Below are positions 1 through 64,000 of a DNA stretch of 64,000 bases, one piece after another. The notes below the pieces were generated by a model. It saw only the letters and a list, made by a program, of their open reading frames with translations, had not been told where the DNA came from and did not search any database. Each line of letters begins with the position of its first letter. Within the stretch, counting starts at the first letter, position 1. Origin of the DNA: Promethearchaeota archaeon (GTDB lineage: Archaea; Asgardarchaeota; Lokiarchaeia; Sigyniarchaeales; Promethearchaeaceae); NCBI GenBank assembly GCA_016933055.1, contig JAFGBS010000004.1, positions 124,001 to 188,000 of the forward strand, read 5' to 3'. Made by a program: the position numbers and the translations under genes.

Positions 1-93
1 TAGTTGTTCATATTTAATAATTTTAACGCAAAGGGGGAGAAAAAAAAGGTTAATGTTAAATAAAAACTGATATCAAATAGCGATAAAATACGT

Positions 94-315
94 TTATCCC
101 TTGTATTTGATTGCTAGTGCCATATCATCTTTAGTGATTTTCTTTCTTTTCGCATGTTTTGCAAATTTAAGTGCTTGTTGGGTTAATTCAGTTGCAACTT
201 CTTCCAGATTTAGAATTAACAAATCAACCGCATTGCGTGCTACAATATTTGCACCACTTTTCTTCATAAGTTTTCGAAGTGGACTCCATGCAAAAGATCT
301 TTTCTTCTTTGCCAT
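94..315 (-). CDS. Archaeal histone
   Basis: A 73-residue histone-fold protein that would dimerise and wrap chromosomal DNA. The three helices can be read directly: alpha-1 at about residues 11-20 (SPLRKLMKKSG), a long alpha-2 at about 29-56 and a short alpha-3 at about 62-70 after the KKITKDD loop. The basic start MAKKKR is a short tail; HMfB-type histones have about 69 residues and almost none. A GGAGG ribosome site lies about 8 bases before the ATG, and a TATA-like box lies about 75 bases upstream. It is monocistronic, transcribed towards the window edge. Confidence in the family is high; nucleosome size cannot be told from sequence. Confidence 0.93.
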   Translation of the reverse strand: MAKKKRSFAWSPLRKLMKKSGANIVARNAVDLLILNLEEVATELTQQALKFAKHAKRKKITKDDMALAIKYKG

Positions 316-389
316 TTTGAATTCCTCCGCAGATTGTTATACTCAAAAATTGTGTATAACAAACCACAATGAAAATACTACAACTCAAA

Positions 390-405
390 TATTTAAACTT
401 TTTCA
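390..405 (-). promoter_or_regulatory. Probable TATA box and BRE of the histone gene
   Basis: On the minus strand a purine-rich GAAAAAG (BRE-like, 405-399) is followed by TTTAAATA (397-390), about 75 bases before the histone ATG. This is the order expected for archaeal TFB/TBP promoters and predicts a start near 365 and a leader of about 50 bases carrying the GGAGG site. Inferred from sequence only. Confidence 0.5.
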
Positions 406-501
406 CGTTTCGGTTAAAATTTGAACCGTTCTATTCAACTCGACAAAATGTATCAATAAAAACTCGTTAAAAAATTACCCACTCTTCCGGAAGAATTTGT
501 C

Positions 502-534
502 AACTCAAATCGAATTTTGTTAAAAATTTGAGTT
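502..534. repeat. Inverted repeat, 9-bp arms
   Basis: AACTCAAAT (502-510) and ATTTGAGTT (526-534) are perfect complements around a 15-base AT-rich loop. The left arm overlaps a decamer that is repeated in the histone promoter. It could be an operator or a weak hairpin; no T-run follows closely, so it is not an obvious terminator. Confidence 0.4.
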
Positions 535-733
535 AATATTCTCAATAAGGAGGAGGATTCAGATGTAAAACGACCATTACTCCGAGAAATCATACCTATC
601 ATGATATACGCAGTAATTTAACAACACTACAAAACAATGGAATTCCCACAAATTTTTATAAAAATTAGATGAGCTGGTTATCACTTTAATACATAGCATA
701 GATACTGTTGGAAAAAAAGAATGAAACACACAT

Positions 734-1069
734 TTAAGAAATCTTAAATAATGAAAACATCCGACGTTTGAATAACTCAAAACCTTCATATTGCTCTTCC
801 GGTGTCGGTATTTTACCTCTTGGTTGAGTCATTTTACCGTATAGGGGTTCGAATGTAATTCTAACCTTCACTCCTTCAAATCGCTCAGCAAGTTTCTTTA
901 ACTCTCGGTTAAGAAAAATCATAGTTTCTGTTTCGACATCTCCTAGGAGGTAGATATTATGGTTTATCCTTTTCCAATATTGTACAATATCGCTATCTTT
1001 TGAATCCGCTTTCCGAACATCTGCTACAGTTAAGTACCCTTCATAAATAGCTCTTCTTTTTCTACCCAT
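734..1069 (-). CDS. Hypothetical protein, 111 aa, paired with zinc-finger gene
   Basis: I do not recognise this protein. It starts very basic (MGRKRRAIYEG), continues as a mixed alpha/beta sequence without membrane segments or cysteine clusters, and ends in a basic helix (FKRRMFSLFKIS). It begins 12 bases after the stop of the upstream zinc-finger gene, so the two form a likely operon with this as second gene. The basic ends would suit nucleic-acid binding, but that is a guess. Length, ribosome site (AGAGACAG region) and conserved-looking composition support a real gene. Confidence 0.65.
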   Translation of the reverse strand: MGRKRRAIYEGYLTVADVRKADSKDSDIVQYWKRINHNIYLLGDVETETMIFLNRELKKLAERFEGVKVRITFEPLYGKMTQPRGKIPTPEEQYEGFELFKRRMFSLFKIS

Positions 1070-1081
1070 CTCTGTCTCTTC

Positions 1082-2107
1082 CTATCTACGTAATGCGCGG
1101 GGATTCATCATCATTTTTTCTTCATCTGATGATATTTCCAATATGTATTGTTCATTTTTCATCACTTTACGGATGTGAATGATTTGCCTGAAGATTTCTT
1201 CTTTGAATTTTAACATCATTGTGAATAGCATTACTATACGGAAGAAATTCACGTCCTTATAATATTCCTCATCGTAGAAAAAGACATTAAATTTGCCACC
1301 AATATTGAGTTTTTTTTCATCAATTTTTGCTAAAATACGATCATCGCCTAGTAAAATTTCCCAATCCGATCCAATCGTTATTCTTTTTTCATCGAATGTA
1401 AAAATCTCCCATTTCTTTTCTTTTGTTTTTCCATCATCCCTTAAAAGGCAAAATGAAAAGATTTCCCCAATTTTTGGCAAACGCGTATGATTTTTCATAA
1501 TATTAATTACATATTTATATCGAGGTAATACGATTCGAAAACATGCAATTGTATCATCTGAACCTGTGCTGTTTGTGATAGACTCGGCAACCATCTCCTC
1601 AATAGAACCCAAAAATGCAACTGATTCCTCATTAAACCACTTTATGATCAGTCTTTTTTTTCCAATATCTTTTTCAGGAATGTCGTCCCACGTTGCAGAA
1701 TTATACCCGAATATACTATCTGCTTTCCCCCCCTCAATAACTTTTCCTACTAATTCTAAATTACGGGAAAAAAGCCGATTTTTTGCCATAAAGCGCTCTC
1801 GTTGGTAAATTCCTATCTCAGCATTATGTAAATCCGTTAACCAGAAATCTACTACACATTTTTTCTCGAATCTTTCTTTAGGATGCTCTTTTTTTGGATT
1901 TTTTGAGACTTTGGTTGTCTTTTTATCTTGCTTTGTCGTCTCCTTATTTAAGCTGATAAATTTATCAGCTATATCGTTTTCTAATTCATCGATTCCTTTT
2001 GAACTCTCCTTCTTGTGAACTCGGGTTATATGCGCATTTAGATTTTTATACCATTTTCCACAATGAGGACACTGAGTTTTTCCGTTCTTATCTGACATTT
2101 TCATCAT
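1082..2107 (-). CDS. C2H2 zinc-finger protein of unknown function
   Basis: A 341-residue protein with a single N-terminal zinc finger (C13, C16, H26, H31: C-x2-C-x9-H-x4-H), a lysine-rich low-complexity linker at about residues 33-82, and a larger globular part. The C-terminal 110 residues contain a beta-rich stretch followed by a hydrophobic helix, which weakly recalls tubby/LURP-one-like folds; I would not rely on that. No ribosome site is seen before the ATG, and an AT-rich TATA-like stretch lies very close, so the message may be leaderless. Start could also be Met4. First gene of a two-gene unit with the downstream 111-residue protein. Confidence 0.6.
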   Translation of the reverse strand: MMKMSDKNGKTQCPHCGKWYKNLNAHITRVHKKESSKGIDELENDIADKFISLNKETTKQDKKTTKVSKNPKKEHPKERFEKKCVVDFWLTDLHNAEIGIYQRERFMAKNRLFSRNLELVGKVIEGGKADSIFGYNSATWDDIPEKDIGKKRLIIKWFNEESVAFLGSIEEMVAESITNSTGSDDTIACFRIVLPRYKYVINIMKNHTRLPKIGEIFSFCLLRDDGKTKEKKWEIFTFDEKRITIGSDWEILLGDDRILAKIDEKKLNIGGKFNVFFYDEEYYKDVNFFRIVMLFTMMLKFKEEIFRQIIHIRKVMKNEQYILEISSDEEKMMMNPRALRR

Positions 2108-2181
2108 TTTATAATATGATTATAATTTACATCACAAAGATCCAAAGACCGTTAAACATCTTTCGTTTCATGGATCTTGTA

Positions 2182-2889
2182 TTATTCTATCTCGTGAGAG
2201 ACTAAGGTCCCTATTTTCGATTTTTCGAAATCCTCGGATAATAGTAATTTGAGATTATTCAGATCTATTCCATTAATGAAGCGAACTTGTATTTTACTTC
2301 TCTTTAATATCTCCCAGGATAACAGATCAAATATTTGGTATTTACCCGCTATTTTCTCTTGATTTGAACGTGATGTCAATAAAGTCTGTATTTCTGTCAC
2401 TTTAATTTTATCATATTTTTTAGCCTCTGGATATGTTTTTGGGTCTTTATTGTAAATTCCATCAACATCAGTTAACACAATTAAATTGCAATCCAAAACT
2501 TCACAAAGTTGCATCGCAACTGTCGTTGTAGATTGTTTTGGAATAAATCCACCTGCAACAAAAAGTTGATTTCGCGATCTCGCTAATCTTGCTTGATTTA
2601 TATTACTAATTGGGTCGGGATAAGTATTCTTATTTAAAACTGTAATGAGTACTTGGGCATTTATACGTGAAACCATTATGCCTAAATGATCTAGTGTAGA
2701 TTCCTTAAATCCCAATTTCCGTCCCGCATGGATATAGTAACGGGCAACCTTTCCTCCTCCGCATACCAAACCGATAATTTCTTTATGGGAGAGTACTATA
2801 TTTGCTAATTCTTGAATCAATTCTACTTTTAATTCCGTAGAATGTTGATGGAAAAATATCGATCCCCCGAATTTGATAATGTATCCCAT
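2182..2889 (-). CDS. pyrH: Uridylate kinase (UMP kinase)
   Basis: Phosphorylates UMP to UDP in pyrimidine nucleotide synthesis. It is an amino-acid-kinase fold protein of the archaeal UMP kinase type: FGGS near the N-terminus, CGGGK at about residue 43, DHLGI at about 67, a TTT nucleotide-binding stretch at about 121, and TDVDGIYNKDP at about 140. The frame extends three codons upstream to a GTG, but the ATG at 2889 gives the usual family start (MGYIIKFGG), so I use it. It stands divergent to pantoate kinase. The dihydroorotate dehydrogenase genes of the same pathway lie near 61-62 kb. Isopentenyl phosphate kinase was considered, but the TDVDG and DHLGI context fits UMP kinase better. Confidence 0.85.
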   Translation of the reverse strand: MGYIIKFGGSIFFHQHSTELKVELIQELANIVLSHKEIIGLVCGGGKVARYYIHAGRKLGFKESTLDHLGIMVSRINAQVLITVLNKNTYPDPISNINQARLARSRNQLFVAGGFIPKQSTTTVAMQLCEVLDCNLIVLTDVDGIYNKDPKTYPEAKKYDKIKVTEIQTLLTSRSNQEKIAGKYQIFDLLSWEILKRSKIQVRFINGIDLNNLKLLLSEDFEKSKIGTLVSHEIE

Positions 2890-2930
2890 TTGTTCCACAA
2901 TAAACGAATTTGATTAAGAACATAGGGTTA

Positions 2931-2945
2931 AAATATATATTTTTA
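2931..2945 (+). promoter_or_regulatory. TATA-like element of pantoate kinase, leaderless transcript likely
   Basis: An AAATATATATTTTTA run ends only about 11 bases before the ATG at 2956. With the usual TATA-to-start distance of about 25 bases, transcription would begin at or next to the ATG, giving a leaderless message, in keeping with the absence of a ribosome site. Confidence 0.45.
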
Positions 2946-2955
2946 TCCCTCGCCA

Positions 2956-3918
2956 ATGAATGATATGGAAGCTGAAACTGAAATCACAGTTCTTGTTCCT
3001 CACCGTATTTCAGGTTTTTTTCAAATAATTGAATCTGGTGGAGGACGCCCCGTGGATGACTTATCACAAATCGGATCACGGGGAGGGGGTCCATCATTAT
3101 CAATTTTTGGAAAAACCAAACTCAGTATTTTAGAATTTTTACAACCCTCAGAACCCTCTCAATGTACAATAACAATAAATGGACTAGAAGCCACTCAGAG
3201 TGCGAAAACTACCTTTTATGTATTTTCTCATTTTAGTTCCTTAATCAAACATCCTGTAAGACTTAAAATACAGCATGATTTTGAAATGCCATTAGGTGCT
3301 GGATACGGTTCTAGTGGTTGTGGAGCTATTGGGGCTGCTTTTGGATTAAATTATCTATTGAATGTAGAATTATCCTACAATCAAGCAGGAAAAATAGCTC
3401 ATATTGCAGAAGTGATGAATAAAACCGGATTAGGGACAGTTGGAGGCCAATTAACTGGAGGTCTCAGTATTACTACAACGGCGGGATATCCTTTTGAATT
3501 GGATAGAATTTTTTGTCCCCCCAATCTAAAAATTGTCTGTGCTTCCTTTGGATCTATTCCAACACAAACCATCATCGGGGATCCTGTCCAAAAACACCAT
3601 ATCAAGGAAGCAGGAGCGAAAGCCATGAACCGATTATTGAATCGACCGATTTTCAAAGAATTTATTCTGGTCTGCCAAAAGTTTGTGGAAGATATCAAAA
3701 TTTTGGGTTCTCCTGATATGGAAAATATAAAAGAATTGATGCGAGATCTGAATTCATTGGGTGTGTATGGTGCAAGTATGAATCAATTAGGAAAATCTGT
3801 TTTCTGCTTTTGTAAAACGGAAGAAATTAACAAAGTTAATGAGGTATTACAATCTTATGATCCGCCTATCGTAAAAGTTTTGGAATTATGCACAAACGGT
3901 CCCATTTTATCTCATTAA
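2956..3918 (+). CDS. Pantoate kinase (archaeal CoA pathway)
   Basis: ATP-dependent kinase making 4-phosphopantoate, the first archaea-specific step to coenzyme A. GHMP-superfamily features are clear: an N-terminal PHRISGFFQI segment, the glycine-rich ATP loop PLGAGYGSSGCGA at residues 112-124, and a C-terminal domain ending in VKVLELCTNGP. The 320-residue length fits the family. The enzyme for the next step, phosphopantothenate synthetase, lies 1.4 kb downstream on the same strand, separated by the oppositely oriented aRF1 gene, so the pair is in view but not in one operon. Start at ATG 2956; Met4 is an alternative. Confidence 0.9.
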   Translation: MNDMEAETEITVLVPHRISGFFQIIESGGGRPVDDLSQIGSRGGGPSLSIFGKTKLSILEFLQPSEPSQCTITINGLEATQSAKTTFYVFSHFSSLIKHPVRLKIQHDFEMPLGAGYGSSGCGAIGAAFGLNYLLNVELSYNQAGKIAHIAEVMNKTGLGTVGGQLTGGLSITTTAGYPFELDRIFCPPNLKIVCASFGSIPTQTIIGDPVQKHHIKEAGAKAMNRLLNRPIFKEFILVCQKFVEDIKILGSPDMENIKELMRDLNSLGVYGASMNQLGKSVFCFCKTEEINKVNEVLQSYDPPIVKVLELCTNGPILSH

Positions 3919-3920
3919 CA

Positions 3921-5186
3921 TTATAAATCCGTTCTAAATCGTAATATCGCTGCAATCCCTCCAAAAGTCGACCACAAGGTTTCTCCCTCCTCTGTTTCAC
4001 TAGAAATCATTTCCACTGAAGCTCCCGTATTCTCTGCTAATATAGCTAAATCTTCTATAATTTCTAATTCTTCTTCAATCGAATATAAACTAGATTTACA
4101 TTCTTCACATGATTCTTTACTTATAATATCTCTATAAGTCGGGAGATCCGCTTCTTTGACCGTTTTTGAGACGGTGTTTCCACATTGCTCGCATAATACT
4201 TTTACTCGGTAGGCATCCAATGCCTCTGATAGCAACAATGTTTCAACAGCAGCTCTTTCTAATGCAATTCGAACCTCCTTCTCACCATAGGTGACTAATC
4301 CTGTGTCTTTCGAGAGATTGTAGAGAAATCTTTGCATAAGATTCTTTTCTTTGACATACCGAACGTCTTCAATTTTATCTTGTATATTATATAACAGATC
4401 CCGTATTCCTTCTGCCCCTCCAACTCCAATATCTACAACATCTAAAATCTTATCTCTCAGTCTATAATCGAAATGATCTCCATCAGCGAATTTATTTTTA
4501 GTTTGTCCCGCACCACCAATAAAAATCCCTTCTAATGTTCCTTCTTCCTCTAAGGGTAAAAAAATCTCGTTAGATAATTCACCAACACGTTTAAGGAAAT
4601 AGGCAATTCCTTCATCATGTAACCTTTCAAACCGCCTTTGCGATTGACCTCCCGCTCGATGCTGACTGGAAACTCCGGAACTCGTTGTTTTAACTACTTC
4701 CATATGTGTACCTTTCACCCAACCAATTGCAGCTTCTTTATTATCAATAACTATTAGGCCATACAACTGCTTTTCTGTAAGCATATTCTCTAAAGGTTCT
4801 GTTAAAAACTCCGATGAGCAGTAATATTTAAAATTAGAAACCGGTTCAATTGGTTCTACAATGTATAATTCGTTCTTCTCAGTCCCAGGGCTATTTCCTT
4901 GTGGGATGGCACCGGAATATAAAATTAAACCGTTTGGAGGAAGCGATTTAATTGTTTTTAATTTTTGAATAAGCGCCGTTATACTATCAATTACGTTTTT
5001 ACGAGTCAGTTTTGACTTGATATTCGAACTCTCGTTTATTTCGTTTTTCAAATAATTAGATACATCTGATAATTTCCGTTCAGGCGGAATCATTAACGTG
5101 ATAAGTTCCGTATGAAAACCCTTTTTATCTCGGAGAAATTTTATCTGTTTGTTTAGTAGATATCGTTTGAAGCTGTCATCTGTCAT
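3921..5186 (-). CDS. prf1: Peptide chain release factor aRF1
   Basis: Recognises all three stop codons in the ribosomal A site and triggers peptide release. Numbered from the longest frame, the diagnostic motifs are NIKS at residues 59-62 and YxCxxxF (Y125, C127, F131) for stop-codon reading, and GGQ at 183-185 (AGGQSQRRF) for hydrolysis. The C-terminal domain keeps four cysteines as two CxxC pairs (CEQCG and CEECK) of a zinc-binding mini-domain, then the Pelota-like end. The frame opens with a TTG at 5198; the ATG at 5186 (MTDDSFKRY) is the more likely start. Tail-to-tail with pantoate kinase (2 bases apart) and divergent from phosphopantothenate synthetase. Confidence 0.95.
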   Translation of the reverse strand: MTDDSFKRYLLNKQIKFLRDKKGFHTELITLMIPPERKLSDVSNYLKNEINESSNIKSKLTRKNVIDSITALIQKLKTIKSLPPNGLILYSGAIPQGNSPGTEKNELYIVEPIEPVSNFKYYCSSEFLTEPLENMLTEKQLYGLIVIDNKEAAIGWVKGTHMEVVKTTSSGVSSQHRAGGQSQRRFERLHDEGIAYFLKRVGELSNEIFLPLEEEGTLEGIFIGGAGQTKNKFADGDHFDYRLRDKILDVVDIGVGGAEGIRDLLYNIQDKIEDVRYVKEKNLMQRFLYNLSKDTGLVTYGEKEVRIALERAAVETLLLSEALDAYRVKVLCEQCGNTVSKTVKEADLPTYRDIISKESCEECKSSLYSIEEELEIIEDLAILAENTGASVEMISSETEEGETLWSTFGGIAAILRFRTDL

Positions 5187-5311
5187 GGTGATACACAATT
5201 AGTATTACACTTTCTAAGCTACCCGGTTTCATAAAAATTTCGCTCGATTACCGAAAGGGAAAACCACAGATTAAAATGAAGACGAATATTACTGAAAAAG
5301 GTAGAATCAAA

Positions 5312-6100
5312 ATGGAACATATTCCCAAGAACCATCCACGAGCAGATTCATTGCGAACTCGACAGAGAATAATCGATGGATTACACGAAAACATCGTAAT
5401 AGAAGCAGGATTGATCGCCCATGGAAGAGGAGAAGCATTCGATTATTTAATTGGGGAACGAACCAACGATAACGCCATGCATGCAATAGAGGTGGCAGTT
5501 GCTGCTCTTTTCAGCGCAAAACATGCCGTTATAAGTGTAAACGGTAATGTTGCCGCATTATGCGCTGAAGAAATTGTCCGTCTATCTAAAATAACGGGTG
5601 CATTATTGGAAATCAATTTGTTTTATGGAAAACCGGGAAGAATAGAGGCAATTTCTAAGACATTAAGGGATGCGGGAGCTGATAATATATTGGGAATAAT
5701 CCCTTTTGAGTCCAGTGTAATACATAATCTGAGTAGTAACCGTCGTTTTGTGGATCCAAAAGGAATTAAAATAGCTGATACGGTGTTAGTACCTTTGGAA
5801 GATGGAGATAGAACTGAAGCTTTAAAAGAAGAGGGAAAAAGAGTCATTACCATCGACCTTAATCCACTTAGTCGCACTGCTCAACAAGCAGATATCACTA
5901 TTGTTGATAACATCATTCGTGTCATTCCTAGGATGTGTGAAATTGCCAAGGACTATAAACAACAATTAGATAAAAATAAGTTATTTAGGAAAGAGCTTCA
6001 AGAAAAAGTAATCAAGTGGGACAATGCAGTAAATCTGAGTAATGCTATGATGATCATCTCTACCTATCTAGAATCTAAAGTCTCTTTTAACAAAAATTAA
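5312..6100 (+). CDS. 4-phosphopantoate--beta-alanine ligase (phosphopantothenate synthetase)
   Basis: Joins 4-phosphopantoate and beta-alanine to make 4-phosphopantothenate in archaeal CoA synthesis. The family's N-terminal block is evident: IPKNHPRADSL, then AGLIAHGRGEAFDYLIGE and the alanine-rich VSVNGNVAAL-like stretch (here ISVNGNVAAL). The open frame starts 36 bases earlier (ATG 5276), but the ATG at 5312 matches the usual start of the family and has AGGTAGA about nine bases before it, so I use it. About 262 residues, normal for the family. Partner of pantoate kinase at 2956. Confidence 0.9.
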   Translation: MEHIPKNHPRADSLRTRQRIIDGLHENIVIEAGLIAHGRGEAFDYLIGERTNDNAMHAIEVAVAALFSAKHAVISVNGNVAALCAEEIVRLSKITGALLEINLFYGKPGRIEAISKTLRDAGADNILGIIPFESSVIHNLSSNRRFVDPKGIKIADTVLVPLEDGDRTEALKEEGKRVITIDLNPLSRTAQQADITIVDNIIRVIPRMCEIAKDYKQQLDKNKLFRKELQEKVIKWDNAVNLSNAMMIISTYLESKVSFNKN

Positions 6101-6169
6101 AAGCATTCCCACAATTACAACAATCATCACGGCATACGTGAGCTTCAAACGTAACGAACTGATGACTCT

Positions 6170-6709
6170 ATGGATAGCTCCGAAAATTCCTATATTATTC
6201 GTCCATGCACTTATCAAGATCTCTACAATGTGATCGAAATAAATGAGGTAGCGTTACCAGAAAATTATCCCTTTTATTTCTTCGAACAGATTTATGAAAA
6301 ATATCCTGAGTCTTTCTTGGTTGCAGAATTAACTGCAAAACCAAAATTCAGAAAAAAAAATTTACTCATAGGATATATCATGTGGAGAGTAGAACGTGGT
6401 ATTTCTACGTTTGGTGTTCAATTGGTGAAAAAAGGACATCTTGTTTCCATCGCAGTTTTAGAATCCTTTCGTCACCAAGGAGTAGCATCTGCTTTGTTGA
6501 AACAATCGATTATGCGAGTAAAAGCTTACGATGTGGATGAATTTGTATTAGAGGTGCGAGTTTCGAATGAGTCCGCAGTCGCTCTCTATGAGAAAAAATT
6601 TATGTTTGAAAAAGCACGGGTCATTGAACAATACTACCGCGATGGAGAATCTGCTTATTATATGGCTCTTCCGCGCAACAAACTGGATCAACTGACGAAT
6701 GGAGTTTAG
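6170..6709 (+). CDS. N-terminal protein acetyltransferase, RimI/Ard1 type
   Basis: GNAT-fold enzyme that would transfer acetyl from acetyl-CoA to protein N-termini. The acetyl-CoA loop is R-HQGVA-S at residues 101-107 (RxxGxA), followed by the family hallmark of beta-5 and helix, LEVRVSNESAVALYEKKF, and then YYRDGESAYYMAL, as in archaeal Ard1. The 179-residue length is slightly above average because of an N-terminal extension and a basic insert (about residues 57-65). Follows phosphopantothenate synthetase by 69 bases on the same strand; co-transcription is possible. Substrate range cannot be read from sequence. Confidence 0.88.
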   Translation: MDSSENSYIIRPCTYQDLYNVIEINEVALPENYPFYFFEQIYEKYPESFLVAELTAKPKFRKKNLLIGYIMWRVERGISTFGVQLVKKGHLVSIAVLESFRHQGVASALLKQSIMRVKAYDVDEFVLEVRVSNESAVALYEKKFMFEKARVIEQYYRDGESAYYMALPRNKLDQLTNGV

Positions 6710-6797
6710 AATACTTGAAGATAGAGTTTTTGTAAAATTCTATATTCTAGAAAAGAAAAGTTCAATTGGGAAGTAATAAAAAAAATAGTGGAATACC

Positions 6798-7019
6798 ATG
6801 AGTTGGAAATCAAGTCTGAAAAAGCGAATCGATGAACATAAACATTGTCCTGTTTGCGGAATTTCTATACCATTAGATAAAGAATTTTGTTCGATTGAAT
6901 GTAGAGATAAATACCAAGGTTATGATAAAAAGAAAAAACGAGGTAATATCATCCAAATCGTCTTAATTGCAGCAGTAATGGTAATATTTCTTGTGGTTAT
7001 GCCTTTTCTCCAAAGATAA
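6798..7019 (+). CDS. Small zinc-ribbon protein with C-terminal membrane anchor
   Basis: A 73-residue protein of the archaeal DUF2116 type. Four cysteines (C17, C20, C31, C35) make a zinc ribbon (CPVCG then CSIEC), followed by a lysine-rich stretch (residues 44-48) and one hydrophobic segment at about 51-70 that ends the protein. It is therefore probably tail-anchored with the ribbon in the cytoplasm, by the positive-inside rule. Function of the family is unknown to me. It sits 77 bases before the tRNA gene. Confidence 0.8.
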   Translation: MSWKSSLKKRIDEHKHCPVCGISIPLDKEFCSIECRDKYQGYDKKKKRGNIIQIVLIAAVMVIFLVVMPFLQR

Positions 7020-7095
7020 AACAACCCGTAGTAAATATCTAATCTCATGATCTTAATTTATTACATTAGGATTGTATGATTATCCTTAGAATCAA

Positions 7096-7220
7096 GCAGG
7101 GATAACCAAGCCAGGTCAACGGTGCCGGACTCAAGTTCCCTCCAAAATAGGTTACCGTTGGGTACTGGATGAGATATCCGGTCTCATAGGAGTACGAGCG
7201 TTCGAATCGCTCTCCCTGCA
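7096..7220 (+). tRNA. tRNA-Leu (anticodon CAA) with a 40-base intron
   Basis: Acceptor strands GCAGGGA (7096-7102) and TCCCTGC (7213-7219) pair, with discriminator A at 7220 and no encoded CCA. Anticodon stem is CCGGA (7125-7129) with TCCGG (7177-7181). The loop reads C-T-CAA-G-(intron)-A, placing anticodon CAA at 7132-7134. The intron is at the canonical 37/38 position. A long variable arm (CTC/GAG around 7183-7192) and T-arm GAGCG-TTCGAAT-CGCTC (7196-7212) confirm a type II leucine tRNA. No promoter is certain; TTTATTACA near 7056-7064 is at a suitable distance. Confidence 0.95.
7136..7175 (+). other. tRNA-Leu intron with canonical bulge-helix-bulge
   Basis: CTCA (7130-7133) pairs with TGAG (7170-7173) as the 4-bp central helix. 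The flanking three-base bulges are AGT (7134-7136) and ATA (7174-7176), cut after 7135 and after 7175. TCC (7137-7139) with GGA (7167-7169) closes the intron side and the anticodon stem closes the exon side. This is the standard substrate of archaeal splicing endonuclease. Confidence 0.9.
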
Positions 7221-7248
7221 AAAATCTCGTTATATATGTGACAAATCC

Positions 7249-7620
7249 ATGATAAACTTTCTCGCAGAAGAGGAACTCGAATATAAGAATTACACAATTA
7301 AATGTGGAATTACCGCTTTAGATAAAGGGTATCTTATATTAATCACCGATCAAGCACAATACGGTATTGGAGAGGTAGTTTTAGGAACACCTTCGATGCT
7401 TGAGGGTGGAAAACCTATCAGCTCACCAGCGATGATATTCGGTATTAAGCATAATATCCTTAGTAAAATTATCGCTGAACGTTCTTCAGTAAAATTCAAT
7501 CAACCATGCTTAGTGTTATTACATTTACAACAACCCGGAATACGTTCTGATATCCAAACAAAAACTGTTGTGGACTGCCTTAATAAATGTCTTGACAAAG
7601 TGACACATGCTCAGAAATAA
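7249..7620 (+). CDS. PAC3/PSMG3-like proteasome assembly chaperone candidate
   Basis: A 123-residue alpha/beta protein. Its layout follows human PAC3 (PSMG3): an N-terminal beta hairpin (YTIKCGITALDKGYLILITD), a Q-x-G-x-G-type turn (QYGIGEVVLGTPS), a second pair of strands (AMIFGIKHNILSKIIAE then CLVLLHL) and a C-terminal helix with a late cysteine (VVDCLNKCLDKV). I recognised this by eye; no search was run. In eukaryotes PAC3 with PAC4 helps build the proteasome alpha ring. A PAN gene is in this window, so a proteasome is present. A TATATA run at about 7229-7236 lies between the tRNA and this gene. A roadblock or other small alpha/beta fold is the alternative. Confidence 0.55.
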   Translation: MINFLAEEELEYKNYTIKCGITALDKGYLILITDQAQYGIGEVVLGTPSMLEGGKPISSPAMIFGIKHNILSKIIAERSSVKFNQPCLVLLHLQQPGIRSDIQTKTVVDCLNKCLDKVTHAQK

Positions 7621-7765
7621 AACAATAGAAAAAATCCCTTTTTGGACGCAACAATTATTACAGTGGCGATATTTTTAGGAATGGAACCCCTCAGTAATAT
7701 TAAAGAAAGAATAACGATCGTTGTAAGAATTTATCCAAAATTAGATTGCAAAGAGGTTCATATTT

Positions 7766-10700
7766 TTGACATACATTAAACGGATTGTGATGACAGGATT
7801 CAAATCCTTTGGGGAGAAAACGGTTTCCATTAAACTAGCACCCGGATTTACATGCATTATTGGGCCTAATGGAGCTGGCAAATCTAATGTTATAGATGCT
7901 TTATGTTTTGCATTAGGTCGAGTAAGTAAGAAAACTATGCGAGCTAAATCCCTCAGTGATCTTATCTTTGCGGGTACAAAATCCCTTAAACCAGCGACAT
8001 CAAGCATTGTAAAGTTATATTTTGATAACTCTAATAAAGAGTTTCCGTATGAAAGTGATGAAATCGAGGTCGCTCGAACTGTAAAAGTTAAAGGAGGCTC
8101 AAAATTCACATTAAACGGTCAAACTACTACCCGAGAACAAATTTTAAACATTCTTGCTCAAGCTAATATTGATCCAGACGGTTCAAATCAGTTTATACTC
8201 CAAGGGAAGATCGTTGAGTTAACCCATATGAATGTAATTGATCGCCGTACTTTTATCGAAACTTTGATCGGATTAGAGAAATACGATAGTATGAAAGAAT
8301 CTACTTTTAAGGAATTAGAGAAAGCAGATAGGGATTTAGGTAAATTTGAAGCCATCTTTAAGGAAGTAACCAATCAGTTAAAGAAATACGAAAAGGAGAA
8401 AAATGATGCCCTACGATGGAAGGAACTGGATGATAAACTAAATCAATTAAATGCGGAATTAATTGCTCTGAAAATCGAAAAATTACGCAATGAAGAAAAG
8501 GAACTTGAAAGTAAAATTGACGAGATCTCGGTCCTAATTAAAGATCTGGAACAAAAACGGGATCGACAAAAAGAAAAAATTGATCAAGAAAATTTGGTGA
8601 TGTCCCAACTAGAAGGACGTCTTAATGAGAAAAATTCAGAACGAGAAATCATTGAAGAGGCATTATCAACGTTAAAATCTGAATTATCATCTAGAGAAAC
8701 GGAAATAAAACTGGCAAAGGATAGTATCACAAAATTAGAAGAACGAAAAGAGAAACTAGTAAATCAACAGGAACCACTAGAACCCAACCAAACCTATGAT
8801 GGTTTAATTACTATCTGTAACAAGGAAATAGAAGATCTTAAAAACCAGATCAAAGAAAAACAAGCTGCTGAAGAAGAAACCTACACAACAATTAAAGAAA
8901 AAGAGTCGGAAATAGCAACCATTGATGATGAAAAAAGTAATTTAAAAGCTGAAATTTCAAGTCTGAAGCAAGAGATCTCCTCTAATAATGCAGAAATTAA
9001 AATCTTGAAAGAGAATATCAAAAAATATAAAGAAACTCTTAAAGAAACAAAAGAAGATCTGAAAAATCTGAAAAAGGGTAAAGAAAGTATTGAGGAAGCT
9101 GTTCAAGAGGTTCAACAGGAATTGGATACTATTGACGAAGGTATTCGTTCCTTAAAGAAACAAATCGAGAATGAACAAGCTAAACAAAAGGAATTAGAAA
9201 CCAGTATTTCGGAACAAGAGGGAAAAGAATCAGGCATTAAACAACAAATTTCTGATTCTCAAGCGAGAATCTCTTCATTGGAAGCCGAAGATCGTCTTTA
9301 TACTGACCGGGTAAACGATTTGGAGAAGAAAATTAAACAACTGAAAGAAGATTATGAGCGAATTTCTGGTGGAAAAAAGGTTGAAGAAGCTTATCGTGCC
9401 TTAAAGGACAAGGAAACCAAAGCGCGAGAAGAAATCACCATTATCAAGAAAAAAATAGAAGATATAACTGAAAAGCAAAAAAAGGAAGAAAATGAGAAAG
9501 AACAAAATGAACTGAAAAGGAGATCATTGGAAAACGAAGTAACCGATTATAAAACCTGGTTATCGGGTGTACAAGCTGAGATCACCTTGAATCAACGGAG
9601 TTTAAAAAATTTTCAACGGGAGAAGTCCACTTCTGAACTCACAATGAATTCTGTAGAAAGTGAAATTAGTAAATTAGAGGATCAATTGAAGATAGCAACT
9701 AAAAACGCAGAATCTTCCAAAAAACGAATTGATAATTTGGAAAGTGAACGTAAAATTCTAACCGAAAATGTGAAAACAGCAGAAGAGGAATATGAAAATT
9801 CAAAAGTAGAGTTAGATAGCATCTTACAAATTCTCACCACACTCACCCAATTTATTGATGGAGCGGTTGGGGAGATTAAATCTGATATTCAAAATGCCAG
9901 TGAAACTTCATTAAATTCCTCCATATCCAATTTTCGAGATTTATTTGATGACATCATGGAAATTATCAAACCCTTGGGAGAATTAGGAGATGACGATACC
10001 TCGAAAATAAAAAATGAAATAAATCCTATGATGGAAACCATCAAGTTGTTTACTGAAAATGTGGATGATTCCTTAAGAGATATGATTAAAGAAGTTCGAG
10101 AAGCTAACGACGTTGCAATCCAGCAATCCACTAAAAACTTCGACCAATTGATTGCAGATTTTATTGACATAATTGAGGATACAAACCTTTCTTTGAAGAA
10201 ACTAACGATGTTCAAAGCTTCTGAATTACATAATCAACTTGAAGAGGTCAATAATGAATTGCATAAGTATACGGCTAAAGCAGCGGAAGAAAATGCAGAA
10301 ATTTCGAAATTTAATACTCTTTGGGAAGCAAAACAAAATGAGTATGAAACTTTAAGAAAATCCTATCAATCTTTATTGAGTGAGACTGAGCAATTTGAAA
10401 ATAAATTGAAAAATCTTGAAAAGGACCAAATTGAAAAAGAAAAATCTCTCCAAAACGCAATCACTAAAATTAAAGAAATTGATACCAAGGAAGCGCAATC
10501 CAAGGAGAATTCAGAATCCTTTTGGAAAATACAAAAAGAATGGAATCAGAAACTGGATGAAAGTATTACTAATCTCAACACAGTACAAAATGATATAAGA
10601 GAATTACGGGATGTCCAACGCTATTTAGATGAAATCGATGATATTGAAGTAGAAATTCAAACTATTCAGAAAAACGTGGAAGGAAAGAAAAATCTCATTA

Positions 10701-12187
10701 GTACTGAAACCCAAACTATAACAACATTACGAGAGGAATTAACAAAACAAGAAAAAACTATTGAGGCATTTAAATCAAAACGAGATGATTTTTGGAAAAA
10801 ACGAGAAGAAATTGATTCTAAAATCGAACAAGAAAATCAAACTCGCAATGAAGTATTAGAACGAATGCGTGGTTTACAAAATGTTAAGCGTCTAATGGAT
10901 GAAATAAAACAATTAGAACAAGAAGAATTAGATGCAAACGCACGCATCGATGAAATTAAAGATAAAAACACAATTATTGAGGATGAAATTACCCAATTAA
11001 ATGAACAAATCCAGAAAAAAGAAGATACTCTCAAACATCTCAGACAAGAAAAAGATACTTTTCAGCAGAATCTAAAAGAGTATAGTAAACTCATAAGTGA
11101 ATTGAACGCACACTCTCAAGAAAAACAGAACCGATTAAATAATTTATCATTAATGAAGTCCCGCGATTTGGAAATCCACCAAATTGAGGAAGAAATCGAT
11201 GAAATTGATATCTCTATTGGAGAAATGGATACAGAAATTCAAGAATTGTATCAAAAAGTAACGGAAAAGGAAGAAGAACGGACCTTAAAAAATGAAGAAA
11301 TTATAAAAATAACAACCGAGCGGGATGAATCCTGGGAAAAGCAAAAACAATTCCGGGATGAACTGGGTGAAATTACCTCACAACTCTCTAAGGAAATGGC
11401 AAATCTCGACACCTCAAAAAACATACAATCTGGGATTACTAACAAAATTGAAGAACTTTTCGAGCAATCCAAGGAATTTGGAAGCATCCCTCCTGTTCCT
11501 CCCAAAGAGACGGTGACTACGATCAGTGAGAAAATTCAAAAAACGAAAAATGACAAAACTGCTTTGGAACCAGTAAACTTGAAAGCCATTGAGTATTATG
11601 ATGAAGTTCGGGAACGATTTGATGAAATTGATATGAGAAGACAAACCTTACAACGTGAAAGGAAGGCAATACTGGATTCAATTGAAAGAATAGAATTAGA
11701 AAAAACACGGACCTTCATGAAAGCCTACCATGAGATCAATCGACATTTTAGCGGTACTTTTCAAAAGTTATCCCCAGGGGGATCCGCAAAAATGATTTTG
11801 GAACGACCTGATAAACCCTTTGAAGGTGGAATTCAGATTGAGGCTCGTCCTCGAGGAAAAAAAATTTCCTCTTTAGACATTCTATCGGGTGGAGAAAAAA
11901 CGCTAGTAGCCTTATCTTTTATTTTTGCGGTTCAAACACAATTTCCTGCACCCTTTTATGTAATGGATGAAATTGATGCCGCATTAGATGGACCTAACGT
12001 GCATCGTGTTTCTACTGTGATAAAAGAATTTGCAGATCAATCCCAATTTTTGGTAATAAGTCATCGTGAAGAAAATATTATGAACGCAGAAATGATTTAT
12101 GGCGTTTCCCAAACAGACGGATTAACGTCGATTTTTAGCGTTGATTTAGAAAAAGAAAAACAACGAATCGGACAAGAAACCGAGTGA
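7766..12187 (+). CDS. smc: SMC chromosome-structure ATPase, unusually long and without a recognisable hinge
   Basis: Condensin ATPase that with ScpA and ScpB (next two genes) folds and segregates the chromosome. The heads are unmistakable: Walker A GPNGAGKS at residues 33-40, Q-loop FILQGKI at about 145, signature LSGGEK at about 1373 and Walker B FYVMDEIDAALD at about 1398. Between them lie about 1,150 residues of charged heptad coiled coil; the protein has 1,473 residues against roughly 1,180 for typical SMCs. The centre (about 690-820), where a glycine-rich alpha/beta hinge belongs, is instead acidic and helical. Start is a TTG at 7766 with AGAGG about 10 bases upstream; it opens with the usual family sequence (YIKRIVMTGFKSF). 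Confidence 0.95.
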   Translation: MTYIKRIVMTGFKSFGEKTVSIKLAPGFTCIIGPNGAGKSNVIDALCFALGRVSKKTMRAKSLSDLIFAGTKSLKPATSSIVKLYFDNSNKEFPYESDEIEVARTVKVKGGSKFTLNGQTTTREQILNILAQANIDPDGSNQFILQGKIVELTHMNVIDRRTFIETLIGLEKYDSMKESTFKELEKADRDLGKFEAIFKEVTNQLKKYEKEKNDALRWKELDDKLNQLNAELIALKIEKLRNEEKELESKIDEISVLIKDLEQKRDRQKEKIDQENLVMSQLEGRLNEKNSEREIIEEALSTLKSELSSRETEIKLAKDSITKLEERKEKLVNQQEPLEPNQTYDGLITICNKEIEDLKNQIKEKQAAEEETYTTIKEKESEIATIDDEKSNLKAEISSLKQEISSNNAEIKILKENIKKYKETLKETKEDLKNLKKGKESIEEAVQEVQQELDTIDEGIRSLKKQIENEQAKQKELETSISEQEGKESGIKQQISDSQARISSLEAEDRLYTDRVNDLEKKIKQLKEDYERISGGKKVEEAYRALKDKETKAREEITIIKKKIEDITEKQKKEENEKEQNELKRRSLENEVTDYKTWLSGVQAEITLNQRSLKNFQREKSTSELTMNSVESEISKLEDQLKIATKNAESSKKRIDNLESERKILTENVKTAEEEYENSKVELDSILQILTTLTQFIDGAVGEIKSDIQNASETSLNSSISNFRDLFDDIMEIIKPLGELGDDDTSKIKNEINPMMETIKLFTENVDDSLRDMIKEVREANDVAIQQSTKNFDQLIADFIDIIEDTNLSLKKLTMFKASELHNQLEEVNNELHKYTAKAAEENAEISKFNTLWEAKQNEYETLRKSYQSLLSETEQFENKLKNLEKDQIEKEKSLQNAITKIKEIDTKEAQSKENSESFWKIQKEWNQKLDESITNLNTVQNDIRELRDVQRYLDEIDDIEVEIQTIQKNVEGKKNLISTETQTITTLREELTKQEKTIEAFKSKRDDFWKKREEIDSKIEQENQTRNEVLERMRGLQNVKRLMDEIKQLEQEELDANARIDEIKDKNTIIEDEITQLNEQIQKKEDTLKHLRQEKDTFQQNLKEYSKLISELNAHSQEKQNRLNNLSLMKSRDLEIHQIEEEIDEIDISIGEMDTEIQELYQKVTEKEEERTLKNEEIIKITTERDESWEKQKQFRDELGEITSQLSKEMANLDTSKNIQSGITNKIEELFEQSKEFGSIPPVPPKETVTTISEKIQKTKNDKTALEPVNLKAIEYYDEVRERFDEIDMRRQTLQRERKAILDSIERIELEKTRTFMKAYHEINRHFSGTFQKLSPGGSAKMILERPDKPFEGGIQIEARPRGKKISSLDILSGGEKTLVALSFIFAVQTQFPAPFYVMDEIDAALDGPNVHRVSTVIKEFADQSQFLVISHREENIMNAEMIYGVSQTDGLTSIFSVDLEKEKQRIGQETE

Positions 12188-12194
12188 TTTGCCT

Positions 12195-13211
12195 ATGGGT
12201 AAAAAAACAACAACTAGTTCAAATTCAAAAAATTCTGCAGATTCTAATCAGTCTGGGACTAGTAATGACGCAGATTCAAAGAATAAAGAAAATCCTACCG
12301 GGAAAACTAAATCTTCGAAAAAGAACGTAAAAAAACATTCTGAAAATAACTCTGTAGAAATGAATGAAAAATCAGACAAAATAGTAAAAGAAGTAATAGA
12401 AGCTACCAATGATATTATAGAGAAAAAACAAAAAGAAGCAGAAGCAGAGGGGAAAACCGAACTTCCCGAGAAATTTTGGCAACAAGACGAGTGGAGAGTT
12501 TTATTAGATCCCAATCTTGTGAAATCCGATCAGATTACACAATATGATCTCTCGGCATTAATTACAGAATTCACAAATAAAATGTTAACTCAAGATTTAG
12601 TGGATTTCCGAATAAGTGGTATGGCGATCTATTCTACGGCAAAATTACATCATCGGAAAATACGAGATGTAATTGATGAAGAAGAACAGATTCAAATCCG
12701 CGAACTCCGGGATAAAGCGAGGAGAGAGATTCCTAAGGCAATGCCACAACCAATAAGGGAACCTCTTAAAATCGCTACCCGAGATGAATTATTCGATGCC
12801 ATGCGTGCTGCCATTATAGAGACCATGCAAAAACGGGAATTATTACGAAGAAAACGTATTGCACGGGAAAGTAAAAAAGCGGAATTAAAGATAGTTAAAT
12901 CGACTAACAAGTTACCTCTGGAAATTTTAAAACACATAATGGGTAAAGAGCGAACCGTAGAACAAACTTTGGATTATTGGTTTGATAAAATACGTTCACA
13001 AATTAAAAATAACGGAGGTAAACAGACAACTTACGATGAAATGTGTGAAAAAGTTATTGCTGCTGAAATTATAGATTCTTACGGGCAACGTTTGAAAAAT
13101 ATTGAATTGTTTCTGTCTCTGCTTTTTTTAAGTACAGCGGGACGTATAATGATTGACCAAGAAACCGATTTTGATGTAATAACCATTACAATACCACGAC
13201 ATATTTTATAG
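12195..13211 (+). CDS. scpA: ScpA-like kleisin
   Basis: Kleisin subunit that bridges the SMC heads. Residues 1 to about 85 are low-complexity, rich in Ser, Asn, Lys and Glu, which is unusual for the family. The conserved part starts at about FWQQDEW and runs through a helical N-terminal domain (YDLSALITEF ... FRISGMAIYSTAKLHHRKI) matching ScpA. A basic helical linker follows, then a C-terminal winged helix (about residues 245-338) ending in a beta strand. It starts 8 bases after the SMC stop. An in-frame TTG at 12189 exists, but ATG 12195 with GAGTGA upstream is better. Operon position strongly supports the call. Confidence 0.85.
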   Translation: MGKKTTTSSNSKNSADSNQSGTSNDADSKNKENPTGKTKSSKKNVKKHSENNSVEMNEKSDKIVKEVIEATNDIIEKKQKEAEAEGKTELPEKFWQQDEWRVLLDPNLVKSDQITQYDLSALITEFTNKMLTQDLVDFRISGMAIYSTAKLHHRKIRDVIDEEEQIQIRELRDKARREIPKAMPQPIREPLKIATRDELFDAMRAAIIETMQKRELLRRKRIARESKKAELKIVKSTNKLPLEILKHIMGKERTVEQTLDYWFDKIRSQIKNNGGKQTTYDEMCEKVIAAEIIDSYGQRLKNIELFLSLLFLSTAGRIMIDQETDFDVITITIPRHIL

Positions 13212-13221
13212 GGGTATATAT

Positions 13222-14160
13222 ATGACGGAAAGAAAAAAAGAAGAACAAGTCAAACATGAATCTGAATCTAAAGAAGATAAAATAGAGGTATCATCACAAA
13301 ACGAAGATGTGCAAGTCGAATCAAAAATGGATATTTCAATTAACCGACCTGATGCTATAGAGCGCGTGGGTGAGGAATCCCTAGAAGAAGATAGAGAATT
13401 AAGTTCTGAAGATATTGAAAATATTGACTCTTTATTAGATAATCTTGAGGAAGATGAAGAGAATTCAATAGAACGAGAATTAGATAAAGAGCAAGACGAT
13501 GAGGTTAAGGTAATATCAGTAAAAGACTTAACCGAAAAGACAATTAAACGTAATACGATTGAAGCTGCTTTATTAGCGGCACAGAGACCAATCTCCATAG
13601 AAGAGATCAGCATTAAATTGGATTTATCAAAAACTGAAATCGAGAAGCTCATACAAGAACTAGCAGAAGACTATATGGATCGAACAACGGCAATCGAAAT
13701 CGTACAAATTGGTGAGGGATATGCAATGCAAATCAAGCCTGAGTATACTGAGAAAATCGTAAAATTTGCCTCGGGAGGTTTAATTCCAAAAGCAGTTATG
13801 CGAACTCTTACCATAATCGCTGTGAAGCAACCTTTATTAAAATCCTTATTGGTAAAAATGAGAGGGAGTACAGCATATGAGCACTGTAAATTTCTAATTG
13901 ACCGTGGATATGTTACATCATATAATAAAGGACGATCAAGCGTTTTGGAAACCACAGATCAATTTGCAGACACTTTTGGGCTATCTAGAGACACCGAAAC
14001 CTTGAAAAAACAACTTATTGATCAATTAGACATTCAAGCTATTGAAGAATCCCCAGAAGAAAACGAGGATTCAGAATCACATTATGAGATTGAAGAAAAA
14101 ACAGAGCTGCAAGAATCAGAATTATCTGATCCTAATGACTTATCAAAGGAAAAAGAGTAA
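13222..14160 (+). CDS. scpB: ScpB, winged-helix partner of condensin
   Basis: Homodimeric winged-helix protein that binds ScpA and regulates the SMC ATPase. The conserved core starts at about residue 110 (RNTIEAALLAAQRPISIEEI) and contains the first winged helix. The second (about 185-260) has the ScpB hallmark ALxxLAIIAYxQP-like stretch, here MRTLTIIAVKQPLLKSL, followed by RGSTAYEHCKFLIDRGYV. A ~105-residue acidic N-terminal extension and an acidic tail are unusual additions. The gene starts 10 bases after scpA with GGGGT seven bases before the ATG; the smc-scpA-scpB order is the standard operon. Confidence 0.9.
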   Translation: MTERKKEEQVKHESESKEDKIEVSSQNEDVQVESKMDISINRPDAIERVGEESLEEDRELSSEDIENIDSLLDNLEEDEENSIERELDKEQDDEVKVISVKDLTEKTIKRNTIEAALLAAQRPISIEEISIKLDLSKTEIEKLIQELAEDYMDRTTAIEIVQIGEGYAMQIKPEYTEKIVKFASGGLIPKAVMRTLTIIAVKQPLLKSLLVKMRGSTAYEHCKFLIDRGYVTSYNKGRSSVLETTDQFADTFGLSRDTETLKKQLIDQLDIQAIEESPEENEDSESHYEIEEKTELQESELSDPNDLSKEKE

Positions 14161-14161
14161 T

Positions 14162-15841
14162 CTAATTGTTAATAATCTCAAGTATCTCTTGAATATCCTG
14201 TATATAAACGATTGAGGTTTTTGGACCCCAGAAATACTCCCTTTTATTTTCTAGTATATCAATAATTTCCTCCATAAAATGAGATCGTTTGGTATTTTCT
14301 GGACTTAAAGGAACCTCGTTCTCTTTTGGATACAATATAATAATATAATTATAATTGTCTTGATTTTTTTTCAAATATTCTAACACACTGGACACTGGAT
14401 CAAAAGAAATATTATGCCCTTGTCGAGGTAAAACCCACTCTCTTTGGGAAAAGGGATAAACCCCATATAAATCTAATGGAATCACACCAAAATAAGAAGA
14501 TATTACCATTGGTTCAATATGTTGATGCGACTTCACCAAAATCCCCTCTATCGCTGAAATCAATTCTCTGCCATCTGTAGTATTGAACAAAGTTTCAGTA
14601 TATTCTGGAACGAGTAATAATACAGAATTTTTTGGAATTCGATATTTATGATGTACTTGATTAACCATTCGATAAAAAATTGGTCGGGAAAATGAGACAT
14701 CTCCTTTCAATAGTAGTCCTTTTTTCCTTCCTAAGGGTATATTTTTTTCCAGTTCATTCCAATATTTGGCAATTTTTTCGTATCCTCTAATTAACTTTGG
14801 ATGAGATTGGATTCGTTGTTCAACTAATTCCCATAAGGTTCCTGCTCGGATAGATTCTCGAATAACCTTTAGTTCTCCAAAAGAAATATATAAATTGTGT
14901 TTGGCAATTAATTCAATTCCCTTATTATTCTGAGGTGTTGATAATTTCTTTCTAGATTTGAACAAAGAATTGATTTCTTTTGCACTGTAAGTCGAACAAA
15001 TTGGGCATGAACACGGTAGTTCAGTTAAATCAGCGATGTTACGGGTTCCTTCTAATGTAAAATATCTTCCTTCCTTTGCAAACAAGATATATGCCGCAGA
15101 ATCCATTAAATCTGCTCCTGTAGCAACAGCGAGAGAGAAAAATTGTGGTAATCCCAACCCAAACATATGTAATGGTTTATCTTTTCGAATGTACTTATTT
15201 ACAGTTAAAAAAATGTCAACACATAATTCAAAATCATAATCATTCATAGCTTTTACGATACCACCTACCGCATATACATCATAATCAAGACCATTCATTT
15301 CTTCACAGCATCGTTGTAACAAATCTGGGTATAAAGTTCCGTGAATAGGTCCATACCATGCGCTATTGGGGGAACGTCTTCTTGAAATATTATCTTTTGC
15401 CCGATTTAATGTCTGGATTATCTTATCTTTTGCTTTTTCATAGGAGTCATTTAATTGAACGGGCACGTCTAAAATCACGGGAAAGTCGGATTGAACTTTT
15501 TCTTGAAATAACTCAATTTCTTCTGCGGTAACCTCATTACTGGTTCCATACATATAGTGTTGGAATGCCCCAGAATCAGTTGCAATTAGACCAGGGTAGT
15601 CTAAATACGAATGTAATCCTTTTAACTGAGCCCTCAGCGAGTTCTCTTTATTTCTGAATAAAATATATGCGTTTGTAAAAAGGGCTGATGCTCCAAAATC
15701 TACAAATAATTCTTTCGGTGGTATCAAATTATCAATAGGAGAAACAACCGGCAGTAAATTAGGAGTGATTAAATTTTTTCCATTATGCGAAATTAATCCA
15801 ATCCGTCCTCCAGCATCGAATTTCTTTAATTCGTATTTCAT
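14162..15841 (-). CDS. tgtA: Archaeosine tRNA-guanine transglycosylase with an ArcS-like C-terminal domain
   Basis: Swaps guanine-15 of tRNA for preQ0, the first tRNA step to archaeosine. The TIM-barrel catalytic domain covers about residues 1-320: ATDSGAFQ (D89), the conserved VGGIVK loop, GADLMDSAAY with the likely nucleophile Asp at about 245, and zinc cysteines CSCPIC at about 277-282. The region after about 385 does not look like the usual C1-C2-PUA tail. It contains a GVIPLDLYGVYPFSQ stretch that resembles the DUF5591 domain of archaeosine synthase ArcS (GVVPRELxxVYPxxHYD). I infer a TGT-ArcS-domain fusion; no PUA domain is visible. Tail-to-tail with scpB, 4 bases after the kinase gene. 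Confidence 0.85.
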   Translation of the reverse strand: MKYELKKFDAGGRIGLISHNGKNLITPNLLPVVSPIDNLIPPKELFVDFGASALFTNAYILFRNKENSLRAQLKGLHSYLDYPGLIATDSGAFQHYMYGTSNEVTAEEIELFQEKVQSDFPVILDVPVQLNDSYEKAKDKIIQTLNRAKDNISRRRSPNSAWYGPIHGTLYPDLLQRCCEEMNGLDYDVYAVGGIVKAMNDYDFELCVDIFLTVNKYIRKDKPLHMFGLGLPQFFSLAVATGADLMDSAAYILFAKEGRYFTLEGTRNIADLTELPCSCPICSTYSAKEINSLFKSRKKLSTPQNNKGIELIAKHNLYISFGELKVIRESIRAGTLWELVEQRIQSHPKLIRGYEKIAKYWNELEKNIPLGRKKGLLLKGDVSFSRPIFYRMVNQVHHKYRIPKNSVLLLVPEYTETLFNTTDGRELISAIEGILVKSHQHIEPMVISSYFGVIPLDLYGVYPFSQREWVLPRQGHNISFDPVSSVLEYLKKNQDNYNYIIILYPKENEVPLSPENTKRSHFMEEIIDILENKREYFWGPKTSIVYIQDIQEILEIINN

Positions 15842-15845
15842 TCAT

Positions 15846-16595
15846 TTACACTCCATTTTTATCTTCATCATTTAAATCCTCAAATTCTAATGGATATGCC
15901 TCACCTACATTATTTTTAAAAAATGAATCTAATGTTCCCTCTTCACTAAGCTCCTGTATCCAATCGATCATCCCCACTTTTCTCAAAACACCCCAATGGA
16001 CTTCTTTATCTGTTGAGAACTGGGAGAAATTAGCACAAATAGTTGCACTTAGTTCGTCAACTCCGTATTCAGACGTGTCAACTTCCAAAATTCTCTCCTT
16101 TGGTAACACTTCTAATAAATTTTGAGTTGATTCAGATAAGATCTCTGCTTGCAGATTTTCAATAATTTTTAAAAATGAATATTGTCTTTGCACTAATCTA
16201 GTTCGTAAAATATTGGGATGACAACGTAAGACAATGCCAATTATATTCTTCCCAATTATATAATCAGTTGCACAGGAGAATTCTTTTTTTATTTGCATAA
16301 AACCATCAAGAATAATATCCACATAATGGGATTCTATTATTATAATGGAGGTATCTGCAAATTCAGTTAAAAATTTAGTCGCTACGACTTTTGCAGCTAT
16401 TTCATTTTTAACTATTTTCCCATCCGTATCATCGTCACTATCAGTATACAATCGATTTTCTACTACAAAATCTCCTAAAGAAAACATCCTTCCATCTAAT
16501 TCCTGCGAGATTTTATGAGTAAGAGAGGTTTTACCAGTACCTGGAGTGCCTGAAATTAAGATTATAAACGGGCAATGGGTTTTTTTCATATTCAT
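15846..16595 (-). CDS. Fap7/AK6-type nucleotide kinase
   Basis: P-loop kinase of the adenylate-kinase-6/Fap7 family, which in yeast and archaea helps mature the small ribosomal subunit by acting on uS11. Walker A is GTPGTGKT at residues 16-23. The family's second signature is present: LRCHPNILRTRLVQRQYSFL then KIIENLQAEIL at about 130-160. The C-terminal ~60 residues after the catalytic core (acidic, EDLNDEDKNGV end) are an extension. It lies just upstream of the transglycosylase gene on the same strand with a 4-base gap, so the two are probably co-transcribed, a pairing of tRNA modification and ribosome maturation. Confidence 0.82.
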   Translation of the reverse strand: MNMKKTHCPFIILISGTPGTGKTSLTHKISQELDGRMFSLGDFVVENRLYTDSDDDTDGKIVKNEIAAKVVATKFLTEFADTSIIIIESHYVDIILDGFMQIKKEFSCATDYIIGKNIIGIVLRCHPNILRTRLVQRQYSFLKIIENLQAEILSESTQNLLEVLPKERILEVDTSEYGVDELSATICANFSQFSTDKEVHWGVLRKVGMIDWIQELSEEGTLDSFFKNNVGEAYPLEFEDLNDEDKNGV

Positions 16596-16807
16596 GGAAG
16601 TTTTAATTTGATTTTATTAGTAGATAATGGGATTTTCCACCTATATAGTAGAATTTACGTAGAATAAATATGTATTTTATCTTTCTAAAATTGTAAATTT
16701 CCATGATGATGCCCTCAATGTTGAACTTCTAAATTTATTTAGGATAGCAAAATCAATATTTTAATACATAAAACCGGTGATAAGCTACTTCTTACTCAAA
16801 AAAGGGA
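16596..16807. promoter_or_regulatory. Divergent promoter region, kinase gene versus ~780-aa gene
   Basis: 212 AT-rich bases between two genes read away from each other, so they must hold both promoters. Several TATA-like runs are present (for example TTTATTTAGG near 16734-16743 for the plus strand). I found no repeat or hairpin that stands out. Confidence 0.35.
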
Positions 16808-19150
16808 ATGATGATGAGTACACTAACTACTATTGAGGAAATTCAAAAACAACTAACACTGATATTGGGATTCTCTGGAAAAGAAAATTTAGATGTAGGG
16901 GAAATTATTGGTGTAGGGAAACTGACCAAAGAAAAAACCCATGAACTTGTGTTAAAAGTATTGGAATACCTTAAAGCCTATAATGCCATGCTGCGTGATT
17001 ATTCTGGGACGGAAATTTATTCCATCGAATTTGAACTTAAGAACTTCATGCCAAAACGTGAATCTCTAAAACTGTTACCTGAATCTATGATCTTAATTCC
17101 AAGAGAGTATAAAGAAACCAATACCATCATTCTTGCCTTGACTTATACAACTAGTTTATTAGATATGGACAAATCACAAGATTCCGTAGAAAAAATCTCC
17201 AAGTTATTCTTCGAAATATTGGAAATGACTCAACGCCCCGAACTTAATCAGCATGAAAAAACTGCTGTATTAACTAAATTTGCAAAAAGATTTGCACGAA
17301 AGGTTCAAGGAGAGTTGTTAGAACGTTCATGGAATAAGAAATTAATAGGCATAAGAACCGCTTCAGCAGATGATGAAATTAATTTAGAACCTTTTGGAGA
17401 AGTACAATCAAAATATAAGATCAAATGGAACCATACGGAACGGGATATTACCACTGAATCCCCCACTTATCGTAATCTTCAATTCACCCTACCCGATGAG
17501 GAACAGTTAAATCATATGAAATGGCAAATATCTGGTCCTAGTGGGTATTATATCGCTCAAAAAACGATAGATTTGGGAGTAAAGTTATTAAACATCGCGA
17601 ACACGGGGAGTATTAATGAAACTCAAGTCGGAATTGTAAAAACAATTATTGAAGAATTGGACTTTCGACTTGGATCTATTACTCATTTAAGCTCATATGA
17701 AGAAATTTTAATAGAAATCAAGCGCCATTTGCGTGAAATTAAAGACATTTTCATAGAGTTTAATCAAAAATTGGACAGATTCTTGCGATCTGGTTATAAT
17801 GGCAACATTGACGACATAGTTCGAAAGATTAAGGAACTGTTTATTGGCATAGATCCCTCCAAGAAAAAATGCATAGCTGACATTCTTAAAACTCAACTCA
17901 GCATAATTTATGAATGTGATATCAATGACCGAAATCAAGTAAGACTTATGGAAATTTCCCCTTGTATAAATTATTTTTACCAAATGATGGAAGCTTCTTT
18001 TTCGTTGTTAGAACCCAATGTGGAACGTTTTTTATCATATAACCATTTATTAAAACTGTTTTACAGATACGTAGATAATTTAATTGAAGCATTTGAACTT
18101 GAACAAACTCCCGCAAAATCATTGGGAGAAAGATATATCTCTAAATTTGCAGAGCAATTGATAATCAATCTTCATGAACGAATTATAAATAATCCGTTTT
18201 ATGTCCGTTATAACCATCAAATACTTAATGATGAATTCAAAAACATTATTCACACTACCGTGGAAAACTATGTTGATAATATCCCTATCCATCCCGAAGA
18301 TTTAATAAGATTCACAGAAATCATGCTAAATAAATATCGAGATAAAGTACAATCGCATTTAGAGGTTTTAAAATACGCAAGAGGACAATTAGAATTTCTC
18401 CTCAGTTATATTTTGCGATTCAACACATTAAATCGTTTTTTGAACGAACTTGATGAGGATAAGAGTTCACCAACATCTGAAATTTCTTTTCAGTTTTTTC
18501 AATTCTTACGAAAGAGAATAGGTGCTCTAGACATCGAATGGAAACATTACCTCTTGGAACTGATCACTGAATATCAACAATATGTGCGTTCTGTACCAAA
18601 TTTTGAGCTATGGTCGAAGTACCATCATGTAAGTAATCTTGTGGAATACTTGCGCACTTCCATACAAGAAAATATCGAACCGGATCGATTCATCAACATT
18701 TTGGACAGTTATATTGCCAAAATTGAAGATCCATCAGAAAAAGAAATAATGTTGTTAGTGTTTGAGCAATATGAATATAGTTTAGGCATAATAGAAGATT
18801 TTCCAACATATGTAAAACAAAAAATGTTGAAAATATTAACTCAATTGGACTATAAGATGGAATCATGTGCTCCTAAAACTTATCTCCGTCCTGATTTCAT
18901 ATTTTCTCATAATTCCACTATGGATTTATCGCATTTACACACAAAATTGGATTTTTTTAAATTTGTTTATGAATTTGAGCTGAAATATTTTTCAAAATTA
19001 ATTGCACGACCGGTTTGTTTGAAACTAATAAACCGGGACCAGATAGAATATGACCAACCTCTTATCTATAGTATGGATTTCAAGTTTTGGGAGAGTTTCT
19101 ATAAGGTGAGCTTATCAAATAACTGGTTTCAAATCCGATCCAAATATTAG
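16808..19150 (+). CDS. Large helical protein of unknown function, first of a tandem pair (780 aa)
   Basis: I do not recognise this family. It is predicted by eye to be almost entirely alpha-helical, without membrane segments, Walker motifs, cysteine clusters or a signal peptide. Length and composition (many charged amphipathic helices, aromatic-rich C-terminus) suggest a scaffold or a helical-repeat protein. It begins with three successive Met codons. The next gene encodes another unknown helical protein of almost equal length (786 residues) 12 bases downstream, so they probably form a complex or are ancient duplicates. The 212-base divergent gap upstream must hold its promoter. Confidence 0.7.
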   Translation: MMMSTLTTIEEIQKQLTLILGFSGKENLDVGEIIGVGKLTKEKTHELVLKVLEYLKAYNAMLRDYSGTEIYSIEFELKNFMPKRESLKLLPESMILIPREYKETNTIILALTYTTSLLDMDKSQDSVEKISKLFFEILEMTQRPELNQHEKTAVLTKFAKRFARKVQGELLERSWNKKLIGIRTASADDEINLEPFGEVQSKYKIKWNHTERDITTESPTYRNLQFTLPDEEQLNHMKWQISGPSGYYIAQKTIDLGVKLLNIANTGSINETQVGIVKTIIEELDFRLGSITHLSSYEEILIEIKRHLREIKDIFIEFNQKLDRFLRSGYNGNIDDIVRKIKELFIGIDPSKKKCIADILKTQLSIIYECDINDRNQVRLMEISPCINYFYQMMEASFSLLEPNVERFLSYNHLLKLFYRYVDNLIEAFELEQTPAKSLGERYISKFAEQLIINLHERIINNPFYVRYNHQILNDEFKNIIHTTVENYVDNIPIHPEDLIRFTEIMLNKYRDKVQSHLEVLKYARGQLEFLLSYILRFNTLNRFLNELDEDKSSPTSEISFQFFQFLRKRIGALDIEWKHYLLELITEYQQYVRSVPNFELWSKYHHVSNLVEYLRTSIQENIEPDRFINILDSYIAKIEDPSEKEIMLLVFEQYEYSLGIIEDFPTYVKQKMLKILTQLDYKMESCAPKTYLRPDFIFSHNSTMDLSHLHTKLDFFKFVYEFELKYFSKLIARPVCLKLINRDQIEYDQPLIYSMDFKFWESFYKVSLSNNWFQIRSKY

Positions 19151-19162
19151 GAGGAAAAAAAA

Positions 19163-21523
19163 ATGATCGATGGAATAAGAAGACGAGAAACTGCTGAGGA
19201 ATCTGCTGATGTGTTTTTTCAGACAACAAAACGAATAATATCGCATTTTCGACGAGAAGAGGGTAAAAATAAAATTTATGAATTATGTGGAAAAGAAAAC
19301 ACACTCACAAATTTATTAATTGCATCCTCAGTAGTGCAAGCGTTCGATTACTGGGGGATCCACACTAAAGATCCGTTGGATACTAATGTTAGTTCCCTTA
19401 AATTGGACTTAATTGAAAAAACAGAAAAAAAAGAAATCTATAATGAATTTTCCTCCCTCGTTAAAGATACAATCGATTACGAAATCAAACTTTTAGAGTA
19501 TGAAAATTCTTTACTGAAAAAATGTGTAAACACAATCATCACTCTCCAAGGAGAAATACATGATAAAGAACGAGAAGAGATTTCTAAAGCCCTAGAGAAT
19601 CAACTCAATCAAATCCTCTTCAAATTTCCCATAGTATATTTCTATGATTATACAGGAGATCTTTTGGGTATTTCCAAGGAAGTAAGACGAAAAATAATCA
19701 AGGAATCTTCAGCTTTTAAACCTATAGGGAGAGCAATTGAAGAAGAATTAATTGAAGAAGAAAATATCGATCAATATCTAGAATTATCGGTTTTAAATGG
19801 TGTTCAAAGTGAGATGAGAACTAAATTCGAATTTGAGAATGTGAGAGAACTCAAAATTGAAACAATTCCAATGCATCTTATTTTAAACCAAATCTTGAGG
19901 AATCTATTGGAAGTTTTCCCCACTTCAACTTTAGGACTGGAAGCTTTTCAACATGCAATAAAGTTTCGAGAAGAATTAACAGCCAATTTTTCTCAGACCA
20001 ATAAACGAAAACGTGACTATGAATCATTTGAAAAAAATATTTTAGATCTCATTCAAGATGAATTATCCAAGATCAGCATTGAAAAAACAGCCAATTATAT
20101 AATTTATTTTCTTGAATGTTTGTTAGAATACAATTTTAATGAAATAACATCGTTGTTCAATCGGCTTGGAGTTATGGATATTCCCGAATTTGTGAATTTA
20201 TTTTCTGTAGATAAAAAACGAGTCAATCAAATCCTCAAAACCTATGGAATAAACAAAATGGATTTAATCAAAATTGGAAATCCTGTGAATAATCCATTAT
20301 CAAATGCAGAATCTGAGTTAGTTAAAATCAAGCAATCCAATCCCCAACTCCAGAATATTACCTTACAAGATTTATTGGACACAGGGGATCACGAATATAA
20401 TAATGTTATATCGGACATAGCCAGTCGAATTGGTATGAGTACAATAGATCTGCGAAAGTTCTATCATAAAAAATTACGTATCGAACAACGAATTCTCAAT
20501 GAAACCCCAATTACAAACTTATCCTCGATGATTCTTTTCTACGATCATGATGATATCTTATCGAATTTATGCAGAGAAGTGTATTTCCAAATGCTAGCAA
20601 AGATAACTAGGCAAATCAGCAGAATTTTGGAAACTTACAACAAAGTAAAGGAAGATCAATCCCGTTATCTTACTGCCTTAAAAAAATTGCATGAACATAG
20701 TGAAGACCAACAATGGGTGGTAGTAAAAATAGAAGAGTTGATAATTCAACGAATCACAAATCGACAAAAAGAACTAACAACAATCTTTGATGCAGATCGG
20801 GACCCATTCTTGGTGAACGGGTTTATTTTAGCTAGATTTTTGGATACGAAATTATCAGATGCTACAAAAATGTTAGAAACTCAACCCAGTTCCATTTATT
20901 CTGGTATTAAAGAATTACGTCTTCCTTCCGATATGATTTCTCCCATTTCATATAGCTTAGCATACGATTTACTGGAACGTTATAAAATGCTTCATGAGAA
21001 GAGAAAACTACAAGTTGAAGAAGCTAAACGGAGTGAATTTCTCAAAAGAAAACAAATCAAGGACAAAATCAGAGAAGATCAAAATCTGCATACCTTAGAT
21101 TGGATTGAACGACGAGTTACATCAAGCATGATGCGAATTACATCTAAAGGAATCACTCCAACTACATTATATTGGAATGAAGAAAAAGATGGTAAAACAT
21201 GTTCAGAAAATATGAAAAAACATAGTGAGTTAGGTACAAAAAGTACTATGGAGTTATTTACTGATTATTTCTATTTTGCAGTATCATGTATCAAAAAACA
21301 ATGGCCCGAATTCATATTGGATTCTCGAGATTCAATTAAAGATGAAGTTTATGCAATTATTTCTCAAGAATTATCTAAGAGAATAGGAAAAATCCCTACC
21401 GAGGAAGAAATTGATTCGGAAATAATTGAAGGGGAACGTTGGACTATTGCAAATCAATTATCAGACAGGATCGGAAAACAACTAGACAAAGTACTGTATC
21501 AAAAATTCAAAAAACACTTATGA
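19163..21523 (+). CDS. Large helical protein of unknown function, second of the pair (786 aa)
   Basis: Unrecognised. Mostly helical and strongly charged, with a long basic helix at about residues 610-640 (EKRKLQVEEAKRSEFLKRKQ). It lacks membrane segments and nucleotide-binding motifs. A strong ribosome site (AGGAGG) lies 8-9 bases before the ATG, only 12 bases after the stop of the 780-residue neighbour, so expression is coupled. I saw no clear sequence repeats shared with that neighbour by eye. A small membrane protein gene follows 81 bases later and may belong to the same unit. Confidence 0.7.
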   Translation: MIDGIRRRETAEESADVFFQTTKRIISHFRREEGKNKIYELCGKENTLTNLLIASSVVQAFDYWGIHTKDPLDTNVSSLKLDLIEKTEKKEIYNEFSSLVKDTIDYEIKLLEYENSLLKKCVNTIITLQGEIHDKEREEISKALENQLNQILFKFPIVYFYDYTGDLLGISKEVRRKIIKESSAFKPIGRAIEEELIEEENIDQYLELSVLNGVQSEMRTKFEFENVRELKIETIPMHLILNQILRNLLEVFPTSTLGLEAFQHAIKFREELTANFSQTNKRKRDYESFEKNILDLIQDELSKISIEKTANYIIYFLECLLEYNFNEITSLFNRLGVMDIPEFVNLFSVDKKRVNQILKTYGINKMDLIKIGNPVNNPLSNAESELVKIKQSNPQLQNITLQDLLDTGDHEYNNVISDIASRIGMSTIDLRKFYHKKLRIEQRILNETPITNLSSMILFYDHDDILSNLCREVYFQMLAKITRQISRILETYNKVKEDQSRYLTALKKLHEHSEDQQWVVVKIEELIIQRITNRQKELTTIFDADRDPFLVNGFILARFLDTKLSDATKMLETQPSSIYSGIKELRLPSDMISPISYSLAYDLLERYKMLHEKRKLQVEEAKRSEFLKRKQIKDKIREDQNLHTLDWIERRVTSSMMRITSKGITPTTLYWNEEKDGKTCSENMKKHSELGTKSTMELFTDYFYFAVSCIKKQWPEFILDSRDSIKDEVYAIISQELSKRIGKIPTEEEIDSEIIEGERWTIANQLSDRIGKQLDKVLYQKFKKHL

Positions 21524-21604
21524 TCTTTATTCAAGGAAATGAACCAAGATGTTTTAAACGAAGAAATCTTGAGTTTTTCATAATTCATTTGGTTGTGACC
21601 TATT

Positions 21605-21916
21605 TTGGCAAATTCTTTTCAAAAATTAATTGATGGAATTAGATCTAATTTATCTCTTATTGTTAAAGGAGTGTTTTCCGGCATCTTTTTAATACTAGGC
21701 CCATTACTTGCTATGTTGGTGAGAATTGGAGAGGCAGATATCGGAATTATCATAACCGTCGGGATGATTTCTGAAGTAATCGGTCTTATGTTATTCTGGT
21801 TAATAATCAGAACCGAATATTTAGCGGGATTAGATCCTGAAGAACGAAAGGCAACTTTCTTTGAAAAAATTCGATCAAAATTATTCAGTAAAGAATCTAA
21901 GAAATCTCAAGAATAG
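21605..21916 (+). CDS. Small membrane protein with two transmembrane segments
   Basis: A 103-residue protein of unknown function. Two hydrophobic segments are visible at about residues 18-40 (VKGVFSGIFLILGPLLAMLV) and 45-67 (IGIIITVGMISEVIGLMLFW), with a basic, charged C-terminal tail (ERKATFFEKIRSKLFSKESKK). The start codon is TTG; no ATG fits upstream of the first membrane segment. It follows the two large helical genes on the same strand. It might anchor them to the membrane, but nothing but position supports that. Confidence 0.6.
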   Translation: MANSFQKLIDGIRSNLSLIVKGVFSGIFLILGPLLAMLVRIGEADIGIIITVGMISEVIGLMLFWLIIRTEYLAGLDPEERKATFFEKIRSKLFSKESKKSQE

Positions 21917-21930
21917 GAAAAAGGCATCTA

Positions 21931-22752
21931 TCAATAAGGGATGTTTTTAATACCCACAAGATAGGCTACAATATTGGCAATGAGAGCCATACTGGGTGTG
22001 AATATCGCAATAAACACTAACACCGTCAAGAATGTCCAATTTAGAATAACGAAAGGGATGGATAGTAATATGGCAGGAGCAATGAAATCTAATTGATCCA
22101 CACCCCACAGTGGTTCACCTCTGTTTTTATTTAATCGACGTTTTAACCATGAGCCGATAAGATCCCCTACCGCAGCACCATAAGATATTAACACTATCCG
22201 AGGAATCAATCGTAATAGACCGAACCATAGGGTTTCATGCAGTCGTGCACCCGTCATATACACCTTAAAAATGTTCACTGCAACATCAGGAGGAATATCA
22301 AATAATACGTATTCTCTTTGCCCTCCAAAAAATGCAATAATAGTATTTTCAATTCCTTCCCATGTAAAAAAGAAGATAGAATGGATAATCAATGCAATTA
22401 AAATGCCGAAAATTGGTCCTAAGATAAATCCTCGGATGGTTTTACCAGGTCCGAATAAACGATTTCCATCTTCACAAATAATTTCTTTATCTAACGGTTT
22501 TCCTCCTTTACCAAATAATAACATACCAGCATTAGATAAATATGCAGGCATGATCAGAACGATTTGTAAAATTAAAACACAAGTCCAATCATTGAGGTTC
22601 CATATGATATGATAAAACAATAATTGTCCAATAAACAACAATAAGAAGATACCACAAAGCACTAACGCCTTAGTTTTCCACCGTTTCTCTTGTGGATTCA
22701 ATTTACGGGCATTTCTAGTGTTGGCTTCTGAGAAAAATTCGTTATCTTTCAT
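21931..22752 (-). CDS. carS: CDP-archaeol synthase
   Basis: Integral membrane enzyme that activates digeranylgeranylglyceryl phosphate with CTP in archaeal phospholipid synthesis. Diagnostic blocks: AYLSNAGMLLFGKGGKPLD, then GNRLFGPGKTIRGF, then GAAVGDLIGSWLKRRLN, then DQLDF before the final hydrophobic segments. At about 273 residues it is much longer than the ~170-180 residues usual for CarS, with an extra N-terminal membrane segment and an inserted stretch of about 50 residues (around 125-175). The frame opens four codons earlier with TTG; ATG 22752 is taken as start. Convergent with the small membrane protein gene. Confidence 0.9.
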   Translation of the reverse strand: MKDNEFFSEANTRNARKLNPQEKRWKTKALVLCGIFLLLFIGQLLFYHIIWNLNDWTCVLILQIVLIMPAYLSNAGMLLFGKGGKPLDKEIICEDGNRLFGPGKTIRGFILGPIFGILIALIIHSIFFFTWEGIENTIIAFFGGQREYVLFDIPPDVAVNIFKVYMTGARLHETLWFGLLRLIPRIVLISYGAAVGDLIGSWLKRRLNKNRGEPLWGVDQLDFIAPAILLSIPFVILNWTFLTVLVFIAIFTPSMALIANIVAYLVGIKNIPY

Positions 22753-22828
22753 TAGTTCACTCAACTGTTTATTTTCTTTGAATTAAATCGAGTAAAAATA
22801 TTTTTGTTTTATAGAAATTATCTGGAAT

Positions 22829-24061
22829 TCATGCTTTTTCCTGGTCTTTCCGTTTTTTGAGTTTTAATGCCGTAAAAATCCCTTTTTCCTTAATCACTTT
22901 TTTTGTTAAATCCCCCTCGGTCATTGAAAAGAATTTTCGTCCAAATTTCTTCACTTTTTCCCAATCTATTGGGATAGCTAATCCAGGACCGTCCGGTAAC
23001 TCTAAAAATCCATCGTTCGGCATAATAGGTTCGGTTAAAATTCCATCTCGATATCGAGGTTCCCAAGATCCTGGTTCATAAGGGAATTCTAATGGATGAG
23101 TATAATCAGAAAGTGCAAATAAATGCATATTAATCCATTGACCGACACCATTTGTCCACGTATGCGGTGAGTATGATAATTGAGGATCATTATTACATGC
23201 GTTAATCACTTTCAAAGTATCAAAAATTCCAAATACGGTACAATCTGGTTGGTACAGATCATAACTGCCGAAATGTAAAAACATACGTGCTTCATGCCAA
23301 CCAGCATTTAATTCGGCACCAGCTATCTTTGTTTTTTTGCTAAAATGACGCAATTCTGCTAGTTCTTCATACATGTGCATCTCTAAGGGTTCTTCTAACC
23401 ATTCGATGTTACTTTTTTCTACCTGATCGATGAAATCTTTTGCTCTTTGCAGTGACCATGCAGGAGTTCGTTCCACAATCGTAACTCTCCATCCTTGATT
23501 CGCATCAACCCCTAATCGGATGGAAGGATTGACCAATAAGCGAGTTTGATTTATCACGTTAACATCTTCTTGCAAAGTCTTCGCATGGATCCGCAATTTT
23601 ACTGCATGATATCCCTCCTCATGTGCAGTTTTTATTATTTCTGAGTGATCCTTAGGACGACACACTTCACCCGTACTCCAATACACAGGAATTGACTTAT
23701 TTTGACCTCCGAGTAATTTCCACACTGGAATTCCTTGCATTTGCGCTTGAATATCGTAAAAAGCAGCTTCCATCCAAAAATTACGCCACCCAAGAAAACT
23801 TCCTTCAATAATTCGTTGATGACCTAACTCTATGTCAGTTGGATCCAATCCCAATAAATATGGAGCTAAAAGCCCCCCCAATCCCCCTCTCTCATCCCCA
23901 AAAGCGACACCTGCTGCCAATCCTGTAAATCCGTCATCTGTAGACAATCTTAGAAGAGTGAATCTATTATGAGTTTGAGGATACCCTGGGATCCAAGCGG
24001 GGTAAAACGGTTTTTTTAGTGGAATATTGATGTGCCACAATTCTACTTTAGTGATTTTCAT
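22829..24061 (-). CDS. Enolase-superfamily (mandelate racemase type) enzyme, probable sugar-acid dehydratase
   Basis: A 410-residue enzyme with the capping domain (about 1-125) and the barrel of the mandelate racemase group. Metal ligands are the Asp of VDANQGW, the second Glu region of EWLEEPLE and the Glu of GAELN. The base candidates are the Lys/Arg of VKLRIH and the His of SPHTW. Such enzymes abstract the alpha proton of acids such as fuconate, rhamnonate or gluconate and lose water. The substrate cannot be fixed from sequence. A sugar-catabolism-like block lies about 7 kb away (32-40 kb). The basic tail (about the last 25 residues) is unusual. Confidence 0.8.
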   Translation of the reverse strand: MKITKVELWHINIPLKKPFYPAWIPGYPQTHNRFTLLRLSTDDGFTGLAAGVAFGDERGGLGGLLAPYLLGLDPTDIELGHQRIIEGSFLGWRNFWMEAAFYDIQAQMQGIPVWKLLGGQNKSIPVYWSTGEVCRPKDHSEIIKTAHEEGYHAVKLRIHAKTLQEDVNVINQTRLLVNPSIRLGVDANQGWRVTIVERTPAWSLQRAKDFIDQVEKSNIEWLEEPLEMHMYEELAELRHFSKKTKIAGAELNAGWHEARMFLHFGSYDLYQPDCTVFGIFDTLKVINACNNDPQLSYSPHTWTNGVGQWINMHLFALSDYTHPLEFPYEPGSWEPRYRDGILTEPIMPNDGFLELPDGPGLAIPIDWEKVKKFGRKFFSMTEGDLTKKVIKEKGIFTALKLKKRKDQEKA

Positions 24062-24130
24062 TATTCAACAGATCCCATTGGAATCTAATTACTTAAAAAA
24101 GTTTAGAGACTTTTAACAATTCCATTCAAG

Positions 24131-25285
24131 TTAATTGCTGCGGAGGATGTGGAGAAGCGTTTGTGGAATGTCCTTGTAATCAGAAACCGGATAAAATTTT
24201 CCATGACCCGCTTCCGCAATATTTCTGCAAATTTTTAATCCCTCATAATGCAACTTCTTCGGGGGCGGCATAGCGATAACATGAAGTTTTGGATAATTTT
24301 TTGCAATTAATGATGGATTTTTCCCCCGATTATAGTTTCCATCGGTAATAAGGATACCGAACTTCTTCTTTCCCTTTACTTTATGTAGCTCGTTTAGTCC
24401 TCTTTTTAACGCATTTTCAATATTGGTGAATCCCACTGCTTCGGAATCTAGAATCTCATCGATCAATTTTGAAATGGGGGTCTTGGATATCTCTTCATTA
24501 ATTGCTTTCAACACCATGGAATTGGAATTAAAGAGAATAATGGCAAATCTATGTTTCCGCATGGTATAAGTCAGAATACTGGTTGTAAGAGCTGCATTCA
24601 CTAAAGATCTTCCATACATTGATCCACTAGTGTCTAATATCAGAACGATTGTTTTCTTCAGTTGATTTCGTTCTACTCCCACTATATCTTGATAAGTAAT
24701 ATATCGATACTCTCCTTTTTCTAAAACGTTCGTAAATGTTTGATTTAAATCAAATTCCACCATTCCCGGATAATACGGTACTCGAACTCGTTCCATTCCT
24801 TTCTCTATTCCTCGTCCTGCAACATGCAAGGTGGTTTTCAGAATAACATTACGAGCTAGTTGACGAAGCAATGTCTTGTACTTCTTCGGGGCTATTGTTC
24901 TGACCATAAAGAAGATATTGAGAAGAACCGTCCCCTTGGATTGAGATTCCATTTCGGAAAAAAAAGATGTACCTTCATTCGTGAAAAGAGCACTTGATGC
25001 AGCAAAAATATTCGTTTTTAGTAATGCCATAATCGCCTTTGGATTCTGGTGCTGAATTGCCAGACTTGTCATTTCCTTTATCTCGGTAAAGGGTAGCGAT
25101 TTACTGAGATTTTCGTAATATGAAGGCTTCTGACTTCCCCGAATGATTGCTGCACTCATCAAGTCCTTATTTGAGGTTCGGTTTGGAATTCTTAGAGTAT
25201 CTTTTTCTCGATCCAATTCTGCTTCATCGGTTGGACTAGAAACCTTGGCAGCTATTAAAAATCCTTTAAAACTGAGTGGACACAA
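24131..25285 (-). CDS. VWA-domain protein, partner of MoxR ATPase
   Basis: A 384-residue protein with an N-terminal helical region and a C-terminal von Willebrand A domain. The metal-ion site is complete: DTSGS at about residue 216, the Thr in GFTNI and the Asp in ITDGN. No membrane segment is seen, so it is probably cytoplasmic. It overlaps the end of the MoxR gene by about 30 bases. MoxR-VWA pairs act as chaperone-like modules that mature metal or cofactor enzymes; the target here is unknown. The first codon is a TTG at 25285; no nearer ATG exists until about residue 43, so the start is uncertain. Confidence 0.82.
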   Translation of the reverse strand: MCPLSFKGFLIAAKVSSPTDEAELDREKDTLRIPNRTSNKDLMSAAIIRGSQKPSYYENLSKSLPFTEIKEMTSLAIQHQNPKAIMALLKTNIFAASSALFTNEGTSFFSEMESQSKGTVLLNIFFMVRTIAPKKYKTLLRQLARNVILKTTLHVAGRGIEKGMERVRVPYYPGMVEFDLNQTFTNVLEKGEYRYITYQDIVGVERNQLKKTIVLILDTSGSMYGRSLVNAALTTSILTYTMRKHRFAIILFNSNSMVLKAINEEISKTPISKLIDEILDSEAVGFTNIENALKRGLNELHKVKGKKKFGILITDGNYNRGKNPSLIAKNYPKLHVIAMPPPKKLHYEGLKICRNIAEAGHGKFYPVSDYKDIPQTLLHILRSN

Positions 25286-26181
25286 TCATGTATTACATCT
25301 TTCAATGAACTTTCAGAACTTTCTTCTAACTCAATTTTTGTGGATAAAGCCATTTCAGCAGCTTCGTACCAAAATTCTACTGTTTCTAGTGGAAGAGCAT
25401 TTGAATGATTGATAATATAGGTTAACATCAATGTTGCTAAGTCTATTCCTGCTCGTATGGATGCAGATCGTTGCAAATTTGGATGGTTTCTTGTGATACG
25501 CGAGATTTTAGCAGCCATAGTTGCGATTTTCTTCAAAATTTCGATTTCCACAATACTCCTTTTTTTTATTCCACTTCCGGTTACGATGAGAAAATCCGTT
25601 AATTTCTGGATTATGATTTCAATCTCTTCTTCTTCGTTTTGATAGGCTAGGTTTAACCACACAAAACGATCCTTTAGAGCCTCTCCGAGGGAGCTCGTAC
25701 CAACATGTGCACGCGGATTAATTGTTGTTATTACCAGGAACCCATTTTTGCTGTACAGTTGTTTCAATTTGGGAATATCTAGAAATCCTTCATCCAATGC
25801 TGATAGAAGAACATTTTGAGTGCTTTCAGGTAATCGATTCAATTCATTAATGAATAAAACATCCCCCGCTTTCATGGCTTTTGACAAAGGACCATATATA
25901 AAGGCATCTTCATTATAACCCTTTTCTAAAACAATTGGAGGATCGAAATATCCCGTTAGAACATGGCTTAATACATCTTCCGATCCATCAACCCGAATAA
26001 AATTTTTATCCATATATGCGGAAAATGCACGTGCAAGAGTTGTTTTCGAGGTACCAATCTCTCCTTCCAACAAAATATTTTTACGTGAATGGTAGGCAAT
26101 TAAAATTTTTTTTAATTCGGCAGACCGACCAACAATTTTGTATTTATGTTGAATTTCGCGCACTTGAGAATCTAAATCCAT
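25255..26181 (-). CDS. MoxR-family AAA+ ATPase
   Basis: AAA+ ATPase thought to remodel client proteins with its VWA partner encoded next. Walker A is GEIGTSKTT (about residues 36-44), Walker B VLFINELNR, and sensor TTINP. The C-terminal lid domain follows. About 308 residues is typical. The frame opens at a TTG four codons earlier; ATG 26181 (MDLDSQVREI) is preferred. The stop lies 12 bases or so before HypF-side sequences end, and the VWA gene overlaps its 3' end, indicating translational coupling. Confidence 0.88.
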   Translation of the reverse strand: MDLDSQVREIQHKYKIVGRSAELKKILIAYHSRKNILLEGEIGTSKTTLARAFSAYMDKNFIRVDGSEDVLSHVLTGYFDPPIVLEKGYNEDAFIYGPLSKAMKAGDVLFINELNRLPESTQNVLLSALDEGFLDIPKLKQLYSKNGFLVITTINPRAHVGTSSLGEALKDRFVWLNLAYQNEEEEIEIIIQKLTDFLIVTGSGIKKRSIVEIEILKKIATMAAKISRITRNHPNLQRSASIRAGIDLATLMLTYIINHSNALPLETVEFWYEAAEMALSTKIELEESSESSLKDVIHDCVHSVLKDF

Positions 26182-26204
26182 AGGTGTTACCAATGTACCT
26201 AAAC

Positions 26205-28688
26205 TTATGATATTTTAGAAATCGCAATCGCTGCTTGCCCCACACTTATTCCCGCATCTCCAGGAGGAACGTTATTATGGTGTAATAAATGAACAGCGTA
26301 TTGATTCTTTTGTTCTAATTCTCGAAGATGATTATAAAATGCGTCGTATATTTGATCATTATATGCGACTCCACCACTCAATCCAATATATTTGGCAGAC
26401 TTGTTAACCGCTGTCCGAAAACAACCATATGCAAAGATTTTCCCAATAGAATTTAAGATAGAAGCAGCAATATCGGGAAGGTTATTCGGAGAAAACGAGT
26501 GGTTAGATGCTATTGTTATCAATTTTTTGATTAATAATTCAGAAGGAATTACATGGCTTTCGGAATTATTGTCAAGATGAGCAATTATTTCAGATGAAAA
26601 ATCATATTTAGATGGATTTCCAGTATAGGATGATCCTTCCAGCCTCATTGCTGGCTCCCCCCGATAATATTTTCGGTCACACACTCCTAAAATATTCGAA
26701 ACCGAATCCAATAATCTCCCACAACTGCTCGAATAGGCAACATTTCTACCCAATTTATAACTAGTAAGAATGGAATCAAGTTCTTGGATTCTGTGTGTAA
26801 GTTTGTCTGCAATTTTTAACTTGTCAGCGTACTCCTTTGCTTTTTCTAATCCAAACAGTTGCAATAAAAAACCTACTACCATGCGTGCCGGGTAGGTTAC
26901 ACATAGATCTCCTCCCACCATAGGAATGTAGGATAGATGGTAAGTTCGTTCCATAGTTGCATAGGAGCCATAAATAATTTCCCCTCCCCAGACTTTTCCA
27001 TCTAGACCATACCCTACTCCATCGAGTGTTGCGACTACAGCAGGGATATTTCTATCAATTTTATTATCCACTAATAAACTTGCTGCATGAGCAAAATGAT
27101 GTTGCACATTAAATGAGAGGGGAATGCCCATCTCTTCTTGGAAATTATGTGCCAATCGTGTGGATTGAAATCGAGGATGGAGATCCATTGCTATATAATC
27201 AAGTTGGCTATTCTCCAACTTCAACAGAGATTTCATGTGTAAAATGGATTTTTTAAGGAATTCATAGGTCTCAAGATTATTTACATTTCCAATATGCTGA
27301 GTAGGGAAAAGACGATGGCCTCTAGATACCAATCCGGTGGAATTCAACTCAGCACCCACAGCAATCCCGCCTGTAATATCTGGATTAAATGGAAGGGGGA
27401 GATATTCGGGTACATATCCTCTCGACCTTCGTAACAGTTTGGTATAAGAGTTTTGCACCCGTATTACGCTATCGTCTACTCTTTGATAGATTTCCCTATT
27501 ATGTAATAAAAATCCGTCTGCTAAATGACTGAGTTGCGCAACTACCGTGTCGGGAGATATTGCCATCGGTAGGTCGGAAAAATTACCACTAGTAAATATT
27601 AATGGAACCTTCCCGATTTGTTGAAATAACAAATGATGGATGCCTGCGTACGGTAGCATAATACCAATATTGTGTAATCCTGGTGAAATAGAATCATTAA
27701 GAGATCCTGGTTTTTTTGGTAACAGTACAATAGGTCGACGGTATGAAAGGAGCTCTGATTTTTCTTTTTGGGTGTATTCAACATATTGATTAGCAGAATC
27801 TAAATTTGGTACCATAACAGCAAAGGGCTTAGTCTTTCTTTTGCGTTTTCTTGTCCGAATGGTCTCAATAACTTTAGGATTTCGTGCATCCCCCACAATA
27901 TGCACACCTCCAATCCCCATAACTGCGAGAATCTTTCCCGATAGGATATACTTCGCAGCAATTTGAATAGATTTTGTAGATTCCAAAGAAATTTTATTTC
28001 TGTCTTTTAGAATTTGGGATATTTCTGATGAACAAGATTCATTCTGAGAAGGTTTTGAAATATACTTTGGATTATAGAGAAAAAAATAATTGGGACCGCA
28101 CTTTTTACAGCTAAATGTTTGAGCATGAAATCTCCGATTTTGAGGGGATCTGTAGTCGGATAAGCAAGAATCTTCCGAACTGCAATAAGGAAACTCATCC
28201 ATGGTTGTACGTTCTCGATCATAAGGTAGTTCCTTTATGGTAGAATATCGAGGACCGCAGATTGCACATGCGGTAAAAGGGTATCGGAAGAAACGTTCAT
28301 TGTTGGGATTGGTCATATCTTTTATACAATCCGAACAAATTGCGATATCGGGCGGGGAGGTAACACTGGGACCCACACCACTTAAGCTGGGTTTAATTAT
28401 TAAAGACTGATGCAAATCCTTGATGTTGAGGTCTTTAAGATCGTCTTCTTGTAGTAGATAAGATTTAACTTCCTCAATATAAGAGATCTCTGGTTTTTCG
28501 GTTTGCAGCGCATACATAAATTCAGAGATAAGGGTAGAATTTGTTGCAAAAACTAGCAATTCAACTCCTATATTTCCCTTATTTATAATGGAACCAGTCA
28601 ATCCGAATCGTTCAGCTAAATTAAACAAAAATGGACGAAATCCCACTCCTTGGACGATTCCTTGGATATTGATCCTATACAAGCCCAT
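26205..28688 (-). CDS. hypF: HypF carbamoyltransferase of hydrogenase maturation
   Basis: Makes carbamoyl-adenylate from carbamoyl phosphate and passes the carbamoyl to HypE, for the cyanide ligands of [NiFe] hydrogenase. Domains in order: acylphosphatase-like (about 1-90, GIVQGVGFRPF), two zinc fingers (from CSDC at about 120 to CKKCGP), YrdC-like (about 230-420) and Kae1-like (HHFAHAASLL, then SGGVAYND near the end). One zinc finger has C-x5-C (CSSEDSC) instead of C-x2-C. No other hyp gene and no hydrogenase is in the window. Start: ATG 28688, with GAGGT seven bases upstream, preferred over an in-frame TTG two codons earlier. Confidence 0.94.
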   Translation of the reverse strand: MGLYRINIQGIVQGVGFRPFLFNLAERFGLTGSIINKGNIGVELLVFATNSTLISEFMYALQTEKPEISYIEEVKSYLLQEDDLKDLNIKDLHQSLIIKPSLSGVGPSVTSPPDIAICSDCIKDMTNPNNERFFRYPFTACAICGPRYSTIKELPYDRERTTMDEFPYCSSEDSCLSDYRSPQNRRFHAQTFSCKKCGPNYFFLYNPKYISKPSQNESCSSEISQILKDRNKISLESTKSIQIAAKYILSGKILAVMGIGGVHIVGDARNPKVIETIRTRKRKRKTKPFAVMVPNLDSANQYVEYTQKEKSELLSYRRPIVLLPKKPGSLNDSISPGLHNIGIMLPYAGIHHLLFQQIGKVPLIFTSGNFSDLPMAISPDTVVAQLSHLADGFLLHNREIYQRVDDSVIRVQNSYTKLLRRSRGYVPEYLPLPFNPDITGGIAVGAELNSTGLVSRGHRLFPTQHIGNVNNLETYEFLKKSILHMKSLLKLENSQLDYIAMDLHPRFQSTRLAHNFQEEMGIPLSFNVQHHFAHAASLLVDNKIDRNIPAVVATLDGVGYGLDGKVWGGEIIYGSYATMERTYHLSYIPMVGGDLCVTYPARMVVGFLLQLFGLEKAKEYADKLKIADKLTHRIQELDSILTSYKLGRNVAYSSSCGRLLDSVSNILGVCDRKYYRGEPAMRLEGSSYTGNPSKYDFSSEIIAHLDNNSESHVIPSELLIKKLITIASNHSFSPNNLPDIAASILNSIGKIFAYGCFRTAVNKSAKYIGLSGGVAYNDQIYDAFYNHLRELEQKNQYAVHLLHHNNVPPGDAGISVGQAAIAISKIS

Positions 28689-28799
28689 TTCCAAGACCTC
28701 TAATGAATCCCCCTTTTTTGAGTTTATGTAAATAAAATTAACATAGCTTTTTTATAATTCCACCCAAAGTTTCCGTAGAATTATAATTAGCTGATATTC

Positions 28800-29468
28800 A
28801 TGATTGTAACAGAAAATAAGCCATGGGAAGAGGTTAAGCTTGCACTTGACAATTACATGGCGAATAAAATAGTAATTGTATCTTGCGGTGTTTGTGCAGC
28901 AAAAGTTGGGACCGGAGGAACCGAAGGTGCTAAAAAAATGGAAGCTCAGTTGATAGATAATGGATTTTCGGTACTAACCACCGTTGTGGTCGATGAACCG
29001 TGTGATGATCGCATGGTGAAACAAGCATTTCGGAAAATAAAAGATGAAGTCGAAAAGAGTGATGTGATTATCTCCCTTGCTTGCGGGTTGGGAACACAAG
29101 CCATGAATACGGTATTACGGGAGAAATTTCCAAAAAAAGTTGCTTTGACCGCTTTGAATACGGTATTTATGGGAGAAACCGAAAGATTTGGTGTATATAA
29201 AGAAGCGTGTCGCGCTTGTGGGGAGTGTATTCTTAATGAAACCGGTGGGGTATGTCCAATAACCCATTGTGCAAAAAGCATGCTCAATGGACCGTGTGGG
29301 GGATCTGTCGATGGAAAATGTGAGGTTGGAGATTACACTCGTTCTTGTGGGTGGGTTGAAATATATGACGCCCTACAATCAATTGATCGGTTAGATCTTT
29401 TCTTGAAGGTACGTGAACCTCGTAATTGGTCCGAATCAGGGCATCAAAGGGAGTTAAATTTGCGATAG
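28800..29468 (+). CDS. metV: MetV, zinc/iron-sulfur partner of methylenetetrahydrofolate reductase
   Basis: MetV-type protein that works with MetF in the methyl branch of the reductive acetyl-CoA pathway. It starts with CGVCAAKVGTGG at about residue 30, continues with CGLGTQAMNTVL, and ends in a cysteine-rich part (CRACGECI, CPITHCAKS, GPCGG, CEVG, CGW) that would hold metal clusters. metF follows 11 bases downstream. The gene is divergent from hypF. An AT-rich TATAATTAG about 17 bases before the ATG suggests a leaderless message. Confidence 0.85.
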   Translation: MIVTENKPWEEVKLALDNYMANKIVIVSCGVCAAKVGTGGTEGAKKMEAQLIDNGFSVLTTVVVDEPCDDRMVKQAFRKIKDEVEKSDVIISLACGLGTQAMNTVLREKFPKKVALTALNTVFMGETERFGVYKEACRACGECILNETGGVCPITHCAKSMLNGPCGGSVDGKCEVGDYTRSCGWVEIYDALQSIDRLDLFLKVREPRNWSESGHQRELNLR

Positions 29469-29479
29469 GAGGAGATATC

Positions 29480-30433
29480 ATGACTGAAGTAAAAACATAT
29501 TCAAACTTAATGAAAGAAATCCAATCCGGAAGATTTGTCCTTACAGGAGAATTGGAACCGGAACGAACTGCTAATATTGAACCTACAGTAAATGAAGCGA
29601 TAGAATTAAGAAAATACTGTATTGCAGCAAATATAACTGATAATCCAAAATCCACAGTCTGCCTAAGTTCCTTAGCAGGCTCCTATCTAACTCAAGAAAA
29701 ATCTGGATTAGAAATCGTGTATCAACTTACCTGTAGAGATCAAAATCGGATGGGATTAGGTGCTGCAATACTAGGTGCTGCATCGCTCGGATTAAAAAAC
29801 ATACTCGCGTTGACTGGAGATCACAATGCATGTGGAGATATGCCCGCATCCAAACCAGTATTCGATTACGATTCGACTCATTTAATCCAGTTAGTGCGTG
29901 AAATGGCAGATAAACGCAGTATTGAGGGACTTCCTCTGGATGAGGATTGTCCGAATATAGAAATCCATGTTGGAGGAGCTGCAAACCCGAATGCAAGCCC
30001 TATGGAACCAGAAATAATGCATATCCAAAGAAAAGCTATGGCAGGTGTGGAATTTCTTCAAACACAAGTAGTCTATGATATTGAAATAGCGGAACCTTTT
30101 TTAAAAGAGATCCGAGAAAAAACGGGAGTTCCCGTATTATTAGGGATATTTCCAATGAGTGGGTATGGGGTAGCAAAAGGTTTTGATGAACTTGTTCCGG
30201 GTGTGAGTGTTCCTAAAGATCTACTTGCGAAATTCAAAGCTGTAAAGAAAGGTGGTTTAGGGAAAAAAGAGAAGAAAGAAGCATATCGCAAATTAAATGT
30301 GGATTTCTATGTGCCAATGCTGAAGGAATTAAAAAAGAAAAATCTGGTTGCAGGATGCCATATAATGGCCGTTCATTATCCAAAGATATTTCCTCCGTTA
30401 ATGGAAGCTTTGGATCTGCAACCAAGGGAATAA
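29480..30433 (+). CDS. metF: Methylenetetrahydrofolate (or tetrahydropterin) reductase
   Basis: Flavin TIM-barrel enzyme that reduces the methylene to the methyl group on its folate or pterin carrier. Family marks: the N-terminal GELEPERTA stretch, QLTCRDQNR, ILALTGDHN, EIHVGGAANPNA and the GIFPMSGYGVAK block. The frame stays open 54 bases further into metV, but AGGAGGAG at 29467-29474 lies five bases before ATG 29480, which settles the start. With metV it forms a MetVF module. Whether the carrier is tetrahydrofolate or tetrahydromethanopterin cannot be told here. Confidence 0.9.
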   Translation: MTEVKTYSNLMKEIQSGRFVLTGELEPERTANIEPTVNEAIELRKYCIAANITDNPKSTVCLSSLAGSYLTQEKSGLEIVYQLTCRDQNRMGLGAAILGAASLGLKNILALTGDHNACGDMPASKPVFDYDSTHLIQLVREMADKRSIEGLPLDEDCPNIEIHVGGAANPNASPMEPEIMHIQRKAMAGVEFLQTQVVYDIEIAEPFLKEIREKTGVPVLLGIFPMSGYGVAKGFDELVPGVSVPKDLLAKFKAVKKGGLGKKEKKEAYRKLNVDFYVPMLKELKKKNLVAGCHIMAVHYPKIFPPLMEALDLQPRE

Positions 30434-30437
30434 AAAT

Positions 30438-31661
30438 TTATGGAATAGTAAAATCAATAGGTATATCATAGGTATAAGGGGTCATGTAGAAGTCCCCTGT
30501 AATTTCTTTTCCTACTAACATTTTATCAGCAAAATCCAACAACACAAGAAAATCTCCTTGTAGAAATCCATGCCTTCCTTTGCGATAGTGAAGTGCATTG
30601 TTTTCTATTTTTCCTAAAAATTCATACACCAGTTCAGTTGCCTTATATATTGCTTGGGTTCCGGACGGATTCGCCCAAAAATCGTGTAAAGCGTTGGTTG
30701 ATAAAAGCAATCTTGGTGCCACAAGTGAACATAAAAAATGCTGATCAAAAGGTAGATATTTCTCTTTTCCTGCATATTTATCAAAATCCCCTTTAAACCA
30801 AGATCGATAAGTTTTATCAGAAGTGATAATTCGAAGAGTTTCAGAAAAGGAACCTTGAACTAAAAAGGAACCTGTGCCCCCACACCCCGAATCATTGGGT
30901 ACTACCATTGCGAAACGTTTATCTAAAGCACCAGCTAATAAGGCAGTTTTTCCCCTCCGTGAATGACCAGTAATTATCAACATGTCTGGGTCCGTATTCG
31001 GTTTACCCTCGGGTGTTTCTACCCAACTCTCTCCAATTAAATAATCAACCACACAAGAGGCTCCCCATGCCCATACTCCCAGACTACCAAAACTATATGA
31101 AGGATAGATAGCTTGAATAGCTCCCACGACATCATACCCTTCCGTATCCGGATCCAAATCCGTATGATTGTAACAAACATATAAATACCCACGATTCAGA
31201 ATTGTATCTGCTATGGGAACTTGGGAACCAGAACCATCGGAACCAACTTTCAGAATGGTTGGATAAGGACCAGAACAATTAGGAATGTAAACCCAAATTG
31301 TCATATTAACGATTAAAGAGGGTGTTGAATTAAATGGAAAAAGAGATAATATTACAGTTTTTTTAGTTCCATTAGATAACTGCTCTTGTTGAATTTCCGT
31401 TGTTACAATTGAATCCGGACGATTTGGAATTGTTCCATATTCGATCGACAAAAGGAGAGTAATTATCTCATCTCTTCGGACTTCCCATTCTTCGAGAGTG
31501 GAAACCCGGGATCCATTATTGAGTAAAAATGGATCGGGTAAGGATTTTATGATTTTTGGATATTTTTGCCGTACCAAGAACCATGTACCACCAGAAATAA
31601 TACTACATACAAATGCCGATAGAATTAAGGTTACAAGTATTTTTCGCATTCTTCTTTCCAT
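30438..31661 (-). CDS. Membrane-anchored alpha/beta-hydrolase, glucuronoyl-esterase (CE15)-like
   Basis: An extracellular esterase candidate. A basic start (MERRMRKIL) and one hydrophobic segment (about residues 8-27) make a signal anchor. The hydrolase has the nucleophile elbow GHSRRGK at about residue 232, followed by DKRFAMVVPNDSGCGG, as in CE15 4-O-methylglucuronoyl methylesterases (G-x-S-R-x-GK), and a late RHGF histidine at about 374. CE15 enzymes cut ester links between glucuronic acid and lignin alcohols; the actual substrate here is unknown. The frame begins at a TTG three codons earlier; ATG 31661 is better. Tail-to-tail with metF. Confidence 0.75.
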   Translation of the reverse strand: MERRMRKILVTLILSAFVCSIISGGTWFLVRQKYPKIIKSLPDPFLLNNGSRVSTLEEWEVRRDEIITLLLSIEYGTIPNRPDSIVTTEIQQEQLSNGTKKTVILSLFPFNSTPSLIVNMTIWVYIPNCSGPYPTILKVGSDGSGSQVPIADTILNRGYLYVCYNHTDLDPDTEGYDVVGAIQAIYPSYSFGSLGVWAWGASCVVDYLIGESWVETPEGKPNTDPDMLIITGHSRRGKTALLAGALDKRFAMVVPNDSGCGGTGSFLVQGSFSETLRIITSDKTYRSWFKGDFDKYAGKEKYLPFDQHFLCSLVAPRLLLSTNALHDFWANPSGTQAIYKATELVYEFLGKIENNALHYRKGRHGFLQGDFLVLLDFADKMLVGKEITGDFYMTPYTYDIPIDFTIP

Positions 31662-31779
31662 AAAAATCAATTATACCTTCTAAATTATAAATCTACATGA
31701 GATTGGCAACTATTGGAAGACATACGTAAATTGATCCGATATAGGAGAAGTTCAGAGTTGATTTATATGGAAATTTTAA

Positions 31780-32583
31780 ATGATCTATTATCCAACTAGG
31801 ATTATGCAACAACAAAATTTTCCTCTTTTTGCTATGATGACAGCTTTATTCTCGATGTACATAACGGGGCTCGGTTTAATCATCATCAGTCTCATGGTTG
31901 GGGTCCAATTACCAATAGGCAATATTTATTATTATCTATCTCTAGCCGTTTTTGTATTGGGATTTCTCATAATTCTAATTGGAATCTTAGTTTCTCTTAG
32001 ATTCTTCATTAGAATTTTTAAAATTGTGGACATTTTTGCTGAAAAAGGATTCCTTGTCGAAGAAAGTCAAGAAACTGTCTATAAACAACCACTCAGAATA
32101 TTTCGTCAGAAAATGCCAGAATCTATTCCGGAAGATCAAATTTCTAAATCGAATTCAAAACCAGCCACTTTCAAATCAGCAATTACTGAACCCGTACCTA
32201 TCATGTCCACTTCAAAACCAAAACCCGCTGAGGAATCTACTGACATCACTCCTACCATCTCTCTGGAAGAGGCGCTACAAAGTATTGTTGATAGATATAA
32301 TGATGAAAAAGTAAAGAAATCCTTCAAGGGATGGAATGAAACTTTAGTAATGCGATTCCCCGATATAGACAAAAATTTTATGTATGTCATCAACGGTGAT
32401 GAGGAAATACAGTTTACGGAGGGGGATAATGCCGAAGCAGCAGTTCAAGTTGAAATGGACTCGACATTATTCCAAAAATTAATTGCAAAACAAGTCAACG
32501 CTATTAAAGCCTATTCCAGCGGAAAAATGAATGTTTCTGGACAAATGAAAAATATGTTAAAATTACGGAAACTGATGTTTTAA
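31780..32583 (+). CDS. Two-TM protein with C-terminal SCP2 lipid-binding domain
   Basis: A 267-residue protein with two hydrophobic helices (about residues 17-42 and 48-76), a Pro/Ser/Lys-rich linker (about 105-160) and an SCP2-like sterol-carrier domain from about 170 to the end (ITPTISLEEALQSIVDRYN ... KAYSSGKMNVSGQMKNMLKLRKLM). SCP2 domains hold hydrophobic ligands, so this looks like a membrane-tethered lipid carrier. A TTTATATG box at about 31762-31769 would suit the second Met (31804), which has TAGGAT upstream, so the true start may be there. Two further SCP2-type genes lie within 6 kb. Confidence 0.72.
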   Translation: MIYYPTRIMQQQNFPLFAMMTALFSMYITGLGLIIISLMVGVQLPIGNIYYYLSLAVFVLGFLIILIGILVSLRFFIRIFKIVDIFAEKGFLVEESQETVYKQPLRIFRQKMPESIPEDQISKSNSKPATFKSAITEPVPIMSTSKPKPAEESTDITPTISLEEALQSIVDRYNDEKVKKSFKGWNETLVMRFPDIDKNFMYVINGDEEIQFTEGDNAEAAVQVEMDSTLFQKLIAKQVNAIKAYSSGKMNVSGQMKNMLKLRKLMF

Positions 32584-32650
32584 ATTTGCATTATATTTAT
32601 TTTAGTTCTCCCTAATGTACATCAATTACACTTAGAAAAAGGACAACAAA

Positions 32651-34372
32651 ATGAAAGCATTGGTAACAGCTGAATTTTCTGAGGAAGCGCTTCGGAAATT
32701 GCGTGAAATACTTAGCGATGAAGTAATATACGAAAGCTGGAGAGATAAGAAGCATATGTATTTTGATCCCGATGTTCTAACGAAAAAAATTCATGAACTC
32801 GGCGTGGAGATTTTCATCTGTGAAGGAGATAATCTTAAAAAAAATGTTATTGAGAACACGAACCTAAAAATCATCGGATCTATCCGTGGGGATCCGAACA
32901 ACATAGATATCCTGACTGCTACGAAAAAAAAGATACCGATATTATTTGCTCCCAATCGCAACACCATTGCAGTGGCAGAATTGACTCTCACTTTAATTTT
33001 TGCTTTACTCAAAAAACTCCATTCAGTGGATAGGATCATTCATTCGAAAAGATTCTCAGTAGAAGAATTCTCGGATTATGTTACTTTTTATAATAAATTC
33101 CAAGGGCGTGAATTAACTGGGAAGACCATAGGTATTGTGGGACTTGGTCGTATAGGATTTCAAGTAGCAAAATTCTTGAAACCGTTCAATGTCACTATTT
33201 TAATATATGATCCCTATGTTTTACCTCAACGATTGAGTGCTATAAACGGTAAATCCGTAGATTTACAAGTTTTACTTAAAAGCTCCGATATTATTACCAT
33301 ACATTGTCCTCCTACGGACGAAACAGACGGTCTGATTGGGGAAGCAGAAATCGAGCTAATGAAATCCTCTGCGTTATTTATTAATCTCGCTCGAGCCTCC
33401 GTGATTGATGAATCTGCCTTATTTGATGCATTAAAGGAGAAAAAAATCGCCGGTGCTGCGTTAGATGTTTTTGCTAGCGAACCGGTAGATCACGAGAACG
33501 AATTTCTTCAATTGGATAATGTTATCGTCACCCCTCATATTGCAGGAGACACATATGAAACCACTCACCGTGGTGCTATGATGATTGTGGATGGGATAAA
33601 AACTATTCTTGACCATCAAGTTCCTCTAAATATTAAAAATCCTGAAGTGTTAACTGGAATTAAACCAACCGAGCAAGATAGTTCAGAAGATAATACGGAT
33701 ATTTCTATCTCTCTGGACCGGTATAAAGGAACAGTTAATGAAATTATACGAATTTCCCAGGAAATGCTACGAAAGGGGTTTGTTATCGGTACTGCGGGTA
33801 ATATATCCGCAAGAGTAAAGCTCCCTAATGGTAAAAATGCTGTAATTATTACTCCCAGCTCTGTGGATTATACAAATCTACAATCAGATGATTTTGTCAT
33901 AATTGATATGTTTGGAAATAAATTAGTTGGAACTCGAAATCCCTCTTCCGAACGACGTTTACATCTAGCAATTTATCGGGAACGTAGTGATATAAATGCA
34001 ATCATTCATTCCCATGCGCCTTTTTCTACAGCATTATCTATCGCCAAAATGCCCTTGGGTCCTTTTGTGGACGAAATCATCCCCTTTATCGGCGGGTGTG
34101 AAATATCAGAGTTTGGAATGGCGGGAACAGATGAACTTGCAGAGAACGGGGTAAAAGCCCTTGGAGATAACATGGCTGCAATGATTGCTAATCATGGGAA
34201 TGTGGGATGTGGCAGTTCTTTAGAACAAGCATGGTTTGTGTGTGAACTTGTAGAATTTGCCGCAAAAATTCAATATCGAGCTGCAACTCTAGGAACAATG
34301 TATGCAATTCCAGAGGAAGCAGAAGAATCCGAAAAAGAAATGTATGCTATCATGAAAGATATGAATATCTGA
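32651..34372 (+). CDS. Fusion of a 2-hydroxyacid dehydrogenase and a class II aldolase
   Basis: Residues 1-320 are an NAD-dependent D-2-hydroxyacid dehydrogenase of the phosphoglycerate dehydrogenase type: GLGRIGFQVAK at about 164, NLARASVIDE, and the catalytic-site TPHIAGDTYE at about 295. A linker of about 30 residues leads to a class II aldolase/fuculose-phosphate aldolase domain (about 350-573): GTAGNISAR, ITPSSVDY, zinc histidines in IIHSHAP (about 453) and ANHGN (about 513). The aldolase would cleave a phosphorylated ketose; the dehydrogenase could act on lactate, glyoxylate or a related hydroxyacid. The sequence is continuous with no stop between parts, so this is a real fusion in the assembly. 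Convergent with the FGGY kinase gene. Confidence 0.87.
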   Translation: MKALVTAEFSEEALRKLREILSDEVIYESWRDKKHMYFDPDVLTKKIHELGVEIFICEGDNLKKNVIENTNLKIIGSIRGDPNNIDILTATKKKIPILFAPNRNTIAVAELTLTLIFALLKKLHSVDRIIHSKRFSVEEFSDYVTFYNKFQGRELTGKTIGIVGLGRIGFQVAKFLKPFNVTILIYDPYVLPQRLSAINGKSVDLQVLLKSSDIITIHCPPTDETDGLIGEAEIELMKSSALFINLARASVIDESALFDALKEKKIAGAALDVFASEPVDHENEFLQLDNVIVTPHIAGDTYETTHRGAMMIVDGIKTILDHQVPLNIKNPEVLTGIKPTEQDSSEDNTDISISLDRYKGTVNEIIRISQEMLRKGFVIGTAGNISARVKLPNGKNAVIITPSSVDYTNLQSDDFVIIDMFGNKLVGTRNPSSERRLHLAIYRERSDINAIIHSHAPFSTALSIAKMPLGPFVDEIIPFIGGCEISEFGMAGTDELAENGVKALGDNMAAMIANHGNVGCGSSLEQAWFVCELVEFAAKIQYRAATLGTMYAIPEEAEESEKEMYAIMKDMNI

Positions 34373-34379
34373 AAATACT

Positions 34380-35933
34380 TTATGGGCTAATCCGAATTCT
34401 TTCCCATGTCTTATATTTTGATATTAATTTTTCCCTCATGTCTTTTCTGGGTTGAATGGTTTGTAAATGATCCTTGTAATACACATCAAGGTCCTCGAGC
34501 GAGGTGATTTTACCATCTGCAATGTCACATAACATTAACAATCCTTTAATACTGGCTTCATGAGATCCGAGTCGAGAAAATGGTGTTCCAGTTATGTCTG
34601 CGAATCGTTGACATAATATTTCAGATCGAGATGCCCCTCCAGTAACCGAATAGTATGGGGTCTTAATTTGACCAATTTCTTTTGCATAATCGATATTTCT
34701 CATTACAGCAAATAGGATATTATCATAAACTGCGGCAATGAATGCATTCTGAGATGAAGTTATCTCTTCCACTCCTCCGGGAGTTGGGAGATGGAATTGA
34801 GCATTTCCTAATTCGGTTTTACTTTGTGCTAATGGTGAGGGTCCTAAAAACGCATAGACTGCTTGTTCTTTTAATTCATCCACCGAAATCGACTTTTCAT
34901 GAGCATCCCATTCAACATATCGGTTTTGGATATAATTAAATTTATCATTCAAACTTGACAGTTTCGATGGAGCATAGAGATTAGCAGCCCAAATTAAAAT
35001 TTGTCCGGTCATTCCTGTATTTGGTTCGATAATATATGCATCACATAGATTTTTAACTACATACAGTGAAGACCATGTGCGTTGATCGGCATCGATAATC
35101 AGTTCTTCAGTCAGTGCTTGAACAGGAGCAGTGCTTCCTAACACTGCCCCAATAGAACCTGTTCGAACACATCCCGATGCCAATAATGCAGATTGGGTAT
35201 CTGGTAATCCCGCAACTAACTCAGTTTCTGATGAGACTCCGAGTTTGTACTGGATTTCTTCTGAAACATTTCCAATAATTTCTCCAGACACCACAGGAGG
35301 TGGAAAAAATTCCTCGGGTAAATCTAAAACATCATACCACCCATTATGCCAAAACCGGGAAGATAAATCAAAAAATCCACTTTCAGCCGCACTGGTAATA
35401 TTAACGTGTGGTTCTCCTCCCATTCTTACTAGAATCCAGCTTTCCATAGGTAAATACTGTGTAATAAATTTTCCCTCGTCTAAACAATAGGGATTTGCTT
35501 TAATCCAGCCAAATTTCGCATGAGGGAATAAGAGAGAGGGGAAATGACCTGTGCTTTCATAAAAACTTTTACCTGAAATTTCCTCGAACTCCGTGTCGAT
35601 CTCTTCGGCAACATCAATTCCTCTCCCATCAAAGGCACTCGCAATGAACAATGCTTCGTTTTCTTCATCCGTAAACACACAACTCGGGCGAATTCCGCAA
35701 GCACTGATAAATCGGATGTCTTTTGGATTAATTTTTGCTTTTTTAATGGTAGTTCTCGTTAAAGAGATTAAATCATTCCAGAATGTGACAGAATTACAAG
35801 AGCGTCCAAAACCATCTTCGGTTACCGAGATTTCCGGAAAGATTTTTTTTATTCCAATTATATTGTTAGACTCATCCGCGATGGCACATTTTAAAGCTCG
35901 GCTACCCGCATCGTAAACCATCCGATACCGCAT
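34380..35933 (-). CDS. FGGY-family carbohydrate kinase
   Basis: Sugar kinase of the xylulokinase/fuculokinase/rhamnulokinase group. The N-terminal phosphate loop is DAGSRALKCAI, where most members have D-x-GT-x-S; the catalytic-site stretch is AGLPDTQSALLASG, with nucleotide-binding GAVLGSTAPV and, near the C-terminus, SVTGGASRSEILCQRFADI. 517 residues is typical. Together with the aldolase encoded convergently 8 bases away it forms a plausible kinase-aldolase step pair. The sugar is not determinable by eye. Confidence 0.88.
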   Translation of the reverse strand: MRYRMVYDAGSRALKCAIADESNNIIGIKKIFPEISVTEDGFGRSCNSVTFWNDLISLTRTTIKKAKINPKDIRFISACGIRPSCVFTDEENEALFIASAFDGRGIDVAEEIDTEFEEISGKSFYESTGHFPSLLFPHAKFGWIKANPYCLDEGKFITQYLPMESWILVRMGGEPHVNITSAAESGFFDLSSRFWHNGWYDVLDLPEEFFPPPVVSGEIIGNVSEEIQYKLGVSSETELVAGLPDTQSALLASGCVRTGSIGAVLGSTAPVQALTEELIIDADQRTWSSLYVVKNLCDAYIIEPNTGMTGQILIWAANLYAPSKLSSLNDKFNYIQNRYVEWDAHEKSISVDELKEQAVYAFLGPSPLAQSKTELGNAQFHLPTPGGVEEITSSQNAFIAAVYDNILFAVMRNIDYAKEIGQIKTPYYSVTGGASRSEILCQRFADITGTPFSRLGSHEASIKGLLMLCDIADGKITSLEDLDVYYKDHLQTIQPRKDMREKLISKYKTWERIRISP

Positions 35934-36011
35934 AGATTATATCTATTGATGTTTATCTTTAAAAATCAGTATGAAGAAAATAAAAAGAAAAAGAACCTAA
36001 TAGATTTTCAT

Positions 36012-36425
36012 TTAGTATAAATCAGTGTCGATTGCTACTACACAATTGACTAACTCTTGGGCAGCTTTTACAGCACGCATTACTTTACCCATATTTCCTT
36101 TAAGCTTGAATTTTCCTTGCATAAGCCCTTGAATAGGGTCTATCTTTTTCTGCAGGAGTTTTTCCCAGTTTGTCCAAGGGCCTGAATATACAAATTCAGA
36201 CTCTACCTCCTCACTAGGATTTAAAATTCTAGCTCCCTTGGGGCCAATTTTTCCATGCCAGAGATCAATATACATGCGGATTTCGTGGTCTAGATTTCCC
36301 GCAGGCTCACATACAAATACAAAATCACCTTCCCAAGTTTTTGCGGCATCCTCGTACGCTTTACTTGAGTTCACCGACTCCTTATAAGCTTCAATCCATT
36401 GTTCTGTTCCAAATAGAATTCCCAT
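36012..36425 (-). CDS. SCP2 sterol-carrier-like protein
   Basis: A 137-residue single-domain SCP2-fold protein. It has the typical order of WIEAYKESVNSSKAYEDAAKTW helix, beta sheet (DFVFVCEP, IRMYIDLWHGK) and GKFKLKGNMGKVMRAVKAAQELVN helix at the end. It would bind a hydrophobic or acyl ligand in the cytoplasm. It lies between the FGGY kinase and the iron alcohol dehydrogenase, all on the minus strand with gaps of 70-80 bases. A role in handling aldehydes or acyl compounds of that pathway is a guess. Confidence 0.8.
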   Translation of the reverse strand: MGILFGTEQWIEAYKESVNSSKAYEDAAKTWEGDFVFVCEPAGNLDHEIRMYIDLWHGKIGPKGARILNPSEEVESEFVYSGPWTNWEKLLQKKIDPIQGLMQGKFKLKGNMGKVMRAVKAAQELVNCVVAIDTDLY

Positions 36426-36496
36426 TTATATCACCGTTTTTCAATATGTTTAGGGGGTATAAAAATGTTCATTTCAGAAAAAAATAAAAATATAGG

Positions 36497-37681
36497 TTAA
36501 AAATCCACATCTTTTTGCTCAAAAGCATGCACAAATAATTTTTTAAACTCTTGACTTCCAGCCCCCCGAGGACTCATAGCTGCGCTGGGAGACTCCAAGC
36601 ACCATTCAGCCATCTGATCAACATTTTCATCGAGTTGAGTACGTGTGATCATCTCATTTAGCGAAGGGAGATTAACTACTTTCTGTAATCGTTTTATTTC
36701 ATCCACATACTTCTTTGCTGCATTCATATCAGAGTCGTCCCATTTAGCTACCCCTGCTCGTTTAGCAAAGGTTCCTAATATCTGTTTTGTGGCATCAGAA
36801 TTGGGATCATTCAAAATATATTGTAGCACATATGGTAAGAACATTCCCACCGTAAGACCGTGAGGGATATGAAAAGTTGCACCTAATACATGACCCAGCG
36901 CATGACCAAGATGAACTTGTGCATTACCAAAGGCCAATCCTGCCATATTTGCAGCGATGTGAAGTTTTTCGCGAGCTTCCATATCTGTCCCATCCTTATA
37001 CACTATCGGTAAGTATTTTTGGATTAATTCAAATGCTTTTAGAGCCATTGCTTCACTATACTCATTCTTCCATAAAGATACTATGCATTCAGAAAGGTGA
37101 GCCATTGCATCGAAGCCGGTGGAAGCTGTTAGTTTGAGTGGCATGGATTTTACGAATACTGGATCTAAAATCGCGATAGTAGGGATCATTTCCTTATGCA
37201 CTTGTTCAAGTTTTATATCTCCCTTATCGGTTTTTCGTGTGATAATGCTAGCCCATGTGGTTTCTGCACCCGTACCAGAGGTCGTTGGGATTGCAACTAA
37301 CTTAGCTTTTTCACCCAATTTTAGTTTTATAAACGGATATAGATCATCAATTCCCAAATCCGGTCGTTCATAAAACACCCAAACGGCTTTAGCTACATCC
37401 ATAGGTGAGCCTCCTCCTAAAGCTATAATCAAATCTGGTTTATATTCTTGACATTGCTTTGCTGCTTTAAGTATGGTCTCTTCTCGAGGGTCTGGTTCAA
37501 CTTCACTGAATATATTCCATTCTTTTTCAAGTTTTTTTAATTTATTAGTGAGAATGTCGATTAATCCAAATTTGATGATACCTTCATCTGTAATAATGAA
37601 ACAACGCTTTTCATCCAATTCTTCTAAATAATCGATGGCATCTTCACCGTACACTGTCTTTGGAGCATAGAAATACCACAT
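36497..37681 (-). CDS. Iron-containing alcohol dehydrogenase
   Basis: Group III (iron-type) alcohol dehydrogenase of 394 residues. The NAD(P) site is ALGGGSPMDVAKAVW at about residue 95, and the metal site is given by HLGHALGHVLGATFHIPHG at about 260, with the histidines that bind iron. It would interconvert an aldehyde and an alcohol; FucO lactaldehyde reductase is of this family. Neighbours are SCP2 proteins on both sides and an aldehyde:ferredoxin oxidoreductase next, so it probably shares an aldehyde substrate with the latter. Confidence 0.92.
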   Translation of the reverse strand: MWYFYAPKTVYGEDAIDYLEELDEKRCFIITDEGIIKFGLIDILTNKLKKLEKEWNIFSEVEPDPREETILKAAKQCQEYKPDLIIALGGGSPMDVAKAVWVFYERPDLGIDDLYPFIKLKLGEKAKLVAIPTTSGTGAETTWASIITRKTDKGDIKLEQVHKEMIPTIAILDPVFVKSMPLKLTASTGFDAMAHLSECIVSLWKNEYSEAMALKAFELIQKYLPIVYKDGTDMEAREKLHIAANMAGLAFGNAQVHLGHALGHVLGATFHIPHGLTVGMFLPYVLQYILNDPNSDATKQILGTFAKRAGVAKWDDSDMNAAKKYVDEIKRLQKVVNLPSLNEMITRTQLDENVDQMAEWCLESPSAAMSPRGAGSQEFKKLFVHAFEQKDVDF

Positions 37682-37788
37682 TGTTTTTCATCCTTTTATG
37701 ATCGATAGTGATCCTTCCGCACTGGATTAAATAAATATTTATATTGAAGTTATGTGAAAGAAAGACTATCTACCTATGCATGTGAATA

Positions 37789-38172
37789 ATGATGAATCCA
37801 GAAGAAGAAGAAAATTCCTTTCAATTATTTAAAGATGTAGTCATCACCGCTATACAAGAGAAGGAAAAAATACCCAAATGGAAAAGGAAATTGGAGAGTG
37901 CAAATATCAAGGTAAATTTCCGATTACTAATCAGTGAAAATGATACGGTATATACTAATTTAGTACTGAAGAAAGGTCAATATTCCGTAAATAAAGGTAA
38001 GCTCGAGGATTATACTATCGAAATAGTTGCAAATCCGTTGGATCTTGTATGGTTTGTAAGTAAAGAAAAAAGTATTTTGAAGATGTTTACCAGTGGAAAA
38101 TGGAAAATTAAAGGTCTCCTGTCACATCCTTTTAAATCATTGTTTGTCGCCAACTTACTGGTATACCAATAG
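37789..38172 (+). CDS. Small SCP2-like protein
   Basis: A 127-residue protein with weaker but recognisable SCP2 features: a beta-rich middle (VNFRLLISENDTVYTNLVLKKG) and the C-terminal block LVWFVSKEKSILKMFTSGKWKIKGLL, whose GK-x-K-I-KG pattern matches the end of SCP2 domains. It stands alone on the plus strand between two minus-strand oxidoreductase genes and ends 7 bases before the aldehyde oxidoreductase stop. Third SCP2-type gene of this block. Confidence 0.68.
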   Translation: MMNPEEEENSFQLFKDVVITAIQEKEKIPKWKRKLESANIKVNFRLLISENDTVYTNLVLKKGQYSVNKGKLEDYTIEIVANPLDLVWFVSKEKSILKMFTSGKWKIKGLLSHPFKSLFVANLLVYQ

Positions 38173-38179
38173 AAAGGAG

Positions 38180-40027
38180 TTAGAAATTAGCGTACTCCTC
38201 TATTCCTAACTCCTTGATTAATGAGTCCATTGGTCTGCCAGTTTTTGGATCCCAGTTAAGATATTTGTAATATTCCGAAAATAGCAAATTCGTATCAGGT
38301 ACTGCTCCTTCTGTCCCTCCTTCCAGGGGCGTAACTAAAATCTTAGGAATATATTCCATTTCCCGGGTAAATCCCATTTTCAAATTAAAAAGTCTCTTTA
38401 ATGCTAAGACACGTTTTCCGATTAGCTGGATTCTTTCAATATCATAAGGTAATCCCGTGCCCAGCTCGATCGTTTTAGCAATCTGTTCGGTGGGAGGATT
38501 TGCAAATACACACATACCATAAGAGGAGTAAAAAGCTCGATATTCCATCGATCTGGCAGCACTTATCGCCATTTCAGGAGTATTATCATGAGAAGGAACC
38601 ATTTCAATCCCTACTTCTTCTCGGGACAATCCTAATGAGACCATGTACATATCGCATGCATTGTGAGAACCTCCATAATGAGGAGAAAGCCCATAGGCGA
38701 TGGCCATTCCGTGCGAAGCTCGCATATCATGGTAAATCACTTCTGAATTATTGATGACACCTATTTGGTCTTTATTAATTCCAAAATGAGCACCAACTAC
38801 ACTGGATCCCCCTGCGATAAGATCTCCGATTCCCTGTCTTTTTGCAATTTTGTGAATTAGTTCAAATACAACTTTCATATTTCCCCAGTGTAAATCCATT
38901 CCATCTAAATCTTCAGCAGTGATTTTCCCTCGATCTACCAAGTCCATTAAAAACGCAATGGTTCCACCTGTAGATACTGTATCAATACCAAGATCATTAC
39001 ACATATAATTTGCTTTTATTATTTTTTCCAGACTGGAATTTTGCATCATCGAGCCAAAACTGGCAATAGTTTCGTACTCAGGACCCGAAATCTCTTCATT
39101 AGGAAGGTTTAAATCATTTTCTCCTAAGGATATCACTCTCCCGCATCCAATAGGGCAGGCGTAACAATGTCTCTGTCTCTTTAAATAATTTTCAGCCATA
39201 GTTGCTCCAGAAATATTATCTTCCTCAGGGAATTCTGTTCCTCTCCAATAATTTACCGGTAATTCCCCCGTCATTGAATACAAATTCATATTTGCCGCTG
39301 TCCCCAATCCCCCCATAACTTGATGGGTATACACTTCCATCATCTCTTTATTTACTTGAAGTACAAATTTCTTGAATTCTTCTGGGTTAGCCACTTCAAC
39401 TTTTTTAGTGCCTAGTGCAATAATTGCTTTTAATCTCTTTGATCCCATAACCGCACCCATTCCAGTTCGACCAAAAGCGCGGGTATCTCCACCAATAATG
39501 GCATACTTTACAAGGTTTTCACCACCTGGACCAATACATAATACTTTTGCTCGTTTTCCTAGAGTTTCCGATAAAATCTCAGAAGATTCAAAGATCCCCT
39601 TCCCCCAAATATGAGACGCGTCCTTAATCTCAGCTTTGTCATCTGTTATTTCTAAGTATACTGGTGTATCTGAGGTCCCTGTAATTAATACGCCATCAAA
39701 ACCTGCACGTTTTATCATTGGAGCTACATAATTACCTGCATTAGACTCCCCTAAAATGCCGGTATACGGGGATTTAGCACAAACAACTAATCTACCCGTA
39801 CAAGTTGCAAGTGTACCAAGAAGTGGACCTCCCATAAAAAAAAGAACATTTTCCGGTCCTAGGGGATCTGTATTCTTATTTAACATTTTAAATAAAACGG
39901 CGGTAGCGTATCCTGCCCCTCCTAAGAAAAGTTCCACCAATTTTTTTTCCAATGCTATAGTTGAAATTGATTTTTCAGATAAATCAACCTTCAATATCTT
40001 ACCCATATATCCTTTCATGAAATCCAT
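38180..40027 (-). CDS. Tungsten-dependent aldehyde:ferredoxin oxidoreductase
   Basis: Oxidises aldehydes to acids with ferredoxin as acceptor, using tungstopterin and one 4Fe-4S cluster. The N-terminus has the classic MGKILKVDLSEKSI start, then GPLLGT and ESNAGNYVAPMIKRAGFDG. The cluster cysteines are CYACPIGC at about residues 287-294 with a fourth Cys (MCVFANPP) near 503. Pterin-binding RTGMGAVMGSKRLKAI is at about 195. 615 residues is the family norm. With the iron alcohol dehydrogenase it would set the fate of a shared aldehyde. Confidence 0.94.
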   Translation of the reverse strand: MDFMKGYMGKILKVDLSEKSISTIALEKKLVELFLGGAGYATAVLFKMLNKNTDPLGPENVLFFMGGPLLGTLATCTGRLVVCAKSPYTGILGESNAGNYVAPMIKRAGFDGVLITGTSDTPVYLEITDDKAEIKDASHIWGKGIFESSEILSETLGKRAKVLCIGPGGENLVKYAIIGGDTRAFGRTGMGAVMGSKRLKAIIALGTKKVEVANPEEFKKFVLQVNKEMMEVYTHQVMGGLGTAANMNLYSMTGELPVNYWRGTEFPEEDNISGATMAENYLKRQRHCYACPIGCGRVISLGENDLNLPNEEISGPEYETIASFGSMMQNSSLEKIIKANYMCNDLGIDTVSTGGTIAFLMDLVDRGKITAEDLDGMDLHWGNMKVVFELIHKIAKRQGIGDLIAGGSSVVGAHFGINKDQIGVINNSEVIYHDMRASHGMAIAYGLSPHYGGSHNACDMYMVSLGLSREEVGIEMVPSHDNTPEMAISAARSMEYRAFYSSYGMCVFANPPTEQIAKTIELGTGLPYDIERIQLIGKRVLALKRLFNLKMGFTREMEYIPKILVTPLEGGTEGAVPDTNLLFSEYYKYLNWDPKTGRPMDSLIKELGIEEYANF

Positions 40028-40090
40028 ACGCGAAGATCAATCCTCATCCATAATAATCTTATTCTACCTAATGGATAAAACAATAATATA

Positions 40091-40597
40091 ATGAAAATAC
40101 TCCCGGTAGAAAACAAAGATCTTCTTGATTTAGCTGATATAGAAAAGGAGTTGTTTAAGGAAGATGCCTTTGGGGTGTTTTTATTATTTCACTACTTGGA
40201 AAATAATATTATATTTAGCAAGATATTAAATGAAGAAGAAGTGTTGATCGGGTTTGGAATTGTTGCTGAATTAAATCAAACTATCCTTAATCCACACGAA
40301 TTGAAATTCATAAAGAAAATAGAGAATCGAAAAGGATCGATTGCCCATTTAGTTGATTTTGCTATCAGAACCGAATTTTGGCATAAAGGGTATGGGACAC
40401 GACTACTTAATCATCTATCAAATATACTTAGAGAGATACACTACGATTGGTTCTATTTAGAAGTGAATACTTCAAACAGACGGGCAATTGAGTTTTATAA
40501 ACATAATAGATTCAGAGAAATTGGAACTATCTCAGCATATTATTCAACAGGACAAGATGCGATTTTGATGCTCAAACACTTGAATCAATCAGAATAA
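40091..40597 (+). CDS. GNAT-family N-acetyltransferase
   Basis: A 168-residue GNAT protein. The acetyl-CoA loop is HKGYGT at residues 98-103 in EFWHKGYGTRLLNHL, followed by LEVNTSNRRAIEFYKHNRFREIG, the usual beta-5/alpha-4 block of RimI-like enzymes. The C-terminal YYSTGQDAILMLK is also typical. Protein N-termini are possible targets, as for the RimI gene at 6170, but another substrate is equally possible. Divergent from the aldehyde oxidoreductase gene with a 63-base gap. Confidence 0.82.
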   Translation: MKILPVENKDLLDLADIEKELFKEDAFGVFLLFHYLENNIIFSKILNEEEVLIGFGIVAELNQTILNPHELKFIKKIENRKGSIAHLVDFAIRTEFWHKGYGTRLLNHLSNILREIHYDWFYLEVNTSNRRAIEFYKHNRFREIGTISAYYSTGQDAILMLKHLNQSE

Positions 40598-40702
40598 TTA
40601 GAAAAATCTTAAGAAATCTTGTCAAACAATATTTTATTTAGGTTAATTAATCCTATTGAATCTTGATTATTACTAACACAAACCAAATAAAAGTGAATAA
40701 AT

Positions 40703-40864
40703 GTGTCTGAAAAACCGAAAATCACCGATGAGGATTTAAAAGCAGGTGCGGAGAACCTAGCAAAAGTCTCTGAGGAAGAACTCAAGCGTAGGGAAGAAGA
40801 GAAAAAAAAACGCATGGAAGAACTAGAAAAAGTTAAAGCTGCTTATGAGAAAGTTGGTCAGTAA
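40703..40864 (+). CDS. Short charged helical protein, 53 aa, GTG start
   Basis: GTG at 40703 opens a 53-codon frame ending with TAA at 40862-40864. The protein is almost wholly charged helix (KITDEDLKAGAENLAKVSEE, then a Glu/Lys/Arg run and ending KAAYEKVGQ). An overlapping ATG at 40701 is in another frame that stops after 12 codons. Coding character is supported by the strict codon structure, the gap between flanking genes, and T-rich sequence (about 40881-40920) just after the stop resembling an archaeal terminator. A TATA-like TTTATTTAGG lies upstream near 40633-40642. Function unknown. Confidence 0.55.
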   Translation: MSEKPKITDEDLKAGAENLAKVSEEELKRREEEKKKRMEELEKVKAAYEKVGQ

Positions 40865-40877
40865 GTATCCCTCTAGC

Positions 40878-40915
40878 TCAATTTTTCATTTTTTTCATTT
40901 TCCTCTCTTATTTTT
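40878..40915 (+). terminator. T-rich tract after the 53-codon gene
   Basis: Several runs of five to seven T in a pyrimidine-rich stretch (CAATTTTTCATTTTTTTCATTTTCC and following) directly after the stop at 40864. Archaeal RNA polymerase ends transcription at such U-rich tracts without a hairpin. It separates this gene from Pelota. Confidence 0.45.
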
Positions 40916-41000
40916 CCGTATTTTACATATGGTATCTTTATGATAGTCTTGAAAGAATAAAGTACATTAAGTATATACAATTTTCAAATCTGACCTCGAA

Positions 41001-42089
41001 ATGCAAATCATGTATAATGACCAAAAGAAAGGAGAAATAAAGGTACTCGTGGAAGAGTTAGAAGATCTCTGGTCATTGTACAATATCATAAAACCTGGAG
41101 ATATGGTCAAGGCGCGTACTTTTCGCCGGGTGGTTCTTCGTGATGGAGATACAGGAGAAAGAAAACCTATGGTTCTGCAAATCCAAGTAGAAAAGTGTGA
41201 ATTCCATGAATATTCCAATAGGTTACGAGTTTTGGGACAAATTCGTGAAGGACCAGATGATTTCGTTTCTATTGGGCAATATCACACTTTGAATCTCGAA
41301 AAGGGCACCAAGGTACTCATTATTAAAGACAAGTGGTATAAACACGAATTAAAGCGCCTTGAGAAATCCACTCAATATTCATCAAATAAATTTGTACTAG
41401 TAGCCGCAATAGAATCTGGATTGGCTACTATTGGGATAATAAGCAATTACAGTTTGACTATTATTTCTACAATTCGACATAATATACCCGGAAAACGGTA
41501 CCGAAACCAAAGTAAAAATAAGAGTAGAGAAGAAATCCAATTTTTTGACTCGGTTACGGGGGTCATTATTGAGAATGTTAAAAAACAAGAAATTACAATG
41601 GTTATAATTTGTGGTCCAGGGTTCCTAAAGGAACAATTTAATCAATATTTACGAACAACCGTTGAAAAGGAGAAATTAACACTTGAAATTCGAATTGCAT
41701 CTGCAAGTTCAGCAACAGAAAGTGCGATTAATGAAATCATAAAGAATGGCACAATCGCCGGTTTTATTGCGGATCACCGATTAACAATCGAAACGCACTT
41801 AATGGATGAGTTTATTGAACGATTAGGGAAAGACAATGGATTATTTACATATGGTTTTAAAGAAACACTTATAGCAGCTCAATTAGGTTCCGTTCAAGAT
41901 TTACTTATTACAGATCAAGTACTAAGATCCCAAATTAATAAGGAGGATCGAAAAAACCTGGAGGAACTATTCTATTTAGTTGAAAATGGAAGAGGGATTA
42001 TACATATCATCTCAACTTTACATCCTGCCGGGGATCAACTTCATAATTATTCTGGAATTGCGGCATTATTGAGGTTTAAAGTTCAATGA
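41001..42089 (+). CDS. pelA: Pelota, ribosome rescue factor
   Basis: Archaeal Pelota/Dom34, which with aEF1A and ABCE1 splits stalled ribosomes. The N-terminal Sm-like domain (about 1-130) contains DLWSLYNIIKPGDMVKART, the standard signature. The central domain has RHNIPGKRY at about residues 159-167, with the PGKR basic turn at 163-166. The C-terminal domain (about 265-362) parallels that of aRF1, ending LHNYSGIAALLRFKV. There is no GGQ motif, as expected. The stop overlaps the ATG of the following radical SAM gene (ATGA). Confidence 0.94.
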   Translation: MQIMYNDQKKGEIKVLVEELEDLWSLYNIIKPGDMVKARTFRRVVLRDGDTGERKPMVLQIQVEKCEFHEYSNRLRVLGQIREGPDDFVSIGQYHTLNLEKGTKVLIIKDKWYKHELKRLEKSTQYSSNKFVLVAAIESGLATIGIISNYSLTIISTIRHNIPGKRYRNQSKNKSREEIQFFDSVTGVIIENVKKQEITMVIICGPGFLKEQFNQYLRTTVEKEKLTLEIRIASASSATESAINEIIKNGTIAGFIADHRLTIETHLMDEFIERLGKDNGLFTYGFKETLIAAQLGSVQDLLITDQVLRSQINKEDRKNLEELFYLVENGRGIIHIISTLHPAGDQLHNYSGIAALLRFKVQ

Positions 42090-43132
42090 TCCTCGTGGAT
42101 GAACAATCAGAGATTCCTTTATTCGGATTAGATTTCATGGGTATTCTTGATAGAGGCACAAATTTGCTGGAAATTAAACCCATTACCGTATGTAATTTAA
42201 GATGTAAATATTGTTTTGTTAATGCTCATTTTGGAAACACACCGATGAAATCTGATACTTCATCAGAAAAATCCAACACCTTCATGATTCAAACGGATTA
42301 CATTATAAAATGGTTAAAAATTGCCCTAAAATATAAAAAATGCAATGATACAGAAGTACATATAGCACCATATGGTGAGATTTTTCTTTATCCGGATTAT
42401 CTCGACCTATTCCAAAAGATTACACGTCTACCTCAAGTGAAAACACTATCTATCCAAACGAATGGTACACTCCTCACAGAAAAAATAATTGATAAGTTGG
42501 AAAAAGTCGGAGTAACTAGATTAAACATATCATTAAATACCTTAAATGAAAAAAAAGCGTCTATCTTAAGTGGAATACCTCATTATGACGTTTCGCACCT
42601 CCTCCGAACTATGCATTATATAAAATCCTCTTCTATCGACTTACTGATTGCACCGATTTGGTTTTTCAAATATAATGATGAGGACATCAAGCAAATTATC
42701 GAACTTGCGCAGGATTTAGTAAAAGACGGGTATGATCCACCAACGCCATTATTAGGGATCCAAAATTATCTGATATATAAAACTGGTAGAAAATTTTGGA
42801 AAGTACAACCTCATTCATTCGATTATTTTTATAAAAGATTATCACAATTGGAAAATAAATATAACATTAAACTAAAAATAGGGCCGTTAGATTTTGACAT
42901 TCATCCAGCGGAACCAATTTCTGCACCTGTTGAATTTGGAACGAAAATATCAGTCAAAATCCTATGTCTGGGTCGATCAAAAAACGAATATATCGGATCT
43001 TTAAATGACATGTGGGCTGTAAAAGTCCTATCAAAAATTCCATTAGCTCCCCAAAAAATCATATCGGTCACTGTTATTAAACAAAAACCCAATGAAAATT
43101 TAATCACCGCTACATATTCAGGAACTTTTTAA
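42086..43132 (+). CDS. Radical SAM protein coupled to Pelota
   Basis: A 348-residue radical SAM enzyme. The cluster cysteines C36, C40 and C43 (CNLRCKYC) follow LLEIKPITV, and the SAM barrel continues with HIAPYGEIFLYPDY and LSIQTNGTLLTEK. No second cluster is evident in the C-terminal region. The substrate is unknown. Its ATG overlaps the Pelota stop by four bases, so the two are translated together. Archaeal radical SAM proteins in this position might modify RNA or a translation factor; that is a guess from context only. Confidence 0.85.
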   Translation: MILVDEQSEIPLFGLDFMGILDRGTNLLEIKPITVCNLRCKYCFVNAHFGNTPMKSDTSSEKSNTFMIQTDYIIKWLKIALKYKKCNDTEVHIAPYGEIFLYPDYLDLFQKITRLPQVKTLSIQTNGTLLTEKIIDKLEKVGVTRLNISLNTLNEKKASILSGIPHYDVSHLLRTMHYIKSSSIDLLIAPIWFFKYNDEDIKQIIELAQDLVKDGYDPPTPLLGIQNYLIYKTGRKFWKVQPHSFDYFYKRLSQLENKYNIKLKIGPLDFDIHPAEPISAPVEFGTKISVKILCLGRSKNEYIGSLNDMWAVKVLSKIPLAPQKIISVTVIKQKPNENLITATYSGTF

Positions 43133-43232
43133 ACACCTCCATTTTTTTAAAACGTATTTTGATTTTCGACAAAAGAGACTTTCGGACTTTATATCTATTG
43201 TAATTTATTCATATAGGACATATTGATAGGAG

Positions 43233-43805
43233 ATGTTCCATGAATTGAAGTCAAAATCTATTATAAATAAGGATGTCTTTTTCTGTTTAAATCCGATATC
43301 AACGTCCTCTGAAAAGAGTTACACGGAGAATTTATTGGATATGAATATAAAACTACACCGTACATTTACAAATTCCCATATATACCTTATGCAGTTATTT
43401 TTTAAGTTTTTCTTGTTTATGCCCATTCTTGTGTTTTTTAATAATCATTCCGTATTCTACTTTCTCTCTACCAGAGATATAAAATTAATAAATGCAAAAT
43501 TGCACCAACAAAAAAGCATGTTCATGCATAAATTCACAAAACAAGTTTATTTCATTGCATATCAAGAACCGATTCGATTGGTTCAGTTAATTAATAACCT
43601 TTTTCCTCATGTAAGATTATCTCCTATTGAATATCAACTACATCGGATTGAAAACACATACTTTGAAATCTATGTATATGTCGAAGAAAATCGAATAAAA
43701 TTTTGTCTTGGTAAAGAAGGTCGGTATATCCAAAGCGTTAATGAACTTTTAAGTACTCTTTTAGATAAAAGAATCAAAATATATCTAAGGGTTTTAGCTT
43801 TTTAG
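43233..43805 (+). CDS. KH-like domain protein, start uncertain
   Basis: The C-terminal ~95 residues look like a real small RNA-binding domain: strands and helices leading to FCLGKEGRYIQSVNELL (GKEG at residues 160-163), the G-x-x-G turn of KH domains as in NusA. The first ~95 residues are of poorer coding character, with one hydrophobic stretch at about 51-70, and the AGGAG before ATG 43233 touches the start codon. A good TATA box (TATAAAAT, 43478-43485) lies 33 bases before Met96 (43518), so the true product may be only the last 95 residues. Confidence 0.5.
   Translation: MFHELKSKSIINKDVFFCLNPISTSSEKSYTENLLDMNIKLHRTFTNSHIYLMQLFFKFFLFMPILVFFNNHSVFYFLSTRDIKLINAKLHQQKSMFMHKFTKQVYFIAYQEPIRLVQLINNLFPHVRLSPIEYQLHRIENTYFEIYVYVEENRIKFCLGKEGRYIQSVNELLSTLLDKRIKIYLRVLAF
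43478..43485 (+). promoter_or_regulatory. TATA box candidate inside the upstream half of the KH-like frame
   Basis: TATAAAAT preceded by purines (AGAGA). Transcription would start near 43505, giving a leader of about 13 bases before ATG 43518. It argues for a shorter KH-like gene. Confidence 0.35.
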
Positions 43806-43852
43806 GATACAAGGTTTTTTTAGTGTACGTGCCAAATTGATACCAGAGAAAT

Positions 43853-44371
43853 ATGGCAAATCTTATTCTTAAAGTTCTTATTTTAGGGACTGAGAGCGTT
43901 GGTAAAACAAATTTTAAAACGATTGCGGATAAATATTTCGAAACCGATTATAAACCAGTTGTGGGAGTAAATGTCCTAACTAAAACCGTTACTGTAGAAA
44001 TAGAAGGAAGGCCAATCAATACAATAATATCATTATGGGATATATCCGGTAAAACGCGATTTGATGAAATTCGAAAGCTCTTCTATAAAGGGGGTGTAGG
44101 TGCATTATTTGTGTTTAATTTGAATAAATCTTCATCATGGTTTCATGTCATAGAATGCTATAAAGAAATCGAAGTAGCAATCAAAAATATTCCCTTTATA
44201 GTTATTGGTAATTTAGAAAAACATCGTAAAAGCAAGGTAGATATCAAAGAAGTTATAGACTGGGTAGAAGAACATGGAGGGTATTTCGTGCAAATTGATC
44301 CAGAAAACAGTAGTTTATTAGAGACAACATTTGAAAATTTAATTACTGAAATTCTATCATCCTTAGAGTGA
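43853..44371 (+). CDS. Ras-like small GTPase with degenerate motifs
   Basis: A 172-residue Ras/Rab-fold protein without fused domains. G1 is intact (GTESVGKT, residues 12-19). The switch I Thr expected before GV is replaced (PVVGVN). G3 reads WDISGKTRF (62-70), so the catalytic Gln after DxxG is Lys. G4 reads GNLEK (119-123) in place of NKxD, so guanine specificity is doubtful. No C-terminal prenylation cysteine. It would be a slow or inactive GTPase, possibly a signalling scaffold. Small GTPases of this type are abundant in Asgard archaea. It precedes a decayed gene and two leucine-rich-repeat genes on the same strand. Confidence 0.85.
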   Translation: MANLILKVLILGTESVGKTNFKTIADKYFETDYKPVVGVNVLTKTVTVEIEGRPINTIISLWDISGKTRFDEIRKLFYKGGVGALFVFNLNKSSSWFHVIECYKEIEVAIKNIPFIVIGNLEKHRKSKVDIKEVIDWVEEHGGYFVQIDPENSSLLETTFENLITEILSSLE

Positions 44372-44396
44372 TGAAATTCTATCATCCTTAGAGTGA
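44347..44396 (+). repeat. 25-bp tandem duplication spanning the GTPase stop codon
   Basis: The 25-base unit at 44347-44371, which contains the last codons and the TGA of the GTPase, is repeated exactly at 44372-44396. The copy lies after the stop, so the protein is unaffected. It looks like a recent slippage event at the edge of the decayed region that follows. Confidence 0.9.
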
Positions 44397-44458
44397 GTAA
44401 TTCTTTCTTATAGAGACCATTTCTCTACAAAATTTCTACTAGAAACTATGGATATCAG

Positions 44459-45085
44459 ATGCACAACTATTTTTGGTATATACCAGAAATGCTGCATAGA
44501 GACTTTAAACGATTGATTGATCATCTATTCGGAGGGGGTGGTGAAAAAATACTCAGAAATTGATTCTGCAACCAATTGGAACGATAGAACTTGAAATTCT
44601 AAAGATATTTTAAATTTTAAATGGAGAATAACCGAAGAAATAATTGCAATAATGAGAGACATTCAACTAGTTGATACATAATATAATAATCCACCACTAA
44701 GCCACCTAATTATCGTCCTTTGGGAGGAACCTATAAATTTAGTGAGAAAAGTGATACCTTTGTTGTTCGAGAAATGAATGATAAAATAGGTGACTAAATT
44801 GAAAATTTATAATCCTTGAAAACTGCTGAAGATATTTAGAATTTTAAAGATGAAGCACATCATGGGATAATATGTGTATACAAAACTGACTTTATAAATT
44901 CATGAAGGTACGAAATCCATAATGTTAAAGTTAAGGAAAATTCAGATAAAGTCTTTTGAGTAGTATGGAAGTCAATCTATGACTTTATAAATGGTAGAAA
45001 TTACTTGATTCCAAGCGGATTACTTGACTTCCTCACAAAGGAAGACATCGGGAAATCTGTTCAAGAAGTACTAGTAGAATGGTAG
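44459..45085 (+). pseudogene. Decayed protein-coding gene, about 200 codons, unknown family
   Basis: From 44699 to 45085 one frame reads as protein (starting KPPNYRPLGGTYKF, later YDFINGRNYLIPSGLLDFL) but is broken by five in-frame stops before the final TAG. Upstream, an ATG at 44459 opens MHNYFWYIPEMLHRDFKRL, which stops after about 35 codons. A different frame then continues (EIDSATNWNDRT, stop, NSKDILNFKWRITEEII), so at least two frame changes are needed. The stretches NSKDILNFK and TAEDI-stop-NFK resemble each other, hinting at an internal duplication. I do not recognise the family. Mixed stop codons argue against recoding. Confidence 0.6.
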
Positions 45086-45107
45086 TCATTGGAAATGGGA
45101 TAATTTA

Positions 45108-46295
45108 ATGGTAGAATCCTCAATTGTACAAAATAAAATTTTTGGTTTATTAAAAGATCTTGGACAAATAAAGCCAGAAGAGATTCTCCATCGCTATAAT
45201 ACACAAACCCTAGGAAATAAATGTATAAGTCTGGACTTATCTGATTTGCATTTACAGATTCTTCCTCCTTCCTTAACAAATTTCCGCCATTTAAGAAAGC
45301 TTTACTTAAAATACAACCAAATAGACCATACGCCACCCTATCTAAGCACTTTGACTAGTTTAAGAACACTAAATTTAAGAAACAATTTGGTAACGTCTCT
45401 TCCTTCAAGTTTTAATAAATTAACTCAACTTCGAAAATTAGATTTACGTGAAAATAAATTCGTTAAGATACCCGATGTGATATTTGAACTCAAAAATTTG
45501 CGAGAATTCAAGATAAGTAATAATCCTATCAAGAATTTAGATCCTAAATTAGGATTACTGACTAAATTACGCTCAATCTACGCCAGAAATACGGGATTAT
45601 CAGACTTCCCGGGATTTTATTTTCCATTATCAAATTTACATACATTAGATTTGGGTGGAAATAATTTATCCTCTCTGCCTGATACTCTTGAAAACTGTCA
45701 ACATGTTCGGTTCTTCAATCTTCAAAAATGCCAACTCTATGAAATTCCTAATTCTATCGTGCAATTAAAAAAACTTGAAAGGCTGGATCTCCGTTCCAAT
45801 CAAATTCGGGAACTTAACGATCACTTATTCAGTATATCATCATTGAAAAGAATTGATTTTATATCAAATAATCTTGCTGAATTACCGGATAAATTCGAAA
45901 GATTAGATCAATTGGAAATTTTCCGTATAGGAGATAACCAATTGGAATACCTTCCACCAAGTATCTCTTCATTAAAAAAACTAACGCACTTAGAATTACA
46001 CCATAACCGCATTGAAAAATTTCCTGAAGTCATTTGTAAGTTACTAAATTTAAAGGAATTAATACTACATACAAATAAATTAGAACATCTACCCGATTCT
46101 ATTGGAAATTTAATATCTCTACGATTTTTGGATATTAGTAATAATCCATTTGAAATGTTGCCTGAGAACATAAAACACTTACCCAATCTTCGAGGATTAT
46201 GGATTTCAAATTCAATGAATCAATATGCCCGAAATCATGTACTATTGACCGCGCTCCGTAAAAGAAACTGCATTGTCTCAATAAAGTCTGTGTGA
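45108..46295 (+). CDS. Leucine-rich-repeat protein 1
   Basis: A 395-residue protein made almost entirely of about 14-15 leucine-rich repeats of about 23 residues, with the LPxxLxxLxxLxxLxLxxN consensus (for example LPSSFNKLTQLRKLDLRENK), like repeats in Ras-suppressor/SHOC2 and plant PIRL proteins. A short non-repeat helix (about residues 1-40) caps it. No signal peptide or membrane segment, so a cytoplasmic interaction scaffold. The next gene encodes a second LRR protein 14 bases downstream. The small GTPase gene 0.7 kb upstream suggests a GTPase-binding role, unproven. Confidence 0.88.
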   Translation: MVESSIVQNKIFGLLKDLGQIKPEEILHRYNTQTLGNKCISLDLSDLHLQILPPSLTNFRHLRKLYLKYNQIDHTPPYLSTLTSLRTLNLRNNLVTSLPSSFNKLTQLRKLDLRENKFVKIPDVIFELKNLREFKISNNPIKNLDPKLGLLTKLRSIYARNTGLSDFPGFYFPLSNLHTLDLGGNNLSSLPDTLENCQHVRFFNLQKCQLYEIPNSIVQLKKLERLDLRSNQIRELNDHLFSISSLKRIDFISNNLAELPDKFERLDQLEIFRIGDNQLEYLPPSISSLKKLTHLELHHNRIEKFPEVICKLLNLKELILHTNKLEHLPDSIGNLISLRFLDISNNPFEMLPENIKHLPNLRGLWISNSMNQYARNHVLLTALRKRNCIVSIKSV

Positions 46296-46309
46296 TAGGA
46301 GGAATATAC

Positions 46310-47491
46310 GTGGAAAAATATAAAACTAATGGTGATTCCCGTCTTTTCTATCAATTAATTCAGGAATTGAATTTAAATGATCGAGTAAATAAGGTTCTCA
46401 AAAGATCAAATACGCTTTTTCTTAATGATCAATTAATATATTTGAATTTTTCAAATCTCCAGATTCGATACCTGCCGGATCTCCTCTTTGAGTTTAAAAA
46501 AATCAGGTATTTGAATTTGTCTTCGAACCAATTAACGGAGATTCCGATTTCGATTAACAAACTACCCGATTTAAAATACATTAATTTACAAAGTAACAGA
46601 TTAAAATCATTACCTGATACTCTCTGTGCTTTGGAAAAATTACAATATTTGGATGTAGGTCGTAATAATATCTCCCAACTTCCTTCCGAGATTGGAAATC
46701 TTACTCTATTAGAACATCTCAACATAAAATCAAATGAGTTATTTACTATTCCATTAAGTTTCTGGAATCTTCGAGATTTATGTAAATTAGATATGCGTGG
46801 AAATAAAATTTCCTCTTTACCCAATGATGTTAAAAGGATGCAAAATCTCCAATTCTTAAATTTACAAAGAAATTATTTATCAAGTCTACCTTCAGAGTTA
46901 TTCACTTTACCAAATTTAGTCCGATTAGACGTCAGGGATAATTATATTCATAAGCTTCCCGACAATTTACCAAATTTAAAGAGTCTTAAACGTTTCGAAA
47001 TAGGATTTAATGGTTTGACTATGTTGCCCTCCAATTTTGGTGATCAATTACATCTTGAAGAATTCCAAGCCTATAAAAACAAGTTAAAAATTCTCCCCGA
47101 AAGTATTGGAAAACTTAAGAAATTGCGAAAACTGGATTTACAGTATAATCAACTCCTATTATTCCCCTCAAAATTATGCAACGCAACTCTTCTCGAAGAA
47201 TTACTCTTAAATCATAATAATCTAGCTTCAATACCTGAAGAAATCTCCTCCCTTCAAAAATTGACTAGTTTACATTTACAAAACAACAACATATCCTCAT
47301 TACCTAGGCAAATTAACTCCATGAATTTGGACTACTTAAATATTTCAAATAATCCGATTGAAAAATTTCCATTCAATGCAGAATTTTTAGATAAAATAGA
47401 AAATTTGGTCATAGATTCTGACCAAGCACAAAAATGGTCTCAGAATCTTAAAGAAAAACGCTATAAACTCAGAATTACTCCCGTTTTTTAA
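46310..47491 (+). CDS. Leucine-rich-repeat protein 2
   Basis: A second cytoplasmic LRR protein (about 393 residues) with the same 23-residue repeat type (for example LPSEIGNLTLLEHLNIKSNE) and the same kind of short N-terminal helical cap, so it is probably a tandem duplicate of the gene before it. AGGAGG at 46297-46302 lies seven bases before a GTG at 46310, which I take as the start; the frame is open further to a GTG at 46292 that would overlap the preceding stop. Ends tail-to-tail with the CYTH-like gene. Confidence 0.87.
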   Translation: MEKYKTNGDSRLFYQLIQELNLNDRVNKVLKRSNTLFLNDQLIYLNFSNLQIRYLPDLLFEFKKIRYLNLSSNQLTEIPISINKLPDLKYINLQSNRLKSLPDTLCALEKLQYLDVGRNNISQLPSEIGNLTLLEHLNIKSNELFTIPLSFWNLRDLCKLDMRGNKISSLPNDVKRMQNLQFLNLQRNYLSSLPSELFTLPNLVRLDVRDNYIHKLPDNLPNLKSLKRFEIGFNGLTMLPSNFGDQLHLEEFQAYKNKLKILPESIGKLKKLRKLDLQYNQLLLFPSKLCNATLLEELLLNHNNLASIPEEISSLQKLTSLHLQNNNISSLPRQINSMNLDYLNISNNPIEKFPFNAEFLDKIENLVIDSDQAQKWSQNLKEKRYKLRITPVF

Positions 47492-47497
47492 TTCCAA

Positions 47498-48079
47498 TCA
47501 AAATTCCAAGAGAAATCGTGGATATGAGATATTTTTAAAATGATTTTTCTTGATAAGTAAAGAATTTTCGAGAAATCGATCCAATTCTCCGCATTCCAAG
47601 CTTTCAATTTGCACTGAAACCCATGTTCTTGTCTCATAATTTATTATGGTTTTTTCTAGTGTGATATTTCCAAGGTCTTTTTTTTTCCTTTTTTTAATAA
47701 GTTGGTTCAGTGAATAATTTCGCTCTTGCAATAAATCAATGACTTTATGTACTTTTGGAGATTGACCTTGTTGATTTTTTAAGAGATTAATGAAATTCTC
47801 GACTGATCTACATTCTGCATTTCTAGAAATTGGATATTTCACACATTTATCCCAAAGTTCGTATATACCATTCGATTCTTCAAGAATTTTCAATTCTAAG
47901 AGGGGGACTTCAGACATGATGGATCGTATTTTTAATCCAAAATCAATTGAATGAAAATTGTAGTAGAGATCGATTCGGGATTCAATAATCTCGGTATTTA
48001 ATATACTTTCAATTACTAGATCCAATTCACGAGATTTTTCAATAGATAAAAAAGTTCTCCATTCCCACATCCTATCCAC
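47498..48079 (-). CDS. CYTH/triphosphate-tunnel-like protein, short
   Basis: A 193-residue protein with features of the triphosphate tunnel fold: an opening strand WEWRTFLSI, then SRIDLYYN, GLKIRSI and LELKILEES, alternating charged residues on strands as in CYTH enzymes, ending in basic KKNHFKNISYPRFLLEF. It follows the VTC-like gene with no gap: the upstream TAG is followed immediately by GTG. The ATG at 48070 is an alternative start. Enzymes of this fold handle triphosphates or polyphosphate. Assignment rests on pattern reading and on the neighbour. Confidence 0.55.
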   Translation of the reverse strand: MDRMWEWRTFLSIEKSRELDLVIESILNTEIIESRIDLYYNFHSIDFGLKIRSIMSEVPLLELKILEESNGIYELWDKCVKYPISRNAECRSVENFINLLKNQQGQSPKVHKVIDLLQERNYSLNQLIKKRKKKDLGNITLEKTIINYETRTWVSVQIESLECGELDRFLENSLLIKKNHFKNISYPRFLLEF

Positions 48080-49714
48080 CTAAGTAATAAATTCCATTAA
48101 TTCATCTTCCATCCATTCGAGTTCGTTTTCTCCGATATCAATCGGATGAATCATAACAGGAGCAAATTCATTATAAAATTCTGTCAATTCTTCATAAATA
48201 CCCTTTTGAACATCTAAATTCACTGTATTTTGGGCTCCAATATAACGCATTTTGCAATACAACTCCGAATGAGTGTTATTTTCTCGAGTTTTTTGGTTTT
48301 TCTCTATCGTTAACTTATAAATTCTTTCCGATTTATTATGTTTCACTAAAAATCCGTAACTACGGAAAAAAGCATACCCATCAATAGATATTGAAGGTAA
48401 CAGATATTTGTTTAGTTCATGCACGGAAGTGATCATTATAGATCTCACCGGATATTGATACTCTTCCGTGATATAAAATTCAGGAGAGGATGTTTTTATA
48501 GGAATACTTTTTGGAGGGAGATGATACTGAATATTCGGACCTGTGATTCGGATCAACATGGAGGGAATGGGAAATCCAAGATATCCCGATACATAGTTTT
48601 CATTTTTAATCAGCATTCTGGCATCTTCGTCATATAATGAAAAATTTTTCGAGGTTTTTATTAATTTATATAAATACCCGGTGATATTACCATATCGATA
48701 CCATGATTGATTTACGGGGAAATATCCCGATATTTGCCTACCAAATGGTTCTGTCCATAATGTTTGGTTTTGGATATAGGATTCTGATACTAAAGTAGTT
48801 CCTCTCCATTTCTTAGAAATAAACGCTAAACATCCATAATTGCGTAGGATTTCACTAATCTGGGCGTCCAATTGCTTCTCTTTTTTAATCATTACTGGAT
48901 CTATTTTGAATTCTAAGCGGCAGAACTTTTCTCTGTCCAAGTATTCTCCGATAATATCTGGGTGCGCTAAAAAATCTTTGGGTTGTACAAAATTGAGACC
49001 ATAATATTCCACTCCGGGATCTATAGTGATCCGAATGGTATGTTTATAATTTGGCTTTTCAGGGATTAAATGGGTTCTTGCGTATTGGGTCATTAGATAT
49101 GGAACTAGTGTTTTTTGATGAAGGGTCCGGATTTGACTATTAAGGAAATTTTGTAATTCACTGCTAAGACGCTCATCTAAATTTGAAGGAACACATAATA
49201 ATCTGATAATTTCTTCGAGAGTTAAATTGGATTTGAGTTCTTCGGATATATCTTCCTTACGTAATCGACTTTTCGTTTTAAAGGTTGATTGATGTAGCAA
49301 CCCATCCTCAGAGGCGCGCTGTATTCGGAAAATAATGTCATTCCTAATATTATCCTGTGAGGAAATTAATCTCTGATCCTGAGGGACGGTGTCAGAAAAA
49401 CCAGGAAAATATATCTCATCATGATCTAACGTCGATTTTATTTCTAAAATATTGAATAAACTATCTGCAGCAAAGTGAACGGTATTATCATTTCGATGCT
49501 TGGAATAAATTCTCGCTTTTATTGATATTCCGGGACGAACACCCAACTTAGATCCGAAATAGATAGTTTTGCTGATTGGTGTTTTCGGAAAAGTATGAGT
49601 TTTAAATCCGATACTAAGAAAATCTTCTGTTAATGCTTTCAGATCTTGCGAATAAAAAACATATCGAAGTTCCGATCGTTCTAGATCAATCGGAAGTGCC
49701 TTTTGCATAGTCAT
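48080..49714 (-). CDS. VTC-domain-like protein, candidate polyphosphate polymerase
   Basis: A 544-residue protein whose N-terminal part follows the VTC (vacuolar transporter chaperone) catalytic domain: RSELRYVFY strand, SKTIYFGS, GISIKARIYSK and NILEIKS, i.e. the K/R/E residues that line the tunnel, and a later YYGLNF ... CRLEFKID. The second half (about 330-544) is a further beta-rich region with no clear match. No membrane segment. VTC4-type enzymes make polyphosphate from ATP; bacteria carry VTC-domain genes near CotH-like or DUF4956 genes, which are not seen here. First gene of a two-gene unit with a CYTH-like protein. Confidence 0.6.
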   Translation of the reverse strand: MTMQKALPIDLERSELRYVFYSQDLKALTEDFLSIGFKTHTFPKTPISKTIYFGSKLGVRPGISIKARIYSKHRNDNTVHFAADSLFNILEIKSTLDHDEIYFPGFSDTVPQDQRLISSQDNIRNDIIFRIQRASEDGLLHQSTFKTKSRLRKEDISEELKSNLTLEEIIRLLCVPSNLDERLSSELQNFLNSQIRTLHQKTLVPYLMTQYARTHLIPEKPNYKHTIRITIDPGVEYYGLNFVQPKDFLAHPDIIGEYLDREKFCRLEFKIDPVMIKKEKQLDAQISEILRNYGCLAFISKKWRGTTLVSESYIQNQTLWTEPFGRQISGYFPVNQSWYRYGNITGYLYKLIKTSKNFSLYDEDARMLIKNENYVSGYLGFPIPSMLIRITGPNIQYHLPPKSIPIKTSSPEFYITEEYQYPVRSIMITSVHELNKYLLPSISIDGYAFFRSYGFLVKHNKSERIYKLTIEKNQKTRENNTHSELYCKMRYIGAQNTVNLDVQKGIYEELTEFYNEFAPVMIHPIDIGENELEWMEDELMEFIT

Positions 49715-49853
49715 ATCTCTTCATCCTATGAAAACGAGGAGATTACAAATTTCTAAAAGTTCTCTTCTCGACAAAAACTCTTCTTTATATATATTCGCTT
49801 CGAGTTAAAAAATATATGGATAGCCTAATAAATAAGACTTGAAATAATGGGTT

Positions 49854-50576
49854 TTATTTTTTATTACCGGTTCTCCGTGCTGCAATTAATCCCACTTTGC
49901 GACCAGGTGGAGCATTCCTACTAATGGTTGTAGGCTTGTGGGGGCTTTTATGTCCTCCTCCTCCAAATGGGTGGGAAGAAGCATTCATTGCCACACCAGA
50001 CGTCCTTGGCCATACACCATGTCTGGTACTCTGATACATGAATTTATTCCCTGCCTTTACGAATGGTTTGATAGTTCTACCGCCTCCTGCAACCACTCCT
50101 ATCGTACATCTGGATGTTAAGGGGACTCTCTTAATTTTCCCTGAAGGTAATCGAATATTAGCATGGGTCGGTGTTTTGGTTAACATAACGGCATATGTAC
50201 CTGATCCGCGAACAAATTTTCCCCCATCATCTTTCTGACCCTCTATATTATAAATATACGTTCCTTCTGGGATATTTTTCAAAATCAAGACATTTCCTAC
50301 TTTTATTTCGGAGTTGTTTCCTATGACTATGGTATCTCCTACCTTTATTCCCTCAGGAGGAAGGTACAATTCTTTTTTACCATCCTCATATTGAATTAAG
50401 GCAACAGGAGCTCCACGTCCTGGATCATGGAGTAAATCTTTGACAGTTGCAGTCTTTTCATCCGTATCAGTTGGGGGGAAATATCGATATTTTACTTGTC
50501 CTCTGCGCTTATGAGTTGGGGATTGAAAATTGGGAGTTCCTCTTCCTCTTCTCTGTACGAGTATTCTTTTACCCAT
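49854..50576 (-). CDS. rpl2: Ribosomal protein uL2 (L2)
   Basis: Large-subunit protein that contacts the peptidyl-transferase centre and binds 23S rRNA. Clear signatures: the basic start MGKRILVQRRGRG, the SH3-like middle, RTIKPFVKAGNKF, and the conserved loop GVAMNASSHPFGGGGHKSP. About 240 residues, standard for archaea. The frame opens at a GTG three codons earlier; ATG 50576 is the family start. It stands alone, divergent from the PAN gene, not in the uL3-uL4-uL23-uL2-uS19 cluster where archaea normally keep it. Confidence 0.96.
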   Translation of the reverse strand: MGKRILVQRRGRGTPNFQSPTHKRRGQVKYRYFPPTDTDEKTATVKDLLHDPGRGAPVALIQYEDGKKELYLPPEGIKVGDTIVIGNNSEIKVGNVLILKNIPEGTYIYNIEGQKDDGGKFVRGSGTYAVMLTKTPTHANIRLPSGKIKRVPLTSRCTIGVVAGGGRTIKPFVKAGNKFMYQSTRHGVWPRTSGVAMNASSHPFGGGGHKSPHKPTTISRNAPPGRKVGLIAARRTGNKK

Positions 50577-50735
50577 GTTTATCACTATATTATAGGATCT
50601 TGATGACTAATATCTGAATGTCTAAATCTATAATCGCATATTTTTGAATTTTGTCATTTGTGAAGCGCAATTCACCGATCGTTAGGTATCCAAAACTTTT
50701 TTTCACACCACTCTCTAACATCCTTGGGAAACCTA

Positions 50736-51842
50736 ATGGACGAAAATAAACGATTACAAGCAAAAATCGAGGAATTAACCAAGGAACGGGATCTGTATAA
50801 AAATAATTTTTCTAGATTACAAAGTCAGATCCAGCGAACCAGACCGCCCCTATTAATTGCTTCCGTGACACGAATTTTCGATGACGGATATTGTATCATT
50901 CACACTCCTTCAGGAAACGATTTTTTAGTACAAAATCCGTTTCGAGAACTGAGTCCAGGTGACTCCGTTGGAATTGATCAAACTACGTTTAATCTAATAA
51001 AGATTTTACCACCAAATGTAGATCGTTTTGTTGCCGGGATGGAATTAGATGAACGTCCTCAAGAAACTTATGAAGACATCGGAGGATTGGATGAAGTGAT
51101 CTTATCTCTTCGTGAAGTAGTAGAATTAGCTATTACTAATCCTAAAATTTTTCAGACTATCGGGATCCAACCTCCAAATGGAGTGTTATTAGAGGGGGAT
51201 CCGGGAACTGGAAAAACCCTTTTGGCACGAGCTGTGGCAAATGCAACCCAAGCAACTTTTATACGATTGGTAGGGTCTGAATTAGTGCAGAAATATATTG
51301 GAGAAGGTGCACGTTTAGTAAGAGAGCTATTTGCTTTAGCAAGAGATCGTGCCCCATGTATTTTATTTATTGATGAAATTGACGCTATCGCTTCAAGAAG
51401 AACTCCTGATTCACAAGTTTCCGATCGTGAAGTACAACGTACATTAATGCAATTACTAGCGGAAATGGATGGGTTTAACGAATTAGGAAATGTAAAAATT
51501 CTTGCCGCAACCAATCGTCCCGATATATTAGATCCGGCTATCCTCCGACCAGGAAGATTTGATCGGATTATTCATATACCAGAACCAGATCCTCATGGAC
51601 GATTAGAGATTTTCAAAATTCACACCCGAAAAATGCCCTTGAAAAATGTAAAATTAAGTATACTGTCTCAGAAATGGGATAAACTAACGGGTGCAGATAT
51701 TAAAGCGATATGCATTGAAGCAGGTTTAAATGCGATTCGAAATAACAGGACTACCGTCGTACAGAGTGATTTTGAAATAGGCTATAATAGATATTTCCGA
51801 AAACTTCAAGAAAAACGGGTAGGTGCTGCGGTTTATACTTAA
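50736..51842 (+). CDS. pan: Proteasome-activating nucleotidase (PAN)
   Basis: Hexameric AAA ATPase that unfolds substrates and feeds them to the 20S proteasome. Order: coiled coil (about residues 4-34), OB domain (about 40-95), AAA domain with EDIGGLDE, Walker A GDPGTGKT, Walker B ILFIDEIDAIA, and the second region of homology NRPDILDPAILRPGRFD. The last three residues VYT form the HbYX tail that docks into the alpha ring. Walker A has Asp where most family members have Pro (GPPGTGKT). A TTG at 50724 is in frame; ATG 50736 is preferred. Slightly short for the family (about 369 residues) because of a short coiled coil. Confidence 0.94.
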   Translation: MDENKRLQAKIEELTKERDLYKNNFSRLQSQIQRTRPPLLIASVTRIFDDGYCIIHTPSGNDFLVQNPFRELSPGDSVGIDQTTFNLIKILPPNVDRFVAGMELDERPQETYEDIGGLDEVILSLREVVELAITNPKIFQTIGIQPPNGVLLEGDPGTGKTLLARAVANATQATFIRLVGSELVQKYIGEGARLVRELFALARDRAPCILFIDEIDAIASRRTPDSQVSDREVQRTLMQLLAEMDGFNELGNVKILAATNRPDILDPAILRPGRFDRIIHIPEPDPHGRLEIFKIHTRKMPLKNVKLSILSQKWDKLTGADIKAICIEAGLNAIRNNRTTVVQSDFEIGYNRYFRKLQEKRVGAAVYT

Positions 51843-51854
51843 GTCATATTTCTT

Positions 51855-53306
51855 TTATTCTTCAGTTTTATGTACTTGCTCTCCCCAATAGTGTTCCTTG
51901 GGATTTGGGTCTAACGTTGTTGTAATCTCGGAAATATTTTCTTCAATACCTTGCATAATTAAATATCCCGAGTTTAACTCTCTATCTGTGATCTCCCCTG
52001 CTATATTGGTAGTCATAATTTCTTTTACTTCAGTTATATTTCGTGTATGCCCTAATGTCCAAATCAATTTAGCATACGCTGCTGAGGGTAGCATATTATC
52101 TCCCTCAATTACTCCTAAAGCTAACATATCTCTACCTGTTTCGTATACTCGGAGATTTGTGTACCCAAAAAGAGGCTCTACAACAATAACTACTGGTATT
52201 TCTTGTTCTTGGGCACGTTCTAAACCTGGGAAGAAATCACTTGGGACATGTCCCAATCCGGTTCCTAAGATTACCACTCCATGGTATCCCAAATCAATGA
52301 TAGAGTTAAGTATATCTGGATTACAACCAGGATAAGAATATAGGATTGCCACCTTAGGATCAATTTTTGCATCAAGATAAGTATCTTCCGTGTTCCCACG
52401 TTGTTTTATATCAGTTTTAAAAAACATTATATTCTGTTTTGAGTCGATCATTCCTAACGGGATATCACTTAGCGTTTTGAATGCATCTCGTCTACTTGAA
52501 TGCATTTTCCGAACACGAGTTCCCCGATGGATAAGATTATAAGTATCAGATGTATTACCATGCATGCATACAACCACTTCTGCTAAATCTGCATATCCTG
52601 CAATAGTGCTTGCATTGATAATATTCATAGGCCCATCGCTAGACGGTCTATCTGAACTTCTTTGCGACCCCACGATGACAATGGGGGCTGCAAGATCTTT
52701 AAAGAAAAAGGACAATGCTGATGCCGTAAATGCCATTGTATCAGTTCCATGACCAATAATTACCCCACTTGCCCCATTATGAAATTCTTGGAGAATGGCT
52801 TCAGCAGTTTTTACCCAATATTCTGGTTTGAAGTTTTCAGAGAGGATGGAATAAATCTTTTTAGGAGTCAGATTGCAAATGTTCATCAGTTCTGGAACCG
52901 CACTAAAAAGTTCCTCTGGGGTGAATGCTGGTAAAACAGATCCTGTTCGATAGTCTAAACGAGATGCAACTGTCCCTCCCGTTCCCAGTAATGATACATT
53001 TGGTAATTCCTTTTTAGTTTTTACATCAATTTCAGGTAGATGATAGTCTCCCTTCTGGTATCCGATTTCGGTGATTTTGCATTCATCGGTAATTTTTACA
53101 CCAATGTTATAACCAGTATCAACTTTTACGACCAAATAATCTTCGGCAGTGTGTTCACTACGAGGAAGTACCACACCCTCATAAATAGAATTTCCTCTCA
53201 CTACTTTTACTACAGACCAAACCCCTATCTTTTCCCTAATTAGTCTTTCTCGTAACTTCGATCTGTATCCCGTAGGTTCTCGCACTGAATTTTTCTTGTT
53301 TGGCAT
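51855..53306 (-). CDS. gatD: GatD, asparaginase-like subunit of Glu-tRNA(Gln) amidotransferase, copy 1
   Basis: Releases ammonia from glutamine or asparagine for GatE. The N-terminal GatD-specific beta domain (about 30-90, GNSIYEGVVLPRSE) is followed by an L-asparaginase fold with catalytic motifs GTGGTVASRLDY, GHGTDTMAF and RKMHSSRRDAF. The frame begins with a GTG that overlaps the gatE stop; ATG 53306 with AGGTG upstream is the better start. It follows the tail-less GatE (copy 1). A second gatD-gatE set lies immediately upstream on the same strand; the copies differ at many positions, so this is an old duplication or a transfer. Confidence 0.9.
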   Translation of the reverse strand: MPNKKNSVREPTGYRSKLRERLIREKIGVWSVVKVVRGNSIYEGVVLPRSEHTAEDYLVVKVDTGYNIGVKITDECKITEIGYQKGDYHLPEIDVKTKKELPNVSLLGTGGTVASRLDYRTGSVLPAFTPEELFSAVPELMNICNLTPKKIYSILSENFKPEYWVKTAEAILQEFHNGASGVIIGHGTDTMAFTASALSFFFKDLAAPIVIVGSQRSSDRPSSDGPMNIINASTIAGYADLAEVVVCMHGNTSDTYNLIHRGTRVRKMHSSRRDAFKTLSDIPLGMIDSKQNIMFFKTDIKQRGNTEDTYLDAKIDPKVAILYSYPGCNPDILNSIIDLGYHGVVILGTGLGHVPSDFFPGLERAQEQEIPVVIVVEPLFGYTNLRVYETGRDMLALGVIEGDNMLPSAAYAKLIWTLGHTRNITEVKEIMTTNIAGEITDRELNSGYLIMQGIEENISEITTTLDPNPKEHYWGEQVHKTEE

Positions 53307-53311
53307 TTTTC

Positions 53312-55033
53312 TCACACCTTCTTTGGTTCTAGATATTTCTGCGCTGCAAAATCATAGATATTATTTTTTTTCTTTAATCCTTGCTGAATTACTATTTTTA
53401 TCTCTTCCACGCCCATATCGGAGGTGTTTACTCCCTTTCGACGAAGATGTTTCAAAGTTTCCGTCAAATAAGAGTAAGCTATTATAGGTTTTATGTTATA
53501 ATCTTTAATTAATATCAAGAAGTCATCCAAACGGTTTTCATGGACTAAATTCTGCAATTGATTGAATTTTAATCCATATTTTTCCGAAAATTCTTTTTCT
53601 AACTCCCATGGACGTTTCCCAACCTTAGATTTTAAGGATTGAATCCTTTGTAATTCTAAATCTAACGCAGGAGTATCAGTATCGGGATATAAGCGATCTT
53701 TTCCATGAATTACTCGTAAAAACTCCGAATTTCCGTTAGGTAGTAGTCTGCGTGTTTCTTGTGGAACACCATCTAGTGCATATTTCAACCGTTCAATAAT
53801 TTTTTTCATTGCATGAATTGTCCACGAATTTTTTCCCATTGCAACACAATACGCATCACGTTCCGTTATATCCAACACATCACAAATTTTTCCATCTAAA
53901 CTCTTATCGATCAATGGAAATAAAAAGGGTAATTTTTTATTTCTTCTACGTTGGGCGTTATCAGAAAGTTCATCTGAATGATACATGTGCTCTACCAGAA
54001 TTCCGCTGATTAAACTTGCTTTTTCAAATACATCTTGACCAAAATCCTTTCCTGGTTGTATTTCTAATCCTAAGATTCCTTTAAATTTGGGCAACCGAAT
54101 TGCCATGACGCTTAATCCTTTTGGAATGCTATCAGAGGGAAATTCTTCTGTGATTTCATAATAAGTATGTTCTAAATGTGACTTTTCAAAACCTCGCTCC
54201 TTTAATATCCCTGCAATCTGAATTAACATATCCTGTCTGACTATTTCATGCCTCGCAAGTGTATCAAACATAGAAAGATCTTGAACTCCCTTAATTTCAA
54301 CCCGATCTCCGCCTTTAATACTGATATTTACATCTTGACGAACCGAACCTATGCCGGTTCTTCCGATTCCACTAAGTCTTAAGGTTAATCCGATGATTTC
54401 TCCTAGTTTTTTCAAATCCGTAGGATTTGTGCAATCTAGATGGTCCGTAATCACCTCCACCAAGGGAATTCCCAATCGATCCAGATTATAATACACCGTA
54501 CGTCCGAAATTCTCCGTTTTTAGTTTTCGGGCTGCATCCTCTTCTACAGTTAAATTTGATATTCGCACCCTTTTCCCGTTCACCTCTACCCACCCATCTC
54601 TGGCTACAATTAAAGTACGCTGAAAACCGGTTGTGATAGAGCCATCCAAATATTGTTTCCGGGCTACTATCCCAACATCCACCAACGCTGAGCAATTTAG
54701 CCAGTGTGCTAGTTGATACCCCGCATAAATTGCCTCTAAGTCTGGCCAAAACGGTGGTTGTTCATCTTGTTCGTATAAACATGTGCATTCCGTATAAGCA
54801 TGATAGATAACACGATATCCTTTCTCGTATTCAATTAACATTCCCTCATCAAAATCACCCATTTCTCCTAATACAGGACGGAAACGCCGTTCGAACATAT
54901 AATCAGGAGTCTCCGTTCGTAATTCTGGTTTACAATTACAAAATAGTTTCCGCTTAGATTGGATTTGGTGGTGGACTTCTAAACCAGCTCTAAAACCAAT
55001 CTCTTCAAATGAAATTGTTTCGGGATCGAGCAT
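53312..55033 (-). CDS. gatE: GatE-like amidotransferase subunit, copy 1, lacking the C-terminal tail domain
   Basis: Kinase/amidase subunit of the GatB/GatE family. Core motifs are kept: GLEVHHQIQSKRKLFCNC, CTCLYEQDEQPP, DGSITTGFQRT, DRLGIPLVEVITD, RQDVNISIKGGDRVEIKG, and the AspRS-like insertion typical of GatE. At 573 residues it ends shortly after the helical domain (RRKGVNTSDMG); the YqeY-like tail of about 90 residues, present in copy 2, is missing. That tail helps recognise the tRNA. The frame ends in a normal stop, so the shape is not due to a window edge. It may be a specialised paralog rather than a broken gene. Confidence 0.85.
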   Translation of the reverse strand: MLDPETISFEEIGFRAGLEVHHQIQSKRKLFCNCKPELRTETPDYMFERRFRPVLGEMGDFDEGMLIEYEKGYRVIYHAYTECTCLYEQDEQPPFWPDLEAIYAGYQLAHWLNCSALVDVGIVARKQYLDGSITTGFQRTLIVARDGWVEVNGKRVRISNLTVEEDAARKLKTENFGRTVYYNLDRLGIPLVEVITDHLDCTNPTDLKKLGEIIGLTLRLSGIGRTGIGSVRQDVNISIKGGDRVEIKGVQDLSMFDTLARHEIVRQDMLIQIAGILKERGFEKSHLEHTYYEITEEFPSDSIPKGLSVMAIRLPKFKGILGLEIQPGKDFGQDVFEKASLISGILVEHMYHSDELSDNAQRRRNKKLPFLFPLIDKSLDGKICDVLDITERDAYCVAMGKNSWTIHAMKKIIERLKYALDGVPQETRRLLPNGNSEFLRVIHGKDRLYPDTDTPALDLELQRIQSLKSKVGKRPWELEKEFSEKYGLKFNQLQNLVHENRLDDFLILIKDYNIKPIIAYSYLTETLKHLRRKGVNTSDMGVEEIKIVIQQGLKKKNNIYDFAAQKYLEPKKV

Positions 55034-55084
55034 TTTGCGTCACATTAGTAGAGAATTATTGGAATAATAATGATTTTATAAGTT

Positions 55085-56446
55085 TTATTCTGTCCTTCCT
55101 TGAAGAATCCTATATCCTCGTATCTCTTCGCGTGGAAGGATCTCTCCTGCTATGTTTGTGATCATTAGGGTTCTAATTTCATCTTTCGATTCACATTCCC
55201 CTAGGATCCAGCAGAGTTTCGCGAACGCTGTTTCGGGGATCATGTCTGCGGGGATAACTCCTAAATCCTTCAATTTTCGTCCATTAGAATATACGTCCAT
55301 TCCAGTAAATCCCCATAATGTTTGTAAAGCCATAACTACTGTAACGTCTTCGGAAGTCGCACGGTCAATCGCTTTAAAAGTATGATTTGGAGCGTGTCCC
55401 AACCCCGTACCTGCAAAAACCATTCCTTTATATCCCTTATCAATATAAAAATCTATTATTTCTGCAGACATGCCGGGATAGATATGCACTAATGCACATT
55501 TGGACTCTATTTTTGTGGAGCACACTGTATCAACATCCGAATTCACCTCAGATTTACGAACCAGATTATTTTTAAACCAAGTGATTTCACCATGATCAAT
55601 TTTTCCAAGAGGAATATCTCCAATTGTTTTAAATGCATCACGGGCAGAAGAATGCATTTTTCGTACACGAGTCCCTCGGTGAATATATCCAAAAGTATGG
55701 GAAGAACTACCAAGCATACATAACACGACTTCTGCTATATCTCCGTTTGCAGCCAACTGAGTTGCATGAATCAGGTTCATAGCAGCATCAGATGACGGGC
55801 GATCCGAAGATCTCTGACTACCCACAAAAACTACGGGTATTTTAAGATTTTTAACTAAGAAGGATAATGCCGCCGTGGAATATCCGATGGTATCGGTACC
55901 GTGCCCAATTACTACTCCATCTATCTCTTTGTTACTTAAAGAAGCAACTTCTTTTGCTAGCCTTAACCAATTTTTAGGCTCCATATCCTCGGAGAAAATT
56001 TTAAACACAATTTTTGTATCCAAGTTACAAATATCAGCAAGTTCTGGCACAGCGGCATATAATTCATGGGGTTGAAAAGCTGGTATCACTCCCCCTGTCA
56101 CATAATCTAGTCGAGACGCAATTGTGCCTCCAGTTCCTAATAAAGTCACATTGGGTTTAGCTCTATCTTTAGGAACTGAAACCCCTTTGAATTCCACTTT
56201 CATGGGGGGGTTTTTACCTACAACCCGAACAGTATCCAAATCTTGCACTTTTATCCCAATATTATACCCATTTTTCAACTTGATCTCGATATACCCATCC
56301 TCTGCAAACTGATTCCTGGGTAATATTATTCCTTGAAAGATTGAATTTCCTTTTTTGATCTCCACCTTATCCCATGCTTCAATATCATGTTCTTTGAAAA
56401 ATTTCTTGGATATATGCTTGTAACCTTTAGGTAAATTTGAAGGCAT
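55085..56446 (-). CDS. gatD: GatD, copy 2
   Basis: Second GatD, 453 residues. N-terminal beta domain (KKGNSIFQGIILPRNQ), asparaginase motifs GTGGTIASRLDY at about residue 104-115, GHGTDTIGYSTAAL and RKMHSSARDAF. It lies next to the full-length GatE (copy 2), starting directly after that stop. This pair is the more conventional one and most likely makes Gln-tRNA(Gln) from Glu-tRNA(Gln), needed where no glutaminyl-tRNA synthetase exists. Confidence 0.92.
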   Translation of the reverse strand: MPSNLPKGYKHISKKFFKEHDIEAWDKVEIKKGNSIFQGIILPRNQFAEDGYIEIKLKNGYNIGIKVQDLDTVRVVGKNPPMKVEFKGVSVPKDRAKPNVTLLGTGGTIASRLDYVTGGVIPAFQPHELYAAVPELADICNLDTKIVFKIFSEDMEPKNWLRLAKEVASLSNKEIDGVVIGHGTDTIGYSTAALSFLVKNLKIPVVFVGSQRSSDRPSSDAAMNLIHATQLAANGDIAEVVLCMLGSSSHTFGYIHRGTRVRKMHSSARDAFKTIGDIPLGKIDHGEITWFKNNLVRKSEVNSDVDTVCSTKIESKCALVHIYPGMSAEIIDFYIDKGYKGMVFAGTGLGHAPNHTFKAIDRATSEDVTVVMALQTLWGFTGMDVYSNGRKLKDLGVIPADMIPETAFAKLCWILGECESKDEIRTLMITNIAGEILPREEIRGYRILQGRTE

Positions 56447-58381
56447 CTATTCTTCCTCCTTTTTTAATAAATTAGTCATTTCTGATTTGACTACTTGAGA
56501 GACTATCTTTCCGTCTATTTTTCCCCTTACTTCTTTCATTACTTCACCCATTATGGGACCCATTGCCCCCATCTGACGTTCACGAATAAGAGAAACAAAG
56601 CTTGGCATCAATGACTGCACGATCTTTCTTAGTTCTTCAATACTCATCGAGGTTATGTCCATAGTTTGCATAGCATCTTTAATTGTGGACTGGGGCTGGT
56701 CACACAAATATGCTAATATCTCTTCAATTGCCTCCTTTGCTATCAGTTTTTTTTCAAGTAACTCAAAAATGCGCACAAAATGGGAATCTTTTAGATTCTC
56801 TACTTCTTTTCCATCTCTTCTGAGAGTTTTAATCGTTTCTAATAACGTGCTAACGATGATTGTGGGTTTTCCAGAATATACTTTAAGGATTTCTTCCAAT
56901 AGTTGAAGATTTCCATCAAGAGTGAGTTGCTCTAATGACTCGTGAGGAATTTTATATCTTTTCTCGAACTCCTTCATTACTTCCCAGGGATAGCGTGGAA
57001 GATTTGCTTGGATTTGTTTTAATTTTTCAGAAGAGATGGGTATTTCTCTTGAATCTGTATCGGGATATAATCGTTTTGCACCATGTAATTCGCGTAAGAA
57101 TTCCGTATTTCCATCCTCTAAGGCTTTACGGGTCTCTTCTGGTACTCCCTCCAAAGCTTTGATTAACCGATCTCTAACAATTTCAAATGCTTGAAACAAT
57201 CGGTCAGGCTTTCCTAAAATCAATACAAATAAATCCTTTTCATCACATTTCAAGGACTTCTTAATATCTAAGATTTCTGATTCGGAAAATTGATACTTGG
57301 AGAGAACTTCATCGCTATGAATTAATCCTTTTAAACCAGTTATTGATCCCATTTTACTAGCAATTTCTGTACCAAATCTACGCCCTTCTTGAATTTCTTC
57401 TCCCCAAAGAGCGTGCATATTTGGTACCCTCCATCCCCAAACCAATTTCCCCTTTTTTACTCCGTTACGAACAAATTTACATTTAGTTTCTTGGAATATT
57501 TCCGTTATATCTAAAGGATTGTCAGTAAAACTAGTGGGTGTCAATTTTCGCTTTAACATTTCATTGCGTATATCAAGAAGCGCTAATTGCCGAGTCACCT
57601 CATTTCGAATTAAAATGGGAATCCAATCTAATTTTTGTACCCCTTTGATCTCGATACGGGCTCCTCCCTTTATGGAAACATTGAGATCTTGACGGATAGC
57701 TCCTAAAATCTTCTTTACCTTTCCTGTACTTCTCAGAAGGATACCTATTCGCAATGCAGCTAAGCGTGCTTCTTCTGGTTCATTAATATCGGGTGCAGTT
57801 GTAACCTCTACTAATGGAATTCCTAAACGATCTAATCGAAATTGGATCATATTTTCTTTCTCTCCGGATCTTCTACAAGAATCTTCTTCAAGACAAAGTA
57901 ATTCAATACCAATGTTTTTGTGTTCAGAAATTGGAATATCTCCATTAATCCCAACTATGGCAGTCCTTTGAAAGCCTGCAGGAACACTTCCATCAACATA
58001 GTTTTTCCTACATACATGCAGCTCATCTACAAGACTTACATTAAGCAATAAACCAATTTCTAAAGCGATATCAATTGCTTCTGTATTACATGGAAAAGGA
58101 GGGGTCTCATCAATATCATATGTACACGTACAATCCGTAAACCCCTCGTATAACACAAGATTATTTTTTTTGAATTCTACTAGCATAGCAGGATCAAAGG
58201 ATCCTTCTTCACCTAATACCGGTCGAAAAGTTCGTATCAGAGTATAATCTGGAGGATTTTGCCCCCGTAGCGTGTTGTTGCATGCACAAAATAATTTAGT
58301 TTGAGTATCTAATTGCTGATGAATTTCGATTCCACACTTTAGACCGAGTTTTTTATAGTCGTACTCACTAGCATTTGGCAT
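56447..58381 (-). CDS. gatE: GatE, copy 2, full length
   Basis: Full-length archaeal GatE (about 644 residues). Core blocks: GLKCGIEIHQQLDTQTKLFC, CTCTYDIDETPP, DGSVPAGFQRT, DRLGIPLVEVTTAPDI, RQDLNVSIKGGARIEIKG and the AspRS-like insertion, then an intact YqeY-like tail (from about residue 550: LLEKKLIAKEAIEEIL ... RQMGAMGPIMGEVMKEVRG). The frame opens three codons earlier at a TTG; ATG 58381 is preferred. First gene of the four-gene gatE-gatD-gatE-gatD run. Confidence 0.93.
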   Translation of the reverse strand: MPNASEYDYKKLGLKCGIEIHQQLDTQTKLFCACNNTLRGQNPPDYTLIRTFRPVLGEEGSFDPAMLVEFKKNNLVLYEGFTDCTCTYDIDETPPFPCNTEAIDIALEIGLLLNVSLVDELHVCRKNYVDGSVPAGFQRTAIVGINGDIPISEHKNIGIELLCLEEDSCRRSGEKENMIQFRLDRLGIPLVEVTTAPDINEPEEARLAALRIGILLRSTGKVKKILGAIRQDLNVSIKGGARIEIKGVQKLDWIPILIRNEVTRQLALLDIRNEMLKRKLTPTSFTDNPLDITEIFQETKCKFVRNGVKKGKLVWGWRVPNMHALWGEEIQEGRRFGTEIASKMGSITGLKGLIHSDEVLSKYQFSESEILDIKKSLKCDEKDLFVLILGKPDRLFQAFEIVRDRLIKALEGVPEETRKALEDGNTEFLRELHGAKRLYPDTDSREIPISSEKLKQIQANLPRYPWEVMKEFEKRYKIPHESLEQLTLDGNLQLLEEILKVYSGKPTIIVSTLLETIKTLRRDGKEVENLKDSHFVRIFELLEKKLIAKEAIEEILAYLCDQPQSTIKDAMQTMDITSMSIEELRKIVQSLMPSFVSLIRERQMGAMGPIMGEVMKEVRGKIDGKIVSQVVKSEMTNLLKKEEE

Positions 58382-58446
58382 TAAAATCAATATAAATTAT
58401 AAAGACGAACTTAATTTAAACTATGAACTAAGGGTAAATAGTCAAG

Positions 58447-59004
58447 ATGAAGAAGTATCAGATATTGATCCTTTCCCTAATCATTACTTTAGTAGTCTCC
58501 GTACTTGGATTATTTATTTTTCCCATATTTTTCATTGATAATTTTCAAATCCGGGATACAATTCCAATCATTGCTTTGGTTGGTCCATATATTATATTTG
58601 GTTATTCCTATTGGGCTCAGAATATTGCTAGTAAACGACGTTTAAAGAAAAACGTTCAGTGGTTCTTTTCTAATTTCCAAACGTTCACATCAACTCCCCT
58701 TGACACTCCCATACCAGAACCAAAATTTCTCTCGATAACTCACTTTTTCATTATATATGAAAAAGAATTCGGAAGATATCTGGATTTTAGGATCATTAGT
58801 ACTAAACATTCACAATTGCAAGAAATTTTCTTACTTAATGAACGATTTTGGATCAAATATTCAATGCAAGAAGGATTATCGATTCAATATTCAGATGATA
58901 ATTGTAAGACTTATCAAAAGATTGAAAATCGGAAGAAAATGTATAACGAAATCATCCGTTTTTGCAAAACTCGCTTTGGTATTGTGTTAGAATGCCTACA
59001 GTAA
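58447..59004 (+). CDS. Hypothetical protein with two membrane segments
   Basis: A 185-residue protein I do not recognise. Two hydrophobic segments (about residues 5-29 and 40-60) form a hairpin. A cytoplasmic domain of about 120 residues follows, with alternating strands (FLSITHFFIIYEKEFGRYLDFRII). Its last 9 bases overlap the end of the convergent elp3 gene. Divergent from gatE, so it has its own promoter. No motif suggests a function. Confidence 0.6.
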   Translation: MKKYQILILSLIITLVVSVLGLFIFPIFFIDNFQIRDTIPIIALVGPYIIFGYSYWAQNIASKRRLKKNVQWFFSNFQTFTSTPLDTPIPEPKFLSITHFFIIYEKEFGRYLDFRIISTKHSQLQEIFLLNERFWIKYSMQEGLSIQYSDDNCKTYQKIENRKKMYNEIIRFCKTRFGIVLECLQ

Positions 59005-60615
59005 TCTAGAAACATAAGCTCCATCACGCTGGTAACCCAATTTATAAAAATACTCTCGTACACCAACTCCACTAATAATAGCAAGCTTTTTACTTTCAAA
59101 CTCGTCTCGTGCAATTTCTTCCGCTTTCATCAATAATTTTTGACCATATCCTCGATGTTGAACTTGATTCAGGAAGGGTTTTTCCAATCGTGGAACAATC
59201 TCTCCCACTACTCGGATTTCCCGTATAATCATCGTATCATCCCGCAATTCTGATCGATGAACCTGTTCAGAGGGTTTTCTGAGACGTAAATAACCTAGAA
59301 TGGTATTATTTTGCTCATATGAAAGAAAAATTTCTAACCCTTCAGAAGCCTCGTAATCAACCCTTTCCAATTCAAATGTGTCATTATCTAAATGAGACTG
59401 TTTCACAAAACCTTGCTCTCTGCATCGAATACAACTACATTGTTGATTCAATTCTTTCAATCTGTTTTGAACTAACTGCCGAAGATTGCTTTTTTTTACT
59501 CCATCTTCAATAAGGTAAGCAGGAATATCCCTCTGGATCCGTTGGATCCGTACATACTTGGGAAGGTGGGATTTCATCTTTGCTATTAGATTTACGGTGG
59601 TTTCCAAGGAATAAGATTGATATTCTCCTTTTTTCCACATTTCATATAATTTTGTCCCCTTGACAACTAATGTGGGGTAAATTTTTAACATATCTGGTCG
59701 AAAATCTGGATTCCGGAATAGTTCCATGAAATCTTCAAAATCTTCCTTGGGAGTGGTCCCTGGTAAATTGGGCATGATATGAGTGTTGATTTTCAATCCA
59801 ACGTCTTTTGCATACCTAATCGCATGTTTACTATCTTGTATAGTATGACCTCTATTTAATTGTGCAAGAATCGTGGATCGTGTAGTTTGAATGCCTATTT
59901 CTACCCGAGTCCCTCCATAAGAAAGAATTTTATCAATATGAGGAGGAAAGCAATAATCTGGTCGGGTTTCGACAGTTAATCCTACAACACGCAATTGAGC
60001 TGTTTCAGCTCTTTTAAGCGACTCCTCTAATGATTGAGAAGTTATGGATGGTTCAGATTCATAAAAATGATTAATTGCATCATAGCATCCTTTAACGAAA
60101 TTTCGTTGATATGTCTCGGGTGCTGATAATAAGGTACCACCCATGAGAATCAGCTCTATTTTATCGATCTTATGTCCGATTGATTGTAAGTCGAGTAAAC
60201 GGTTTCTGGTCTGTAGATAGGGATCATATCCATATATAATGGAACGTATAGCTGCGGGTTCTTGCCCCGTGTAGGATTGAGCGGCTTTCTCACCAGGTTG
60301 CGAATCACTTCCAGGACAGTACAAACATTTCCCGGGACATTCGATAGGTTTTGTCATTACTGCGACAACAGTCACTCCGGATATTGTACGGGTCGATCGC
60401 CGTCGTAAGATCGGTAAAATAATCTCTAATTCCTCTTCCGAAGCATATTGTAAGATTTCTGAATTTTTCATAGTGCGAGTAAGTGAGTATTTTTTCAGTA
60501 TTTTGTTTTTTAATTCAGTTATTTTTCCTTTAGGATAATACGGTCGCGCAATCAATTCGGTGATAATTTCTCTGCATACACATTCAAATTGAGCATCTTC
60601 TTGTTCATCATTCAT
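58996..60615 (-). CDS. elp3: Elp3, tRNA wobble-uridine carboxymethyl enzyme
   Basis: Radical SAM plus acetyltransferase enzyme that forms carboxymethyl-uridine at tRNA position 34. The cluster cysteines lie in IECPGKCLYCPGS, followed by SYTGQEPAAIRSI, LMGGTL and the Elp3-specific VEIGIQTTRSTILAQLNRGHT. The C-terminal GNAT domain has QHRGYGQKLLMKAEEIA and ends GYQRDGAYVSRLL. The frame is open 69 bases further, inside pyrK, but ATG 60615 (MNDEQEDAQF) is the likely start; it overlaps the pyrK stop by eight bases, so translation is coupled. Confidence 0.95.
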   Translation of the reverse strand: MNDEQEDAQFECVCREIITELIARPYYPKGKITELKNKILKKYSLTRTMKNSEILQYASEEELEIILPILRRRSTRTISGVTVVAVMTKPIECPGKCLYCPGSDSQPGEKAAQSYTGQEPAAIRSIIYGYDPYLQTRNRLLDLQSIGHKIDKIELILMGGTLLSAPETYQRNFVKGCYDAINHFYESEPSITSQSLEESLKRAETAQLRVVGLTVETRPDYCFPPHIDKILSYGGTRVEIGIQTTRSTILAQLNRGHTIQDSKHAIRYAKDVGLKINTHIMPNLPGTTPKEDFEDFMELFRNPDFRPDMLKIYPTLVVKGTKLYEMWKKGEYQSYSLETTVNLIAKMKSHLPKYVRIQRIQRDIPAYLIEDGVKKSNLRQLVQNRLKELNQQCSCIRCREQGFVKQSHLDNDTFELERVDYEASEGLEIFLSYEQNNTILGYLRLRKPSEQVHRSELRDDTMIIREIRVVGEIVPRLEKPFLNQVQHRGYGQKLLMKAEEIARDEFESKKLAIISGVGVREYFYKLGYQRDGAYVSRLL

Positions 60616-61480
60616 AATGGGAATCAATCCTGATTTTTTCTCCGGTTTCGTCTCGATGAAACCTTCCGAAATCATCAAGTTCATTTAGTATCGCAGAAGT
60701 TAGGACAGGTCCATTCTGACATATTTTAATTCCTAACGGATCAACTATGCACAAGCCACATAATCCAAAACCACATCGCATATATCGTTCAAGAGAGGCT
60801 TCTAATTCAATGTTGTTCGAATTACAAAATAATAAGATTTTTTTTAGCATTATTTCGGGACCACATGCATATATCGTTATTTTTTGTGCGCCAGATCGTT
60901 CTTTTATCCAGGGCAGTATTTCTTTAAGTAGCTCTGTTACAAAACCTTTGTTTTCATAACTACCATCATCAGTACAAACAAACAATTGAGACTTAGGGCA
61001 ATTTTTCTCTAATTCGGGTAAATATAACAGTTCTTTCTTTGTTCGTGCCCCGACTATAACAGAATAATGATGGGTCATTTTCTTTTGGACAAGATCGATA
61101 AGAAGTTTCACAGACGCCATTCCAATTCCTCCTCCTACAATTACACTATAACCCTCCCTTACCTGATATCCATTCCCATAAGGACCTCGAATGCCAATAA
61201 TGTCTCCGATTTCAAGATTATGAAGGCTATGAGTTGCTTCACCCACATCTTTTACTGTAAAGCCGATATCTCCATTCTCCAATGCATACGATACTGCCAT
61301 TGGTACCTCATCAATGCCCGGAATCCAGACCATGATGAACTGACCAGGTTTTATAATAGGTTTCTTTCCATCGATAACAAAATTTACAAAAATCGTGATA
61401 CTGTCAGGTGTCTCGCGAGTGATTGATTTAATGGGGGTAGAAAATGGTTTATCAGTATGCGCAGTTTTTTTAAGACTCAT
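60608..61480 (-). CDS. pyrK: Dihydroorotate dehydrogenase electron-transfer subunit
   Basis: Ferredoxin-reductase-type flavoprotein that passes electrons from PyrD to NAD. FAD domain (about 10-100) with IKPGQFIMVWIPG and DIIGIRGPYGNGY; NAD domain with VGGGIGMASVKLLID; and a C-terminal 2Fe-2S site CGFGLCGLC plus a later Cys in IKICQNGP. It starts two bases after pyrD, so pyrD-pyrK-elp3 form one unit. A sulfide-dehydrogenase-like role is the alternative but pyrD next to it decides. Confidence 0.92.
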   Translation of the reverse strand: MSLKKTAHTDKPFSTPIKSITRETPDSITIFVNFVIDGKKPIIKPGQFIMVWIPGIDEVPMAVSYALENGDIGFTVKDVGEATHSLHNLEIGDIIGIRGPYGNGYQVREGYSVIVGGGIGMASVKLLIDLVQKKMTHHYSVIVGARTKKELLYLPELEKNCPKSQLFVCTDDGSYENKGFVTELLKEILPWIKERSGAQKITIYACGPEIMLKKILLFCNSNNIELEASLERYMRCGFGLCGLCIVDPLGIKICQNGPVLTSAILNELDDFGRFHRDETGEKIRIDSHYE

Positions 61481-61482
61481 GA

Positions 61483-62388
61483 TTATCCCTCGTTTTCATG
61501 TGTATGAGCTAAACCTGTTAATTCCGAAATTGTATTATATTCATGAGTTTCCATATATCTGAACAAATTATCATGAATTTTCGTGATGATATCATATCCA
61601 TAATATAAACATGACCCTAATTGTACAGCGCTCGCCCCTGCAAAGAAGTATTCAATAACATCCTCATATGCGAAAATTCCACCACACCCAATAATAGGAA
61701 TAGAGACCGATTTGAAAAGAGTATATACATGTTTTATCCCAATGGGTTTTATGGCTTTCCCGGATAATCCCCCAATTCCATGAGATAATATGGGGCGTTT
61801 AGTATGGATATCTATAGCTAAGGCACTGACTGTATTTATTGCCACCAGAGCGTCTGCTCCTGCTTTTTCAGCAGATTGTCCTATTTTAGTAATATCAGTC
61901 ACATTTGGAGTTAATTTTACAAATAATGGGCAAGAGATTCTTTTTCTAACTGTGTTGACATATTTATAAGTTAAATTAGGATCAACTCCAATTGTTGAAA
62001 CATCATCATGAGGGCATGAAATATTCATCTCAATTGCATCCGCACCTGCTTGTTCTGCTAAATAGGCAACATTGGCAAATTCTTGAGGACTTCTTCCAAA
62101 AACACTGACGATTACAACTAATCTCTCTTTAGTTTTGATTTCGGATATTTCATGCTCGAATGCACTAATCCCAGGATTTGCAAGACCAACGGCATTTAAA
62201 AAAGTATCATTATTCAAACCAATAATTGAGGGATTTTTATACCCGTTTGTTTTTATGGGTCCAATAGATTTTGTTGTCACCCCTCCCATCCCATAATCAG
62301 CGAGGATATGCATCGTTGAGGGGGACACTCCAAGAATTCCCGACGCTAAGATTAACGGACTTTTAAACCGCAGTCCAGCAATAGACAT
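61483..62388 (-). CDS. pyrD: Dihydroorotate dehydrogenase, class 1B
   Basis: FMN enzyme oxidising dihydroorotate to orotate. TIM-barrel marks: RFKSPLILASGILG, GLANPGI, EMNISCPH with the catalytic Cys (class 1 has Cys, not Ser), FVKLTPNVTDI, AINTV and GCGGIFAYEDVIEYFFAGASAVQLGS. The Cys and the adjacent pyrK give class 1B, which uses NAD through PyrK. An in-frame TTG is two codons upstream; ATG 62388 is preferred. Same pathway as pyrH at 2.2 kb. Confidence 0.94.
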   Translation of the reverse strand: MSIAGLRFKSPLILASGILGVSPSTMHILADYGMGGVTTKSIGPIKTNGYKNPSIIGLNNDTFLNAVGLANPGISAFEHEISEIKTKERLVVIVSVFGRSPQEFANVAYLAEQAGADAIEMNISCPHDDVSTIGVDPNLTYKYVNTVRKRISCPLFVKLTPNVTDITKIGQSAEKAGADALVAINTVSALAIDIHTKRPILSHGIGGLSGKAIKPIGIKHVYTLFKSVSIPIIGCGGIFAYEDVIEYFFAGASAVQLGSCLYYGYDIITKIHDNLFRYMETHEYNTISELTGLAHTHENEG

Positions 62389-62492
62389 TTCCAATGGATT
62401 ATCCTTTGAAATAATGGTACACCATCAAGAGGGTTTTTTATGAATAGGATATTTATGTTTATTTAATAGGATTTTTATGGATCTAGAAAAAG

Positions 62493-63782
62493 ATGATCGC
62501 TTATTTACTTGAGACTCCTGTAGGCATGTTAATAACAGACCAAAATGGACTTATTCAGAATTATTTTTTAACTACTGCATTACTCGATGAACAGCTATTA
62601 TTGGTATTACATTATGATGAAAGTGTTTATCAAATTCCCGCATTTGTACAATTTATCAATCAAATTAATGTTAGTAAGTACAATCTTGTCACTGAAACTA
62701 AAGATATGGCAAATTTATTGGAATCTAAGTATGAAGGAACAATCAAAATTGCTCCGTTTGATAGAAAATTCCAAGATTTACGAATCAACCTATCTAAGAT
62801 CTTAGCAAATATCAATATTCCCTCCTCAGTAGAGGAACTCACAATCATATCGCGAAAAAATGCAAAACTCTTTTCTAGAGACCGTATCAGGGAAAGTGGT
62901 CAAAGTTCAGACGTACACATTATAAATGCAGTAGGAGTCTTAGAGAATACCACGAAATTCATAAATTCATACGCTATTCAACTTCGTGAATGGTATGGCA
63001 GTCATTTTCCCGAGTTAACAGATAAATTAGTAAATGATATTGAACTATACGCAAAAATCGTTAATCTTTACCAGAAAAGAGATACCATAGAAGCATTAAA
63101 TTTGGTAAATGATTTACACATAAAAGAAGAATACGCTAAAGAGATAGAATATCAAGCCGAACATTCAATGGGTGGTGATTTGACGGAATCCCAACTAGAT
63201 GCGATTCGTATTTTCAGTAAAACCATTTTAAATTTGATTGACTTTCAAAAGCAGCTTGAAAATTCAGTAAACACTATTTTGCAAGAATTAACTCCTAATT
63301 TATATACACTAATTGGAGCTCAGTTGACGGGGAAATTGATCACTCATGCAGGGAGTTTAGAACACCTAGCAAAAATCCCCTCTTCTACGATTCAAGTGTT
63401 GGGTGCAGAAAAAGCCCTTTTTCGAGCCTTAAGAAAGAAAACCGACTCCCCTAAACATGGAATTATTTATACATGGCCTCCTATCCGTTCTGCAAAATAT
63501 TGGCAACGAGGAAAAATTTCCCGATTACTTTCAGGAAAAATTAGTATATGTGCAAAAGTAGATTTTTTTAATGGTGAATTTATCGGTAAAAAATTGTTAG
63601 ACGAATTGGAGGCAAAAATTAAGGACATTGAAGAAAGATTCCCTGAACCACCAAAACACGAAAGAAAGAAAAAACCTAAAGACTATAGTTCCAAGAAGAA
63701 AAAAGAAATTGCACGGAAAAAGGCATATCACATGTCTAAATCAAAATATAAATCGGGGATTAAAAAATCGGAGAGTAATTAA
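62493..63782 (+). CDS. nop5: Nop5 (Nop56/58-like), box C/D RNP core protein
   Basis: Scaffold of box C/D guide RNPs; binds L7Ae and fibrillarin to direct 2'-O-methylation of rRNA. N-terminal fibrillarin-binding domain (about 1-125), coiled coil (about 130-255), then the Nop domain: LIGAQLTGKLITHAGSLEHL, STIQVLGAEKALFRAL, KHGIIYTWPPIRS. The C-terminal ~45 residues are very rich in lysine (KHERKKKPKDYSSKKKKE), as in eukaryotic Nop56/58. The stop overlaps the presumed fibrillarin start. Confidence 0.95.
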   Translation: MIAYLLETPVGMLITDQNGLIQNYFLTTALLDEQLLLVLHYDESVYQIPAFVQFINQINVSKYNLVTETKDMANLLESKYEGTIKIAPFDRKFQDLRINLSKILANINIPSSVEELTIISRKNAKLFSRDRIRESGQSSDVHIINAVGVLENTTKFINSYAIQLREWYGSHFPELTDKLVNDIELYAKIVNLYQKRDTIEALNLVNDLHIKEEYAKEIEYQAEHSMGGDLTESQLDAIRIFSKTILNLIDFQKQLENSVNTILQELTPNLYTLIGAQLTGKLITHAGSLEHLAKIPSSTIQVLGAEKALFRALRKKTDSPKHGIIYTWPPIRSAKYWQRGKISRLLSGKISICAKVDFFNGEFIGKKLLDELEAKIKDIEERFPEPPKHERKKKPKDYSSKKKKEIARKKAYHMSKSKYKSGIKKSESN

Positions 63783-64000
63783 AACGAAAATCAAAGCTCA
63801 TCCTAAATTTGAGGGGATCTATAATACGGGGTATGGAGACCAATATCGTTTATACACGAAGAATAAAACCAAGGGTCATACCATCTATGGGGAAAAGATT
63901 GTAACTGAAAGGGATGATGAATACCGAGAATGGAATCCCTATCGCAGTAAATTAGCTGCTATGATCCTTAATAATGCACGCAATATTTACATTAATTACA
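63778..64000 (+). CDS. flpA: Fibrillarin, 5' part, cut by the window end
   Basis: rRNA 2'-O-methyltransferase of the box C/D RNP. The 74 visible codons hold the N-terminal hallmark: KAHPKFEGIYNTGYG, TKNKTKGHTIYGEKIV, EYREWNPYRSKLAAMIL. The frame has no ATG, GTG or TTG before these conserved residues. The best initiator is ATT at 63778, giving a normal-length N-terminus (M-KTKIKAH), with GGAGAG (63770-63775) just upstream and a 5-base overlap with the nop5 stop. A sequencing error near the start is possible. The nop5-flpA order is standard for archaea. Confidence 0.88.
   Translation, partial: MKTKIKAHPKFEGIYNTGYGDQYRLYTKNKTKGHTIYGEKIVTERDDEYREWNPYRSKLAAMILNNARNIYINY

Follow-up and report, generated by a model that had tools for sequence, protein, structure and literature searches.

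A diverged second GatDE amidotransferase of Asgard archaea with an eroded or missing GatE tail

The genome of the Asgard archaeon studied here encodes two GatDE amidotransferases, the second of which, GatDE2, is, judged from its sequence, a real, conserved and diverged GatDE subfamily. Both sets lie in the window, the whole 64,000-nucleotide stretch of DNA that was analysed. The original prediction of two complete GatD-GatE sets in tandem agrees with the ORFs, which form an uninterrupted minus-strand run, gatE1-gatD1-gatE2-gatD2, at 58390-51855, with four of four frames intact. NCBIfam names their products, in order, GatE, GatD, GatE and GatD. According to the coordinates, all four genes are probably one transcription unit. 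GatE1 and GatE2 are 38% identical, GatD1 and GatD2 46%, and the two gatE genes are the sole GatB_N-family genes of the 3.76 Mb assembly. The locus contains the following features.

58390-56447, minus strand: GatE1, 647 aa, the native full-length GatE with GAD domain and GatB_Yqey/YqeY tail (NCBIfam, Pfam, tree)
56446-55085, minus strand: GatD1, 453 aa, the asparaginase-fold glutaminase partner of set 1 (NCBIfam, Pfam, tree parallel to that of GatE1)
55034-55084: gap of 51 bp between set 1 and set 2 (from ORF coordinates)
55033-53312, minus strand: GatE2, 573 aa, tail-less, of a separate clade, with the catalytic core intact
54434-54502, minus strand: active-site loop signature of GatE2, residues 178-200 (RTVYYNLDRLGIPLVEVITDHLD), where N replaces R/K and one residue is inserted, next to catalytic Glu193
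53315-53401, minus strand: residues 545-573 of GatE2, a short C-terminal replacement for about 90 tail residues of relatives (aligned against the other species of the genus and relatives that have the tail)
53315-51855, minus strand: GatD2, 486 aa, partner of GatE2, active-site motifs intact, overlapping the end of gatE2

The second set looks like a member of the GatDE family. GatE2 scores 405.9 bits with TIGR00134, above the cut-off of 319.55, and 450.4 bits with NF003107, narrowly below the cut-off of 456; its same-genus orthologue is above both GatE cut-offs. With the GatB model TIGR00133 it scores 94.5 bits, below the cut-off of 314.8, and a family search of the 3.76 Mb assembly found no GatB. 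GatD2 contains the GatD_N domain and scores 518.8 bits with TIGR02153 (cut-off 324) and 515.6 bits with NF003217 (cut-off 310). The catalytic residues of GatE2 (E19, H21, E164 and E193) are present, and the equivalents of Mth E13, H15, E157 and E184 are conserved in all GatE2 alignment rows covering them. Similarly, the TGGT, GHGTD and RKMH motifs of GatD2 are intact in the alignment with 1zq1_A, so that the asparaginase motifs are kept as had been claimed. The AlphaFold2 model of GatE2, a single chain, has a pLDDT of 89.6, and its top matches among solved structures are GatE 1zq1_C and 2d6f.

What distinguishes GatE2 is its C-terminus and one loop of its active site. Pfam detects GatB_Yqey (78.6 bits), YqeY and GAD in GatE1, and the catalytic domain only in GatE2. 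GatB_Yqey has no Pfam match in GatE2 or its same-genus orthologue, and the alignment ends before the tail, which bears out the description of a 573-residue protein that keeps its core and has lost the YqeY-like tail. A hidden, frameshifted tail is ruled out because gatD2 begins before gatE2 has ended, which leaves no room for it. The tail is eroded across the whole E2 clade. The GatB_Yqey score is 76-79 bits in GatE1; among GatE2 proteins it is 35-37 in family f17, 24 or no match in f12 (which includes Heimdallarchaeum endolithica), 20 in f11 and 15 in one genus of f1, the family of this genome, which includes Harpocratesius. Another f1 genus and f15 have no match, and in the present genus the domain is absent. 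Within the E2 clade the mean identity of the catalytic part is 0.62 (0.50 in E1) and that of the tail is 0.21 (0.37 in E1), and the tails are without the usual GAMGPLMG...RGKxDGK motif. The tail-less form is thus real but limited to this genus, while the wider cassette normally carries a degenerate tail. The loop change is clade-wide: the residue that is R or K in 45 of 45 E1 sequences and D in GatB is N in 19 of 19 E2 sequences, followed by one inserted residue beside catalytic Glu193.

The tail-less form, whose conservation in related genomes had been left to be looked for, recurs with intact frames in an independent assembly of a second species of the genus (AMARA_1, contig SDNX01000009.1, G006). 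Between the two species GatE2 is 79% and GatD2 87.5% identical, and both change more slowly than GatE1 (74%) and GatD1 (76%). The dN is 0.15 for E2 and 0.10 for D2, with dS near saturation. The title of the AMARA_1 record, 'Lokiarchaeota archaeon AMARA_1' (L033), looks outdated, as the genome falls in this genus, in the Harpocratesius family.

In trees of 65 GatE and 59 GatD sequences, GatE2 and GatD2 each form one fully supported clade, and the branching of the two trees is largely parallel. GatE1 and GatD1 of f1 cluster with the remaining GatE and GatD of their own class. Monophyly of all f1 GatE1 and GatE2 is rejected (AU test, p 1.3e-46), and with it a recent duplication. The original prediction would have been undone by frame damage or a very recent copy, and neither was found. 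GatE2 proteins of f1 and f17 are 62-64% identical, the GatE1 proteins only 42-45%, which points to horizontal transfer between the two families. The GatE2-GatD2 pair looks like a distinct Asgard GatDE subfamily, old and horizontally mobile, and not a fresh duplicate.

Of 228 Asgard genomes, 44 carry GatE2 by our count, and they fall in five families: f1 (6 of 8), f17 (8 of 9), f12 (22 of 23), f15 (7 of 12) and f11. A genome-wide scan with this GatE2, using strict peptide patterns, detected near relatives in Asgards alone. Next to every GatE2 with a readable neighbour lies a clade-matched GatD2, except in G143, where no GatD2 was found on the contig examined. Apart from this pair, the neighbourhood comparison found no conserved neighbour gene that suggests a pathway. 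In Harpocratesius gatD2 has as its neighbour a distinct asparaginase-like gene, whose 359-aa product is 35% identical to GatD1 (L050:5211-6287). An intron-bearing tRNA-His gene lies directly upstream of gatE2 in Heimdallarchaeum (L200:8528-8618); no such gene was found next to gatE2 in other genomes, although a relative in f12 has a tRNA-His at a distance of about 2.8 kb. The gatE genes of f19, f20 and f16 share an interruption at one invariant site, DE|TPPF, where each has an insert, about 30-51 nt long, that contains a strong inverted repeat (L215:3680-3900, L216:3500-3720 and L214:3380-3560), and the protein frame is restored when the insert is dropped. The inserts resemble archaeal pre-mRNA introns, a bulge-helix-bulge being unproven.

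To our knowledge GatDE is regarded as the single, essential archaeal path to Gln-tRNA. The premise of a single GatDE as the archaeal norm has to be qualified, as several Asgard families have two. GlnRS above the TIGR00440 cut-off was found in 26 Asgard genomes, all of f12, f15 and f17 (L174-L181; G093:C1:1224390-1225988 in Heimdallarchaeum endolithica, CP084167); f1 has none but keeps GatDE1. The core of the Asgard GlnRS is of bacterial type, scoring about 650 bits against E. coli GlnRS and about 440 or less against longer, probably eukaryotic GlnRS chains, and in Heimdallarchaeum about 95 N-terminal residues can be aligned to archaeal GluRS. With GatDE1 or GlnRS accompanying GatE2, a second source of Gln-tRNA is nearly always there; about six f12 and three f15 draft genomes yielded no GlnRS and no GatE1, perhaps because they are incomplete. 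According to a 2022 review all known archaea are without GlnRS and use the GatDE route (PMC9499178).

The single tRNA(Gln) recovered in this genome has the anticodon UUG, A1:U72 and A73, and, in our reading, a D-loop two bases smaller than that of tRNA(Glu). A second, dedicated tRNA(Gln) was considered and set aside, since this sole gene recovered is ordinary; a few tRNAs were left unresolved. The known GatDE acts specifically on Glu-tRNA(Gln) and also reads A1:U72 (PMC9499178), and in both GatDE and GatCAB the tail domains are matched to tRNA(Gln) through its smaller D-loop (PMC4810234). Removal of YqeY from yeast mitochondrial GatB, a result on GatB and not on GatE, abolished the amidation of Glu-tRNA(Gln) (PMC4027206). 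Given these properties of the tail and the canonical tRNA(Gln), GatDE1 should supply Gln-tRNA, and the tail-less GatDE2, although conserved, is expected by analogy to be poor at making it.

The leading explanation, which is about evenly poised between right and wrong, is that GatDE2 has diverged functionally, its most likely reaction being the amidation of glutamate on an acceptor that has diverged or is relaxed. As its conserved catalytic residues and fold suggest, GatD2 would hydrolyse glutamine and its ammonia would go to GatE2, which would carry out activation with ATP and then amidate the glutamyl side chain on an acceptor. With the normal YqeY tail lost, and absent altogether in this genus, GatE2 would recognise at most the acceptor end and not the elbow of a tRNA. 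The acceptor could be an aminoacyl-tRNA read only at its end or, less likely, a non-tRNA glutamyl ester. With GatDE1 intact and one tRNA(Gln) bearing the usual GatDE marks, GatDE2 would not be the housekeeping enzyme. Divergence is supported by the altered clade-wide loop, the eroded tail on a conserved core, the second source of Gln-tRNA and the yeast GatB result. The suggestion of a different tRNA or a non-tRNA acceptor is partly supported, as regards divergence, and the substrate is putative. Several points count against this explanation: the cassette has no conserved neighbour that would be a partner, the yeast result concerns GatB, the drafts mentioned above yielded no other source of Gln-tRNA, and the tRNA(Gln) of Heimdallarchaeum, which has GatDE2 and GlnRS and no GatDE1, keeps A1:U72, A73 and the small D-loop, so that GatDE2 may still serve tRNA(Gln) there.

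A rather doubtful alternative makes GatDE2 a backup that still amidates Glu-tRNA(Gln) in the ordinary way and removes what is left of it; the tail would be dispensable, and selectivity would come from GatDE1 or the acceptor stem. The GatE and GatD model scores, the intact catalytic residues and fold, and the retention of A1:U72 in tRNA(Gln) here and in Heimdallarchaeum are consistent with it, and GatDE would be of use even next to GlnRS if the archaeal GluRS still mischarged tRNA(Gln). However, the active-site loop is changed clade-wide, the homologous yeast enzyme is inactive once the tail is lost, and a tail-less enzyme would risk amidation of Glu-tRNA(Glu).

A mixed complex, in which GatE2 and GatD2 assemble with GatE1 and GatD1 so that the tail of set 1 holds the tRNA and set 2 gives catalysis or ammonia, is unlikely. 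No more than about 8 kb separates the sets in six of the six f1 genomes with both, in varying orientation and spacing, and here they form one tandem run. The parallel trees, however, indicate that GatE2 and GatD2 co-evolve with each other, and in f17 both sets are present and unlinked, while f12 has GatDE2 without GatDE1, so that GatE1 is generally unnecessary.

It is very unlikely that GatDE2 replaces GatCAB as an Asp-tRNA(Asn) amidotransferase. GatB is found in none of the 44 GatE2 genomes and in most of the relatives in the class, and some bacteria retain an amidotransferase beside AsnRS and GlnRS for asparagine synthesis (PMC4206432). The absence of GatB is, however, largely accounted for by AsnRS, which is present in this genome and most GatE2 genomes, and many Asgards have neither GatB nor GatE2. 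Furthermore, the AspRS of this genus has Lys at position 85, as against Pro in two non-discriminating enzymes aligned; a homologue of asparagine synthetase A is present in two f1 genera; and the known GatDE, as noted above, has a different substrate. As to the setting of AsnRS, its gene adjoins gatE1-gatD1 in Harpocratesius (L050:14121 region), and in f3 genomes with GatDE1 it lies beside gatB, which places AsnRS, GatCAB and GatDE in one genome (G015:C36; G041:C1:1906200-1911039). An artefact, recent duplicate or decaying gene, for which the confinement of tail loss to one genus might speak, is hardly credible, being refuted by the intact frames in two independent assemblies, the slow change with low dN, and the AU test.

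Functional divergence of GatDE2 can be joined with its distribution into a history that is possible and offered tentatively. GatDE2 would be a neofunctionalised glutamine-dependent amidotransferase that has moved off Glu-tRNA(Gln), freed when a bacterial-type GlnRS entered Heimdall-lineage archaea; the two-gene cassette would then have spread to GatDE1 genomes, and in this genus it would act, making no contact with the tRNA elbow, on another aminoacyl-RNA or a non-tRNA glutamyl acceptor. A GatDE subfamily with conserved catalytic residues and a worn tRNA tail beside a second GatDE or GlnRS contradicts the single-route picture of archaeal Gln-tRNA. Among the archaea nearest to eukaryotes, it offers a natural test of which portion of the enzyme selects the tRNA.

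GatDE2 shares with the archaeal GatDE of known structure (PDB 1zq1 and 2d6f) the two-gene GatE-GatD architecture, the GatD_N and asparaginase folds, the catalytic residues and the fold of the GatE core. It differs in forming a separate clade, in its altered active-site loop, in its coexistence with a complete GatDE1, and in a GatE2 whose GAD domain is below Pfam detection and whose tail is degenerate, or absent here. With the GatB subunit of GatCAB, GatE2 has in common the GatB/GatE catalytic domain and the EVH, EED and LE motifs, but it pairs with GatD and not with GatA and GatC, and its loop residue is N, as against D in GatB and R or K in GatE1. Among experimental systems, the yeast mitochondrial GatFAB truncated for YqeY is the best analogue of the missing tail (PMC4027206). 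The yeast form was made by engineering and has no activity, whereas the GatE2 of this genus occurs naturally and is maintained by purifying selection.
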